64,000 nucleotides of DNA from Alteromonas sp. V450. Its GTDB lineage: Bacteria > Pseudomonadota > Gammaproteobacteria > Enterobacterales > Alteromonadaceae. The notes below the pieces were generated by a model, which was given only the letters and a program-made list of their open reading frames with translations, made no database searches and was not told where the DNA came from. The position numbers were made by a program, and so were the translations under genes. Positions 1 to 64,000 of the stretch are shown one piece after another. The stretch spans positions 868,001-932,000 of the forward strand of contig NZ_MODU01000004.1 in NCBI RefSeq assembly GCF_001885075.1, written 5' to 3'. The first letter of the stretch is position 1, and every line of letters begins with the position of its first letter.

Positions 1-45
1 CGCGTTTGTGTACCAAACACGCGTAAATACTGAGCTATAAAGCAA

Positions 46-69
46 GAAGCCCCTTTTACTAGGGGCTTC
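46..69 (-). terminator. Hairpin left of the island, possible original ssrA terminator
   Basis: A perfect 8-bp inverted repeat (gaagcccc / ggggcttc) with an 8-nt loop. Read on the minus strand it is followed by a weak T-rich run (ttcttgcttt). It lies just outside the left att repeat. If the island were excised, it would sit directly downstream of the ssrA 3' end, so it may be the ancestral ssrA terminator. That placement is inferred. Confidence 0.5.
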
Positions 70-77
70 AAGAGAAT

Positions 78-94
78 TGGTGGAGCTGGCGGGA
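78..94. repeat. attL-like 17-bp copy of the ssrA 3' end
   Basis: The 17 bases tggtggagctggcggga are identical to positions 5971-5987, the 3' end of the tmRNA gene including its CCA. Beyond base 17 the two copies diverge. Such a displaced target copy at the far end of an element is the standard footprint of a tyrosine integrase that uses ssrA. Position 78 marks the left island boundary. Confidence 0.9.
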
Positions 95-158
95 GTTTCC
101 GGATTATGACTCCCATAGCCTTGTTTTCATTGTTTTTCGTGGTATTTTCGTCTCACTG

Positions 159-180
159 GTTCCCCGAAAAGGTTCCCCGA
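159..180. repeat. Left pair of GGTTCCCCGA repeats, putative integrase arm sites
   Basis: GGTTCCCCGA occurs at 159-168 and 171-180, starts 12 bp apart. The same decamer recurs in the same orientation near the other end of the element (5884-5893, with a 9/10 copy at 5897-5906). Short direct repeats inside both ends of an integrative element are typical of arm-type binding sites for the integrase N-terminal domain. The function is inferred from position. Confidence 0.55.
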
Positions 181-280
181 CGATAATAATAAACAAAGGT
201 GAGATCGCCTCGCAGAAATGAAACGACGCGGCGCGAATTACCCTCGAGTCACACTCCAGGAAGGACCCGCTTTACGGTCG

Positions 281-1570
281 CTACGTCGCTCTGTGCGGCT
301 TTCTCAGTCGAGATAGTTTGTCATAAAGCGATTCCCTTCGGTCGTGCTTGTCGACTGCATGGTGAAGCGCTCTGTGACAGTTGGGGCATAGAGCTACTGC
401 GTTGTCGACGGTGTCTGGCCCATTGTCTGCGAGACGCACAACATGATGTACTTCGAGATACGGTGAGCCGTCATCTTTTACGAACGGAGAGGCGCAGCCA
501 CAAGACTCGCACTCGTCGCCAGCTTCGTTCAGTACCCATGCGACAACCGATGGGTCTCGTTTGTAGGACGTGGAGGTAGTCTCGCTTTTAGACGGGGTCT
601 TGTTGCCAGAAGGAGGCGAGGGGGGCTGCTTCTTACGGAGTGCCTCTACCTGCGTATTGAACGTCGCAACGTCGGTGGGAGCGCTCTTTTCGACTTCTGC
701 CAGTAAGAGCTCAATCTCCCTGGTTACGTTCGCTCCGACGTTTCTCGCAGGTCGCAACCCTTTGATCCACTCTCGACCCTGCTGAGCCAATACGTGTGAG
801 ATGTTCTGCATTCTGAACTCGAAGGACTTCTCCGTCCTGTCGAAACGTTCCGCAAGACGTCGATAGACTTCCTTTTTCACGAACGGCTCACCAGCGGTCT
901 GCTTGTCTCTCATTTCGACGTACGCCTCGACAGAGGCTTTCAGTTCTTCCTTTGTCCACTGATTACCGTTCGAAGAAATAATTCGAGCTGCCTCGTCGAA
1001 CACCTGCTTTATTATCGGCTCCGAGCCTTCCGTGTTCCTCGCACGCATTGCAACGTGGGGGCACTTTAGAACAGTCACACGTTTTTCAACCATGCCGACC
1101 AACCTGTCGTATTGAGAGCATGCAGGTTTCCCGATGAGTACGACAACTTTCAGATTCGAGAGGAGTTGAAGAATTTCTTGAATCGAAGAAGCCCCATTGA
1201 TGACTTCAGCTTTTGATAGGCTTGTAGACTGGTTATCCAGGAACCACGGAACGATATTCCATAGGAGAATGTCCTTGCGGTTGATACCCGCTTCATCCAG
1301 GAATCTGAACATAGACGATGCAGTCTGATCGGGGTTTTCCTGGGAAATGAAACCACTCTCAACCGCTGGACCAGGCGATGTTTGGAGAAACAAAGCTTGA
1401 GCCTGTGCGCCTCCGTCGAGAGGATCAAAATTAGGAAAGGTTACAGGACGGTTCGCATAGCTCGCCATTTGCTCCAAACAATCACGAAGAACGGCTACGT
1501 GCGGTTCTTTGAGAAGTGAGAGTCTCCGATGAACTTCGGACTTATCTTTCAGTGCGTATTTTTGAGTCAT
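281..1570 (-). CDS. Uracil-DNA-glycosylase-like domain fused to HNH endonuclease
   Basis: The protein has 429 aa. Residues about 55-200 resemble the uracil-DNA glycosylase superfamily: a first motif region FLQTSPGP (61-68), SGFISQENPD (72-81), LLWNIVPWF (102-110), VVVLIGKPA (142-150) and a final motif CPHVAMRARN (170-179). Residues about 205-290 look like the helical DNA-binding segment seen in some HNH proteins (EFRMQNISHVL at 251-261). A proline/serine linker (314-337) leads to an HNH domain with C354, C357, H375/H376, N390 and the C395-x-x-C398-H399 knuckle. The start is supported by AAGGATC 7 nt upstream. It is the last gene of the island. The plausible role is recognition of modified or damaged bases followed by cleavage, for example against phage DNA. 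The domain calls are fairly firm; the biological role is inferred. Confidence 0.75.
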   Translation of the reverse strand: MTQKYALKDKSEVHRRLSLLKEPHVAVLRDCLEQMASYANRPVTFPNFDPLDGGAQAQALFLQTSPGPAVESGFISQENPDQTASSMFRFLDEAGINRKDILLWNIVPWFLDNQSTSLSKAEVINGASSIQEILQLLSNLKVVVLIGKPACSQYDRLVGMVEKRVTVLKCPHVAMRARNTEGSEPIIKQVFDEAARIISSNGNQWTKEELKASVEAYVEMRDKQTAGEPFVKKEVYRRLAERFDRTEKSFEFRMQNISHVLAQQGREWIKGLRPARNVGANVTREIELLLAEVEKSAPTDVATFNTQVEALRKKQPPSPPSGNKTPSKSETTSTSYKRDPSVVAWVLNEAGDECESCGCASPFVKDDGSPYLEVHHVVRLADNGPDTVDNAVALCPNCHRALHHAVDKHDRRESLYDKLSRLRKPHRAT

Positions 1571-1637
1571 TTAAAGATCCTTTTTGTACCCATGATGTCA
1601 GTGCTCGGGTCATACTTCTACACTTTTGACGTTGTTG

Positions 1638-2486
1638 CTAAAAATCTAAGTCTTCGTCTAAGTCCTCTTGGCGCTTCTCTCTTCGTTTAACCGACACGGG
1701 AAGATCCAAACGTGTCTTTCGACTGACTCGTTTTAGTGCGGCGAGGAACACATCCTCGTCTTGTTCTACCAGCTTCTCGATCGACCTTGCCATCTGTTCA
1801 ATTCGAGCTGCCTCGCTGCGGTCTTCGATTGGCTTTCTGTCGAGCACGAACCGATAGGAGGGAAACCCGAGATGGTCTGTGGGAATGGTCTCTAGTCCCG
1901 CTCTCGCATAGCCTTCTTTTGCCATCTTTTTGCACCATCGAGTGACTTTACCAATGATGTCGTTTTCATCGTCTGACCTCACTACCTCTGCCTCTTCGAT
2001 GAGCTGTCGAGCGGCTTGGCGAACCTTCTGTGCGAGCCTTTCTCCGAGACCCTGTTTGACGAGTTCGCTGGTGGAAATACCATCATTCGAGAATATACAG
2101 GAGCGAAACGCAGCCCTGGTCGCATCGCTGGGCGAGACGCTTACCCCGTGTCGTGTATTGACCATATAAGCGAGACTGAGTGCCTCTTTGAACGAGTAGG
2201 GGCGAACTATCGCTGGGATCTTTGTTGGTGTCTTCTCGGCCACCTTTTGGTACACCTGAAGACGATTATGTCCGTCGAATACGAGCCACTCGTCGCCGTC
2301 TCTAAATACCTCGATAGGGTCGGTGTGCTCTCCTGCGGACACAATCTTGAAGAGACGCTTTCGAAGTGCGGCCAGGCTCTCTGCCTCGCCTCGTGAATCA
2401 TCACCGTAGACGGTTTCAGAGCGAACTTGAAGGCGTGGATCTGTGTCGACCTCGTTTGGGTCTAGGTACATTATCTTTTCGTTCAT
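1638..2486 (-). CDS. ParB/sulfiredoxin-fold domain protein
   Basis: The protein has 282 aa. The N-terminal ~90 residues match the ParB-N/Srx fold, with the hallmark DGHNRL at 71-76 preceded by a PIEVFRDGDEWLVF strand pair. The middle (about 105-170) is helical and may hold a DNA-binding segment. The C-terminus is very acidic and basic (RREKRQEDLDEDLDF). It is not a plasmid partitioning ParB: no ParA gene lies nearby. Single ParB/Srx-domain proteins occur on phages and satellites as nucleases, CTP-binding proteins or regulators, and which applies here cannot be told. It sits between the resolvase and the glycosylase/HNH gene, with 67 bp to the latter. The start is supported by CAGG about 8 nt upstream. 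Confidence 0.7.
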   Translation of the reverse strand: MNEKIMYLDPNEVDTDPRLQVRSETVYGDDSRGEAESLAALRKRLFKIVSAGEHTDPIEVFRDGDEWLVFDGHNRLQVYQKVAEKTPTKIPAIVRPYSFKEALSLAYMVNTRHGVSVSPSDATRAAFRSCIFSNDGISTSELVKQGLGERLAQKVRQAARQLIEEAEVVRSDDENDIIGKVTRWCKKMAKEGYARAGLETIPTDHLGFPSYRFVLDRKPIEDRSEAARIEQMARSIEKLVEQDEDVFLAALKRVSRKTRLDLPVSVKRREKRQEDLDEDLDF

Positions 2487-2634
2487 CGTTACTACCTGTT
2501 GTGACGAAAAGGCGAACCCGTACGGTAGTTAATGAAGGAGGGGAGTCCTGACAAGGCTAAGACCTTTATTTGTCGAGCTTCCCGAGGCGTTAGTACTGCC
2601 GAACGAGGATCGCCAAAATGCCGGAAAATGACTT

Positions 2635-3183
2635 TTATGATTCGTTCTTGATGCGCTGAATCGTTTTACTGCTACAACCGAGCTTCTTGGCGATTTGAGC
2701 CATAGGGAGACCCTCTGCGAGCAAGGCTTTGACTTCTTCTCTGTCGACACGTTTCGCTCGTTTTTGGCTGTAGACGCCTCTCGCTTTTGCTTTCTCGATA
2801 CCTTCACGTTGGCGTTCGTTAATCATCGCTTTCTCGAACTGTGCGACTGCACCGACCATAGACAGCATGAGATCCTGAAATTTGTCGACTATCGACCCGC
2901 TAAACGTGAGGTCTTCTTTGTGGAACTTCAGGGTCACGCCTTTCGACTTGAACTCTTCCACCAGCGTTAGAAGGTCTTGAAGATTACGAGCGAGACGGTC
3001 GATTGAATGGACGTGAACGGTATCGCCCTCGCGAACATAGTCGAGGAGGTCGGTTAGAGCAGGTCGGTCGGTCGACCCACCTGAACACTTGTCAGTAAAG
3101 GTCTTGTTGACTTCGACACCGTCAAGCTGGCGTTCGGTGTTCTGATCGGTGGTGCTAACACGGATGTACGCAATGTCAGTCAT
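2635..3183 (-). CDS. Serine recombinase of the resolvase/invertase family
   Basis: The protein has 182 aa, the usual size of a small resolvase. The catalytic N-terminus is intact: YIRVSTTDQN with nucleophile Ser10, and DRLARN with Arg63/Arg66. A long helix (E helix) follows at about 105-135, then a C-terminal helix-turn-helix (about 145-180, MAQIAKKLGCSSKTIQRI). GAGGG lies about 5 nt upstream of the ATG. A cluster of GGACATTAA-type repeats begins 11 bp upstream of the start and looks like its res site. Its likely task is resolving multimers or cointegrates of the excised element, with self-repression. This is inferred from the family. Confidence 0.88.
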   Translation of the reverse strand: MTDIAYIRVSTTDQNTERQLDGVEVNKTFTDKCSGGSTDRPALTDLLDYVREGDTVHVHSIDRLARNLQDLLTLVEEFKSKGVTLKFHKEDLTFSGSIVDKFQDLMLSMVGAVAQFEKAMINERQREGIEKAKARGVYSQKRAKRVDREEVKALLAEGLPMAQIAKKLGCSSKTIQRIKNES

Positions 3184-3194
3184 ATTTCCCTCAT

Positions 3195-3312
3195 GTGGAC
3201 ATTAAGATCTAGAGTCTCCGTATTATTCCGAAAATCGAACAAATGTCAACGTTAATGTCCACCAAAAAGACGGACATTCTGACTGGACGTTTAGGTGTAC
3301 CTTGATGTCCAT
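3195..3312. promoter_or_regulatory. Putative res site / resolvase operator
   Basis: An 11-bp inverted repeat gtggacattaa (3195-3205) / ttaatgtccac (3252-3262) is followed by further partial copies: ggacatt (3272-3278) and atgtcca (3305-3311), plus a weaker atgtcaac (3243-3250). The cluster fills the gap between the resolvase start (3183) and the FRG stop (3364). Repeated inverted sites immediately upstream of a serine resolvase gene are the classic layout of a res site that also acts as operator. Confidence 0.6.
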
Positions 3313-3363
3313 CATTTCCTCGACCAAGCAGTAATCGCCATAGTGAGAATATCTATAAGCAAC

Positions 3364-4458
3364 TTAAAAGTCCCGCTCTTTGAGTGTTTGACAAGTCGCA
3401 TCAAGACCTGGAAAGAGAGACGCCGCGTTAATACCCATTAGCGATAAGTCCGCGATGACGTCATTTCTTTGTTTCGCTTCAATGTCGATGATCTCCAGGT
3501 ATTTTTCGCCAGTTTGTTTTTCGACATACTTCAAGTAGTGCTCTATCGACATCAGGTTTGTGAAGGTAACGAGTCCTTGTTGCGGCAGCACTCGAGTATT
3601 GGAGCTAGAGACAATGTCCAACAAATTAAACGAAGGACGAGGATCTATCAGTGCAGTACCCCCACTTAGACCAGAGTTCCGCCATTGTTGTCCATAAAAG
3701 ATGAAAACTCGTACTTTACCATCATGGTCTTCATATTTATCCAGCGAATTGAAACCGAAAAATGCTGCAACGTATGGAGAACGGGTCCAATCCAAGAAAG
3801 GAGTGGGGTAGCCGTGATGTTGGCCGAGAAGAACTAATTCAGATAAATCCCCGCCATCCTGAAGAAAAAACTTCCGACCGAGTTGTGCGGCTACGTATTT
3901 GTTTAGATTGTTGAGGTCTTCCTCTTGGTATCGAAAAAGGTTTCGCCTATTAGTTCGATGAAAAGAGGTAACCAATGGCCAACTACTATCTGACTGACCT
4001 CGAAATATTGCGTCAGGGTTCGTTTTGGCTTTTTCGTGGATGAAGGACTTAAAGTCGCTCCAACTTAATTCGTGGTCTGGCGGTGAAGATTCAACTTGAA
4101 TATTATCAAAGAGTTTCAATTGACCATGTGTGTCAACGTCTGTTTGCCAGTTCCCAGAGATTTCCCAATCGTCATTGAATTCACCTTGAAAATTGATTTT
4201 TTGCGGTGCTACAGCATTGGGGTTTGTCGGGTAATCGGGGTCAAAAAACGGTAGAACTAAAGACGAAGTCCCAACGATGCTTTTCCCTTCACGTTTTAAA
4301 TCGAAAATCGCTCTCACTGATGGCACAGAGGGATCTTTATCATGCAAACAGACGAAAGCCTTGTTTAAACGGTCCGCATCAATGCTCAACATTATTGTCC
4401 CTTCGTTTGTACCGCTGATTCGACCTATCCAAAGTCCCCAGGCAAGTTCCATGTTCAT
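3364..4458 (-). CDS. FRG-domain protein
   Basis: The protein has 364 aa. The FRG domain runs from about residue 130: SWSDFKSFIHE, FRGQSDSSWPLVTSFHR (FRGQ at 152-155) and LLGQHHGYPTPFLDWTRSPYVAAFF (about 210-234), matching the family pattern FRGQ...QH-G-PT-LLDWT-SP--A. The N-terminal ~110 residues are a beta-rich region with no recognised domain. FRG proteins often occur in defence islands, but their biochemical role is unclear to me. The ATG at 4458 shares its A with the integrase TGA (TGATG), and GAGGG inside the last integrase codons gives a 7-nt spacer, so translation is probably coupled. GC is clearly lower than in its island neighbours (22/60 to 26/60 in sampled lines), suggesting a separately acquired cargo gene. 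Confidence 0.82.
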   Translation of the reverse strand: MNMELAWGLWIGRISGTNEGTIMLSIDADRLNKAFVCLHDKDPSVPSVRAIFDLKREGKSIVGTSSLVLPFFDPDYPTNPNAVAPQKINFQGEFNDDWEISGNWQTDVDTHGQLKLFDNIQVESSPPDHELSWSDFKSFIHEKAKTNPDAIFRGQSDSSWPLVTSFHRTNRRNLFRYQEEDLNNLNKYVAAQLGRKFFLQDGGDLSELVLLGQHHGYPTPFLDWTRSPYVAAFFGFNSLDKYEDHDGKVRVFIFYGQQWRNSGLSGGTALIDPRPSFNLLDIVSSSNTRVLPQQGLVTFTNLMSIEHYLKYVEKQTGEKYLEIIDIEAKQRNDVIADLSLMGINAASLFPGLDATCQTLKERDF

Positions 4459-5807
4459 CAATTAACCCTCATATATGTAATCTTCTGTATGATTCGCTGC
4501 TTTTGAACTAATGACATTCCAGCAGAATACAGCGAATAAGTCATTCCGGTCTTCTCATGTCCAACAATCTCCGCGGCCTCGTTGTGACTTACACTTGCTC
4601 GTTCAAACAGCGTGGACACCGTTTTACGAATCGAATGGAACACGTAACGACCGTCGAAGCCGAGGCCATCACGAAGTGTTTTGAACCGTTTTCCAACAGC
4701 GTCTCCTCGCTCCCCATTCTTAGTGACGGACTCACCAGGCAAAAGATAACCGTCGGAACTCTTCTCGACAAGCTCATCCACCAGCGCTGCCAGTTCGCTG
4801 TGTACGGGAACCTCGCGAAGTCCGGCTTTCGTTTTGGCGTCTATTATATCGAAGAACCGAATACCGTCTCGTTCTTTAACGTGTGCGACCTTGAGACGAG
4901 CGATCTCCTCGCGTCGCATCCCGGTGTAAGCGGCGATAGTGATGGCGGCGACAAGGTTTGGGTCTTTACGAGGTTTATTTTTGGCTGCGTCAATGAGCCG
5001 TGGCACGTCGGAAACCTCGAAGGCTTGCCGAAGGTCTTGTTTCGATGCTTTTCGTTTGCTGGTGAACTTGTGGCCTTCGAAAGGGTTTGCCTCGTCGGGG
5101 TTCAAGTAGTCAAGCCTTTGCAAGAACTCGAAGTAACCGCGACACGTTCCTACTCGGGCCTTGATAGTGTTCTCGGCGAGGCTCTGTTGTTCCATTTCCA
5201 TGATCCACTTTGTCACATCAGAACGCTTAACGGGGAGGGCGGGGAACCGTTTGTTTAGTAAGTCGAGATGATGCTCCCTTTGCTGCTTCGTACGTGATTC
5301 AACCGAAAGGCTCGATAAATACTCGTCGACGTGGGTTGGAGTCGGCAGAAGGATTCCTTCGACAATATCTGCAAAGCGTCTCATCGCATCGGGGCCTTCC
5401 TCGTGATAGATCCGCTCGAGTTCGTCGGAGTAGACCATCTGCTGCGTCCCCAAGCCTAACTCGTCAACGTCCCTTGCTAAAGTGGGCTTATAGCCATGCT
5501 GCCGTGTAAACTTCTCGATAAGAACCGCGTCTTTGCGACGCTCATCTTCGAGTATTTTTCGCCACTCAAGTGCTCGATGGGCTACACCGACGTTTCCTCG
5601 GTATGTCTCGATCTGTGCCTTCCATTCAGTGACGATTCGACTCGCCCTATACTCAGCGTCTTTTAGATTTTTGGTTTTTAACGTCTGCCAAAGCTCGGTT
5701 TTCCCGAAGAACTCCCGGACGTCCTCGGGGACTGTTAAACGTGCGTAATAAGTGTGGCCGCGTAGCGCAAGGAACGGCCTTCCGACGGGCTTTTTCCACT
5801 TAGCCAT
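4458..5807 (-). CDS. Tyrosine site-specific integrase of the ssrA element
   Basis: The protein has 449 aa. An N-terminal arm-binding-like segment (RPFLALRGHTYYARLTVPEDVREFFG, about 10-35) resembles the start of many island integrases. A SAM-like core-binding domain follows (about 155-235). The catalytic domain has TGMRREE (R298), K325/K327 in the beta hairpin, HSIRK (H391, R394), GHEKTGM (H417) and a nucleophile Tyr in YSLYSAG (probably Y427). The gene is transcribed away from ssrA and starts 163 bp from its 3' end, the normal arrangement for an element inserted in tmRNA. The stop overlaps the FRG start. All catalytic residues appear present, so it should be active. Confidence 0.93.
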   Translation of the reverse strand: MAKWKKPVGRPFLALRGHTYYARLTVPEDVREFFGKTELWQTLKTKNLKDAEYRASRIVTEWKAQIETYRGNVGVAHRALEWRKILEDERRKDAVLIEKFTRQHGYKPTLARDVDELGLGTQQMVYSDELERIYHEEGPDAMRRFADIVEGILLPTPTHVDEYLSSLSVESRTKQQREHHLDLLNKRFPALPVKRSDVTKWIMEMEQQSLAENTIKARVGTCRGYFEFLQRLDYLNPDEANPFEGHKFTSKRKASKQDLRQAFEVSDVPRLIDAAKNKPRKDPNLVAAITIAAYTGMRREEIARLKVAHVKERDGIRFFDIIDAKTKAGLREVPVHSELAALVDELVEKSSDGYLLPGESVTKNGERGDAVGKRFKTLRDGLGFDGRYVFHSIRKTVSTLFERASVSHNEAAEIVGHEKTGMTYSLYSAGMSLVQKQRIIQKITYMRVN

Positions 5808-5883
5808 GCCTTTGGGTTACCTCATTTAGTTCCACTTCGAGACGCTGATTTTAGCGATGTTTCTCGCTGGGTCAAGGCTGGTG

Positions 5884-5906
5884 GGTTCCCCGAAATAGTT
5901 CCCCGA
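5884..5906. repeat. Right pair of GTTCCCCGA repeats, putative integrase arm sites
   Basis: GGTTCCCCGA at 5884-5893 and AGTTCCCCGA at 5897-5906, with starts 13 bp apart, lie between the integrase start and the att core. They match the left pair at 159-180 in sequence, orientation and near-helical-turn spacing. Confidence 0.55.
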
Positions 5907-5918
5907 AGGTGTAGGCAA

Positions 5919-5960
5919 TAAAAAACCCCGAAGGCTTATTTTACGCGGCCTAGCGGGGTT
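5919..5960 (-). terminator. Island-borne terminator directly after ssrA
   Basis: On the minus strand, aaccccg (5960-5954) pairs with cggggtt (5930-5924) around a long loop, followed by a run of T (ttttttatt). It begins 11 nt after the tmRNA CCA and lies inside the element, so the island supplies a terminator in place of the host one it displaced. Confidence 0.7.
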
Positions 5961-5970
5961 CTTCAGTGTG

Positions 5971-6330
5971 TGGTGGAGCTGGCGGGATTTGAACCCGCGT
6001 CCAGAAAATGTCTACCTTTGGTACTACATGCTTAGTTTGTCATTTATTTAACTGCTTGGAACTCCGACAAACAGGATTTCCTTGCAGCTGGCCTAATACT
6101 GTTTCGCGGTTCACCCTTAGACAAGGTTCCCTCGCTATCCTACTTGGATGACCTTCCGAATCCCCGCTAGCAGGAAGAGACTAGGGTGGAAGGGCCTATG
6201 CCGGTTATTAAGCGGCTAGTGCGTATGTTTCGTCGTTTGCGACTATTTAAATGCGGCTTTTTTAAGAGGCCAACCGCTCCTCTGCATGCACCTCCGGCTT
6301 CCTAGATCCTGTCGAATCCTAATCAGCCCC
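5971..6330 (-). ncRNA. ssrA: tmRNA (transfer-messenger RNA)
   Basis: The gene spans 360 nt. The 5' end reads GGGGCTGATTAGGATTCGAC and the 3' end closes the tRNA-like domain with GGTTCAAATCC and a CCA at 5973-5971. The encoded tag lies at 6240-6211 and reads ANDETYALAA, followed by two TAA codons (6210-6208, 6207-6205). tmRNA with SmpB rescues stalled ribosomes and marks the nascent chain for proteolysis. The partner gene smpB is 1.6 kb away. The 3' 17 bp are shared with the island left end, so the gene remains intact after integration. Confidence 0.97.
6211..6240 (-). other. tmRNA proteolysis tag reading frame
   Basis: Ten codons GCA AAC GAC GAA ACA TAC GCA CTA GCC GCT give ANDETYALAA, then TAA TAA. 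The E. coli tag is ANDENYALAA, so one residue differs (N to T) while the ClpXP/ClpA-recognised end LAA is kept. Confidence 0.93.
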
Positions 6331-6716
6331 GAGCGTGATTTTCAATAATAGCACAATTGTCACATGGTGAAATACAATCTTTTGAAAAATTCTATAAATT
6401 TTAATGGTTTGGCTATAAATCAACCAAGAATAACATCTGGTTTTTCAAAAACTTACCCGTGTGGCCTTCAGTTTCAGCTTTTCTAAAACTACAACGCACT
6501 AACAGTGTGTATCATTGAAGTACTATAGATATGTGGATGCCTGAGTAAAATTCAAGTGCTCGACGCACAAGGTCTATGCGAGAAACGCAAATTACAAACT
6601 AAAACAGCGCTTTTTATTTGAATGAAATAGCAAATTTTAAGGAAATAGTGCTGCTGTAGTGATGCAATTACCTTGAAGAACTATTAAAGTACGGGTCCAC
6701 GATTAAAAGGCTTGTT
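6331..6716. other. Intergenic region between ssrA and the OYE-family gene
   Basis: The 386-bp AT-rich gap holds the promoter region of ssrA (minus) and of the oxidoreductase (plus). The motif tattat lies on the minus strand upstream of ssrA but at poor spacing to +1, so I do not assign a promoter. I see no gene or repeat. Confidence 0.5.
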
Positions 6717-7946
6717 GTGTTAATGTCTTCAGATTCTATTTTGTATTCTCCCTATACCTTGCCCTGTGGTGTCACAGTAAGAAACCGTCTCGTTAAAGCT
6801 GCAATGGAAGAAAACATGTCCAGTATGGGCAATATTCCTGGCGAATCGTTATTTTCTCTTTATCGTTACTGGGCTCACGGTCAACTTGGCATGATCATTA
6901 CGGGGAATGTCATGGTAGATAAATCGGCCATGACTGGGCCCGGTGGCGTAGCGCTTGATAACAACACTGACTTAGCACCCTTTCAAAAGTGGGCGAAAAT
7001 TATTAAGTCGAATGGGGCGCTCGCCATCATGCAAATCAATCACCCCGGCCGTCAAGTATTTAAAGCTATGAAAGGGAAAGCAATTGCCCCTTCGGCTGTG
7101 CCAATAGATATGGGCAAGCATTCCAAGCTTTTCGCTCAGCCAAAAGAGATGACTTGTCAGGATATACATCAGGTTTGCAAATCATTTGTCGAAACTGCCA
7201 AGCAAGCTGAAAATGCAGGGTTTGATGGTGTTGAAATTCATGCCGCACATGGTTATTTGCTAACGCAGTTTTTATCTCCACTAACCAATCAGCGACAAGA
7301 CGAGTGGGGCGGTTCAATTATTAATCGTGCCCGTCTGCTAATTAACATTGTTAGTCAAGTCAGAGCCGTATGCGCGAAAGACTTTGTTGTAATGGTAAAG
7401 CTTAACTCCGCTGATTTTCAGAAAAATGGTTTTTCTTTTGATGACGCATGTGAGGTAGTGAACCGACTAGAGGCCTTAGGGGTTGATATGGTTGAACTAT
7501 CTGGAGGAAGCTATGAAGTGCCAGCCATGCAGGGCGAAACGCGCGACGATACAACCCTCGCTCGGGAAGCGTATTTCCTTGAATTTGCGCAAGTACTCGA
7601 GCGTAAAACTGATATTCCCTTAATGACAACGGGTGGAATTAAACGCGCAGAAGTTGCAGAGAACGTGATAAAACAGGGGTGTGCGTTGGTTGGTCTTGCT
7701 AGCGCTTTGGCTACGACACCCGACCTAGCGAAAAAATGGCAGCATGAATGGACGTACACAGGCATTATCCCTGACTGTACGTGGAAGGATAGGTCGCTTG
7801 CAAGCCTTGCTAATATGGCGATGGTCCGAAGGCAGCTAAGGCGCCTTGGCAACAACCTTACTACGCTTAGAAATCCTTCACCACTATGGAGCCTTATTCT
7901 TGATATGCTACATCGCAAGAAAATGACGAAACGGGATGTGAGCTAA
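6717..7946 (+). CDS. NADH:flavin oxidoreductase of the Old Yellow Enzyme family
   Basis: The protein has 409 aa and an FMN-binding TIM barrel. Visible hallmarks are INHPGRQ in the first third, the double-His active-site motif EIHAAHGYLLTQFLSP with its Tyr, NQRQDEWGGS, and the FMN-phosphate region (TTGGI, GCALVGLASALA). The C-terminal ~50 residues are an extension outside the barrel. Members reduce activated C=C bonds or related substrates with NAD(P)H; the substrate cannot be told. GTG at 6717 has AAAGG 6 nt upstream; the ATG at 6723 is an alternative with poorer spacing. It stands alone and converges on smpB. Confidence 0.88.
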   Translation: MLMSSDSILYSPYTLPCGVTVRNRLVKAAMEENMSSMGNIPGESLFSLYRYWAHGQLGMIITGNVMVDKSAMTGPGGVALDNNTDLAPFQKWAKIIKSNGALAIMQINHPGRQVFKAMKGKAIAPSAVPIDMGKHSKLFAQPKEMTCQDIHQVCKSFVETAKQAENAGFDGVEIHAAHGYLLTQFLSPLTNQRQDEWGGSIINRARLLINIVSQVRAVCAKDFVVMVKLNSADFQKNGFSFDDACEVVNRLEALGVDMVELSGGSYEVPAMQGETRDDTTLAREAYFLEFAQVLERKTDIPLMTTGGIKRAEVAENVIKQGCALVGLASALATTPDLAKKWQHEWTYTGIIPDCTWKDRSLASLANMAMVRRQLRRLGNNLTTLRNPSPLWSLILDMLHRKKMTKRDVS

Positions 7947-7959
7947 TCAAAACACAGCG

Positions 7960-8439
7960 CTATACGCTGTGTTTCATCATTCTTTCTTTTTGGCGCTGCC
8001 AATCTTTGTCTTTAATGGTGTCACGCTTGTCATGAGCGTGCTTACCCTTAGCGAGGTGAATTTCTAACTTCACCCAACACTTTTTCCAATACATAGATGT
8101 GGCAACGATAGAATAACCTTGGCGGTCTCGTGCTCCCATTAAGCGGTCGATTTCTCGTTTGTTCAGCAACAATTTGCGCGCACGCTCGGGAGCAGCAATA
8201 ACATGGGTAGAGGCTTGGTTAAGCGGACTTATTCTACACCCTACCAAATATGCTTCGGCATTCTGAATAATAATGTACGCATCGGTAATGTTCACTTTAC
8301 CGGCACGAATGCTTTTAATTTCCCACCCTTGTAGCTCAAGTCCGGCCTCGAACTTGTCTTCTAGGAAATAGTCATGACGCGCTTTTTTGTTTTGCGCGAT
8401 ATTTCCTGTGGTGTTTTTGTTGGCTTTATTCTTTTTCAT
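7960..8439 (-). CDS. smpB: SsrA-binding protein SmpB
   Basis: The protein has 159 aa, the usual length. Near-invariant stretches are present: [52 protein letters not shown] and the basic C-terminal tail ([24 protein letters not shown]), which enters the mRNA channel. It binds the tRNA-like domain of the tmRNA encoded nearby. It is transcribed divergently from ratA, with 145 bp between their starts. Confidence 0.97.
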
Positions 8440-8584
8440 GCTGGCTATTATACTGATTGTTCGAAGGAATGTCTTTAGTTGTCATTGTTATCTTATATTG
8501 GGGCATTTGGTTCAAAACCGAATACGAGCGAAGCAAAATTTCTGTGATACAATGCCGCCAAGAGTTTTAATTATAGTGGAATCA

Positions 8585-9016
8585 ATGCCAAGTATTCATA
8601 GAAGCGCGCTGGTAGCTCATAGCGCAGAAGCCATGTTTAACTTAGTCAACGATGTAGCTTCCTACCCTGAGTTTTTGCCAGGCTGTACTGATAGCAAAAT
8701 CCTCGACACGTCAGCGCAAAGCATGAAAGCGTCGTTGTTAGTGGCAAAAGCAGGTATTAAGCAGTGGTTTACAACACAAAACGTGTTAGAGCCAGGTAAA
8801 AGCATTCAAATGCAGCTGGTCGACGGGCCGTTTCGCTCGCTTACCGGTGGGTGGACGTTTTCAGCGTTATCTGAAGAAGCCTGTAAAATTGAATTAAATC
8901 TTGAATTCGAATTCAGTAACAAATTAGCTGAAATGGCGTTTGGCAAAGTGTTCAACAGTTTAGCGAGCAGTATGGTTGCTGCATTCACAGACAGAGCGCG
9001 GAGCGTGTACGCATGA
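8585..9016 (+). CDS. ratA: RatA-like START/coenzyme-Q-binding domain protein
   Basis: The protein has 143 aa and one polyketide-cyclase/START domain: [71 protein letters not shown]. It matches E. coli RatA (YfjG) and yeast Coq10-like proteins. The E. coli protein was reported to block 70S assembly; homologues assist quinone function. I chose ATG 8585 because the domain begins immediately after it, while the longer upstream reading frame is hydrophobic and unlike the family. The stop overlaps the next start by ATGA. Confidence 0.92.
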
Positions 9017-9360
9017 GTAAGAAGCTCATCAATATTGAGGTGGCCTATGCGTTACCCACTAAGCAAACCATTATTGATGTCGCAATTCATGAAAATGCAA
9101 CGGTAGAGGAGGCGATAGAGGCCTCAAATGTACTAGAACAGTTTCCCGACATAGATTTAAAAGCAACAAAAGTGGGCATTTGGAGCCGTGTGGTTAAGCT
9201 GCGAGATACACTTACCGACGGCGACCGTATTGAAATTTACCGCCCGCTTATTGCCGACCCCAAAGAAATTAGAAAGCGTCGTGCAGAAAAAGCAAAAGAA
9301 GAAGGGCGTGCCGATAAGGTAACGGGTGGAAAGGTTAACCCACTAAAGGCTAAATCGTAG
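9013..9360 (+). CDS. rnfH: RnfH/RatB family ubiquitin-like protein
   Basis: The protein has 115 aa and the beta-grasp (UPF0125) signature: [56 protein letters not shown] and [16 protein letters not shown]. Start and ratA stop share ATGA, so the two genes are coupled. The partner process is not known with confidence. A strong hairpin terminator follows 26 bp after the stop. Confidence 0.92.
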
Positions 9361-9385
9361 CAGCGCGATGTAAAACGATGATATT

Positions 9386-9411
9386 AAAAGGCCCTTTAAA
9401 GGGCCTTTTTT
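9386..9411 (+). terminator. Rho-independent terminator after ratA-rnfH
   Basis: A perfect palindromic stem (aaggccc / gggcctt) is followed by six T. It is symmetric enough to serve marR from the other strand as well. Confidence 0.9.
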
Positions 9412-9419
9412 GACGTGGT

Positions 9420-9899
9420 CTATACGGTCTTATCGGCAATACTGCCGACCTCAAGAAACGGTGATGCGTCGATATCTTCAGCATCCATCATGCTAGCAAT
9501 GCGCTGAACGGTGGCGACCATTTGACTTTGTTCCCATTCCTTTAGGTGCGAGAAACGCTCAACGAAGTGCTCCTGTAGCGGACGAGGAGCATCAACTACG
9601 GCTTCTTTACCACGCTCGGTTAGAAATACGCCAACTTTACGCTTATCTTGTGTACTTCGAATACGCGTGGCCAAGTCTCTTGATTCAAGACGGTCTAGAA
9701 TATTGGTGATAGTAGCAGGGCTTAAATTAATGTTTTCTGCTATTTCTCGCACCATAATACCTGGTTGTTCTTGTATGTTTTGCATAACAAGCAACTGAGG
9801 CCCAGTAAGCCCAACATGTTTACTAAGTTGCTTGCTTCGCAAGTCTACAGCACGTATTACCCGCCGTAGTGCCACTAATAATTCTTCTTCTTTACGCAT
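9420..9899 (-). CDS. MarR-family transcriptional regulator
   Basis: The protein has 159 aa and a winged helix-turn-helix: LSKHVGLTGPQLLVMQNIQEQPGIMVREIAENINLSPATITNILDRLESRDLATRIRSTQDKRKVGVFLTERG, with the wing at DKRK. It lies 30 bp downstream of the BCCT gene on the same strand and may regulate it. A 16-bp palindrome 18 bp before its ATG is a candidate autoregulatory operator. The ligand is not predictable. Confidence 0.92.
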   Translation of the reverse strand: MRKEEELLVALRRVIRAVDLRSKQLSKHVGLTGPQLLVMQNIQEQPGIMVREIAENINLSPATITNILDRLESRDLATRIRSTQDKRKVGVFLTERGKEAVVDAPRPLQEHFVERFSHLKEWEQSQMVATVQRIASMMDAEDIDASPFLEVGSIADKTV

Positions 9900-9917
9900 A
9901 GTACTTCCAACAAAATA

Positions 9918-9933
9918 GTAACGCGTGCGTTAC
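9918..9933. promoter_or_regulatory. Palindrome GTAACGC-GT-GCGTTAC, candidate MarR operator
   Basis: Two perfect 7-bp arms are separated by GT. The site covers the end of the BCCT gene and the short gap before marR. Its size and symmetry fit MarR dimer operators. This is a positional inference only. Confidence 0.5.
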
Positions 9934-11900
9934 TTGAGCAAATGAATAAAATGTTGGTGCTTGTGATAGTGATCAATCACATCGTTTATCACCGATATTT
10001 TAGACCAGCCCATAATATCATAATTCTGACCACCTTCACTGAGGTGTACTTCGGCGCGATAGTACGTTGCCTTTTGGTTTTCGTCCAGTGCTGGTGCATC
10101 AGATGGCCCAAATTCTGGTTGTTCTGTCGGCATAGGGTATACCGCATAGATAAATTCTGGATCGTTCCCCATGTCCACCGTAAGAATTAACGCTTCGTCT
10201 GTATCGCTTACTGTAGCGGTGAATTGCTGTGTTTTGAATTCTTCCCCCACTTCAAAAAGCGCAGGCTTCACAACCTTATTGATATAGCGCCTAACTGCAT
10301 TTTCATCTGGAAACGTAACAATATTTTCAAGACGCTCTTTCCAGTTTTTGTCGCCTTCATTATGCTGAGGTGTTCCGGCTAGAACCTGCAAACTTTCACG
10401 CTTGTACGCTTCTACTCTCAGTGCTTTTAGTAAGCCTGATATTGCGATAAGCAAAACAATAGCGAAAGGGAGTGCGGCGGCAATGGTCATCGTCTGTAAT
10501 GCACCTAAACCACCCGCGTACAGTAGTACTGCACTAACTACACCAACGCCTATCGCCCAGTAAACGCGCTGCCATAAGGGGGTGTTGTTTTCGCCATGAG
10601 AACAAAGCATGTCTACAACCATAGCGCCTGAATCACAAGAAGTAACAAAAAATACAACGACCATGAGTACGGCAATAAAACTCAATACGGAAGAGTATGG
10701 GAATTGTTCCAAGAATACGAATAATGCAACGGACGTATCTTCATTAACCATTTGAGCAAGCGCATCTTTGCCTTGTACCAACACTTGGTCAATGGCACCG
10801 TTGCCAAACACGGTCATCCAAAACAGCGTAAATGCTGATGGAATAAGCAGCACGCCCATGACAAATTCACGAATGGTTCTGCCGTAAGAAATACGGGCGA
10901 TAAATAGGCCTACGAACGGTGCCCATGCTAGCCACCATCCCCAGTAAAAGATAGTCCAGCCACCAATCCAGTCTGTTTTTTCATAGGCAAATAGGTTAAA
11001 CGTGTTGCGCACTAAATCTGACAAATATGCCCCAGTGTTTTGCATAAATGCCTGCAGTAAGAACACTGTCGGGCCCAAAACCAACACCGTCAGCAGTAAT
11101 AAAATAGCAAGTACCATGTTGGTTTCAGATAACCGTCGAATGCCTTTGTCTAACCCCGTGGTTACAGAAATAACGGCTAACCCTACAACACCTGCCATTA
11201 TGGCAATTTGTACACCCGTATTTGACGGCAGTCCGAATAAATAGTTAAAGCCAGCATTAACTTGCGACGCACCGAAACCAAGCGACGTAGAAACGCCGAA
11301 AACGGTTGAGGTAACAGCGAAAATATCAACAACGTGACCAGGCCACCCATATATTTTGTCGCCAATAAGAGGGTAGAGTGCTGAACGAAGCGTTAGTGGT
11401 AAATTTTGGCGGTAGGCAAAATAGCCTAAAATGAGTGCAACAACGGCATAAATAGCCCAAGCATGAACACCCCAGTGAAAAAATGTGGTTTTCATGGCTT
11501 CTCGCACAGCGTCGATGCTTTCTGCTTGAGCAGTGGGTGGAGCCATAAAGTGCATTAGCGGCTCAGCAACACCAAAAAACATTAACCCGATACCCATGCC
11601 GGCGGCGAACAGCATACTCAGCCATGTACCAAAACTAAATTCTGGCGTGGCGTGGTCTGGACCGAGTTTGATTTCTCCGTAGCGAGACATGCCAAGAAAT
11701 ACAACAAACAAGACAATTGCAGCAACGGTAAATACGTAAAACCAACTGCCGTTAGTTACTATTACGCTTTGCAACTGCTGAAAAATAGCGTCTGCTTTTT
11801 TCGGGGCACCTGCGGCAAAAATGAGTAAACAAACGATTATTGCTGACGACGTAATAAACACCGGTTTGTTCAAAGGTGAAGTTTTAATGTTTTCACTCAC
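9930..11900 (-). CDS. BCCT-family transporter (choline/betaine/carnitine), BetT-like
   Basis: The protein has about 656 aa, 12 membrane segments and a ~150-residue cytoplasmic C-terminal domain. It aligns by eye with E. coli BetT: SRYGEIKLGPDHATPEFS, MLFAAGMGIGLMFFGVAEPL and the aromatic substrate box WTIFYWGWWLAWAPFVGLFIARIS. The M-G-I-G-L-M stretch has Gly where sodium-coupled members often have it, but coupling ion and substrate are uncertain. I prefer GTG 11900 (AAAGGA upstream) over an in-frame start 66 bp further up. It probably imports compatible solutes. marR follows on the same strand. Confidence 0.9.
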   Translation of the reverse strand: MSENIKTSPLNKPVFITSSAIIVCLLIFAAGAPKKADAIFQQLQSVIVTNGSWFYVFTVAAIVLFVVFLGMSRYGEIKLGPDHATPEFSFGTWLSMLFAAGMGIGLMFFGVAEPLMHFMAPPTAQAESIDAVREAMKTTFFHWGVHAWAIYAVVALILGYFAYRQNLPLTLRSALYPLIGDKIYGWPGHVVDIFAVTSTVFGVSTSLGFGASQVNAGFNYLFGLPSNTGVQIAIMAGVVGLAVISVTTGLDKGIRRLSETNMVLAILLLLTVLVLGPTVFLLQAFMQNTGAYLSDLVRNTFNLFAYEKTDWIGGWTIFYWGWWLAWAPFVGLFIARISYGRTIREFVMGVLLIPSAFTLFWMTVFGNGAIDQVLVQGKDALAQMVNEDTSVALFVFLEQFPYSSVLSFIAVLMVVVFFVTSCDSGAMVVDMLCSHGENNTPLWQRVYWAIGVGVVSAVLLYAGGLGALQTMTIAAALPFAIVLLIAISGLLKALRVEAYKRESLQVLAGTPQHNEGDKNWKERLENIVTFPDENAVRRYINKVVKPALFEVGEEFKTQQFTATVSDTDEALILTVDMGNDPEFIYAVYPMPTEQPEFGPSDAPALDENQKATYYRAEVHLSEGGQNYDIMGWSKISVINDVIDHYHKHQHFIHLLK

Positions 11901-12200
11901 GCAAAAATGATCCTTTCTCTTCCTTCGGGTTAAAGCTTTTACGTTGAAATATACCGCATGGAGCACTTTTTATAAACATCAGCTGAAATAATTAGAGGTA
12001 AATCTTTATTTTATGATCTTTTTAAAGGCTTTCTTTTGAATATTTAGCTTTGTGAATGCTTGTACATCTTTCGAATAAGATTTATTCGTTAGAGTAGAAA
12101 TTATCTTGGTATGGTGTATCTTTATATATGATCTTTTTGATACGTGTAAGAAGTAAACACTATCCGAAGAATTAATAATAATTGAAGGAAACACACACCC

Positions 12201-14927
12201 ATGCGAAAAACTCAGCTAAGCTGTGCAATTGTCGCTGCACTGGCTTCCACTCATCTGTACGCGCAAGAATCTGAAGCCCCCGCTAAACTCGAAACCATTG
12301 AAGTTACAGCCACTAAACGCGCTGAATCAATTCAAGACGTGCCCGTAGCGGTAACGGCGCTAAATGGAAAAGCGTTAGAAAACCTTGGTATTGATAACTT
12401 CCAAGATTACGTAGAGTTTTTGCCCAATGTGGTGTTTCAGGGCACAGGCCCTGGTCAGAATGAAATTTATATTCGCGGTGCAGCAACAACACAGTCGAAC
12501 ATCATGCTTTCATCTGTTCAGGCGTTGCAGCCGTCAGTAGCGTTTTATCTTGATGAGATGCCGGTTTCGATGGCAGGGCGCAACTTAGATGTTTACGCAA
12601 CTGATGTTCAGCGTGTAGAGGTACTTCCTGGGCCACAGGGGACCTTGTTCGGTGCAAGCTCTCAGGCGGGAACCATTCGACTTATTACAAATAAACCGGA
12701 TCACACAAGCTTTGCCGCAGGTTTCGACACCAATATTGGCTTTACCAAAGGTGGCGAAATGAGTAACGCCGTCGAGGCTTATTTCAATATGCCGCTTACT
12801 GATGATTTAGCAGTGCGTGTGGCTGCTTACAACGATAAGCAAGGTGGTTGGATAGATAACGTCATGAATGTGCCAGGTGAGGGCGGTTACATTGGCAGTG
12901 CGGTCGTAATCGACAGAATTTCTGGTGGGGTGCTGGCTGATCCTGCAGGGATGGACGCAAACAGGATCACTAATCCAAACATTAATTCAAGCAACGACGC
13001 CGCTGTGGTTTCTCCCCAAAACGATGCGCTGGTAGAAGAAGACTTTAACGATGCCATGTACACCGGTGCACGCATTGGGTTGTCTTACCATATAAATGAA
13101 GATTGGGATTTGCTGGTACAACATACGCAGCAAACTCTCGATACCGAGGGGGTATTTGCTTACGACCCTACGCTTGACGGTGAGAGTTCTGCTTTGCGGT
13201 TCCAGCAAGAAGAAAATAAAGATGAATTTGGTTTGACTACGTGGACTCTTGAAGGGCGCTTAGAGAAGCTAAATGTTGTATATACGGGTGGCTACCTCGA
13301 CAGAGAAATAGACACACTAGCCGACTATACCGGTTACACTAATGGCGGTGCATTTGCTGCGTATTATGTATGTAACCACTATGAGGCGGGTGTAACGCCA
13401 GAAGATCAGCGTTGTCTTGATCCAACTAAGTATTACCGTGAAGATACTACGTCTACGCGTGTAACCCATGAACTGCGTTTTAATACAACATTAGACGAAC
13501 CATGGCGCGTGACAGCAGGTTTATTCTACGACGAACAGGAAGTGTCTACGGTCGGGCAATTCAAAATAGCGAATACTGACGGAGAGTTAACAGCCTTTGG
13601 CTTTGATCAGCTAGCGCGCACGTTAAAGCCTGTATCTGAAGGCTTGGCGCCAATTGGCGCTAACAGCGATGGTGGGCCGTTCCCGTCAGAGGTAAGTTTC
13701 GTTAATGATATCACACACACCATAGAACAAATTGCAGCTTTTGGTCAGTTTGAATACGACATTACTGACACGGTTACAGCAAGTATTGGCGCTCGCTGGT
13801 ACCAAATTGATGATATCTATCAAGGTGCTACAACCACAGTCGATGTAACACGTCGAATTCGCGCTTTTGGAAGCATGGATCCCGCTCAACTAGAAGCCGT
13901 AGGACTAGATTCCGATGCTATTGCACAAGCAGTTAGTAATGGCCAGTTAGAGGTAGGTCTGCTTGGTAGTGACGGTGTCTTGACCGTGGATGACACCATC
14001 TTTAAGTTCTCGCTCGACTGGAAAGCGACAGACGACATACTGTTATTTGCCAATTACTCAGAAGGCTTTCGACCACCTGTTACTAACCGCGTTGGCGGCG
14101 GGTTAGCAAAAAACCAGAGTGGCGCGTTTGAAGGATTCCGCATTCCGGTATATTCAACTACCGATACCCTAGACAACTATGAGCTGGGTATTAAGGGAGA
14201 CTTCTTTGATGGCCAATTTAGGGTAAACGCTACGGCGTATTATTCTGAAATTGAAGAACTACAGACATCTCGATTTGACCCCACCAATATCTCGTTCTTA
14301 GTATTTACCGACAACGTTGGTGATGCAGAGATAAAAGGTATTGATGCTGATATGACCTGGCTAGCTACAGATGATTTAGTGATTAATGCTGCATTTAGTT
14401 TACTAGACACGGAGCTAACGCGGGTAAATGATGAACTGGTAGGAATTGCCGCAGGCGTAGGTTCAGAACTTCCTTATTCGGCTAAATTCTCTGGTAACGT
14501 TAACGCACGATACTTCTTTGAGTTAGATGGTGACCGTCGAGGGTATGTAAATGGCTCAATTAGCTACACGGGAGACCGCCTAGCCGGAATGATCATGGAT
14601 GCCTACGTTATGGAGGACGCCACACAGCTTATCTACGGAACGGGCTCTGGCCTTAAAATTGAGCAAGAGGCAGATGTGTATGAAGGGGTGACTTACGCAG
14701 ACTCCAATGGAGCAACCTTCCGAGGTGGTCGTTATGTTCAAGAGTCATACATATTGACTAACTTGGCCGTGGGCGTTACCAATGATGTATGGAAGGCCGA
14801 ACTTTACATAGATAACGTGTTTGACGAACGTGCCATTTTGAATATTGATACGCAACAGTTTACGCCAAAAGTTGTGACCAATAGACCACGTACAATAGGC
14901 GTTCGTTTCTCTTACGATTATTATTGA
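12201..14927 (+). CDS. TonB-dependent outer-membrane receptor
   Basis: The protein has 908 aa and a cleavable signal peptide (MRKTQLSCAIVAALASTHLYA). A TonB box-like stretch follows (ETIEVTATKRAESIQDVPVAVTAL), then the plug domain (to about residue 165, VEVLPGPQGTLFGASSQAGTIRLITNKP) and a 22-strand-type barrel ending in aromatic VRFSYDYY. It takes up an unidentified large substrate using TonB energy. No N-terminal signalling extension for an ECF sigma factor is present. The upstream 230 bp are very AT-rich and likely hold the promoter. A terminator follows before the TPR-sulfotransferase gene. Confidence 0.94.
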   Translation: MRKTQLSCAIVAALASTHLYAQESEAPAKLETIEVTATKRAESIQDVPVAVTALNGKALENLGIDNFQDYVEFLPNVVFQGTGPGQNEIYIRGAATTQSNIMLSSVQALQPSVAFYLDEMPVSMAGRNLDVYATDVQRVEVLPGPQGTLFGASSQAGTIRLITNKPDHTSFAAGFDTNIGFTKGGEMSNAVEAYFNMPLTDDLAVRVAAYNDKQGGWIDNVMNVPGEGGYIGSAVVIDRISGGVLADPAGMDANRITNPNINSSNDAAVVSPQNDALVEEDFNDAMYTGARIGLSYHINEDWDLLVQHTQQTLDTEGVFAYDPTLDGESSALRFQQEENKDEFGLTTWTLEGRLEKLNVVYTGGYLDREIDTLADYTGYTNGGAFAAYYVCNHYEAGVTPEDQRCLDPTKYYREDTTSTRVTHELRFNTTLDEPWRVTAGLFYDEQEVSTVGQFKIANTDGELTAFGFDQLARTLKPVSEGLAPIGANSDGGPFPSEVSFVNDITHTIEQIAAFGQFEYDITDTVTASIGARWYQIDDIYQGATTTVDVTRRIRAFGSMDPAQLEAVGLDSDAIAQAVSNGQLEVGLLGSDGVLTVDDTIFKFSLDWKATDDILLFANYSEGFRPPVTNRVGGGLAKNQSGAFEGFRIPVYSTTDTLDNYELGIKGDFFDGQFRVNATAYYSEIEELQTSRFDPTNISFLVFTDNVGDAEIKGIDADMTWLATDDLVINAAFSLLDTELTRVNDELVGIAAGVGSELPYSAKFSGNVNARYFFELDGDRRGYVNGSISYTGDRLAGMIMDAYVMEDATQLIYGTGSGLKIEQEADVYEGVTYADSNGATFRGGRYVQESYILTNLAVGVTNDVWKAELYIDNVFDERAILNIDTQQFTPKVVTNRPRTIGVRFSYDYY

Positions 14928-15005
14928 TAATGCTTCAATAATTCCACATAGTATTTAACGAAGCCAAAAAGAGAGCGTTGACAAGTTTCGGCGCTTTCCT
15001 TTTAG

Positions 15006-15041
15006 AAAAACGGCAGACTCTGTGAGTTCGCCGTTTTTTAC
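15006..15041 (+). terminator. Terminator after the TonB receptor gene
   Basis: aaaaacggc (15006-15014) pairs with gccgttttt (15030-15038), with T run at the end. It separates the receptor from the next gene unless read through. Confidence 0.8.
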
Positions 15042-15068
15042 TTTTATGCGCAACACTAGGCATCATCA

Positions 15069-17078
15069 ATGACGTCAGAACAACAACAAGTTATTTTACG
15101 TATCAAACAACTGCTGATGCAGTCGCAATACCAATTAGTAATATCGTCATGTAATGAAATACTTGCCGCTAAAACCGCAGGTACTGATCATATTTTGATT
15201 AAGTCTTTACAATTACCGGTAGAATTAACCCCAGCACTAGAAAAAGAATCCCTTTATTTAAAAGCGGTAGCGTGCCGCATGCATGGCGAGCACACCACGG
15301 CTATTGCATCGCTTAACTTATTGATAGAACAATTCCCTGATTACGGCCGTGCTCACCAAGAATTAGGTTACTGCTTATTAAAAACCGACCAGAAAAAAGC
15401 CGCATACTGTTTTTATCAGGCTACACAGTTTAATCCTGCGCTGCTTTCGTCATGGCTTCAGTTGGAAAGTGTGTATAACGCCGACAGACAACAACAGGCA
15501 TTAACACTGTGTCGGCAACAAATAACGTTTCTAAAAGCGTTACCGAAACCAGTTCTAGGCGCGACTGACTTAATGTACGAGGGCCAGTTACACAAAGCAG
15601 ACCAAGTTTGCAGACAATTTTTGCAGGAGCAGCCTCATCATCCCGAAGCAATGATGCTTTTAGCTGAAATTGGTGTTCAGCTAAAAGCGTATAGCGATGC
15701 TGAATTTTTATTAGAGAGTTGTGTAACGCTCTATCCAGACAACGACAAGGCTGCCATGGCGTATCAAACGTTATTGGCCAAATTAGGTAAGTTTCCTCAA
15801 GCTGTTAAAATAGCCGAGCAGCGACTGGCAAAAGCACCTGACAGTTTTTCAGTAAAAGTAGGGCTAGCGCATGCGCTAGTTGGCGTGGGTGATTTGCATC
15901 GGGCAACAGACATTTATCAACGTTTACTTAACGATAATTCAGACCGGCCCGCGATTTGGGTTGCACTTGGTCATGCATTAAAAGCAAAGGGCGACACGAA
16001 AGAAGCGGTAACGGCTTATGAAACAGCAATTGAACACGCCGGTGACTTTGGCGACGCCTATTGGAGCCTTGCTAATACCAAGACATACAAATTTACCCCT
16101 GCGCTATTAGCGCAAATGGCAGCACAAGTAAGCAAGTCGTCGATTTCATTAGAAGATAAAATTCACATATGTTTTGCGCTAGGGCGAGGGTATGAAGATA
16201 GGGGCGATGCTGAACTGTCATTTCATTACTATCAACTCGGCAATAGCCTTAAAAAACGAACGCTGCAGTTCGACATAAGGCGCACCGAAAGCGCGCTGCA
16301 GGCACAAAAAAGCGCCTTCGCAAAAAAAGATTTCAATAAAGCGAGCGGATGTCAGGCAACAGATCCCATTTTCATCGTTGGCCTTCCTCGCGCAGGCTCT
16401 ACGCTTTTAGAACAAATCTTAGCGTCGCATTCAAAAGTAGACGGTACCATGGAATTACATGATGTATTGGGTATTGCATCATCGCTAAGTCAACACGCCA
16501 CGCCTTACCCAATGAACGTCACATCACTTAGCGATGAAATACTTCTCCAACTGGGTGAAAAATACCTTAGTCAAACGCAAGCTTACCGGCAACAGGCACC
16601 ATTTTTTATTGATAAAATGCCAAATAATTTCATTCATATTGGATTGATAAAGAAAATTTTACCTAATGCTAAGATTATAGATGCGCGCAGAAACCCAATG
16701 GACTGTTGTTTTAGCGGGTACAAGCAACTATTTGGTGAGGGGCAAGAATTTAGTTATTCGCTTAGTGATATTGGCCGTTACTACAACGCTTATAAAGATC
16801 TTATGGAACACTGGCACAAGGTATTACCAGGGGAGATTTTAACGGTACACCATGAAGATGTGTTGGATGATTTGGAGGGTGAAGTAAAACGCATTTTAGC
16901 GTTTTGTGGTCTTGAATTTGAAGAAGCATGTTTGGCATTCCATAAGACAAAGCGCGTTATCAAAACCCCTAGTTCAGAGCAAGTAAGGCAACCTCTCTAT
17001 AAAACAGGATTGGGGCAGTGGCGGCCTTTCAATTCCTTTTTAACCGAGCTAAAGCAAGAATTACGAGTAAAAGAGTAG
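15069..17078 (+). CDS. TPR-repeat sulfotransferase
   Basis: The protein has 669 aa. Residues about 1-410 are helical TPR-like repeats (for example RAHQELGYCLLKTDQKKAAYCFYQA, AIWVALGHALKAKGDTKEAVTAYETAIEHAG). A sulfotransferase domain starts near 435 with the PAPS 5'-phosphosulfate loop GLPRAGSTLLEQIL. The 3'-phosphate motif follows (DARRNPMDCCFSGYKQLF) after FIDKMPNNF. This is the architecture of bacterial TPR-sulfotransferases related to tyrosylprotein sulfotransferase. Such genes are often found next to TonB receptors in Alteromonadales. The acceptor is unknown. No signal peptide is seen. Confidence 0.9.
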   Translation: MTSEQQQVILRIKQLLMQSQYQLVISSCNEILAAKTAGTDHILIKSLQLPVELTPALEKESLYLKAVACRMHGEHTTAIASLNLLIEQFPDYGRAHQELGYCLLKTDQKKAAYCFYQATQFNPALLSSWLQLESVYNADRQQQALTLCRQQITFLKALPKPVLGATDLMYEGQLHKADQVCRQFLQEQPHHPEAMMLLAEIGVQLKAYSDAEFLLESCVTLYPDNDKAAMAYQTLLAKLGKFPQAVKIAEQRLAKAPDSFSVKVGLAHALVGVGDLHRATDIYQRLLNDNSDRPAIWVALGHALKAKGDTKEAVTAYETAIEHAGDFGDAYWSLANTKTYKFTPALLAQMAAQVSKSSISLEDKIHICFALGRGYEDRGDAELSFHYYQLGNSLKKRTLQFDIRRTESALQAQKSAFAKKDFNKASGCQATDPIFIVGLPRAGSTLLEQILASHSKVDGTMELHDVLGIASSLSQHATPYPMNVTSLSDEILLQLGEKYLSQTQAYRQQAPFFIDKMPNNFIHIGLIKKILPNAKIIDARRNPMDCCFSGYKQLFGEGQEFSYSLSDIGRYYNAYKDLMEHWHKVLPGEILTVHHEDVLDDLEGEVKRILAFCGLEFEEACLAFHKTKRVIKTPSSEQVRQPLYKTGLGQWRPFNSFLTELKQELRVKE

Positions 17079-17213
17079 TTACGCTAAATAGCGTTATTGA
17101 TAGTCATTTAAGCTGCTTTTATTGTGTCTGAATGATATTTGATGTGCGTGTATTACCTTTTCTTTATGTCGTTTTGCCCTATAATCTGCGCTAAACGTCA
17201 CGGTTAAAAATCG

Positions 17214-18125
17214 ATGCTCAAATTTATAATTATCACATGGCTAATGCTCTTGGCGTTGCTTGTCAACTCCCGTGAAACGCTGGCAAACGACTTAACCATT
17301 GCATGCACTGACACTATAGACGCATGCTTAACAAATTTTGAGTCTAAACAAGCACAGCATGACGTTAATACGCCCATGTGGTGGGAGTTCCAAATTCAGA
17401 AGCTTGATGTACTTTTCAACTTTCAGCGTAATGATGAGTTGTACGCAACGTTGCGCCCTTGGTTGAATAACCGTACGATTTTAGCTGATGTTAAGCCGTC
17501 TATATTGTTGTATTGGGGAAAATGGCTACGTGTAAATCACAGGCAAGATGAGGCAGAAAAAGCGTTCAGAGAGTCATTGGCAGGCTTTAAATCACAATTT
17601 TCTATAGCACCGTCGCCACAATTAGGCATTAGGATCCTTAATTTACTCAGCGTATTGAGGATGAATAAAGAGGCGGAACGCTTCGCATTTGAATTAGAAA
17701 CTAAAAAATATGATGCCCCTATTTTTTATCGTGAAGTGTTTGCAGAGTTAGGCCATATTGCTCTGCGTGAAGGCGATAATAAAAAGCATATCGATTACAG
17801 AATAAAATCGTTAACGTGGGCAAAGCAAGTCCCCGATCTTCAGCAACAGGCCATAGCCTATTACGGCTATGCGGTGGCGCTGCGTAATAATAAAGACTAC
17901 AAACAGGCGGAAGTTGCGTTTATTGAAGGGTTAGCATGCGCAGAGCAAGCGAAAGACTTTGCTCAAGTGAATAATATAAAAATGCGCATTGCCGAAGTAG
18001 CTCTGCTGCGTGCACAACCTGAGAAAGCAAGAGCGTGGTTTAGGCGGGTATCGGTAAACGACCTTCCATCGGTAGTTGTTAAAGATTACCGCGCGTTGGC
18101 AAAACGCATATCCACATCGAATTAA
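17214..18125 (+). CDS. Secreted TPR-like protein of unknown function
   Basis: The protein has 303 aa. An N-terminal signal peptide (MLKFIIITWLMLLALLVNSRETLA) predicts periplasmic export. The rest is alpha-helical with degenerate TPR pairs, for example QQAIAYYGYAVALRNNKDYKQAEVAFIEGLACAEQ and MRIAEVALLRAQPEKARAWFRRV. Two Cys lie near the mature N-terminus (ACTDTIDAC) and could form a disulfide. It lies 135 bp after the sulfotransferase gene on the same strand. I recognise no enzyme domain. Confidence 0.8.
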   Translation: MLKFIIITWLMLLALLVNSRETLANDLTIACTDTIDACLTNFESKQAQHDVNTPMWWEFQIQKLDVLFNFQRNDELYATLRPWLNNRTILADVKPSILLYWGKWLRVNHRQDEAEKAFRESLAGFKSQFSIAPSPQLGIRILNLLSVLRMNKEAERFAFELETKKYDAPIFYREVFAELGHIALREGDNKKHIDYRIKSLTWAKQVPDLQQQAIAYYGYAVALRNNKDYKQAEVAFIEGLACAEQAKDFAQVNNIKMRIAEVALLRAQPEKARAWFRRVSVNDLPSVVVKDYRALAKRISTSN

Positions 18126-18208
18126 GAAGCAAAAAAGTGCTATCAGATTGTGTAAGTTTTCTGCGCGCGTTTTGCCTTTTGCGCTATTGATATGAGTTAA
18201 GCCTGCAA

Positions 18209-18274
18209 TAAAGGCCGAGTATCTACGTGCTAAAGGCCGAATATCTACGTGCTAAAGGCTTAGTATTTACGGCG
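18209..18274. repeat. Three 22-bp tandem units overlapping the ppsR 3' end
   Basis: Units at 18209-18230, 18231-18252 and 18253-18274 share the pattern taaaggccgaNtatctacgtgc. The first two differ at one base. The third is diverged and includes the last four codons and stop of ppsR. The array looks like duplication of the gene end into its downstream spacer. Confidence 0.8.
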
Positions 18275-19072
18275 CTTAAGACCGGTTTCGGCCAATATTT
18301 TTGCTGAAATTTCCTCAATCGAATATTTAGTACTGTTTAAAAATGGGATCTTTTCCTTTCGATAAAGGTTTTCCACTTCTCGAAGTTCCATACGACATTG
18401 TGGTAGCGATGCGTATTTACTATTCGCCCGTCGCTCAGAACGTATCTGATGCAGTCTATCGGCTGCTATGGTTAAACCAAACAACTTGTGTTTAAAACGT
18501 TTCAGAGCAGGAGGCAGCTTTAACATGTCGCCCATGTCTTCTTCTGTGAATGGGTAGTTGGCAGCCTTTATACCGTACTGCAGCGCCAGATATAAACTCG
18601 TTGGTGTTTTCCCTGACCGAGATACACCCGTAAGAATTATGTCCGCTTCGTCGTAGTCTTTTAAATTTGAGCCGTCATCGTTAGCTAACGCATAGTTAAC
18701 GGCTTCAATTCTAATGTCGTATGTGGTTTCGTGAATACTGTGTGTACGATGTTTTTCTGGTTTTGAAGGAACGCCGAGTACTTTTTCCAATGGTGCTACG
18801 AATTGGTCTAAGAAGTTGTAATTAATACCCACTGATTTGGCGATAATTTTGCGAATATCTACATTCACAATTGTATAAAAAACGAGCGGGCGCTCTCCTG
18901 TGTCTTGAAAACTTTCAGAAATTTGCTGCAAAACTTTATGCGCTTGTTCCTCAGTTTCAACAAAAGGAATGGTGTTGTGATTGAACTCTACGGGAAACAA
19001 CGAAAGCAGGGCGTGGCCGAAGACCTCTGCAGTAATGGCCGTACCGTCTGATATGTAAAAAGCTGTGCGCAC
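18260..19072 (-). CDS. ppsR: PEP synthase regulatory protein (kinase/pyrophosphorylase)
   Basis: The protein has 270 aa, a full-length DUF299 member. The P-loop-like [16 protein letters not shown], the start [20 protein letters not shown] and [21 protein letters not shown] are characteristic. The family phosphorylates PEP synthase with ADP to inactivate it and reverses this with phosphate. It is divergent from ppsA with 271 bp between starts, the expected pairing. Its 3' end is duplicated as a tandem repeat. Confidence 0.96.
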
Positions 19073-19343
19073 AACAAATCCTTAACATTGGTGTAATTTA
19101 ATTACAAAAGTAATAAAGGGTTTACTTTCTGAATTTCTCCATTCTAAGATGATTTCGTCGAAAAGCTACCTCGTTCTAGTGAATGGTGACAAATAACAGT
19201 TGTTTACTGTCAAACGTAATGAACACGGGTTTCTGTTAGTTTTATGGCAGAGCGACTACAATTTTTTTGTTTCAGGTGTCACAAAGCACGAGCCTGAAAT
19301 TAACCTCATACCCTACACATAAAAAAAGCTGGAGGCTTGGGCT

Positions 19344-21716
19344 GTGCAAGAATACGTACTTTGGTATCAAGAACTGGGCATGCATGATGTGGGTCGCGTA
19401 GGCGGCAAAAATGCATCATTAGGCGAGATGATTTCAAACCTGGCGAATGCCGGTGTGCAGGTGCCGGGAGGTTTTGCTACCACCGCCGAGGCATTTAATG
19501 AGTTTCTAGAGCAAAGTGGCCTAGAAGCTAAGATCCACGAAGTTTTAGACTCGTTAGATGTAGACGATGTTAACGCGCTGACTGAAGCGGGTAGGAACAT
19601 TCGCCAGTGGATCATCGACACGCCATTTCAGGGCAAGCTAGAAGAAGAAATTAAAACCGCGTTCGTCACGCTACAAGGCGATGCAGGTGAAGAAGCATCG
19701 TTTGCAGTGCGTTCATCGGCTACGGCTGAGGATATGCCCGATGCGTCTTTTGCAGGACAACAAGAAACGTTTCTAAACGTTAAAGGCTATGAAGCTGTGC
19801 TTGTGGCTATTAAGCACGTGTTTGCATCGCTATTCAACGACCGCGCTATTTCATATCGCGTACACCAAGGATACGACCACAAGGGCGTGGCGCTATCTGC
19901 AGGTATTCAGCGCATGGTACGAAGCGACATCGCGTCTTCGGGCGTTATGTTTACCATTGATACCGAGTCAGGATTTGAGGATGTAGTGTTTATTACCAGT
20001 TCATTCGGTTTAGGTGAAATGGTGGTGCAGGGTGCGGTTAACCCTGACGAATTCTACGTGCACAAGCCAACGCTAGACAAAGGCTTGCCTGCTATCGTTC
20101 GTCGTAACCTTGGTAGTAAGCTTACTAAAATGGTGTACTCAGACGATGAAGCTCACGGTAAGCAGGTGTCTATCGTCGATATTGATACCGCTGACAGTAA
20201 AACGTTCTCGTTGACGGACGACGAAGTAATGGAGCTTGCTAAGCAGGCACAAATAATAGAACAGCACTACAAGCGTCCTATGGACATTGAATGGGCCAAA
20301 GACGGCGCAGACGGCAAGCTTTACATTGTTCAGGCTCGCCCAGAAACAGTACGCAGCCGTGAAGACTCACAAAGCATCGAGCGCTTCCAGTTGAAAGGTC
20401 AGAGCAACATCGTTGTTGAAGGCCGCGCAATTGGTCACAAAATCGGCGCTGGTGTAGCAAAGGTACTTGATTCAATTGAAGAGATGGACAAGATCCAGGC
20501 GGGTGATGTTCTGGTAACTGACATGACAGACCCTGACTGGGAACCTATCATGAAGAAGGCGTCTGCAATCGTTACCAACCGTGGTGGCCGTACGTGTCAC
20601 GCGGCTATCATTGCGCGTGAATTAGGTATTCCAGCGGTAGTAGGTTGTGGTAACGCTACTGACAGCATTAAAACTGGCGACAAGATCACTGTATCTTGTG
20701 CAGAAGGTGACACAGGCTTTATTTACGGTGATGAACTAGAGTTCGACGTTGTTACATCACGCATTGATGCAATGCCTGACCTACCGCTAAAAGTAATGAT
20801 GAACGTGGGTAATCCAGATCGCGCATTTGACTTTGCGCGTTTGCCAAACGCGGGTGTTGGTCTTGCTCGCCTAGAGTTCATTATCAACCGTATGATTGGT
20901 GTACACCCTAAAGCGCTACTTAATTTCGACAGCCAACCTGAAGAGTTGAAAGAAGAAATTAGTGATATGATAGCAGGCTACGAGTCACCAACAGAATACT
21001 ATATCGAGAAATTGGTAGAAGGTATTTCAACCATCGGCGCAGCGTTCTCGCCAGAGAAGGTTATTGTTCGTATGTCAGATTTCAAATCGAACGAATATTT
21101 TAACCTAGTAGGCGGTTACCAATACGAGCCTGACGAAGAGAATCCAATGTTGGGTTTCCGTGGTGCTAGCCGCTATATTTCTGAAGATTTCCGCGATTGT
21201 TTTGCTCTTGAATGTGAAGCCATTAAGCGCGTTCGCAACAAAATGGGCTTAACCAATGTTGAGATCATGATCCCGTTCGTTCGTACGCTAGAAGAAGGTC
21301 GTAAAGTTATCGAGCTTCTGGAAGAGCAAGGTTTGAAGAAGGGTGAAAATGGACTTCGCGTTATTATGATGTGTGAACTTCCATCAAACGCATTACTTGC
21401 AGATAAGTTCTTAGACATTTTCGATGGTTTCTCTATTGGTTCTAACGACTTAACGCAGCTAACCCTAGGTCTCGACCGTGATAGCGGCCTTATTGCGCAC
21501 TTGTTTGACGAGCGTGACGAAGCAGTTAAAGCATTACTTTCAATGGCAATTCGGGCAGCGAAGAAGCGTGGAAAATACGTCGGCATTTGTGGTCAAGGTC
21601 CATCCGACCATGAAGATTTTGCAGCCTGGTTGGTGGAAGAAGGTATCGATTCCGTATCACTAAACCCAGATACAGTTGTAGAAACGTGGCTATACCTTGC
21701 AGAAAAACACGGCTAA
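19344..21716 (+). CDS. ppsA: Phosphoenolpyruvate synthase
   Basis: The protein has 790 aa, the usual length. An N-terminal ATP-grasp nucleotide-binding domain ([47 protein letters not shown]) is followed by the swivelling phosphohistidine domain with catalytic His in [21 protein letters not shown]. The C-terminal PEP/pyruvate barrel includes [17 protein letters not shown] and GICGQGPSD. It makes PEP from pyruvate and ATP for gluconeogenesis. The GTG start has CTGGAGG 7 nt upstream. A terminator follows at 21811. Confidence 0.97.
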
Positions 21717-21727
21717 TGGCATAACGC

Positions 21728-21753
21728 GATGGTTCTTAATGATGGTTCTTAAT
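21728..21753. repeat. 13-bp tandem duplication gatggttcttaat
   Basis: Two perfect adjacent copies (21728-21740, 21741-21753) lie just after the ppsA stop. A short inverted partner agaaccatc is present at 21789-21797, so the region may form a weak hairpin upstream of the true terminator. Confidence 0.7.
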
Positions 21754-21810
21754 TAGATAAATGTTTGGCTCATAGTTAGTCTTACTTTAGAACCATCTAT
21801 AACGACTTTT

Positions 21811-21838
21811 AAAAAGAGACCTTCGGGTCTCTTTTTTT
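21811..21838 (+). terminator. Terminator after ppsA
   Basis: Stem aaaaagagacc / ggtctcttttttt with a tetraloop-like ttcg, followed by a T run. Confidence 0.92.
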
Positions 21839-22032
21839 GATTGTTACTGAAGTTACTCGAAGATTTAGGGTATTGAAGTCGCGTATTACATTCCTCAAAA
21901 AAACTATGGTTATTTAGCAAAAGTATGCGTTTATGTGTGCTGAAAACATGACTTTATGTAATTAAAAATGTAATATTACAAAGTGACTTTCACTTTGAAT
22001 CTTTCATTAATAAATAACTTGGTTGAATTCTC

Positions 22033-22182
22033 ATGGCACATAATGACAGCGCGGTTTCAGTAAACACATCCGAAGAAAATGTTATGCAATCAAGCTCTGT
22101 GGCAGAGCAGTTGGCGCAAGCCCAAAAGGAAATTAACGAACTTAAAATGCAGTTGATGTGGATGGAACGCAACTACGAGTGA
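22033..22182 (+). CDS. Small 49-aa protein with a predicted coiled coil
   Basis: ATG at 22033 to TGA at 22182. The first ~20 residues are polar and Ser/Asn-rich. The second half (AEQLAQAQKEINELKMQLMW, residues 24-43, then MERNYE) has heptad-like hydrophobic spacing. Two hairpin-plus-T terminators follow (22196 and 22246). An AT-rich promoter-like stretch precedes it, but no clear Shine-Dalgarno is visible. I do not recognise the family. The codon pattern and the dedicated terminator make it a credible small gene. Confidence 0.6.
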   Translation: MAHNDSAVSVNTSEENVMQSSSVAEQLAQAQKEINELKMQLMWMERNYE

Positions 22183-22195
22183 TTATCTAGTTGTT

Positions 22196-22230
22196 AAACT
22201 CGGGCTTAAATCGTCCGAGTTTTTTGTTTT
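22196..22230 (+). terminator. Terminator of the 49-aa gene
   Basis: aaactcgg (22196-22203) pairs with ccgagttt (22215-22222), followed by a T-rich run to 22230. It starts 14 nt after the stop codon. Confidence 0.85.
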
Positions 22231-22245
22231 GATAAAAAGAAATTT

Positions 22246-22276
22246 TGAAAGTCTACATTGCGACTTTCAGTTTTTG
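22246..22276 (+). terminator. Second hairpin with T run
   Basis: tgaaagtc (22246-22253) pairs with gactttca (22262-22269), then gttttt. It may back up the preceding terminator. Confidence 0.6.
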
Positions 22277-22789
22277 GTTGGTCTTTACGGGTAACGCTTT
22301 TTTCATTGAGTTTCAAAATATGCGCTAGTGTGGATAAACAACGTTAGCAATATTTTAGATGCAGGGAAGGGGAAAATGGCTTATCGGTTCAAATTTTTTG
22401 CTCAACCAGTAATCACTGATATAAGAACCCTTTGTTAAACGGCACTTGTAGAATTCACTTGGTTTGATTTGTGCGGTATTTGCTTACGCAAGTTATGGTA
22501 TTTTCGTCCATCTTTTCGTTGCGTGTAGCGTTATCTCCCTCGCGTGCTTCTGCTTAAGCATCTACAACCTTTAGTGTCTCTACTCTCATCCTTGAACTGT
22601 TTTAAAAAATCCTAACCTTTTTTACTAGAATTTTATCCTAGATAAACGTAACAACGGGTGCATGCTTAGCGTCTAAAGTGGAGCTTGTACTACCTCGAAT
22701 AGATAATTTCCCGCGCAGAAGGTGTTGGTAAGTTCCCTAGCCAAACGTGGGTATGCAGTAAACGGAAAGGGTACATAAGTACACCGATA
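22277..22789. other. Gene-free region before the molybdenum hydroxylase genes
   Basis: About 510 bp without a supported gene. A 20-codon frame (22376-22438) has a purine-rich stretch before its ATG but nothing else in its favour. No tRNA, repeat array or IS fragment is seen. Confidence 0.5.
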
Positions 22790-22825
22790 AAAAAGGGTAA
22801 ACACACCATGTGTTTACCCTTTTTT
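22790..22825. terminator. Bidirectional terminator downstream of the Mo-hydroxylase operon
   Basis: A long perfect stem (aaagggtaaacac / gtgtttacccttt) with A and T tracts on either side. It lies 59 bp past the iorB-like stop on the minus strand. Confidence 0.85.
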
Positions 22826-22883
22826 AATTGCTTAAAGCACGGCTTTGAGATTTAACTCGTAGCGGTGCTGGTTAGTTCAGAGC

Positions 22884-25145
22884 TTATGCTTTCAGCTGGT
22901 TACCTATAGGCAACTGTCGAATGCGCTTACCACACGCAGCAAAAATGGCATTACAGAGCGCTGGTGCGTATACCGGCGTTGCTGGTTCACCCACACCGGC
23001 TGGCGGTGCATCGCTTTCAATTACTTCTACGTCTACCTCTAGCGGTGAATCGCTCATACGCGGTACACGGTAGTTGTGGAAGTTACTTTGCTGTACACGG
23101 CCTTTATCAAAAGTAATACCGTCACTGATGGCGGTGGTAATGCCGTATACTGAGCCGCCTTGCGTTTGGTTTTTCACCGTGTCTGTATTAACCACAGTAC
23201 CTGCATCAATGGATACCCATGATTTAATAACGTTTAGGTCTCCCGCGTCAGACACCTCAACTTCCACCACAGTGGCTACATATGTTAGGAAGCTGCGGTG
23301 CGCTGCTATCCCAAGGCCGCGGCCTTTAGGCATCTCTCTACCCCAACCAGCCATCTCAGCCACTTTCTCAATAACATTGCGCAGGCGCCCTGTATCCAGT
23401 GGATAAACTGATTTATCACCCCAGTAGTTGTTGTATTCGGCTTTTTGCTCGGTAACATCGATAACTCTGTCAGGGCCGATAACTTCTAAAAGGTAATCCT
23501 TCGCGTCTTTACCTGCTTTGTGCGCCGCTTCATTGATAAACGACTGAACGGCAAAGGCGTGAAAAATATTTGATACAGAACGCATCCACCCAATACGTGC
23601 TTTTGCTGGTGCTTCACCGCGTTCTAGCTTCATATTCGGTGTAAGAATTGGATTGTCTGTAAAGCCCAAATCTAATTCAAAGCTAAACGGCGCGTTGGCT
23701 CCTTCTTGGAAAGTAGAGGCAATGGGTGAAAACGCGGTTCTGTGAAGGTAAGCGTCAATTTTGCCATCTTCAGTAAGCGCTGCTTCAACATGTTGCGCTG
23801 ACACTGCATGGTAGAAACCGTGCTGAATGTCGTCTTCACGAGTCCACTGAACACGAATTGGTTTGCCCGTTTTCATTGAAAGGTATGCAGCTTCAGCAGA
23901 GAAGTCAGGCTTGGACTTACGCCCAAATGCGCCACCCAACATGGTAACGTGAACATTGATTTTTTCTTTGTCCATGCCAACCATAGCGCCCACTGTTTCC
24001 ATATCAGCCTGCGGGTTTTGTGTTGCTGCCCACACGTCAACGCGATCTTTGTGGTACATGGCAGTAGCACAAGGTGGCTCCATGGGCGCCTGTGCTAAAT
24101 GTGGTACGTAGTAGTCTGCTATTAGCTTGTCGCTGGACTTTTCTAACACACCCAACGCATCGCCTTTTTCTCTAACAAGTGCTTGAGGTGCATTTACTGT
24201 GTTAAGCAACTGCTCTTTAAAGTTCGCTGAGTTATAGTCGCCATTTGCGCCATCGTCCCAGGTCACTTCTAGCGCCTTGCGGCCTTGCCATGCAGCCCAC
24301 GTGTTGTTAGCTATAATAGCTAGGCCACCTTTTGGTTGGAACTGAGGCGCACCTTTTGGCGCTGGAATTTCAATTACATCAACAACGCCATTAACCGCTT
24401 TTGCTTTATCTGCATTGAAGCTTTTCACTTTACCGCCCACTACAGGAGGGCGTTCGATTATAGCAACAAGTGCCTTTGGCTCGCGCACGTCGGCGGCAAA
24501 CGTGGCTTTACCGGTAACGATATCTTGAAGATCGATATGCGCCATACCGGTATTAATGTAACGCCATTCTTTCCTGTCTTTTAGCGTAAGCTTGTCTGCT
24601 TCTGGCGGCGTAATGGTTAACGCATCGTCTATTAAGTCTTTATAAGCGAGCGTTTTACCCGAAGAGTGTGTTACCACATGCTGCTCGGCAACACAGGTAC
24701 TTGGCTCAACACCCCAACGCTTAGCTGCTGCATGTTGCATCATATAACGCACGCTTGCGCCCATTTCTCGAAGGCGCTGCATATTAAAGCGAATACTACG
24801 CGAGCCATCGGTGTTTTGGTCACCGTACTTAGGGTCGCCTTTGCCCTGAATAACAACGACTTTATCCCACGCCGCTTCCATCTCGTCAGCTACAATTTGC
24901 GCAATAGCAGTACGGATCTGTTGACCCATTTCGCTGCGGTGACACGTAACTTCAACCATGCCGTCAGGGCGAAGTGCAATAAATAAATTTGCGCGCTTTG
25001 CGTTTTCTGCAGGTTTTGCTAATACGCCTGCCATGGCGCGAGGTGCACCGCCCATAAAATAGGTACCAAGAACCAGTGCACCCGCCGCAGCTGTCGATTT
25101 TAAGAAACTGCGGCGATTCATATCAAAATAGGTATTCTCACTCAT
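22884..25145 (-). CDS. Molybdopterin-binding aldehyde/xanthine-type dehydrogenase large subunit (IorB-like)
   Basis: The protein has 753 aa. A Tat-type signal ([18 protein letters not shown], residues 10-27) predicts export of the folded cofactor-containing enzyme to the periplasm. Family motifs include RCxxxGQ-like [50 protein letters not shown] and the C-terminal [18 protein letters not shown] with the active-site Glu. The architecture matches isoquinoline 1-oxidoreductase beta subunits. The substrate is unknown. The start overlaps the stop of the Fe-S subunit gene by 4 bp, so the two form one enzyme. Confidence 0.9.
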
Positions 25146-25648
25146 GCTTCTTCTCCCGCTTGGGTTGGGTCAAAGTAGCTTACGCCAGCGTTGCCGCTTA
25201 TTGATTTCGACGCAGACTTAATGGCCTTGTGAATGCGAGGGTACGTTCCGCAACGACAGATGTTGCCCGACATATTCTGAACAATCTCTTCGTCACTTGG
25301 CGTTGGGTTGGTTGATAATAGGCTGGCAGCTTGCATAATTTGCCCACATTGGCAAAAACCACATTGTGGTACTTTGTGTTCTACCCACGCTTTTTGGACA
25401 GGGTGATCGCCATTTTCACTAAGCCCTTCAATAGTGGTAATTTTTCTGCCTTGAACGGCTGACACGGGCAACACGCAAGAACGTTGTGCCATGCCATCAA
25501 TGTGGACAGTACACGCACCACATTGTGCCATACCACAGCCAAACTTAGGTCCTGTAAGGTTTAATTCGTCACGAAGGTACCACAACACTGGTGTTGAAGG
25601 GTCACCAGAAAATTCGTGTTTGTTACCATTAACGGTAAACGTGATCAT
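25142..25648 (-). CDS. (2Fe-2S)-binding subunit of the molybdenum hydroxylase (IorA-like)
   Basis: The protein has 168 aa. The N-terminal plant-ferredoxin-type cluster is [15 protein letters not shown] with a later Cys (RSC). The C-terminal four-helix 2Fe-2S domain has [12 protein letters not shown] and [12 protein letters not shown]. It passes electrons from the molybdenum subunit encoded immediately downstream. No FAD subunit is present, as in isoquinoline-type two-subunit enzymes that use a membrane cytochrome. No cytochrome or XdhC-type maturation gene is visible here. Confidence 0.93.
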
Positions 25649-26015
25649 GGTCTTGTCTCCATAGGTAAGCGAAAGAAATGACGTGGTCCAGGTTGTTTAA
25701 ATCTGGCCTACCCAAGCAGCGCAATGCGGGGTCAACGCATTACACAACGTCATATCGATACGGTTACATTGCCTGATGATACGAATTGCCCAAGATGCTG
25801 AGCATGCTTAGGTCATTGCCACTATTATTATTGTTGAAGGCTTCGCACTTAATACGTGTAATTACGTTAACACGCATTGCATGTTTTCGCATTTACTTAA
25901 GTTTAAGTGTTAAGTGGTTGCGACAAAATGGACAAAGACACCGAAGTTTGGAAAGAATAAAAAAGGAAAGTGTTATATTACTTACGCCTTACTAATTGTT
26001 AACCAGGGAAGTAAG
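25649..26015. other. Intergenic region upstream of the Mo-hydroxylase operon
   Basis: 367 bp containing the operon's minus-strand promoter region and the downstream side of the PGPGW gene. No convincing gene or clear operator is seen. Confidence 0.5.
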
Positions 26016-26231
26016 TTAGCGAAGCTTTCTCATCAGCAGAAAACGATCGATTTTACGTGCGCCTAATGACATCGTTTTTTGGCTATATTTAAGCCAGCCA
26101 CGTGCTCTTGGCCAATCATAACTTAACAGAACAAGGCCAGCCACGACTAAAAGAATAGAGCCCGGAAGCAGGGTTAACGCAATACCGCCCACAAACAATA
26201 TTGATCCCAGTGTGAGTCTTAAAATACGCAT
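26016..26231 (-). CDS. Small PGPGW-type membrane protein
   Basis: The protein has 71 aa. One long hydrophobic stretch (LTLGSILFVGGIALTLLPGSILLVVAGLVLLS) contains the central LPGS turn of the PGPGW family, so two membrane-crossing helices are likely. A basic tail (RARGWLKYSQKTMSLGARKIDRF) follows. The function is unknown. It stands alone, with about 260 bp to the next gene. Confidence 0.75.
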   Translation of the reverse strand: MRILRLTLGSILFVGGIALTLLPGSILLVVAGLVLLSYDWPRARGWLKYSQKTMSLGARKIDRFLLMRKLR

Positions 26232-26495
26232 GTGTCTGTACTCGATTTAAGCATGATTAACTTGTAGTGTTGCGCATTAAACGTTTTTTGCCAACGATAA
26301 AAATGTAAATGTTTGTTCGTAGTAGTCACGTAGAACGTTTTGAACTTTTCGTTTAATTTTTTGAAATAGCAACTTATATGAAAGCTGACGGATAGCAGAC
26401 CTAATGTTGCGCTAGCAAGCTCCCTAGTACCGTAAACCCCTTTGGTAATGAAATCTATAATAGAATGGTATTACGTGCGCATGTCACCCAACGTG

Positions 26496-26954
26496 CTAGT
26501 GGAGTTGGGTGACGTCCGGGAGTGGGAAACGTTCGGCAGGACACTTTAATCTTTGTCGTGGTACACCACCATCCATAAAAACCTGGCCATCAGGTATGAA
26601 ACCAATAGACGTGTGATAAGACACGCTTTCTAGATTGCAGATTACTTTTATAATAGGCACTTTTCTCTGTTTTGCTGCACTTATTAATGCTTCAAATAAA
26701 GCGCGGTAAACAGGAAGTGTTCTATGGCAGCGCTTAACCGCAATACGGCCGAGTTCGCCTCGTTGAGTCAAGCGTCCCGTGGCAATGGGCTCGTTATTAT
26801 CGTTCATAACAAGAACGTGGCACGCCGTGCTGTCGTGCTCGTCAAACTCGCTGGCTTCTGGCACTCGCCACTCTAGAACGAAAACGTGTTCCCTCAGAGA
26901 TTTAAGTCGATGTTTATCCTTTTCCCATTCGACATTTTGAATTGTAAATGCCAT
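26496..26954 (-). CDS. GNAT-family N-acetyltransferase
   Basis: The protein has 152 aa. It shows the order WRVPEASEFDEHDSTACHVLV, PIATGRL, GRIAVKRCHRT (motif A, in which the acetyl-CoA loop is less glycine-rich than usual), ALISAAKQRKV and YHTSIGFIPDGQVFMDGGVPRQRL. It resembles ElaA-type GNATs. The substrate is unknown. It follows the RoxA-like gene by 9 bp on the same strand, so the two are probably co-transcribed. Confidence 0.85.
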   Translation of the reverse strand: MAFTIQNVEWEKDKHRLKSLREHVFVLEWRVPEASEFDEHDSTACHVLVMNDNNEPIATGRLTQRGELGRIAVKRCHRTLPVYRALFEALISAAKQRKVPIIKVICNLESVSYHTSIGFIPDGQVFMDGGVPRQRLKCPAERFPLPDVTQLH

Positions 26955-26963
26955 ACAAAACTT

Positions 26964-28118
26964 TTATTCCTCTAACCATTCCCAGTACCCATTATTTAAA
27001 AGTGTAGTTAACGTTTCTAGAAATGCAAAGGAGGGCGCTTCTTCGCAACACGTTGCGTTCAAGATTGACCCTTTTCCAAGAACTTCAAACCATTCTCTGT
27101 CTTCGTCTTGAAAGTTAAACTGTGAACCGTTAACAAACAATGCTTGGGGGAGGCCGCTTTCCCCGCAACTAATGAGTGGTCTTACGCCTGTGGCAGGGAT
27201 AAAACTGATGCCTGCAGCAAATTCATTAGCCACTTGCTCTAACGTAATTTCTGGTTCAAGAGGATATTCAGGGATCCCTTGCTCACTCATCGCCTCAAGC
27301 AAGGCAAGCGTAAAGTCGTCGCTGTTAACGACATCAATTAACTGTTGCTTTAGTGCGCTGACATCGAGGTGATTAACGTGAGCTGGAAATGCTTGGCTTG
27401 CTCGCGAGGGATCGGTATAGCGAACGTTGTTAATGCCACGGTCCAGCATCATGGCTAAACTTTCAGCAAGTTGCAAATTATCTGGGGCTCTGTAACCAAC
27501 AGAATACGTTAAGCTATCTTCAAGTGTTTGTCCTTCGTGTGGCCAACCTGGCGGCACATAGATCACGTCGCCGGCTTCTACCTCAACATCTATAACGGCT
27601 TGAAACCCATCTATTTGCCGCAGCTTCTCATGAGGGAACACTTCGACATACTCTCCCGGCGCACCCACACGCCAGCGTCTCTTGCCTTTACCCTGAATAA
27701 GAAATACGTCATATTGGTCGATGTGAGCACCAACGCCGGCCCCACGTACTGCAAAGCTCACCATCAAGTCGTCAAGCCGCCAATTCGGGATAAAATCGAA
27801 GGGATAAAGGAGCGGTGCTACATCGGGAACATACTTATCCACACCCTGCACGAGCAAAGTCCAACAGCCTTTGCATGCTTTCTCGAAACGCTTAATAGGC
27901 CCCTGAGTAACACTCCAGCGGCCATTAACATTGCTGACAACCCGTGCATCAATATCCTCTTCTTGCGCTAAACCTGCTAAATCATTTTCGTCAATTGGAT
28001 CTTCAAATTGCGAAAAAAAGTTCTTCAATACAACGGGCTTTTGCTGCCAGTATTCTTTTAAAAAAAGTTCGGCATCGAAGGTTTCGACAACATAGCTAGC
28101 AGTGGAATTGTTAGTCAT
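26964..28118 (-). CDS. roxA: JmjC-type cupin oxygenase, ribosomal protein uL16 arginine hydroxylase-like
   Basis: The protein has 384 aa, comparable to E. coli YcfD/RoxA (373 aa). The Fe(II) triad is visible as GAHIDQYDVF (H-x-D) and GWPHEG (distal His). WQQKPVVLKNFF, FDFIPNWRLDDLMVSFA and VPPGWPHEGQTLEDSLTYSVGYRAP match the family. The C-terminal winged-helix region (about 250-384) also fits. It would hydroxylate an Arg of ribosomal protein L16 using 2-oxoglutarate and oxygen. I chose ATG 28118 rather than an in-frame TTG 27 bp upstream because homology starts after it. Confidence 0.88.
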   Translation of the reverse strand: MTNNSTASYVVETFDAELFLKEYWQQKPVVLKNFFSQFEDPIDENDLAGLAQEEDIDARVVSNVNGRWSVTQGPIKRFEKACKGCWTLLVQGVDKYVPDVAPLLYPFDFIPNWRLDDLMVSFAVRGAGVGAHIDQYDVFLIQGKGKRRWRVGAPGEYVEVFPHEKLRQIDGFQAVIDVEVEAGDVIYVPPGWPHEGQTLEDSLTYSVGYRAPDNLQLAESLAMMLDRGINNVRYTDPSRASQAFPAHVNHLDVSALKQQLIDVVNSDDFTLALLEAMSEQGIPEYPLEPEITLEQVANEFAAGISFIPATGVRPLISCGESGLPQALFVNGSQFNFQDEDREWFEVLGKGSILNATCCEEAPSFAFLETLTTLLNNGYWEWLEE

Positions 28119-28218
28119 AAATACTCGAGTTTGCAATAAGGCCAAGATTTCGCGGCATTATGGGACAAACGCCAACTTAATTCCACTTATGCGTTAGATT
28201 CAAAGCGTCCCATCGGTT

Positions 28219-28896
28219 TTAATCAATTATCAGGTCGGGGTCAAATTCGTCGCTAATATCGATATAACAGGGTTCGTATACATAAGCGTTAACTTTTTCG
28301 GCTTTTGTGGTTAACGACGTTAACGAAAACTGGTCCCTAACTATTGAAGAGAGTGCGTTGAAAGTGCTTTCACAGATTGCTATAGAGTTTGCTTTTGTTG
28401 CTTGCTCTAGAAGTGCAGCCCTATTTACACATTCTCCCCAAACATCAAAACCACCATATTTTCTATTTTGAAAACCTGTAGTTACATCACCAAACGATAT
28501 CCCTATGCGGACTGCACAATTTGCTTGTGCAAGGGCTGAGCTATCTTCAACGATTACTTGTGCTAATTGAGCAAAAGATATTGCGTTTCGTAATGCGTTG
28601 CTCAAACAAAAGTCGTGCTTTTTAGTTAACGAACTTTGTTGCCCTACAGGGGGTAAGCTAGTAAGGATGTATTCATCGCCGTTTGTCTTAAAAGGTGATA
28701 AACCAAGACTTTCTGCAACACTATCGAATTGTTGAAACAAGCCCTCTATAGTGTCTACACTTTTTGTCCGACCCAAAGATTTAAATAAGGCGCTGAAACC
28801 GACTAAGTCTGTGAAGACAATGACTACGTCTTTGACACAGGATTTTAAGATAGGTTGTTTTCGCGTTGTTGCACCCGAAAATAGTGGAATATCCAT
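28219..28896 (-). CDS. Stand-alone class III adenylate/guanylate cyclase domain protein
   Basis: The protein has 225 aa and is almost only the catalytic domain. Metal-binding Asp residues sit in VIVFTDLVGFSALF and FKTNGDEYIL. The transition-state Asn/Arg pair is in VWGECVNRAALLEQA. VRIGISFGDVTTGF is also typical. No sensor, HAMP or membrane segment is present, so any regulation must come from partners. Base specificity (ATP or GTP) is not clear. AAAGGAG lies 7-8 nt upstream of the ATG, and the purB terminator separates it from the upstream operon. Confidence 0.85.
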   Translation of the reverse strand: MDIPLFSGATTRKQPILKSCVKDVVIVFTDLVGFSALFKSLGRTKSVDTIEGLFQQFDSVAESLGLSPFKTNGDEYILTSLPPVGQQSSLTKKHDFCLSNALRNAISFAQLAQVIVEDSSALAQANCAVRIGISFGDVTTGFQNRKYGGFDVWGECVNRAALLEQATKANSIAICESTFNALSSIVRDQFSLTSLTTKAEKVNAYVYEPCYIDISDEFDPDLIID

Positions 28897-28918
28897 ATGT
28901 TACATCTCCTTTAAAACA

Positions 28919-28962
28919 AAAAAACGCGGTGAGCTCAACATGAAACTCTTTACCGCGTTTTA
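28919..28962 (-). terminator. Terminator after purB
   Basis: aaaacgcggt (28921-28930) pairs with accgcgtttt (28952-28961) around a 21-nt loop. On the minus strand it ends in a T run just before the cyclase ribosome binding site. Confidence 0.75.
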
Positions 28963-28986
28963 AAGTTTAATAGGAAATGTCTTTTT

Positions 28987-30993
<2,007 letters not shown>

Positions 30994-30994
<1 letters not shown>

Positions 30995-32121
30995 CAGCGA
31001 ATGTAACTCTCAATAATACCGCCGCCAAGGCAAACTTCTTCACTATAGAAAACCGCAGATTGGCCCGGTGTTACCGCTTTTTGCGGTTCGTCAAACATCA
31101 CTTCGATAGTATCGTTTTCAGTTGGCGTGATAGTACAAGGAATATCGGCCTGACGATAGCGAGTCTTAACTACTGCGCGCAGAGGCTCTGTCATTGTTTT
31201 TCTATCTACCCAGTGCAATTGCTTGGCTACCAAGCCTTTAGAGTATAGGCGAGGGTGGTCGGCACCTTGACCCACTATAAGCACGTTGCGAGCAACGTCT
31301 TTATCTACTACATACCAAGGATCATCGCCGTATTTCGCTAAACCACCGATATGTAGACCTTTGCGCTGGCCCAACGTGTGGTACATCAAACCTTCATGCT
31401 GGCCAATTTCTTCGCCCTCAGCGGTTTCAATTACCCCAGGTTGTGCTGGAAGGTAGCGCGCCAAGAAGTCTTTAAATTTGCGCTCACCGATGAAACAAAT
31501 CCCGGTTGAATCTTTTTTGTCGTGTGTAATGAGACCCTGTTCTTCTGCAATTTTGCGAACCAACGGCTTTTCAATATCTCCCACGGGAAAAAGCGTTTTC
31601 GCGACGTGTTCTTCACCTAAGGTGTAAAGAAAGTAGCTCTGGTCTTTGTTGTTATCAAGACCGCGCAGCATTTGCCATTTACCGTCTACTTCTCGGCGGC
31701 GAACATAGTGACCGGTAGCAATATAATCGGCGCCGAGGTCTTCTGCTGCAAATTCAAGAAACGCTTTAAATTTAATTTCCTTATTGCACATGATATCTGG
31801 GTTCGGCGTTCGGCCCGCTTTGTACTCTTCTAGGAAATACTCAAATACATTATCCCAATACTCGGCTGCAAAATTTATGGTGTGCAATTCAATGCCAAGT
31901 TTGTCAGCAACCGCTTGTGCATCTTTTAAATCTTCCGCAGCGGCGCAGTACTCATCGTTATCGTCTTCTTCCCAGTTTTTCATAAAAAGACCTTCAACCT
32001 GATAACCCTGCTGTTGGAGTAGGTAGGCTGAAACAGACGAATCGACACCGCCGGACATTCCGACGATCACTTTTTTGCTGGCGTTAAATTCAATATCACT
32101 CACTACAGATTGCACACTCAT
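30994..32121 (-). CDS. mnmA: tRNA-specific 2-thiouridylase
   Basis: The protein has 375 aa. The N-terminal PP-loop is [25 protein letters not shown]. Further motifs are [26 protein letters not shown] (with the first catalytic Cys) and [14 protein letters not shown] (with the second). The C-terminal beta-barrel ends in [17 protein letters not shown]. It thiolates U34 of Glu, Gln and Lys tRNAs with sulfur from the Tus relay. It is first gene of the mnmA-hflD-purB cluster. Confidence 0.97.
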
Positions 32122-32505
32122 TTGATTAATAAAAAAGAAACCCGACTTGTTAGGTTCGATACCACTTAATAAGTTATTGCATATGCCAAGATGACTAGAA
32201 AGCAGTTACTCAATTAGTGGTTTACAACTCATAAATAGTGATTCAACATCAGCTGAGTTAACGCTAACAAGTAGGCCCCATTTCAAGGTCGCGGATTTTA
32301 CCAGATTCCCAAGGGTAATTCACATTTAATCCTTATCTGTTTAAGTAATTAAATATACACCTATCCGCCGTTGGCTTGGAATCTTCAACATTGCCTACAC
32401 ACAATAAGGCAGAGCAACATTTAGTCACTTAGAAATCCACACTCTCTCGCCGCCAATTACTATGGCCCTGGGAAATAATTTCAAGTGATTATCAACGTAT
32501 TAGCG
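32122..32505. other. Intergenic region between mnmA and rluE
   Basis: 384 bp between the mnmA start (its promoter must lie here) and the 3' end of rluE. No RNA gene, strong hairpin or credible ORF is seen. Confidence 0.5.
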
Positions 32506-33048
32506 TTAGAAAAGTACGTATTTTCCATTATCAATGCCATCAATGGTCCAGCTACCCACGCGGTACCTGATAAGACGGAGGGTAGGGTAGCCGACGTGTG
32601 CCGTCATTCGTCGTACTTGTCTGTTTCTGCCTTCTGTAATGGTAATTTCTACCCAACTGGTAGGAATAGATTGTCTAAAGCGTACCGGCGGATTTCGTGG
32701 CCACACGCTGGGTTCTTTCATGGCCTTTACTTTTGCGGGGCGGGTTATTCCGTCTTTTAACTCAACGCCATCGCGCAGCGCCTGCATTGCGTTTTCGTCC
32801 ATAATACCTTCAACTTGCACCCAATAGGTTTTGCTGGTCTTGGCGCTAGGGTTGGCCAGCTTGTGCTGAAGCTTCCCATCATTAGTGAGTACAAGAAGCC
32901 CTTCTGAATCTCTGTCTAATCGTCCTGCGGCATAGACACCCGTAATGTCTATATAATCTTTGAGCGTTTCTCGGCCGTCTGCGTCGGTAAATTGAGAAAG
33001 AACTTGATAAGGCTTGTTAAAAAGGACCACTTTGGCATTTGATGACAT
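32506..33048 (-). CDS. rluE: 23S rRNA pseudouridine(2457) synthase
   Basis: The protein has 180 aa. It is an RsuA/RluB/E/F type enzyme without an S4 domain: [14 protein letters not shown], the catalytic-Asp motif [27 protein letters not shown] and [27 protein letters not shown]. The start ATG 33048 (MSSNAKVV) fits the family. A longer in-frame start 66 bp upstream is less likely. It stands alone. Confidence 0.93.
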
Positions 33049-35780
<2,732 letters not shown>

Positions 35781-35810
35781 TAGCGAACGTCTTATGAAGG
35801 CGCTAGATTG

Positions 35811-35842
35811 AAAAAGCCCGGCATGTTGCTGGGCTTTTTTAT
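35811..35842 (+). terminator. Terminator after icd
   Basis: aaaaagcccggc / gctgggctttttt hairpin with T run, 31 bp past the icd stop. Confidence 0.9.
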
Positions 35843-36138
35843 ATTCATTTTATTTCGTTACACGACATTACAATTTGCATGAAAAAGCAGGAAAACGGGG
35901 CTGCCTGATGTAAGTACGCAGATTGGAAAATAGAAGACGCGAACTGCGTCAGTATGAAAAATGAGTAATATTACGAGCGCGTTTTAGTGATATTTACTCA
36001 AGAGAATAACGGTGTGCAATTCACTACACAGAACACTCAACGCAAAGCAATCTCAACGCTAAGTATATTCTGTCATGACAATGCAATGTAGGTTTTGCCA
36101 CTACAAATGGCATCGCTGCTATTGAGACTTGTTAAAAT
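35843..36138. other. Gap between icd and cspD terminators
   Basis: About 300 bp, AT-rich, without supported genes. The short frames here lack homology-like features. Confidence 0.45.
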
Positions 36139-36168
36139 AAAAAAGAACCCGACAACGATGTCGGGCTC
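36139..36168 (-). terminator. Terminator after the cspD-like gene
   Basis: On the minus strand, agcccgacatcg / gatgtcgggtt-type stem (cccgaca / tgtcggg) followed by ctttttt. Confidence 0.85.
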
Positions 36169-36181
36169 CCAGAATTCTATT

Positions 36182-36400
36182 TTATCTCTCAGGCTCTTCT
36201 TTAAAGCCAATGTTTTCTGCATGAAGACCTTTCGGCCCCTGCTGAACTTCATAGGTTACTTCTTGTCCCGCTTTTAGCGAGCGATAACCTTCCATTTGTA
36301 TCGTCGAGTAATGTGCGAAAATATCTTCTCCGCCATCCTCAGGAACGATAAACCCAAAACCCTTTGCGTTGTTAAACCATTTAACTTTGCCAATCGCCAT
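36182..36400 (-). CDS. cspD: Cold-shock domain protein, CspD-like
   Basis: The protein has 72 aa and a single OB-fold CSD with RNP1 KGFGFIVPEDG and RNP2 DIFAHYSTI. The length and the position divergent to clpS match E. coli cspD, a stationary-phase replication inhibitor, rather than CspA. It starts MAIGKVKWFNN. The role is inferred from similarity and context. Confidence 0.9.
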   Translation of the reverse strand: MAIGKVKWFNNAKGFGFIVPEDGGEDIFAHYSTIQMEGYRSLKAGQEVTYEVQQGPKGLHAENIGFKEEPER

Positions 36401-36609
36401 ACTACGACTTCCTCTTAATCCTTGAACTCACACTAATATGACCCCATTATAGATCCAGGGACACAGTGAAAAGAGTATTGATATTCGCAACACTCAAATG
36501 TCACATATAAACTGTAGATTTTTTAACCATATTATGTCAAGGCTAAAAGCGAATAAATTTAGCCAAAAGTTTGTACACAATTCTGTCATTAAGCACCTAT
36601 TATTAAGTT

Positions 36610-36930
36610 ATGAGTAAAGACAACGCTATTAGTATCGAAAAGGAAAAGTTAAAAGACGCGCAGCGACAGAAACCGCAGCCGCCGCCAATGTATAAAGTGT
36701 TGTTGAATAATGACGACTACACCCCAATGGATTTTGTCATAGAGGTACTAGTAAAGTTTTTCAATATGGACGCTGAGAAAGCCAACCAACTTATGCTGAC
36801 CGTTCATTATGAGGGAAAAGCTGTGTGTGGCATCTATACTGCTGAGATAGCAGAAACCAAAGTGATGCAGGTTAATCAATACGCACGAAAGCATCAGCAT
36901 CCGCTGATGTGCACGATGGAACAGGCATAA
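36610..36930 (+). CDS. clpS: ClpS adaptor protein
   Basis: The protein has 106 aa. The disordered N-terminus is followed by [24 protein letters not shown] (N-degron pocket Asn/Asp), [24 protein letters not shown] and the conserved His in MLTVHYEG. It delivers N-degron substrates to ClpA. clpA starts 24 bp downstream, so the pair is an operon. Confidence 0.97.
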
Positions 36931-36954
36931 GGTTTTTTGTAGAGGGCGAGCAAT

Positions 36955-39231
36955 ATGTTAAATAAAGAATTAGAGCAAACGCTAAATAATGCGTTTGTGT
37001 TTGCCAGAGAGCACCGCCATGAATTTATGACGGTAGAGCACTTGCTGTTGGCACTGCTTGACAACTCTGCTGCGCAAGACGCCTTAAACGCGTGTGGTGC
37101 TGATATCGAAGCAATTAAAAGTGAGTTGCTTTCTTTTGTCAAAGATACAACGCCACTGATATTGGACGATCAGTTAAACGAGCGTGAAACGCAGCCCACA
37201 TTGGGCTTTCAACGAGTATTACAGCGCGCCGTTTTCCACGTTCAGTCATCTGGCAAAGATGAAGTAACAGGCGCAAATGTTTTAGTTGCGATATTCAGTG
37301 AGCAAGAGTCACAAGCCGTGTACATCCTGAAAAAGTCTGATGTAACGCGCTTGGACGTGGTTAATTTTATTAGCCACGGTGTGAGCAAAGCGGAAGATGA
37401 CGAACCTGTTAACCCTGAAGTAGGTGAGGAAGCCGGTGACAGTGAGGAGGGCACTTCCGCTCTTAGCAAGTATGCAACAGACTTAAATCGCCACGCTAAA
37501 GACGGAAAAATAGATCCGTTAATTGGTAGAGATTCCGAAGTTGAACGTACGGTACAGATTCTATGTCGGCGTCGAAAAAATAACCCACTGTTAGTGGGAG
37601 AGGCCGGTGTAGGTAAAACAGCAATAGCGGAAGGTCTTGCTTATCGTATCGTTAATAACGATGTTCCCGATGTTATTGCAGAAAGCACTGTGTATTCACT
37701 CGATTTGGGTGGGCTTCTTGCAGGTACTAAATACCGAGGAGATTTCGAAAAGCGCCTTAAAGCGATCTTGAAAGAATTGAGCCGTGATAAGCACGCCATT
37801 TTGTTTATTGATGAAATTCACACCATCATTGGCGCTGGCGCTGCATCAGGTGGTGTAATGGATGCATCTAATCTATTAAAACCAAAACTTTCAAGCGGCG
37901 AGTTGCGCTGTATCGGTTCTACAACCTATCAGGAATATCAGGGTATTTTTGAAAAAGACCGCGCCTTGGCTCGTCGCTTCCAGAAAGTCGACGTTACAGA
38001 GCCTAGCGTGAGCGACACTGCCAAAATTCTCTTAGGTTTAAAAAGTCGCTATGAAGAGCACCACAACGTGCGTTTCACGCAAAAAGCAATTCAAGCAGCA
38101 GCTGAATTGTCAGCGAAATACATTAATGAGCGTCATTTGCCGGATAAGGCGATAGACGTGATGGATGAAGCGGGAGCGAGTCAGCGCCTGCTTCCGCCTT
38201 CAAAGCGCAAGAAGACAATTAACGTAAGCGACATCGAGCATATAATTGCGAAAATGGCGCGTATACCAGAAAAGTCGGTGTCGGCATCAGATAAAGAGGT
38301 ACTTAAGAACCTAGGCCGAAACCTTAAGATGGTGGTGTTTGGCCAAGATAAAGCCATTGAGACGCTTAACGATGCAATTTTGTTGTCGCGTTCAGGGCTT
38401 GGAGCTGAAGCTAAACCAATAGGCAGCTTCTTATTTGCTGGCCCAACGGGTGTCGGTAAAACCGAAGTTACGCAGCAGCTCGCCAAGATCATGGGCGTTG
38501 AACTTGTACGTTTCGATATGTCTGAGTATATGGAGCGTCATGCTGTAAGCCGTCTTATTGGTGCGCCTCCAGGCTATGTGGGTTTCGACCAAGGCGGACT
38601 GTTAACTGACGCTGTCATTAAAAACCCTTATTCGGTCGTACTTTTAGATGAGATTGAGAAGGCACATAGCGATATTTACAATATCCTTTTACAGGTTATG
38701 GATCACGGCACGTTAACCGACAACAACGGGCGTAAAGTAGATTTCAGAAACGTTGTGTTGGTTATGACAACAAACGCCGGTGTTCAGGAGACGGTTCGTA
38801 AGTCAATTGGGTTTAAACAGCAAGATCACAGTCATGACGCGATGTCTGAGATAAACAAAGTGTTTACGCCTGAATTTAGGAACCGTTTGGATGGAATAAT
38901 TTGGTTTAATCATCTTGACCCTGAAATTATTCTTCAGGTCGTTGATAAGTTTATAATCGAGCTTCAGGCTCAACTTGACGTTAAAGGTGTATCGCTTGAA
39001 GTTACCAGTGATGCGAGAGCTTATCTCGCTGAGAAGGGCTATGACAAGGCAATGGGAGCTCGTCCTATGGCACGTTTAATCAAAGACGAGCTTAAAAAGG
39101 AACTTGCTAATGAACTGTTATTCGGTGAATTGTCTAAGGGCGGCAACGTTAAAGTTGACTGTGTTGATGATAAGCTTACCTTTGCATATACGGGTGTAGA
39201 TACAAAGTCAGAAGAGCCAGAAGCAAGTTAA
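36955..39231 (+). CDS. clpA: ClpA, ATP-dependent Clp protease ATP-binding subunit
   Basis: The protein has 758 aa. The N-domain (MLNKELEQTLNNAFVFAREHRHEFMTVEHLLLALL) binds ClpS. AAA+ module 1 has GEAGVGKTAIAEG and Walker B ILFIDEIH; module 2 has GPTGVGKTEVTQQ and VVLLDEIEKAH. The ClpP-docking loop contains IGF. It lacks the long middle domain of ClpB, which confirms ClpA. It unfolds substrates for ClpP, including those with the tmRNA tag. Terminator at 39254. Confidence 0.97.
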   Translation: MLNKELEQTLNNAFVFAREHRHEFMTVEHLLLALLDNSAAQDALNACGADIEAIKSELLSFVKDTTPLILDDQLNERETQPTLGFQRVLQRAVFHVQSSGKDEVTGANVLVAIFSEQESQAVYILKKSDVTRLDVVNFISHGVSKAEDDEPVNPEVGEEAGDSEEGTSALSKYATDLNRHAKDGKIDPLIGRDSEVERTVQILCRRRKNNPLLVGEAGVGKTAIAEGLAYRIVNNDVPDVIAESTVYSLDLGGLLAGTKYRGDFEKRLKAILKELSRDKHAILFIDEIHTIIGAGAASGGVMDASNLLKPKLSSGELRCIGSTTYQEYQGIFEKDRALARRFQKVDVTEPSVSDTAKILLGLKSRYEEHHNVRFTQKAIQAAAELSAKYINERHLPDKAIDVMDEAGASQRLLPPSKRKKTINVSDIEHIIAKMARIPEKSVSASDKEVLKNLGRNLKMVVFGQDKAIETLNDAILLSRSGLGAEAKPIGSFLFAGPTGVGKTEVTQQLAKIMGVELVRFDMSEYMERHAVSRLIGAPPGYVGFDQGGLLTDAVIKNPYSVVLLDEIEKAHSDIYNILLQVMDHGTLTDNNGRKVDFRNVVLVMTTNAGVQETVRKSIGFKQQDHSHDAMSEINKVFTPEFRNRLDGIIWFNHLDPEIILQVVDKFIIELQAQLDVKGVSLEVTSDARAYLAEKGYDKAMGARPMARLIKDELKKELANELLFGELSKGGNVKVDCVDDKLTFAYTGVDTKSEEPEAS

Positions 39232-39253
39232 TGATGTGCAAAGTATAAATGCG

Positions 39254-39287
39254 AAAGGGCTAACACAAATGTTAGCCCTTTTTTTTG
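39254..39287 (+). terminator. Terminator after clpSA
   Basis: aaagggctaacac / atgttagcccttt hairpin with an eight-T run, about 25 bp after the clpA stop. Confidence 0.92.
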
Positions 39288-39313
39288 CGACAGTAAAAAC
39301 CGGTATTAGATAT

Positions 39314-39340
39314 AAAAAAGCCCGGTGAAACCGGGCTTTA
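39314..39340 (-). terminator. Terminator after infA
   Basis: On the minus strand, aaagcccggt / accgggctttttt stem with a T run, 29 bp past the infA stop. Confidence 0.9.
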
Positions 39341-39368
39341 ACCAATGCGTTACCGCTTCAATGGCTCA

Positions 39369-39596
<228 letters not shown>

Positions 39597-39724
39597 TTAC
39601 CTCAGTAATTCAAAAATTTTGCCGCGCAGACCTTACCCAATCTTAAGTTCAGTGTAAAGTATTTAATATAAAAACGATGAAATTAGTCGTTTATAGAGGT
39701 GGAAAACGTGTAAAGACGCCAATT

Positions 39725-40432
39725 TTACTTGCTGCTAATGCGATGCCATTGGTTGTTTACAAACTCTTCAAACGGATAAAAATTGTGTTTGTAGGACATT
39801 TTGTTGCAACCCTCAACGTAATAGCCCAAATAAAGATAAGGAAACGAATGAACTTGCGCTTCTTGTATTTGCTTAAGGATCATCCATGTACCCAATGAAG
39901 CGCTCTCGTAATCAGGGTCGAAAAAGGTGTAAAGCGCGGAAAGTGCGCTAGGCTGTTCTGCGCTATTCAGTACATCAGTTACTGCTACGGCAATAAGCGT
40001 ATCACCGTCATAAGCTTCAAGAAAGTATGTGTCCATCCATTCACATTGGACAAAATTGTCGAATTGTTCTTGTGAAGGAGGATACATGCTTCCATCAGCA
40101 TGCCGTTTAGTGATGTAGCGTTCGTATAACCGAAAATATTCTTGCTTGGCGTTGCTTACAAACTTGACGGTGAAATGCTGATTCTTTTTCAAAACGCGCT
40201 TTTGACTGCGAGAAGGAGTAAATTCGTTAACTAAAAGGCGAACAGACTGGCACGCTTTACAGGATGGGCAATGTGGCCGATAAATTTGATCACCGCTTCG
40301 CCTAAACCCTGCTTGGATAAGTTGCGCATAGCGTTGGGCTTGAAGCGTTTGTGTATCTGCATAAACAAGCAGTTGTTCTTGTTCATCAGCTAGATAGCTA
40401 CATGAAAATGATTGCGTTATGCCAAACTTCAT
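39725..40432 (-). CDS. bpt: Aspartate/glutamate leucyltransferase
   Basis: The protein has 235 aa. N-terminal ATE-type Cys motif CPSCKACQSVRL with RPHCP before it, and C-terminal YLYLGYYVEGCNKMSYK typical of Bpt. It attaches Leu from Leu-tRNA to N-terminal Asp/Glu, making N-degrons read by ClpS. I place the start at ATG 40432, where ATGA overlaps the aat stop. A start 24 bp upstream is possible but would lie inside aat. Confidence 0.93.
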   Translation of the reverse strand: MKFGITQSFSCSYLADEQEQLLVYADTQTLQAQRYAQLIQAGFRRSGDQIYRPHCPSCKACQSVRLLVNEFTPSRSQKRVLKKNQHFTVKFVSNAKQEYFRLYERYITKRHADGSMYPPSQEQFDNFVQCEWMDTYFLEAYDGDTLIAVAVTDVLNSAEQPSALSALYTFFDPDYESASLGTWMILKQIQEAQVHSFPYLYLGYYVEGCNKMSYKHNFYPFEEFVNNQWHRISSK

Positions 40433-41175
40433 GGTGTCAACGTCGTTGCTTGCCAACGTCCTACATAATCTGGTGTTAAATTTCCACTACTATCAAGAGT
40501 GTGGTTGTTACTTTCGAGTTTTTCAATAAATTTTCGCCGTGTAAGGGTTATAGCCCCCAACGATTCAAGATGCTCGGTTGGCATTTGACAATCGACAAAG
40601 GCCATATTGTGAAATCGCATGTGCTCGATGAGATAGTACATGGCAAGCTTCGATGTATTATTGCGTTTGTGGAACATTGACTCGCCGCAAAAAACACGCC
40701 CTATACCAACGCCATATAGTCCGCCAACGACCGTTTCACCTTCCCAAACTTCAACAGAATGCGCTAGACCAACAGCATGTAGCTGTTTGTAGGCGTTCAC
40801 CATATCGCTGGTTATCCACGTTTCGTTTGATACAGCGCCACCGTTTAGCGATTTTCTGGGTATCGACGCACATGCTTCAATTATTTCATCAAAGTTTGTA
40901 TTCAGTGTAACGCGGTATTTATTCTGCCTCACAAGTTTTCTTAGGCTTGTACTTGCGATGAAACCATCGAGTTCAATTATCGCTCTGGGATCTGGTGACC
41001 ACCAGAGGAGGGGATCTCCTTCGCTAAACCAAGGAAATATTCCTTTCGAATAAGCGAGTAATAACCGCGAAGGACTCAAATCCGCACCAAACGCAAGTAA
41101 TCCATTTGGTTCGTCGAGTGCTTGCTCTACAGGAGGGAAAGGCGTGACGCTTTCAAGATATGGTAACGCAATCAT
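40429..41175 (-). CDS. aat: Leucyl/phenylalanyl-tRNA-protein transferase
   Basis: The protein has 248 aa. FPPVEQALDEPNGLLAFGADLSPSRLLLAYSKGIFPWFSEGDPLLWWSPDPRAI and GGLYGVGIGRVFCGESMFHKRNNTSKLA are diagnostic. It attaches Leu/Phe to N-terminal Lys/Arg. The start at ATG 41175 (MIALPYLE) agrees with the family. It is coupled to bpt by a 4-bp overlap. Confidence 0.96.
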   Translation of the reverse strand: MIALPYLESVTPFPPVEQALDEPNGLLAFGADLSPSRLLLAYSKGIFPWFSEGDPLLWWSPDPRAIIELDGFIASTSLRKLVRQNKYRVTLNTNFDEIIEACASIPRKSLNGGAVSNETWITSDMVNAYKQLHAVGLAHSVEVWEGETVVGGLYGVGIGRVFCGESMFHKRNNTSKLAMYYLIEHMRFHNMAFVDCQMPTEHLESLGAITLTRRKFIEKLESNNHTLDSSGNLTPDYVGRWQATTLTP

Positions 41176-41248
41176 ATGACAAGTATCCCGATGACAAATG
41201 CACAGACCATTGCCGCACATTCGCCATCAGGACCGCTTTTTAACTTAA

Positions 41249-42607
<1,359 letters not shown>

Positions 42608-43057
42608 ATGGCTCAATCTGTTATGGCAATGTTGAAAGATGGTCAACAGTATTTAAAAACGTGGCCGGTTAGAAAAGAGCTATACGCTTACTTTCCTGAG
42701 TGCCGTGTTGTTTCGGCCACAAAGTTTGCTATAAAAACCATGCCCCCAGTGGCCATTGCATCGTGCATTCTGCTTCTTCAAAATCTCGGAACGAGCTATT
42801 TACCTCAAACATTAGCAATGGGCGCATTTTTCTTAAGTATTCCAATACAAGGGCTCTTGTGGCTTGGGCATAGGTCAGAACAACCGCTTCCTCCCCAACT
42901 GAAAAGCTGGTACCAAGATATCCATGCCAAAATGCGTGATCACGGGTGTAATTTAGCTTCAGCAAAAGCAAAACCAAGATACCGGGAACTGGCGCAACTG
43001 CTAAAAACAGCATTTAATGACTTAGATAACGCGCTAACCAAGCATTGGTTCAACTAG
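42608..43057 (+). CDS. yfbV: YfbV/UPF0208 (DUF412) membrane protein
   Basis: The protein has 149 aa. KDGQQYLKTWPVRKELYAYFPECRVV is the family start. Two membrane helices follow (about 47-95). HRSEQPLPPQLKSWYQDIH and PRYRELAQLLKTAFNDLD close the domain. In E. coli YfbV limits chromosome macrodomain interactions with MatP. AGAGG lies 8 nt upstream of the ATG. Confidence 0.9.
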   Translation: MAQSVMAMLKDGQQYLKTWPVRKELYAYFPECRVVSATKFAIKTMPPVAIASCILLLQNLGTSYLPQTLAMGAFFLSIPIQGLLWLGHRSEQPLPPQLKSWYQDIHAKMRDHGCNLASAKAKPRYRELAQLLKTAFNDLDNALTKHWFN

Positions 43058-43139
43058 GGGCACAATGTTTAAGATATTTAGATTGTTTACATTTATGTTG
43101 TCTAAATAGCATGTTCGCACTGGCTTCACCGCAGCTTGT

Positions 43140-43631
43140 TCAGCATTTTCGCAAAATACTCTTGCATGAACGACAGTAGTAGCTGGCGCCTTTAACAATT
43201 CTGTTGTGCCGTCTGGTAGTAAGATTGAATTGATTGCAGTCACATTGATACAAAAACGTCTTTGTACTGGTAGAGGTTGTAAAGCCGTGAGTTACACTGG
43301 GCACACAATCAAATACGTTTGTCATAATTGACTGCCACTCTTTCCCATGAGGCTTCACTTTTCCATACAACTGCCAGACGACTAGGTGACTCACTTCGTG
43401 TGGTACTACGTCGCTAAGAAATTGTGTTTCGTTATCTCTGTAGAGCAAAGGATGAAAGTTAATACGGTTTTGTTGAAGAAAGGCCGTTCCAGCGTTTCTC
43501 CCGGATCGTCTAAAAGTCAAAGAGGGTCGAGCGAAGGTCTTATTTAAAATAAGTTCTGCACGCTCGTAACAATTAAAAACAGCGTCGGTGATTAATCGAC
43601 GCTGTTCGGTGTTTAAATCAGCTGTAGAAAT
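43140..43631 (-). CDS. sprT: SprT-family zinc metalloprotease-like protein, ATT start
   Basis: The protein has 163 aa if translation starts at ATT 43631. The zinc motif HEVSH lies in DVVPHEVSHLVVWQLYG. PHGKEWQSIM, the Cys pairs CDC and CRSCK, and TTRRHNRIVKGASYYC match E. coli SprT (165 aa). In-frame homology (TEQRRLITDAVFNCYERAELIL and RPSLTFRRSGRNAGTAFLQ) extends well upstream of the first canonical start (TTG 43520). An in-frame TGA at 43641-43643 limits extension, and no ATG/GTG/TTG exists between. GAGG lies 7 nt before the ATT. Non-canonical initiation or a small sequence error upstream are both possible. Confidence 0.75.
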   Translation of the reverse strand: MSTADLNTEQRRLITDAVFNCYERAELILNKTFARPSLTFRRSGRNAGTAFLQQNRINFHPLLYRDNETQFLSDVVPHEVSHLVVWQLYGKVKPHGKEWQSIMTNVFDCVPSVTHGFTTSTSTKTFLYQCDCNQFNLTTRRHNRIVKGASYYCRSCKSILRKC

Positions 43632-43671
43632 AACGCAGCCTCATCTTTTACATTGGTATCCTATTGTTAGC

Positions 43672-45537
43672 TTACTCAACCGTACACGGTAGGCAAAGGA
43701 CGTAGGTTCCTTTAGGGTCGTTGAGCTCGTTAACGAGGTTGAATTCACTCAGTACGCGCTTGAATTCGTTGATAAGGGCAGAATCAGTGTTGCCAAACTG
43801 CCATTTACCCACCACAGTCATTGCCTGACCAAAGAACTCCTTCCAAAAGATTTCTTGAGCAGAAAGGCTGCGTTTAACATAGTGCGTGTCAAACTCTTCA
43901 AGTTCGGCCATTTCAGCAGCAGCTGCTATGGCATCATCAATAGTACCAAGTTCATCCACCAGGCCAAGTTCTAGTGCATCAGAACCAATCCATACACGAC
44001 CTTGCGCAATTTTATCAACATCTTCAACACTCATGTTTCGAGCACTAGCTACCAATGATAGGAAGTTACCATACGTGTTCTCAACGTTACGTTGTAATAT
44101 CTGCGCAAATTGCGGTGCAAGAGGGCGTACAGGCGAAAATCCAGCTAATTCAGTTGAACCCACGCCGTCACTATGAATACCCACATAATCTAGTGAGTCT
44201 TGATAAGTCATAAACATACCGAACACGCCTATTGAACCGGTGATGGTACTCGGGCTCGCAATTATCTTATCAGTGCTAGCAGCAATCCAGTAACCGCCAG
44301 AAGCAGCGTAAGTGCTCATTGATGCAATAACTGGCTTTCCGGCTAACTGTAGCTGAAGTACCTCTTGTCTGATGATCTCCGACGCAAATGCACTGCCTCC
44401 TGGAGAATCGATTTGAAGCACCACCGCTTTAACATTTTCGTCCTGTCGTGCTTTTCGCAACAAACGTGCTGTACTGTCGCCGCCAATGGTACCGGCTTTT
44501 TGGTTACCATCAAGAATAGTGCCTTTGGCTACGACAATTGCAACTTTGTCGATGTCTTTTTCGACAACTGGCATAGGCGGGTTGATTACTTTGAGGTACG
44601 TATTGTAGGCAGTAGCGTTTATACCAAGCTCTTCATCATCAGTGCCGACGAGCTCAATTAATTCACTTCTTATTTCTTCACGCGTTTTTAGTGCGTCAAC
44701 CCAGTTATTTTCAAGCGCGTATTGCGCGAAGTCGCCACCGGCAGCTTCAAATTTAGCCAAAAGCCCGTCTAGGGTTTCGTCAAAGTTGGTAACGTCGAGA
44801 CCGCGAGCTGCAGCAACATCTTCTTTGTACTGTGACCAATATCCGTCTAACCACAGCTTATTTGCCTCTTTCGCTTCTTCAGACATGTCGTTGCGCATGA
44901 ATGGTTCAACAGCAGACTTAAATGTGCCTACACGGAATATATGAGTAGTCACCTTCAGCTTTTCTAAAACATCTTTGAAATACATACCGAAGCTGCCATA
45001 ACCTTCGAACATCAAACTACCCATAGGGTTCAGGTAAACATGGTCGGCGTGAGCAGCAAGATAATATTGCGCTTGCGAGTAGTAATCGCCAATAGCGTAA
45101 ACGGGTTTCTCAGAGGTTTTAAATTCATCAATAGCGTTGGCAATAATGCGTAGCTTGTCTAAGCCGCCACCAGAGAAATTTTTGAGATCTAAGACTAACG
45201 CTTTAATTCGGCGGTCTTTTTGTGCGTTTTCGAGTACTTTAACAACTTCTCGAACGAGCAATTCAGGGTTTTCAGGCTGATTACCTAATGACTCTTGTAA
45301 GAACTGTTCAAATGGGTCAACGCTTTCTTTTTCAATGACAAGCCTTCCCTTCAAAGATAAGAACAGTGCACTGTCTTTTTTTACTGTTAATTTTTCATCG
45401 CCTGACCCTGCCACTGCGATAATTAATCCAACGCAAATAACAAGAAAAATAAGATTAAAAAATAGTTTGCGGCTGAAGTTCAATACTGTCCACAAGCCAA
45501 TAAATAAGGATTTAGTCCAACTTCCTTTGGCTGCCAT
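43672..45537 (-). CDS. sppA: Signal peptide peptidase SppA, 67-kDa type
   Basis: The protein has 621 aa with an N-terminal membrane anchor (LFFNLIFLVICVGLIIAVAG). Two tandem crotonase-like S49 domains hold the Lys region in the first (YAIGDYYSQAQYYLAAHADHVYLNPMG) and the Ser nucleophile in the second (DSPGGSAFASEIIRQEV), with SMSTYAASGGYWIAA after it. It degrades cleaved signal peptides in the inner membrane. Its length matches the E. coli tandem-domain enzyme (618 aa). Confidence 0.95.
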   Translation of the reverse strand: MAAKGSWTKSLFIGLWTVLNFSRKLFFNLIFLVICVGLIIAVAGSGDEKLTVKKDSALFLSLKGRLVIEKESVDPFEQFLQESLGNQPENPELLVREVVKVLENAQKDRRIKALVLDLKNFSGGGLDKLRIIANAIDEFKTSEKPVYAIGDYYSQAQYYLAAHADHVYLNPMGSLMFEGYGSFGMYFKDVLEKLKVTTHIFRVGTFKSAVEPFMRNDMSEEAKEANKLWLDGYWSQYKEDVAAARGLDVTNFDETLDGLLAKFEAAGGDFAQYALENNWVDALKTREEIRSELIELVGTDDEELGINATAYNTYLKVINPPMPVVEKDIDKVAIVVAKGTILDGNQKAGTIGGDSTARLLRKARQDENVKAVVLQIDSPGGSAFASEIIRQEVLQLQLAGKPVIASMSTYAASGGYWIAASTDKIIASPSTITGSIGVFGMFMTYQDSLDYVGIHSDGVGSTELAGFSPVRPLAPQFAQILQRNVENTYGNFLSLVASARNMSVEDVDKIAQGRVWIGSDALELGLVDELGTIDDAIAAAAEMAELEEFDTHYVKRSLSAQEIFWKEFFGQAMTVVGKWQFGNTDSALINEFKRVLSEFNLVNELNDPKGTYVLCLPCTVE

Positions 45538-45940
45538 AAATTACTACCTTTGTTAGTGGTCCAAAAATGGATCGTTCGATTCGTAGAATAATAATGACAT
45601 TATGTTACTTAAATCTTCTAAAATCGCGAATTTATTTGTAAGCGTTTGTTATTAAATTACACTGACGAATGCGCTTTATCGTTTTTGAAAGTCTATATGA
45701 CTAACATTTTCCTAAAAATGAACGGCAAAGAAATATGCCATTATGATTGATCTGATTTCAGCACTTGATTATGTCCTGTTGCTCACGGCTCGTTGCTGTC
45801 TGCGCTGCATACGCTAACATTCAACTTAAATGAATCACGTTTCACTATCACCCAATCGATGTTAGCTGCATCACAGAAAATGAAATTTTATTTAATGTTT
45901 CACGTTCTAGTAAATATCAAAACAAATCCAATGAATAATT
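45538..45940. other. Intergenic region sppA/DoxX gene
   Basis: 403 bp, strongly AT-rich, holding the promoters of two divergent genes. A 64-codon frame overlapping the DoxX start is not credible. Confidence 0.5.
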
Positions 45941-46573
45941 ATGAAAAAAATTTATACAAGATTGGTAACACAACTTACCCAATGTGATGGAATACCTCTA
46001 CTACTGATACGTCTATATCTCGCGCCTGTGATGATTCAAGCCGGATGGAATAAAGCTGTAAACTTTAACAATATCGTTGAGTGGTTTGGTAACCCCGATT
46101 GGGGATTGGGACTACCACTGCCATTTATCATGGCAATTCTAGCGACGGCGGCTGAATTAATCGGGGGATTCTTTTTGCTTATTGGTTTGCTCACGCGACT
46201 GGTCAGTATTCCCTTAATCGTCACTATGGTTGTAGCGATGGTGACGGTGCACGCCGAACACGGATGGCTTGCCATTGCTGATGCATCCTCATGGCTTGCC
46301 GACGGTACATTATTGTTAAATGAAAACATTATGTCTGCGCCAGAAAAACTCGCCGCCGCAAAATCTATTCTTCAAGAACATGGGCATTACGAATGGCTAA
46401 CTTCTAGCGGCAACTTTGTTGTGCTAAACAATGGTGTGGAATTTGCCGCTACCTATTTCATTATGCTACTAACCTTACTTGTTTTTGGTGGAGGGCGTTA
46501 TGTAAGCGTTGACTTTTATGCACATCGATTGTTCAAAACTTCTAATAGCGATACACAAGAAAAAAATGAGTAA
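45941..46573 (+). CDS. DoxX-family membrane protein
   Basis: The protein has 210 aa. RLYLAPVMIQAGWNKAVNF is the DoxX start. It has four predicted membrane helices (about 20-40, 60-85, 88-108, 165-190), with a soluble loop of ~50 residues (WLADGTLLLNENIMSAPEKLAAAK...) between helices 3 and 4 that is longer than usual. The family is linked to redox and thiol stress in some bacteria, but the function here is not known. No Shine-Dalgarno is evident. Confidence 0.88.
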   Translation: MKKIYTRLVTQLTQCDGIPLLLIRLYLAPVMIQAGWNKAVNFNNIVEWFGNPDWGLGLPLPFIMAILATAAELIGGFFLLIGLLTRLVSIPLIVTMVVAMVTVHAEHGWLAIADASSWLADGTLLLNENIMSAPEKLAAAKSILQEHGHYEWLTSSGNFVVLNNGVEFAATYFIMLLTLLVFGGGRYVSVDFYAHRLFKTSNSDTQEKNE

Positions 46574-46730
46574 ATTTAATGTTTTTTCAGCGTAACGATG
46601 AGTGGAAACAAAGTTTCATAAAACACCGTTTTATTACTGGTCTTTTTTATTCCTGAGCCGTAGGATCTTGCGTGCGGCCTGCAATTTGCGGTGGTCGCAT
46701 ACAATGATTTATTTGACAGTAGGACTGCAG

Positions 46731-47282
46731 ATGGACGCACTAACACTATTACTTAATCGAAGCTCACAACCAAGGCTTCAATCACCGGCGCCAAGCGGTG
46801 ATGCTTTAGAAAATATTATGCAGGCCGCGCTGCGAGCACCAGATCATGCTTGCCTTACACCGTGGCGTTTTATTGTGTGTACTGGGAAAGGGCTTGAAAA
46901 GCTTGGTGCACTGTATGAACAGTCTGCTATAAATAATGAGAAATCGCAGAAGGAAATCGAGCGTGCCGTTCAGCTACCTCATCGTGCTCCTATGATTATC
47001 GTAGCTATTGCCAAACACACTGAGCACGAAAAAGTACCACGTGTTGAACAAATTGCCTCTGCAAGCTGTGGTGTAATGGCTATGCAAATGGCGGCAGTGG
47101 CGCAAGGGTTTAACGGAATGTGGCGCACCGGCAGTTATGCACACTGCGAAACAGTAAGAAACGGTTTAGGATTAAGTGAAGACGATGAACTCGTAGGGTT
47201 TTTATACTTGGGCACGCCAGCATTTGAACCTGCGCCTAAGCCACAAAGAAACAGTGCTGATTATTTCGAGTTTTGGCAGTAG
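46731..47282 (+). CDS. YdjA-like NAD(P)H nitroreductase
   Basis: The protein has 183 aa, the same length as E. coli YdjA. MDALTLLLNRSSQPRLQSPAPSG, ALRAPDHACLTPWRFIVC (FMN contacts), QIASASCGVMAMQMAAVAQGFNGMWRTG and EDDELVGFLYLGTP are typical of the small FMN nitroreductase subgroup. A longer frame reaches 46602, but only the part from ATG 46731 resembles the family. The physiological substrate is unknown. Confidence 0.92.
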   Translation: MDALTLLLNRSSQPRLQSPAPSGDALENIMQAALRAPDHACLTPWRFIVCTGKGLEKLGALYEQSAINNEKSQKEIERAVQLPHRAPMIIVAIAKHTEHEKVPRVEQIASASCGVMAMQMAAVAQGFNGMWRTGSYAHCETVRNGLGLSEDDELVGFLYLGTPAFEPAPKPQRNSADYFEFWQ

Positions 47283-47442
47283 TGCTTAGCCATACTGGAG
47301 TGCCGTTTAAACAAAACGCCTTGTAAGCACTAAAGAAAAAGCCTCTCACATCGGGCTGTTGCTAGAAGCAGTGTATCAACAGCCCACAGTGATTATCTTA
47401 AAAGGCAACTATCGAAAAAGACAACTATCTGAAAACACGTGC

Positions 47443-48303
47443 CTAGAAAACCAAGTCTACATTGTAGCCAGCGAATTTTCTGATGTTAATTACCCGATCA
47501 CCATCTAGCATCCAATACTGACCTTTAACGCCCTGCAACACGCCCTTAAATGACGGGTCCTTATCAAGGTTTAAAGACTTTATTTTCACCGGATATTCTT
47601 CAACAGGGTAGTGTATATCGTGTATTGGGGTAGTCACTTCTGAAACCGCCTGAAGCCCTTTTTCTTGTTTGAGGGCGTCTAAATCACTTTCAATCTTACT
47701 CATTAGTTCTTTTTTTACCTGCGCTAGGTCAACCTCATCAGGCTTGCCTTTGAGCATGGTGCGCCAATTGGTTTTATCGGCAATATGGTCTTTGCACAAT
47801 GTTTCAACTAAACCACTTGTTAGTCTGTCTGGCACGCGTAACATCACCGTCGCCTGCGTGGCCCCTTGGTCCATCCATCGGGTAGACACGCCTTCGGTCA
47901 CTTGCCGGGTAATGCCTACTTTCACTGTGCCGGTGTTTGCTAAGTAAACAAAGTGCTCACTAAAGCAATGTTCTTCTCCCCACTGCGGCTCTCTGCACGT
48001 GCCTTCGTGGTAATGGCACTTTTCGGGCTTGATAATACAACTGTCGCACTGAGCGAGAGAAATGAGGCAAGGGTAGCAGTAACCTTGGTTAAAACTTTTT
48101 TTGGTTTTTCGGTTACAGTGAACGCAGTTAATGTCGCCAGAAAAGGTAACAGATACTTCTTTACCGATAAGATCGTTGATATCTATCAGTGCATCGCCGA
48201 TAGGAAGTGTGTACTGGACCTTGTTGTTTTCATCAGCTGAGGTACGCATTTTTTTAAGCATACCTGAATAGTTTGTCGTCACGTGTATAACCTTATTTTT
48301 CAT
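47443..48303 (-). CDS. DUF2797 protein with Cys clusters
   Basis: The protein has 286 aa. A zinc-ribbon-like pair (CVHCNRKTKK...GYCYPC) and a second group (CDSCIIKPEKCHYHEGTC) are followed by HCFSEHFVYLANTGTVKVGITR, which resembles a GIY-YIG-like core. VETLCKDHIADKTNWRTML is also conserved in the family as I recall it. The function is unknown. The start may instead be the internal Met 14 codons later (MLKKMRTS). It precedes no obvious operon partner. Confidence 0.8.
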   Translation of the reverse strand: MKNKVIHVTTNYSGMLKKMRTSADENNKVQYTLPIGDALIDINDLIGKEVSVTFSGDINCVHCNRKTKKSFNQGYCYPCLISLAQCDSCIIKPEKCHYHEGTCREPQWGEEHCFSEHFVYLANTGTVKVGITRQVTEGVSTRWMDQGATQATVMLRVPDRLTSGLVETLCKDHIADKTNWRTMLKGKPDEVDLAQVKKELMSKIESDLDALKQEKGLQAVSEVTTPIHDIHYPVEEYPVKIKSLNLDKDPSFKGVLQGVKGQYWMLDGDRVINIRKFAGYNVDLVF

Positions 48304-48371
48304 ACGTTTATGAGTTAGCTTGAAAGCTAAGTACGCTAGCCTAGCCCTGAGAAATAACGTTTAGAACAGGC

Positions 48372-49379
48372 TTAGTCGCTTAGTTCACCGCGTAAGTTTT
48401 GAGTCAGTAACTGGCACAGCTCATCAAAAGGCAAACCTTTGCTAAGCAAGTAATGTAGCTTCGCTAACGCCGCTTCGGGTGTCATGTCGCTTCCCGACAG
48501 TACGCCAACCTCTTGCAAGCCGTGTCCTGTGGCGTACCCCCCCATGTTTACGCGTCCGCGCATACATTGGGTACAATTCAAAACCGGAATTTCACGAGAT
48601 TTGGCGTATTTTAACTGAGCAATAAGCTCGGGGTTCTGAGGCGCATTGCCCACGCCATAGCTAAGTAAAATAAGGGCATTCACTGGCTGCTGCAGGGTAT
48701 TTTTAATTACCTCAGGTGCAATGCCTGGGTATAAACTCACCATGCCTATAGGCTGTGCTTTTACGTTCGATACCGTTAAAGCATTGCTTGGGCTTTCGGC
48801 TAGTTCACCCGCTTTAAGCCGAATGTTGATGCCGGCTTCTAACAAAGGAGGAAAGTTTGGAGAATCGAAAGCACTAAAGCCGTCTGCATCTACTTTTCGG
48901 CTTCGATTGCCCCGTAAAAGCCGGTTATTGAAGAATAGGCCTACTTCCGCAATGGGAAAGTTAGCTGCAACATATAAAGCGTTTAACAGGTTCACTTGGC
49001 CATCAGAGCGAAGTTCTGCCAATGGGATTTGGGAGCCTGTCACAATCACCGGCTTTGATAAGTCTTCCAGCATAAAGCTTAATGCAGACGCAGTGTAGGC
49101 CATTGTGTCTGTTCCATGAAGAATGATGAAACCATCATATTTATCATAGTTTTCGGCAATATCATCGGCGATACGCTGCCAGTCTGACGGGTCCATATCT
49201 GATGAATCGATAAGGTTATCGTACTCATGCAAAGTGAAAAGAGGCATTTCTGCGCGGTGAAACTCAGGCATCTTTGTAAGCGTGTCTGATAAGAAGCCTG
49301 CAGCGGGTACGTAGCCTTGCTTAGAGGGCTTCATACCAATTGTACCGCCCGTGTAGGCGATATATATATGTTTGCGCAT
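48372..49379 (-). CDS. ansA: Cytoplasmic L-asparaginase I
   Basis: The protein has 335 aa. The first catalytic Thr lies in IYIAYTGGTIGMKPS, the second triad in LHGTDTMAYTASALSFML. VTGSQIPLAELRSDGQVNLLNAL and FNNRLLRGNRSRKVDADGFSAFDSPNFPPL fit the type I enzyme. No signal peptide is present, so it is cytoplasmic. It hydrolyses Asn to Asp and ammonia. Confidence 0.95.
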   Translation of the reverse strand: MRKHIYIAYTGGTIGMKPSKQGYVPAAGFLSDTLTKMPEFHRAEMPLFTLHEYDNLIDSSDMDPSDWQRIADDIAENYDKYDGFIILHGTDTMAYTASALSFMLEDLSKPVIVTGSQIPLAELRSDGQVNLLNALYVAANFPIAEVGLFFNNRLLRGNRSRKVDADGFSAFDSPNFPPLLEAGINIRLKAGELAESPSNALTVSNVKAQPIGMVSLYPGIAPEVIKNTLQQPVNALILLSYGVGNAPQNPELIAQLKYAKSREIPVLNCTQCMRGRVNMGGYATGHGLQEVGVLSGSDMTPEAALAKLHYLLSKGLPFDELCQLLTQNLRGELSD

Positions 49380-49489
49380 GAAATAACCTTACCCTTAGTT
49401 TGGGATTGCTCTTTTAAAAAGGGGATAGCGTAATTTGTCGGGCATTCTAACAATACTCTTGGGTTTGTCACCCAGAAATACGAAGCTAC

Positions 49490-49515
49490 AAAAAAAGCGG
49501 TGACTATCACCGCTT
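49490..49515 (-). terminator. Terminator at the end of the lip gene block
   Basis: aagcggtga / tcaccgctt stem, ending in eight T on the minus strand, 50 bp past the lipA stop. Confidence 0.9.
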
Positions 49516-49564
49516 GTTTTTGTAAACACTTTTATAAGCGAAGGGCATAGCCTTTCGCTCGTAA

Positions 49565-50527
49565 CTATTTAACTTCTTTACCTGCAGCTTGTTGGTCAGC
49601 GTGGTAGCTAGAACGAACCATTGGACCACATGCCGCGTGGGTGAAACCAATCTCTTTAGCATAGTCACCTAAAGCATCGAACTCTTTCGGGTGAACATAG
49701 CGTTTAACCGGATAGTGGTGACGGCTAGGCTGAAGATATTGACCCAAGGTCAGCATGTCTACATCATGAGCGCGCAAATCATCAAGTACACCTTGGATCT
49801 CTTCGTTTTCTTCACCCATACCCATCATCAGACCTGACTTTGTCATCACGTCCGGATGCTGTGCTTTAAACTTCTTCAGCAAATCTAACGACCACTGATA
49901 GTTTGCGCCGGGGCGACACTCGCGATACAAGCGTGGAATGGTTTCAAGGTTGTGGTTGAATACGTCCGGTACGCCATTTTTAAAAATCTCAAGCGCACGG
50001 TCCATACGTCCACGGAAGTCCGGGACTAGTACTTCAATGGTCGTTGATGGACTATGTTCGCGAATGGCGTTTATACAGTCTACGAAATGCTGAGCACCAC
50101 CGTCTCGAAGGTCATCGCGGTCTACAGAAGTAATAACCACGTAACGTAGGTTCATTTCTGCGATAGTTTTAGCCAGTTTTTCTGGCTCTTCCGCACTTGG
50201 GGGAAGGGGTTTACCATGAGCCACATCACAGAAAGGGCAGCGACGGGTGCAAATATCACCCAAAATCATGAAGGTTGCAGTACCGTGATTGAAACATTCG
50301 GCAAGGTTTGGGCAGCTTGCTTCTTCACATACAGAATGAAGGTTGTTTTTGCGCAGGGTTTGCTTGATATGGTCAATCTTCTCGGTAGTACGAGGTAACT
50401 TAATTTTTATCCATTCAGGCTTGCGCAGCATTTCTTCCTTTTCTGTAGGAATAATGGTGACAGGTATGTGTTTTACTTTTTCATCATCGCGAAGTTTTAC
50501 CCCCGCTTGAGGTCGTGCGTTACTCAT
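49565..50527 (-). CDS. lipA: Lipoyl synthase
   Basis: The protein has 320 aa and is a radical-SAM enzyme. Auxiliary cluster [15 protein letters not shown] cluster CTRRCPFCD, then [13 protein letters not shown] and [12 protein letters not shown]. It inserts sulfur at C6 and C8 of protein-bound octanoate. ATG 50527 overlaps the lipB stop by 8 bp. A longer in-frame start 30 bp upstream is less likely because it lies further inside lipB. Confidence 0.97.
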
Positions 50528-51191
50528 CAAAACCTTCTTTGTATGTTGGCTGTGCAAGGGAAAGCGCTTCTAGTAACAATTGCGTTAATTCCTTGCCAGC
50601 GGTTTCAAGTGTCGTTGGACCATTAAGGCGCGCGGTATCGATCATTTCCATACCGGCGTAACCACATGGGTTGATACGCTGAAACGGTGATAGGTCCATA
50701 TTAACATTTAAAGCCAAGCCGTGAAACGAGCAGCCATTACGTATTCTTAAACCAAGCGAGCACACTTTTTTCTCATCAACGTACACACCAGGCGCATCGG
50801 GCTTTGGGTAGGCTTTCACGTCATACTTGGCAAGTAGTCCGACCACTGCTTCTTCCATCGCGGTGACTAAATGACGAACACCAAGCTTTCTTCGCTTAAT
50901 ATTAAGCATAAGGTAAATGACTTGCTGACCCGGGCCGTGGTAGGTTACTTGCCCACCTCGGTCAACCTGTACTATCGGTATGTCACCAGGCATTAAAATA
51001 TGCTCTGCTTTACCGGCTTGCCCTTGTGTAAACACGGCTTCGTGCTCAACCAGCCATATTTCGTCTTGTGTTTGTTGGTCGCGCTCATCAGTGAAGCGTT
51101 TCATCGCTTCAAAGATTGGTGCATAGGGCTGACGACCGAGTTGACGTACTATAACACCTTCTGTACTCGCCAATGTGGACTGCTCGTTCAC
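50520..51191 (-). CDS. lipB: Octanoyltransferase
   Basis: The protein has 223 aa. [44 protein letters not shown] (catalytic Lys just before it) and the acyl-accepting Cys in [12 protein letters not shown]. It moves octanoate from ACP to lipoyl domains, giving the substrate of LipA. The stop overlaps lipA; ybeD ends directly at its start (51192). Confidence 0.97.
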
Positions 51192-51455
51192 TTAAAGTAC
51201 AACCCTAACCAGCTCTAATTTAGCTAATTCAGTGTAAATAGTTTCCATGTGCTCTTTACTGGTAACGCGCACGCTGATTGACACCGAGTGGTAAGTACCT
51301 TTACTACTTGGCTTTACATTTGGCGAGTAGTCACCTGGAGCGTGCTGTTGAAGACAGCTAATTACCTGTTGGGGTAGGTCTTCATGGGCAACGCCCATCA
51401 CTTTAAATGTTTGGTTTGTTGGAAAATCTAGTAATTCGTCGAAACGGGTATCCAT
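51192..51455 (-). CDS. ybeD: YbeD/DUF493 protein
   Basis: The protein has 87 aa. [64 protein letters not shown] match the family, an ACT-like alpha/beta fold. The position between dacA and lipB is conserved in gammaproteobacteria. The molecular role is unknown. Confidence 0.94.
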
Positions 51456-51485
51456 GCGATATCCTTGGTACTTAAAATATCATAT

Positions 51486-51521
51486 AAAAAAACGGCCAGA
51501 TTGTAACAAATCTGGCCGCTT
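51486..51521 (-). terminator. Terminator after dacA
   Basis: cggccagattt / aatctggccg stem followed by a seven-T run on the minus strand, 35 bp past the dacA stop. Confidence 0.92.
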
Positions 51522-51556
51522 CACAACTAGCTTTTTAACGTTTTCAGTATTAACAC

Positions 51557-52741
51557 CTACTCGTCGTCGAATCCTAGCTGAAGCATAATGTAGTCTTTAG
51601 CGCGATTAAAAAAGCTGCCTTCTTTTACTTCTTGAAGTGTTACCAACGGGTAACTCGCTACATCTTCACCGTCTAGCTGCAGGTACAGTTTTCCGACGAC
51701 TTGGCCTTTTGCTAATGGCGCTTCTAGCTTGTCATCAAGTTCAAAATTAGCTTCTAAGTTAGCCGCTTGACCTCGTGGAATAGTAATGGGGGTAGATTGG
51801 TTAATTCCAAGGTCTACCGTTTCTCTGTCGCCCATATAGATACGGTGCGCAACAAAACTATGACCAGCTTGGTACGGTGTCAACGTTTCAAAAAAGCGGA
51901 AACCGTATTTTAGCAATTTCTTATTTTCAACTTTTCGAGCACGTTCGCTGTCGGTACCCATTACCACAGATATTAAGCGCATACCGCCTTGCTCTGCCGA
52001 CGTGATCAGGCTGTATCCCGCGTCTGATGTGTGGCCAGTTTTAATACCATCTACATTTAAGCTTTTATCCCAAAGCAAGCTATTGCGGTTGTATTGCTTT
52101 ATACCGTTGTACGTAAACTCTTTTTCACTGTAAATTTTGTACATTTCTGGCGTTTCAGCAATGAGCGCACGTGACAAAGTGGCCATATCGCGGGGGGTGG
52201 TATAGTGATCCGGATCATGGAGACCATGAGCGTTAACCCAGTTCGAACTTGTCATACCAAGTGATGCAGAGTGTGCATTCATCATGCTGGCAAAAGCAGA
52301 CTCTGAACCCGCCACATGCTCTGCCATGGCAACACAGGCGTCGTTACCTGACTGCACGACAATACCGCGAAGAAGATCACGTACAGAAACTTGTGTACCA
52401 ACTTCAATGAACATTTTTGACGAGTCTGGGAATTTCTTTGCCCACGCATTTTCAGAAATAGTTACTTCGTCATCTAAACTAATGTTGCCGGCCTGCAGCT
52501 CTTTCCCAATAACGTAAATCGTCATAATTTTAGTTAAACTTGCTGGTGCAAGCTGCATATCTGCATTCTTAGATGCAATAACGTGATTTGTTTCAAAATC
52601 GGTAAGTAAAAAACCCTCTGCTGCAACAGTAGGAGCAGGAGGCGTTACCACTGCCGCGTAAGCGGCCTGAAGTAAAGTGCCAAATACGATAAAGGCACAT
52701 GTGAGAAAAGACGGTTTAGCGCGTTGAATTGTTGTTAGCAT
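51557..52741 (-). CDS. dacA: D-alanyl-D-alanine carboxypeptidase, PBP5/6 type
   Basis: The protein has 394 aa. Signal peptide (cleavage near AAYA-AVVTP), S-x-x-K in PASLTKIMT, S-G-N in VQSGNDACVAMAEHV and K-T-G in DGIKTGHTSDAGYSL. A C-terminal beta domain and an amphipathic tail (FFNRAKDYIMLQLGFD) anchor it to the inner membrane. It trims pentapeptides in peptidoglycan. It has its own terminator and a 314-bp gap upstream. Confidence 0.96.
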   Translation of the reverse strand: MLTTIQRAKPSFLTCAFIVFGTLLQAAYAAVVTPPAPTVAAEGFLLTDFETNHVIASKNADMQLAPASLTKIMTIYVIGKELQAGNISLDDEVTISENAWAKKFPDSSKMFIEVGTQVSVRDLLRGIVVQSGNDACVAMAEHVAGSESAFASMMNAHSASLGMTSSNWVNAHGLHDPDHYTTPRDMATLSRALIAETPEMYKIYSEKEFTYNGIKQYNRNSLLWDKSLNVDGIKTGHTSDAGYSLITSAEQGGMRLISVVMGTDSERARKVENKKLLKYGFRFFETLTPYQAGHSFVAHRIYMGDRETVDLGINQSTPITIPRGQAANLEANFELDDKLEAPLAKGQVVGKLYLQLDGEDVASYPLVTLQEVKEGSFFNRAKDYIMLQLGFDDE

Positions 52742-53055
52742 GGTTCTAATTTCTTTGACCGTTGTGTCCGTTTAAATGTAAAGCTTACTCAAAGGCGATA
52801 ATGACCCCCTTTGAGCTACCCGACGTTAGCTTTTATAAATACAGCCTGTGAAATCTTAACGTAAGACTGAATTTAGATCCTAGCGATAAGACTAGGTTTT
52901 ATCAAAAAAGTTTGATGGATAGTAGGGGATAGGCGAAGAAACCGTGATATTGCCTGTTAAATGACACAATATCGCCATATTGTTGTGCGTTTTGTGCGCG
53001 ATGTGACACAGTATGAAAATCAACGCTGTAGTCAAAGCATTCTTTAACGTGGTTG
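52742..53055. other. Gap between rlpA and dacA
   Basis: 314 bp with the dacA promoter region. The small frame spanning 52902-53096 overlaps the rlpA 3' end and has no supporting features. No clear terminator for the rodA-rlpA operon is seen. Confidence 0.5.
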
Positions 53056-53946
53056 TTAAAGTCGTTGCGTGACTGGATAAGCATTGGGGTACCCATTTTC
53101 TTTTAACTGTTCTAGAACTTCGGCAACGGTGGCACTATCAAAGATAGGACCCAGTTGAAGCTTGTATAGATTGTCACGAAGAGGAAGGTGCGCAGGAATT
53201 TGATATAGCGCAGAAAGTACATTCGAAATCGATTTTGCTTTATCAGCGTCTGATAGGGCGGCTACTTGTATAAAAATTGCTTCCTTTGCGGACACTTCTG
53301 GTTGTTCAGTTTCTGGAACGGCAGTTAACGTTTGTGGCCGTTCCACTGCGGCAATACCCAAGTATTCGTCGTAGCTTACGGTTGGTTTATTGCCAACTGT
53401 CACGTTGTTGCCTTCGTCAAAGTGGATAACCTCCAGCTTCACTTTCGCGGTGCCTTTATTGTGATAATCAAGCTTAACGGCAGCTGCATAAGACAAGTCT
53501 ATAATTCGACCATCGTGAAATGGGCCTCGGTCGTTAACGCGAACAATGGCCTGCTTGTTGTTTTCCAAATTAGTCACGCGAACATAAGAAGGTAATGGCA
53601 GCGTTTTGTGTGCGGCGCTCATTGCAAACATATTGTATGTTTCACCATTAGACGTTAAGTGGCCGTGGAATTTTTGGCCGTACCAACTCGCATAGCCAAT
53701 TTCTTCATACCCTTTACCGCTATTCATGGGAGTATAGTGTTTCCCAAGTACCTTGTAGGGCCTGCTGTTAAACATGCGGTATGCCTCGTATTTCGGCACA
53801 GCATCGAGGGTTTCTGGTACTTTGGATACGTGGTTTGGCGCAGAATCTTTTTCTTGCTTATAACGGCCTGAAGGAGGTGACTGACAACCGTTAAGCAGAA
53901 GTGCAATAGCACATATACAGAAAATTGTGGTTAACTGACCCAACAT
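53056..53946 (-). CDS. rlpA: RlpA-type septal lytic transglycosylase, lipoprotein
   Basis: The protein has 296 aa. Lipobox LLLNGC (acylated Cys near 21). Double-psi beta-barrel with IGYASWYGQKFHGHLTSNGETYNMFAMSAAHKTLPLPSYVRVTNLENN-like sequence and VNDRGPFHDGRIIDLSYAAA including the catalytic Asp. A C-terminal SPOR domain (about 222-296, IFIQVAALSDADKAKSI) binds denuded septal glycan. It is 5 bp downstream of rodA. Confidence 0.95.
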   Translation of the reverse strand: MLGQLTTIFCICAIALLLNGCQSPPSGRYKQEKDSAPNHVSKVPETLDAVPKYEAYRMFNSRPYKVLGKHYTPMNSGKGYEEIGYASWYGQKFHGHLTSNGETYNMFAMSAAHKTLPLPSYVRVTNLENNKQAIVRVNDRGPFHDGRIIDLSYAAAVKLDYHNKGTAKVKLEVIHFDEGNNVTVGNKPTVSYDEYLGIAAVERPQTLTAVPETEQPEVSAKEAIFIQVAALSDADKAKSISNVLSALYQIPAHLPLRDNLYKLQLGPIFDSATVAEVLEQLKENGYPNAYPVTQRL

Positions 53947-53951
53947 GCGGC

Positions 53952-55067
53952 TTACCTAGACATTAATCGTTTTTGCGTGGCAATAGACATAAGAATGCCA
54001 AACCCAGCCATTAATGTCACCATGGATGTGCCTCCATAACTCACCAAGGGGAGTGGGACGCCAACAACAGGGAGCAATCCTGAAACCATTCCCATGTTTA
54101 CAAAAACATAAACAAAGAATGTCAACGTAATGCTGCCGCCTAGCAGTTTAGAATAGGCATCCTGTGCTCGGCTGGAAATGATAAGGCCGCGAAGAATGAT
54201 AAAAATATAAATTGATAACAGCACCATAACGCCGGTTAACCCAAATTCTTCGCTATAGACTGAAAAAATGAAATCAGTATGACGTTCAGGTAAAAATTCG
54301 AGTTGAGACTGTGTTCCCTGCAACCAACCTTTTCCTTCAAGACCACCAGAACCGATGGCAATTTTAGATTGGATAATATGATAGCCAGAACCGAGGGGGT
54401 CACTTTCAGGATTCAGAAAAGTGAGTACCCGTTGCTTTTGATACTCCTTCATTAAAAAGAACCACATGACAGGTGCAAATGCCCCGCCTAAACCAATAAG
54501 AATAGAAATTAAACGCCAACTCATTCCAGATAGAAAAATGGCAAAAACTCCCGAACTAGCAATAAGCAAAGAGGTGCCCAGATCCGGTTGTTTGGCAATA
54601 AGTATGGTTGGGACTATCACCAGTACAAAACCAATTATAATGTTGGTTGTTGTGGGGGGTAGGGTGAACTTGCTGATATACCAAGCAACCATCATGGGAA
54701 CGGCGAGTTTCATGAGCTCTGAAGGCTGGAAACGAATAAAACCTAAGTCGAGCCACCTTTGTGCACCTTTACCCATATCGCCAAAAAGTAATACGGCTAT
54801 AAGCATTAATAGGCCTCCAACGAATGCATATACCGATAATCGACGATAAAACCCAGGTGGAAGTTGCGCAAGACCAAACATAACGACAAAACTAAGCCCT
54901 AAACGCGTGAATTGACGTTCCATTTGTCCCATGTCTTGTCCTGACGCTGAGTAAAGTGTGAAAAGCCCAACGCCACTTAATACAAGTAGCCCAAGTAGCA
55001 TCCAACCGTCAATGTGAATACGCTGAAGCAAACTTATTTTGTTTGGGTTTATGGTTGTACGTTTCAT
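53952..55067 (-). CDS. rodA: Rod-shape glycosyltransferase RodA (SEDS family)
   Basis: The protein has 371 aa and about ten membrane helices. SEDS motifs ARQPDLGTSLL-like (AKQPDLGTSLLIASSGVFAIFLSG), GWLQGTQSQLEFLPERHTDFIFSVYSEEFGL, GLLPVVGVPLPLVSYGGTSM. It polymerises glycan together with PBP2. The start overlaps the mrdA stop by ATGA. Confidence 0.97.
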   Translation of the reverse strand: MKRTTINPNKISLLQRIHIDGWMLLGLLVLSGVGLFTLYSASGQDMGQMERQFTRLGLSFVVMFGLAQLPPGFYRRLSVYAFVGGLLMLIAVLLFGDMGKGAQRWLDLGFIRFQPSELMKLAVPMMVAWYISKFTLPPTTTNIIIGFVLVIVPTILIAKQPDLGTSLLIASSGVFAIFLSGMSWRLISILIGLGGAFAPVMWFFLMKEYQKQRVLTFLNPESDPLGSGYHIIQSKIAIGSGGLEGKGWLQGTQSQLEFLPERHTDFIFSVYSEEFGLTGVMVLLSIYIFIILRGLIISSRAQDAYSKLLGGSITLTFFVYVFVNMGMVSGLLPVVGVPLPLVSYGGTSMVTLMAGFGILMSIATQKRLMSR

Positions 55068-56980
55068 TGAGAGGCTCTGACTATCGTATCGTCTACCGAC
55101 GATGCATGGGTAGTTTGTTCAAACTCACGATCGCGGAAATAAAAATCCATAATTTGACGTGCTACAGGGGCTGCATTTTTACTACCACCTCCCACGTTTT
55201 CAAGTACAACAGTGACTGAAATTTCGGGAGCGTTAAATGGTGCGTAGCCAACATACATTGCATTGTCACGCAGCCGCTCATCAACTTTTTCCGCATCATA
55301 TTTTTCATTTTGCCCTACGGTAAAAAGCTGAGCGGTGCCTGTTTTACCCGCAGAGTCGTAGAGTGTATCTGCAAACGCGTGGCGAGCGCCGCCCTCAGTG
55401 CCGCTTACCACGTCTCGCATGGCTTGCAGAATGACGTCTAAGTTTTCCTCGTTTTTAAATTCAATTGGGCGCAGCGTTTTCAGCGGGATCACGTCAACTG
55501 TGTTATCTGGCTTCATGAAGCCTCGAATGAGTTGTGGAACAAAACGTTCGCCTCTGTTAATTAATGCATTTACAGCATGATTTAATTGAATAGGCGTTGT
55601 TGTCCAATAGCTCTGACCAATACCTACTGGAATTGTATCCCCTATGTACCAAGGCTCATTGAAGCGGGCTTTTTTCCAGCCTCTGCTTGGCATGTTCGCA
55701 TCAGACTCTTCGTATAAATCAATACCGGTGAAGTCACCAAAACCAAATTCATACATTGCCTCGCTAATCTTGTCGATACCGAGTTTGTAAGCGAGATCAT
55801 AATAAAATGTATCGCAAGACACCTCTATTGCTTTTGATACATTAACGTCACCATGGCCCCATCTGCGCCAGTCTCTCCAAACGTGAGACACATTGGGTAG
55901 CGAATACTTTCCGTTGTCGGCAATACTGTATTGTGGTGTAATAATCCCTTCTTCTAAACCTAAAAGCCCTAAGTGAGGCTTAATTGTTGATGCTGGAGGA
56001 TACTGCCCTTGGGTTGCGCGGTTTATTAACGGTCTGTCGGGCGAATTCAGGAGTGCTGAGTAATTGGTTCTACTGATGCCGTGAACAAAAAGGTTTGGAT
56101 CGTAACTTGGGTTTGAATACAGCGCTAACACACCACCTGTTTTTACATCAGTGACAACAATGGCACCACGCATATCGGATATGATTCGCTGTGCTTCTAA
56201 CTGCAACGCCATGTCTAAGTTCAAAACGATATCTTTTCCAGGGGTGGGCGGCTCTACGTTAAGTACGCGTATTATTCTACCTTGGTTATTCACCTCAACC
56301 TGCTGATATCCAACTTGGCCATGGAGCAATTCTTCGTGATATTTTTCAATACCCAGCTTTCCAATATCATGAGTAGCCGCATAGTTATCTTCCAAGCCGG
56401 CTTCAACAAGCTTTTGTAAATCGCGTTTGTTTATCCGCGCAACGTAGCCAAGGGCATGAGTGAGCGTGTCTTTGTAAGGATAATGTCGCGCAAGGCGAGC
56501 TTCCACACTCACACCGGGAAATTTATGTTTGTTCGCTGAAAATAGCGCAACATCTTCTTCACTTAACTGAGTGCGAAGTGCAATGGGTTTGAAGCGACGC
56601 GTTCCTTTAAGCGAGCTTTGAAAGCGTTCGAGCTCGTCGCTTGTTATTCCCATTAATTCAGTAAGTTCAACGAGAGTGTGTTGTACGTCATCCACTTGTT
56701 CAGGAATAATTTCTAAACTAAAAACGGGGCGGTTTTCAGCAAGCAGTACCCCGTTTCTATCATAGATAAGGCCTCGATTTGGCGCCACGGGCAGCACTTT
56801 TATCCGATTGCCGTTAGAGCGGGTTTGATAATCTTCGTATTGAGTAACTTGCAGAGAGTACAGATTGTTTAGAACAATCCCAAGCATCGCTATTACTATG
56901 ATAAACGCAATAGACGCACGTCGTGCAAACAAATTTGCTTCGGCTGAATGGTCGCGAATGGTTTGACGTTTTCTTTGCAT
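55064..56980 (-). CDS. mrdA: Penicillin-binding protein 2
   Basis: The protein has 638 aa. N-terminal membrane anchor (about 25-45), pedestal domain and transpeptidase domain with S-x-x-K in YPPASTIKPHL, S-x-D in EVSCDTFYYDLAYKLG and K-T-G in DSAGKTGTAQ. It is the elongation-specific transpeptidase and RodA partner. GGAAGGAA precedes the ATG. It is 31 bp after rlmH. Confidence 0.97.
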   Translation of the reverse strand: MQRKRQTIRDHSAEANLFARRASIAFIIVIAMLGIVLNNLYSLQVTQYEDYQTRSNGNRIKVLPVAPNRGLIYDRNGVLLAENRPVFSLEIIPEQVDDVQHTLVELTELMGITSDELERFQSSLKGTRRFKPIALRTQLSEEDVALFSANKHKFPGVSVEARLARHYPYKDTLTHALGYVARINKRDLQKLVEAGLEDNYAATHDIGKLGIEKYHEELLHGQVGYQQVEVNNQGRIIRVLNVEPPTPGKDIVLNLDMALQLEAQRIISDMRGAIVVTDVKTGGVLALYSNPSYDPNLFVHGISRTNYSALLNSPDRPLINRATQGQYPPASTIKPHLGLLGLEEGIITPQYSIADNGKYSLPNVSHVWRDWRRWGHGDVNVSKAIEVSCDTFYYDLAYKLGIDKISEAMYEFGFGDFTGIDLYEESDANMPSRGWKKARFNEPWYIGDTIPVGIGQSYWTTTPIQLNHAVNALINRGERFVPQLIRGFMKPDNTVDVIPLKTLRPIEFKNEENLDVILQAMRDVVSGTEGGARHAFADTLYDSAGKTGTAQLFTVGQNEKYDAEKVDERLRDNAMYVGYAPFNAPEISVTVVLENVGGGSKNAAPVARQIMDFYFRDREFEQTTHASSVDDTIVRASQ

Positions 56981-57011
56981 TTCCTTCCCTTGCTATAGCA
57001 ATTTACTTTGC

Positions 57012-57482
57012 TTACTCGCGGTGATATGGATGGTTTTGCGTGACTGACCACGCTCGATACAAACTTTCCGTCAAAATAATACGCACTAGTGGATGGGGAA
57101 GCGTTAACGCAGACAATGACCACTTCTGTTCCGAGGCGGCAATGCACTCAGGAGCCAGTCCTTCTGGTCCGCCAATGAGTAGGCTAACGTCTCTGCCATC
57201 CATTTTCCATATATCAAGCTGTTTAGCGAGTGTAGGTGTATCCCAAGGTTTACCCGTTACCTCGAGTGTAACTATACGGTTTCCTTTTGGAATTGCCGCT
57301 AGCATTAACTCGCCTTCTTTTTCGAGTATGCGTTTAATATCCGCATTTTTACCCCGCTTTCCCGCGGGAATTTCAGTAAAGCTGACAGGCATATCGCTGG
57401 GGAATCGACGAAGAAACTCGTTAACGCCAGTGTTTACCCAATCAGGCATTTTTGTGCCTACTGCAACAATTTGTATACGCAC
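57012..57482 (-). CDS. rlmH: 23S rRNA (pseudouridine1915-N3)-methyltransferase
   Basis: The protein has 156 aa (E. coli 155) and is a SPOUT methyltransferase: [16 protein letters not shown]-type start, [23 protein letters not shown] (SAM knot) and [26 protein letters not shown] chose GTG 57482 with AAAGGA 7-8 nt upstream over the longer frame, which adds non-homologous sequence. Confidence 0.95.
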
Positions 57483-57555
57483 ACTCGTTCCTTTACAGCA
57501 CTTGATACGGCGAGACAAAGCCCGCCACAAGCGTAATTACGGCTAAAAAACTAAA

Positions 57556-57885
57556 CTAAGACCACAATTTCTCTAGTTGGTAGAAGTCTCGGGTTTCATC
57601 TTGCATCACGTGTAAAATTACGTCGCCAAAATCAACCAATACCCATTCTCCGGTTTCTTTTCCTTCAACGCTATTTGCTGCATGACCAGCAGCTTTGGCC
57701 TCTACCACAACATTTTCAGCAATTGACGAAACATGACGTTTTGAGTTTCCTGAACAAATAATCATGGTATCGGTTATGGTTGATTTACCACGCACGTCTA
57801 ATTCAACGATGTCGCGTCCTTTCATATCGTCAATTTTGTCTTTTACAAATTGTTTGAGCTGTTGACTCTCCAAAGGTTTCCTCAC
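57556..57885 (-). CDS. rsfS: Ribosome silencing factor RsfS
   Basis: The protein has 109 aa: DIVELDVRGKSTITDTMIICSGNSKRHVSSIAENVV and WVLVDFGDVILHVM, followed by FYQLEKLW. It binds L14 on the 50S subunit and blocks subunit joining in starvation. It starts with GTG 5 bp after the nadD stop. Confidence 0.96.
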   Translation of the reverse strand: MRKPLESQQLKQFVKDKIDDMKGRDIVELDVRGKSTITDTMIICSGNSKRHVSSIAENVVVEAKAAGHAANSVEGKETGEWVLVDFGDVILHVMQDETRDFYQLEKLWS

Positions 57886-57889
57886 TTAC

Positions 57890-58609
57890 TTAACTTTTAT
57901 AAAGTTCATTTTCTTTAATGTATTTACGAACACTATCTGGCACCCATTCATGAAGAAGCGGCATGTGACCATTATGTTCATCGAGTGTTGTATCTGAAAG
58001 CGTTGCGACTTCTCCGGTAGAGCCGAAAGCGTTGCGCAGCGCGGTAGATGAAATAGCGTAAAGTGGTGTGTCTAAAAGCAGTACACAACCGTTGGGCCTG
58101 TCGTGAATAGCATCGATGTCACACGTTGCGTGCTTATCTAACCACGCCTGAATTATAGGGGGAGGCGAAAAAGTCTCATCGTGTCTTCGCATTACCACTA
58201 TATGGCAAAATGCTAATAACTGTTCCCACTCATACCATTTATGAAGATTATACAGGGAATCTGCGCCAATGAAAAAACAGATTGTATCACCCGATGCATC
58301 TTTTAAGGCTTTTAACGTTTTTACCGTATACGACGGAGAAGGAAGCTGGAGTTCTATGAGTTCAGGCTTTAGCCTTGGGTTATCATTACAGCAGAGTTGA
58401 ACCATGTTTACACGATGCTGGTCGCTGACATTTACAGATTTGTGTGGGGCAAGTTTACATGGCATTAAATAAACGGTTTGAATGTTCAATGCATCTGCCG
58501 TGTTGAGCGCGCCATTAATATGACCAAGGTGAGGTGGGTTGAACGTGCCGCCTAGAATGGCCTTGCACTTAGTCTGACGATGGCTGCGGCTTTCTCTATG
58601 GTTGAACAT
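57890..58609 (-). CDS. nadD: Nicotinate-nucleotide adenylyltransferase
   Basis: The protein has 239 aa. Nucleotidyltransferase motif GGTFNPPHLGHI (HxGH), PCKLAPHK, FFIGADSLYNLHKW and the C-terminal ISSTALRNA (ISxTxxR). It makes deamido-NAD in NAD synthesis. The first ~17 residues (MFNHRESRSHRQTKCK) are an extension before the domain with no alternative start seen. Confidence 0.95.
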   Translation of the reverse strand: MFNHRESRSHRQTKCKAILGGTFNPPHLGHINGALNTADALNIQTVYLMPCKLAPHKSVNVSDQHRVNMVQLCCNDNPRLKPELIELQLPSPSYTVKTLKALKDASGDTICFFIGADSLYNLHKWYEWEQLLAFCHIVVMRRHDETFSPPPIIQAWLDKHATCDIDAIHDRPNGCVLLLDTPLYAISSTALRNAFGSTGEVATLSDTTLDEHNGHMPLLHEWVPDSVRKYIKENELYKS

Positions 58610-58625
58610 AGTATTGATAAACTCG

Positions 58626-59654
58626 TTACGCTGATAAAAAAGGGATGCGCCGAAGGTCTGTTCCCAAAAACATCATACATAGATGACATAGCTCGACATA
58701 AGGTCGAGCGATGACGTTTTGCTTAAACGCATGGTCGGCTTTTGACAAAGCGTTTTGTATATCTTCAAGCTGTTCAAAGCATAGTCTGTGCAATGCATTT
58801 TGATAAAAAGCCTGTCGATTTCGCCAAATGCCAAATTTTTGCCATTGAATGGGGGCGCCGTCTTGCATGGCGACTTTTAATTTCCACAGCTGATCCCACT
58901 CTCGCATGAGTGCCCAAATAATAATATTGGGTTCAAGGCCTTCACTTTCTAGCCTGTAGAGCATTTTTATGCAGCGGTTAGCATCACCACTCAGCATAAC
59001 GTCTATTAGTTGGAAAACGTTATAGCGCGACTGATCAACCATGGCTTGTTCAATTTGGGTTTCAGAAACAGTCTGAGAAGGGAAAAGCAACGCTAACTTG
59101 TCGATTTCTTGTTTTGCTGCAAGCATATTGCCTTCACAAAAGTCGCTAATCATCTTTACGCCAGCTGGCGAGATACTTAGACTATGCTTAACTAGCTGCT
59201 GATTAATCCATTGATTTAGTTGTTTACCTTCAAGAGGGTAACACAATATCGAAGCACCAATATCGTCGAGTACTTTGTACCATTTTCCCCGTTGGACATC
59301 TTTGCCTATTTTAGGCCCGTGAACCAACAGCAGAAGGTCGGGATTGAGCGACGCTGCAACTTCTTGAAGTACTTTGCTTCCTTCGGCCCCTGGCTTGCCT
59401 GTTGGTAGCTCTAGCTCAATAAACTGCTGACTTGAAAATAGCGACATGCTTTGCGTCGCTTCTATTAGACTTGCCCAAGAAAAGCCACTTTCAGCAACTA
59501 AAACCGTTCTTTCTTCAAACCCCAAAGTCTTGGCCTTTTGCCGTATTTGCTCGATGACCTCGAATTTCTGTTGAGGCTCATCACCGAATACCAAGTAACA
59601 AGGCCTTAAGTTTTTGTTTATGTCTTGAAAGAACTGGTTTGGGTAAATTTGCAT
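58626..59654 (-). CDS. holA: DNA polymerase III delta subunit
   Basis: The protein has 342 aa (E. coli 343). Clamp-loader fold: QIYPNQFFQDINKNLRPCYLVFGDEP, LLLVHGPKIGKDVQRGKWYKVLDDIG, GNMLAAKQEIDKLALL and ARPYVELCHLCMMF. Delta opens the beta clamp. ATG 59654 lies 16 bp after the lptE stop. A frame extending 99 bp upstream would run through lptE and is rejected. Confidence 0.95.
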   Translation of the reverse strand: MQIYPNQFFQDINKNLRPCYLVFGDEPQQKFEVIEQIRQKAKTLGFEERTVLVAESGFSWASLIEATQSMSLFSSQQFIELELPTGKPGAEGSKVLQEVAASLNPDLLLLVHGPKIGKDVQRGKWYKVLDDIGASILCYPLEGKQLNQWINQQLVKHSLSISPAGVKMISDFCEGNMLAAKQEIDKLALLFPSQTVSETQIEQAMVDQSRYNVFQLIDVMLSGDANRCIKMLYRLESEGLEPNIIIWALMREWDQLWKLKVAMQDGAPIQWQKFGIWRNRQAFYQNALHRLCFEQLEDIQNALSKADHAFKQNVIARPYVELCHLCMMFLGTDLRRIPFLSA

Positions 59655-59670
59655 AGACGGGTTAGCGCTA

Positions 59671-60189
59671 TTAATTCGCGCTGGTCGCGGCGACAGCTTG
59701 GCTAGACAATCTGCGAATGATGATGTCGGCTGCTTCATCTCGCATTTCATCAAGCATTAATTCTAGTTCTCGAGATTTCGCCAACACTTGGTCGGGATCA
59801 TCTTGATAGTCTCTTACTACCTCAAACTGTGCCATCAACGCTTCTTTATTAGGGAATTGTACGCGGTATCTTACGACATAAATAAGCTCATACTCCGCAA
59901 CTTGCCCCGAAGGATAAACGGATAAAAGCTGTCTCTCTAGTTTCTCAGGAAGAAGATAAATATCAATTTTGTCGTTCACCGCTGAGTAGTCGTTGTCAAC
60001 GGATGATAATCCATACACGTTTAATTGCTTTTTAAGCGCACGCGCGAGAGGCGCATGCGCTCGAGCGCTTTCAATTGCAACTGAATTAATATTCTGTGGC
60101 AGCGATGGGGCGCTGCGCAAGTGAAAGCCGCAGCCCAATAACCAGGAACTGCAAACTAAAACAGCTGCAAACTGAAAGAGCTTTTTCAT
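59671..60189 (-). CDS. lptE: LPS-assembly lipoprotein LptE
   Basis: The protein has 172 aa. Lipobox WLLGC with GFHLRS directly after it, the typical LptE start. SVAIESARAHAPLARALKKQL and VRYRVQFPNKEAL-type strands follow. It plugs the LptD barrel in the outer membrane. It is between leuS and holA as in E. coli (11 bp after leuS). Confidence 0.93.
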   Translation of the reverse strand: MKKLFQFAAVLVCSSWLLGCGFHLRSAPSLPQNINSVAIESARAHAPLARALKKQLNVYGLSSVDNDYSAVNDKIDIYLLPEKLERQLLSVYPSGQVAEYELIYVVRYRVQFPNKEALMAQFEVVRDYQDDPDQVLAKSRELELMLDEMRDEAADIIIRRLSSQAVAATSAN

Positions 60190-60200
60190 TAAATGTTTAC

Positions 60201-63115
<2,915 letters not shown>

Positions 63116-63733
63116 TTAATTGTTGTCGCTAAATGCGGTTAGCGCATTTAGCTGCTGCGCCTGCACGTTATCAACCACGCGAACTAAATTGGCGGCGTCT
63201 TCGTTAGACGCTTTTTGGCCATTAAAGTGAATATTGCCTGAGGCGTGGTAGGTAAGGGTGACTTTAGTTTTCGGTTTGCGACCATCTTGTGTGTTTGCAT
63301 CCGATGACGTGCTCGATGCTATTGTGCTGAATTCCCATGTCAGTGCACCTGACATACCCATTTCTTGGAGCGGGCCTAAGCCACCTGTCATCACCACTTT
63401 TTTGTTCGGTTCAACATAGCTTACCTGCATATGCGCTGCACTCGCCGTGTCTGTCGTTTCACAGAAACAGCCACCAGCCTGCTCATCTATGCGCAAAGCA
63501 CCTTTCCACCATGTGTGGTCTTTCGGCCACCACATATCCACATGTTGAATAAAATGAGAGTACACGACCTCAACTGGCGCATAGCTTTCACTCTCATTGG
63601 TAATAGAAAACCCGGAGTTATCTGCGTAGTTAACGTCAGCCATACTTATTGAAGGAAATGCCGCACTCAGAACGGTTGCAAGGAAAGAGGAGGTGAGCAT
63701 GAGGGATGCGTGAGTCTTAAATTTTTTTGTCAT
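63116..63733 (-). CDS. Secreted SRPBCC/START-like protein
   Basis: The protein has 205 aa. Signal peptide (MTKKFKTHASLMLTSSFLATVLSAAFPSISMA-type, cleavage near SMA-DVNY). The mature part shows an AHSA1/START-like pattern: APVEVVYSHFIQHVDMWWPKDHTWWKGALRIDEQAGGCFCET, VVMTGGLGPLQEMGMSGALTWEF and KVTLTYHASGNI. Export of such a domain is uncommon. The ligand is unknown. ATG 63733 has AGGGT upstream; an ATG 24 bp earlier is also possible. Confidence 0.78.
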   Translation of the reverse strand: MTKKFKTHASLMLTSSFLATVLSAAFPSISMADVNYADNSGFSITNESESYAPVEVVYSHFIQHVDMWWPKDHTWWKGALRIDEQAGGCFCETTDTASAAHMQVSYVEPNKKVVMTGGLGPLQEMGMSGALTWEFSTIASSTSSDANTQDGRKPKTKVTLTYHASGNIHFNGQKASNEDAANLVRVVDNVQAQQLNALTAFSDNN

Positions 63734-63760
63734 TGTTATTACCCTGTCTTTATTCATTGG

Positions 63761-63993
63761 TTATTGCGCGCGAAATTTGGCAGCGTCGGTAAAACGCATT
63801 TCGGTCTTTTCCACTTTATAAGGTAATTTAAAGCAGCGTGTGTTGCTACATACTTTATGCTTTGCCGTTGCAGGTTCCTTCAACGTATTGTCTTTACCGC
63901 CTTTCTCATGACGCTATGGTCTAACAACGGGGCAGAAACAAATACATCGGTAGAATTGAGGTAAGTTGCCTCGTTATTAAACGCGCTAGAGAT
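63761..63993 (-). pseudogene. 3' part of a gene broken by a one-base deletion
   Basis: Two consecutive frames give protein-like sequence that reads continuously if one G is restored near 63898-63905. Upstream frame: STDVFVSAPLLDHSVMRK. Downstream frame: GGKDNTLKEPATAKHKVCSN, then TRCFKLPYKVEKTEMRFTDA to TAA at 63763-63761. As given, the downstream frame is closed by TAG at 63916-63914 and has no start. The C-x4-C motif with following Pro recalls periplasmic DsbD-N/thiol-related domains, but I do not assign a family. A second stop at 63996-63994 limits the upstream frame. It lies just upstream of the SRPBCC gene on the same strand. Confidence 0.5.
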
Positions 63994-64000
63994 TTAATTC

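Follow-up and report, generated by a model that had tools for sequence, protein, structure and literature searches.

A uracil-DNA glycosylase-superfamily domain joined to a helical and McrA-type HNH core on an ssrA-integrating island of Alteromonas: a possible modification- or damage-dependent restriction endonuclease

What could be the function of a protein which carries a domain of the uracil-DNA glycosylase (UDG) superfamily and a zinc HNH nuclease on the same chain? This question is raised by a gene at 281..1570 (minus strand) of a 64,000-nucleotide stretch of Alteromonas sp. V450 DNA, referred to here as the window, where the first-pass annotation had proposed that UDG-like, helical and HNH parts are united in one 429-aa protein of a mobile element. 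The single chain and its three parts were borne out by matches in Pfam, PADLOC and the PDB, and the gene was placed on the minus strand; a plus-strand open reading frame at 281-1570 was ruled out, since it contains stops.

The boundaries of the mobile element could be located as well. The integration target is ssrA (tmRNA, found with ARAGORN at 5971..6330, minus strand), whose 3' end constitutes the inner attachment repeat (5971..5987), and this 17-bp copy recurs as the outer attachment repeat TGGTGGAGCTGGCGGGA at 78..94. All five genes between the repeats are on the minus strand: the tyrosine integrase of the island (4458..5807; PF00589, E 3.6e-16), an FRG-domain protein (3364..4461; PF08867, E 5.9e-20) which is the PADLOC candidate PDC-S15 (E 5.5e-47), a serine resolvase/invertase of 182 aa (2635..3183; PF00239, E 4e-37), a ParB-like protein of 282 aa with a VFDGHNR box (1638..2486; PHROG 1033, E 7.1e-8, with no Pfam match at E 0.01) and the fusion gene itself. 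The mobile setting claimed earlier for the fusion gene is thus confirmed by the ssrA attachment repeats together with the integrase and the resolvase. Among the five genes no match to a cognate methyltransferase was found.

The UDG-superfamily domain occupies residues 1-202 (965..1570, minus strand). Its match to PF03167 scores 35.6 bits against the Pfam gathering score of 24.3, and the alpha/beta fold of the UDG superfamily is present, so that the proposed UDG module was recovered by the profile search and survived the structure-fold check. A match by chance was ruled out by these two results; 12 of the 13 members of alignment A1 also match PF03167. In an alignment of 29 sequences the fused domain keeps 21 of the 22 columns which are conserved in at least 90% of its 28 relatives, including Trp104-Asn105 and His172, and a decayed pseudodomain is therefore disfavoured; at the 75% level 35 of the 45 columns are kept, while the relatives range from 29 of 45 (L047) to all (L052, L056, L077). 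The pocket of the superfamily binds flipped bases. A profile alignment places Asn105 opposite the Asn of UdgX, and the counterpart of that Asn in the S. tokodaii enzyme, N82, contacts the Watson-Crick face according to the Brig1 paper (PMC11078745). In the UDG tree the end branch of the fused domain is 1.28 long against a median of 0.37, with three other branches longer still, and its placement is unsettled.

The excision motifs of the domain, on the other hand, are altered. Motif 1 is QTSPG (63-67), with T64 where 23 of the 28 relatives have E before xP, and motif 2 is HVAM (172-175) as opposed to HPSP in 21 of 28, so the usual excision motifs of the subfamily (E/Q/D in motif 1, HPS in motif 2) are not found in the fused domain. 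Ten of the 45 columns conserved at the 75% level or above have changed, and five of these lie in the two motifs, which make up eight of the 45 columns (hypergeometric p 0.0083, with none of the other 28 rows reaching 0.05); since the motif set was named after the alignment had been viewed and 29 rows were tested, the apparent concentration of losses in the motifs is suggestive only. The fused domain has lost the most motif positions among the 29 rows (five), followed by L047 (four), the rest having lost 0-2. Individual departures occur elsewhere too: Q, A or D is found in motif 1 of L024, L046, L045, L084 and L047, and motif 2 is other than HPSP in L028, L041, L047, L048, L055, L076 and L083.

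These features bear on a two-step mechanism, in which the UDG domain would excise an abnormal base and the HNH domain would then cut the backbone at the resulting abasic site or close to it. Such an enzyme would be in line with the retained fold core, Asn105 and His172, and with precedents in the parts of the literature available: Brig1 and Brig3, which share the UDG-superfamily fold and were compared by description only, excise modified phage bases in defence (PMC11078745; PMC13160076), no nuclease domain being described for them there, and enzymes of the PabI type restrict through base excision (PMC10273834). Nevertheless the alteration of both motifs, which hold half of the lost positions by a count whose motifs were chosen post hoc, speaks against excision, and we regard the two-step mechanism as unlikely. 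As both motifs are changed, the UDG domain may read rather than excise bases, and we tentatively consider, as a possibility below an even chance, that a glycosylase domain now serves as a reader, having changed in its excision motifs and kept its base pocket, and that base capture licenses the HNH domain. L047, with a longer frame and the next most changed motifs, fits this idea, although two cases seen afterwards prove little. Additionally, the genome contains two further UDG-superfamily genes, so that uracil repair need not depend on the fusion.

Most relatives of the UDG domain consist of this domain alone (~200 aa); the relatives are annotated as uracil-DNA glycosylase (family) protein and are found on plasmids and chromosomes. 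They share 27-36% identity with the fused domain in alignment A1, and as much as 42% in a local segment, as well as the same conserved columns, whereas their excision motifs are mostly intact. In 27 of the 28 compared relatives at most 34 residues follow the UDG domain. The exception is L047 (Rhodococcus sp. 008 plasmid, 5719-8391), where 599 more in-frame residues end in a RAMA domain (PF18755, E 4.6e-11); the gene is annotated only from 6583, itself an ATG, and the frame may encode a single protein or hold two genes. RAMA domains occur in restriction-modification settings. On the Cupriavidus malaysiensis plasmid (L050, 5917-7680) an EVE-HNH gene, its EVE match just under the Pfam cut-off, stands directly after the UDG gene, and on the Paracoccus zhejiangensis plasmid (L049, 4936-12477) an ADP-ribosylglycohydrolase gene is beside it with SIR2 and DUF87 nearby; neighbours of the latter kind are described around Brig1 relatives in the Brig1 paper (PMC11078745). 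Five of the eight plasmid loci with UDG relatives are without anything defence-like by annotation, and the neighbourhoods neither prove nor exclude a defence role for the subfamily.

No second full-length UDG-HNH fusion was found in the relatives, family, order, class, phylum, viral, plasmid and phage sets. Among the 98 genomes of relatives, including the own genome, no other listed place spans both parts; some of the HNH-only places there (G022, G061, G086, G014) sit in frames of 354-556 aa. In the family set (395 genomes) and the order set (394 genomes), both of which overlap with the relatives and with each other, none was found either. In the class set, searched with the UDG part only (274 genomes), the two other matches have frames 209 and 239 aa long. 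In the phylum set, searched with the UDG profile, a subfamily member is present in 13 of the 398 genomes, own included, and in the 12 others no more than 12 residues follow the UDG domain, none continuing into an HNH domain. A scan of genome contigs gave 13 loci, none of them a second fusion, and none was found in the viral contigs either (one scan covering the best 80 of 170); among the matches listed for 168 plasmid records none reached at least 80% of the query, and the eight matching phage records contained no fusion. Single-protein contig scans rely on short exact peptides, which distant fusions could escape. The literature on UDG or glycosylase with HNH in defence or restriction contained no UDG-HNH fusion by title or start of abstract among the matches listed, a weak indication as subscription papers were mostly outside its reach. 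The architecture is apparently rare.

The remaining part of the chain consists of a helical middle domain (residues 205-300; 671..958, minus strand), which resembles PADLOC PDC-S36 (E 5.7e-24 over 201-337; model m593207c2e1de), and a zinc HNH nuclease domain (residues 335-429; 284..568, minus strand), which matches PF01844 and EcoKMcrA. Cys354, Cys357, Cys395, Cys398, His375, His376, Asn390 and His399 are invariant in 14 sequences, and we take their zinc and catalytic roles to be those of the family; the domain is accordingly of the McrA-type zinc HNH kind, with catalytic and zinc residues intact. Its nearest matches are EcoKMcrA and ScoMcrA, whose PDB titles describe them as modification-dependent.

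How often this helical and HNH core occurs, and with what in front of it, was surveyed over all 186 loci gathered by then, which gave 53 helical-domain frames from 53 loci. By hand 14 second-copy loci were removed (L026, L042, L075 and L103 for the window, L029, L044 and L104 for A. salexigens, and L057, L106, L110, L114, L115, L116 and L161 for others), leaving 39 and, as L021 and L022 are identical, 38 distinct proteins. A McrA-type HNH domain is present in 33 of the 38, 12 of these coming from the viral collection and two (L017, L018) being 99% alike; L020 and L021 combine the helical domain with a different HNH type. The lengths of the N-terminal extensions run from stop to stop and are upper bounds: the frame is at most 70 residues in 23 of the 33 core proteins and above 100 residues in ten, where six carry one module of ~130 aa (L032, L107, L108, L109, L111, L113), two another (L031, L058), one (L037) carries a third kind and is unclassified, and one, the window protein alone, has the UDG domain. 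None of the non-UDG modules obtained a Pfam name at E 0.01, and the two recurring ones are candidate sensors. Different N-terminal modules are thus exchanged on the same core. A separate observation concerns L106 (G509 C78:28001-44000, ~5525-13676), a core relative 61% identical with an N-terminal module of the L031 type, in which an insert of ~8.1 kb with transposition-like genes (by eye) lies just before the LEVHH motif.

The N-terminal half of EcoKMcrA, the NEco domain, reads modified cytosine without flipping it. This half of the Type IV modification-dependent HNH enzyme (PDB 6ghc) does not align with the fusion, and ScoMcrA (SBD-SRA-HNH, PDB 5zmm) has sulfur-binding and SRA sensors where the fusion has the UDG domain (PMC7461809). 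VcaM4I (PMC7897488) is like the fusion in that an N-terminal sensor, a base-flipping one on an HNH dimer, is joined to HNH, and unlike it in that the UDG and helical domains are replaced by an EVE (PUA-like) domain and a linker helix. The order of sensor, helical DNA-binding domain and HNH is shared by HHPV4I (SRA-wH-HNH), with SRA in place of UDG; its SRA is dispensable and the middle wH domain, an m6A reader, recognises the mark (PMC10101028). The UDG domain of the fusion could therefore also be accessory.

A sister island bears on the history of the fusion. In A. salexigens ASW11-19 (G026) an island with an identical attachment repeat is integrated at ssrA; its integrase, resolvase, ParB-like protein and HNH module are 89%, 92%, 78% and 93% identical with those of the window, respectively, and other genes occupy the position of the FRG gene. 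Its HNH protein has its own GTG start, is 229 aa long and is without a UDG domain. DNA likeness between the two islands stops ~36 bases before the stop of the ParB-like gene and restarts at residue 203 of the fusion. The dN/dS of the HNH module is 0.083 at a dS of 0.495, which indicates that purifying selection has acted on the core between the two islands. As the core exists alone, almost identical, in A. salexigens, the UDG domain is an add-on, and since most core relatives are without it, its gain in the lineage of the window is probably the simpler history.

The same observations could suggest that the helical and HNH core alone is a restriction enzyme which reads its own mark, the UDG domain being young, dispensable or merely DNA-binding. 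The A. salexigens protein, the dispensable SRA of HHPV4I, the many core proteins with little or no N-terminal extension and the lack of another UDG-HNH fusion in the searched sets all fit this explanation. However, the recurrence of other N-terminal modules, in six and in two proteins, suggests that additions matter, and the core has lost its native start in the window, where it is made via the UDG start unless translation can begin further inside the frame, at residue 175 or 190, which might yield the core alone. We find this explanation improbable.

The genes around the core raise a further question, whether the protein is concerned with defence at all. The first-pass annotation had named a location of the homologues mainly outside mobile and defence contexts as grounds for refutation. 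By eye six of eight core loci look mobile (L016, L019, L031, L033, L034, L036) and two (L030, L032) show no clear mobile sign, but L016 and L019 belong to the viral collection, so that their mobility follows from the way they were selected, which leaves four of six. L019 is near homologues of NsnA (E 4.8e-108) and NsnB (E 7.9e-82) and a C5 cytosine methylase. No PADLOC match was obtained for six cargo proteins of the islands in A. salexigens and Thalassotalea. A nuclease for the maintenance or repair of the element, acting with the resolvase and the ParB-like protein, would explain why resolvase, ParB-box and HNH genes stand together in four elements, namely the window (1638-3183), A. salexigens (L044), Thalassotalea (L031, 5048-8678) and G509 (L106, 2311-5528). 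Against this, BLASTP detects no likeness between the ParB-like proteins of one lineage and those of the other (E 0.28), the trio was seen only at L031 among the eight core loci read, and restriction enzymes are the nearest matches of the nuclease; such a function outside defence is very unlikely in our opinion.

With moderate confidence, we read the fusion as a restriction endonuclease of the modification- or damage-dependent, Type IV-like kind on an ssrA-integrating island, with the UDG domain mainly as reader. The UDG-fold domain would scan DNA and take an abnormal base, uracil or a modified phage pyrimidine, into its pocket, and the helical and McrA-type HNH domains would bind close by and cut the backbone, probably in dimeric form. 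The flipping of the base, the dimer, the cleavage, the class of substrate and the role against phages are what we infer. A restriction enzyme with a UDG-fold sensor is the best reading because of the McrA-like core, the exchanged N-terminal modules and the base-binding UDG pocket, and it is favoured by the conserved columns kept in the UDG domain, the selection on the core, the neighbours of L019, the precedent of VcaM4I and the two other UDG-superfamily genes of the genome. The restriction function supposed at the outset therefore stands as the best reading, the nuclease being closest to such enzymes, qualified by the add-on nature of the UDG domain and its altered excision motifs. The strongest counter-evidence comes from the A. 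salexigens core without UDG together with the dispensable SRA of HHPV4I; the plasmid UDG loci with nothing defence-like, the single example of the fusion and the internal starts also count against it.

A restriction enzyme of the sensor-plus-HNH kind with a UDG-fold sensor is thus plausible and partly supported. If this is true, a glycosylase-derived class of sensor would be added to modification-dependent restriction beside SRA, EVE, YTH, SBD and NEco, the N-terminal sensor of the nuclease core would be exchanged between mobile elements, and the newly found defence glycosylases Brig1 and Brig3 would be linked with nuclease-based restriction. The N-terminal modules found on the core offer a limited set of candidates for base sensing, and the A. 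salexigens island offers a natural control without UDG, in which the contribution of the sensor is directly measurable.
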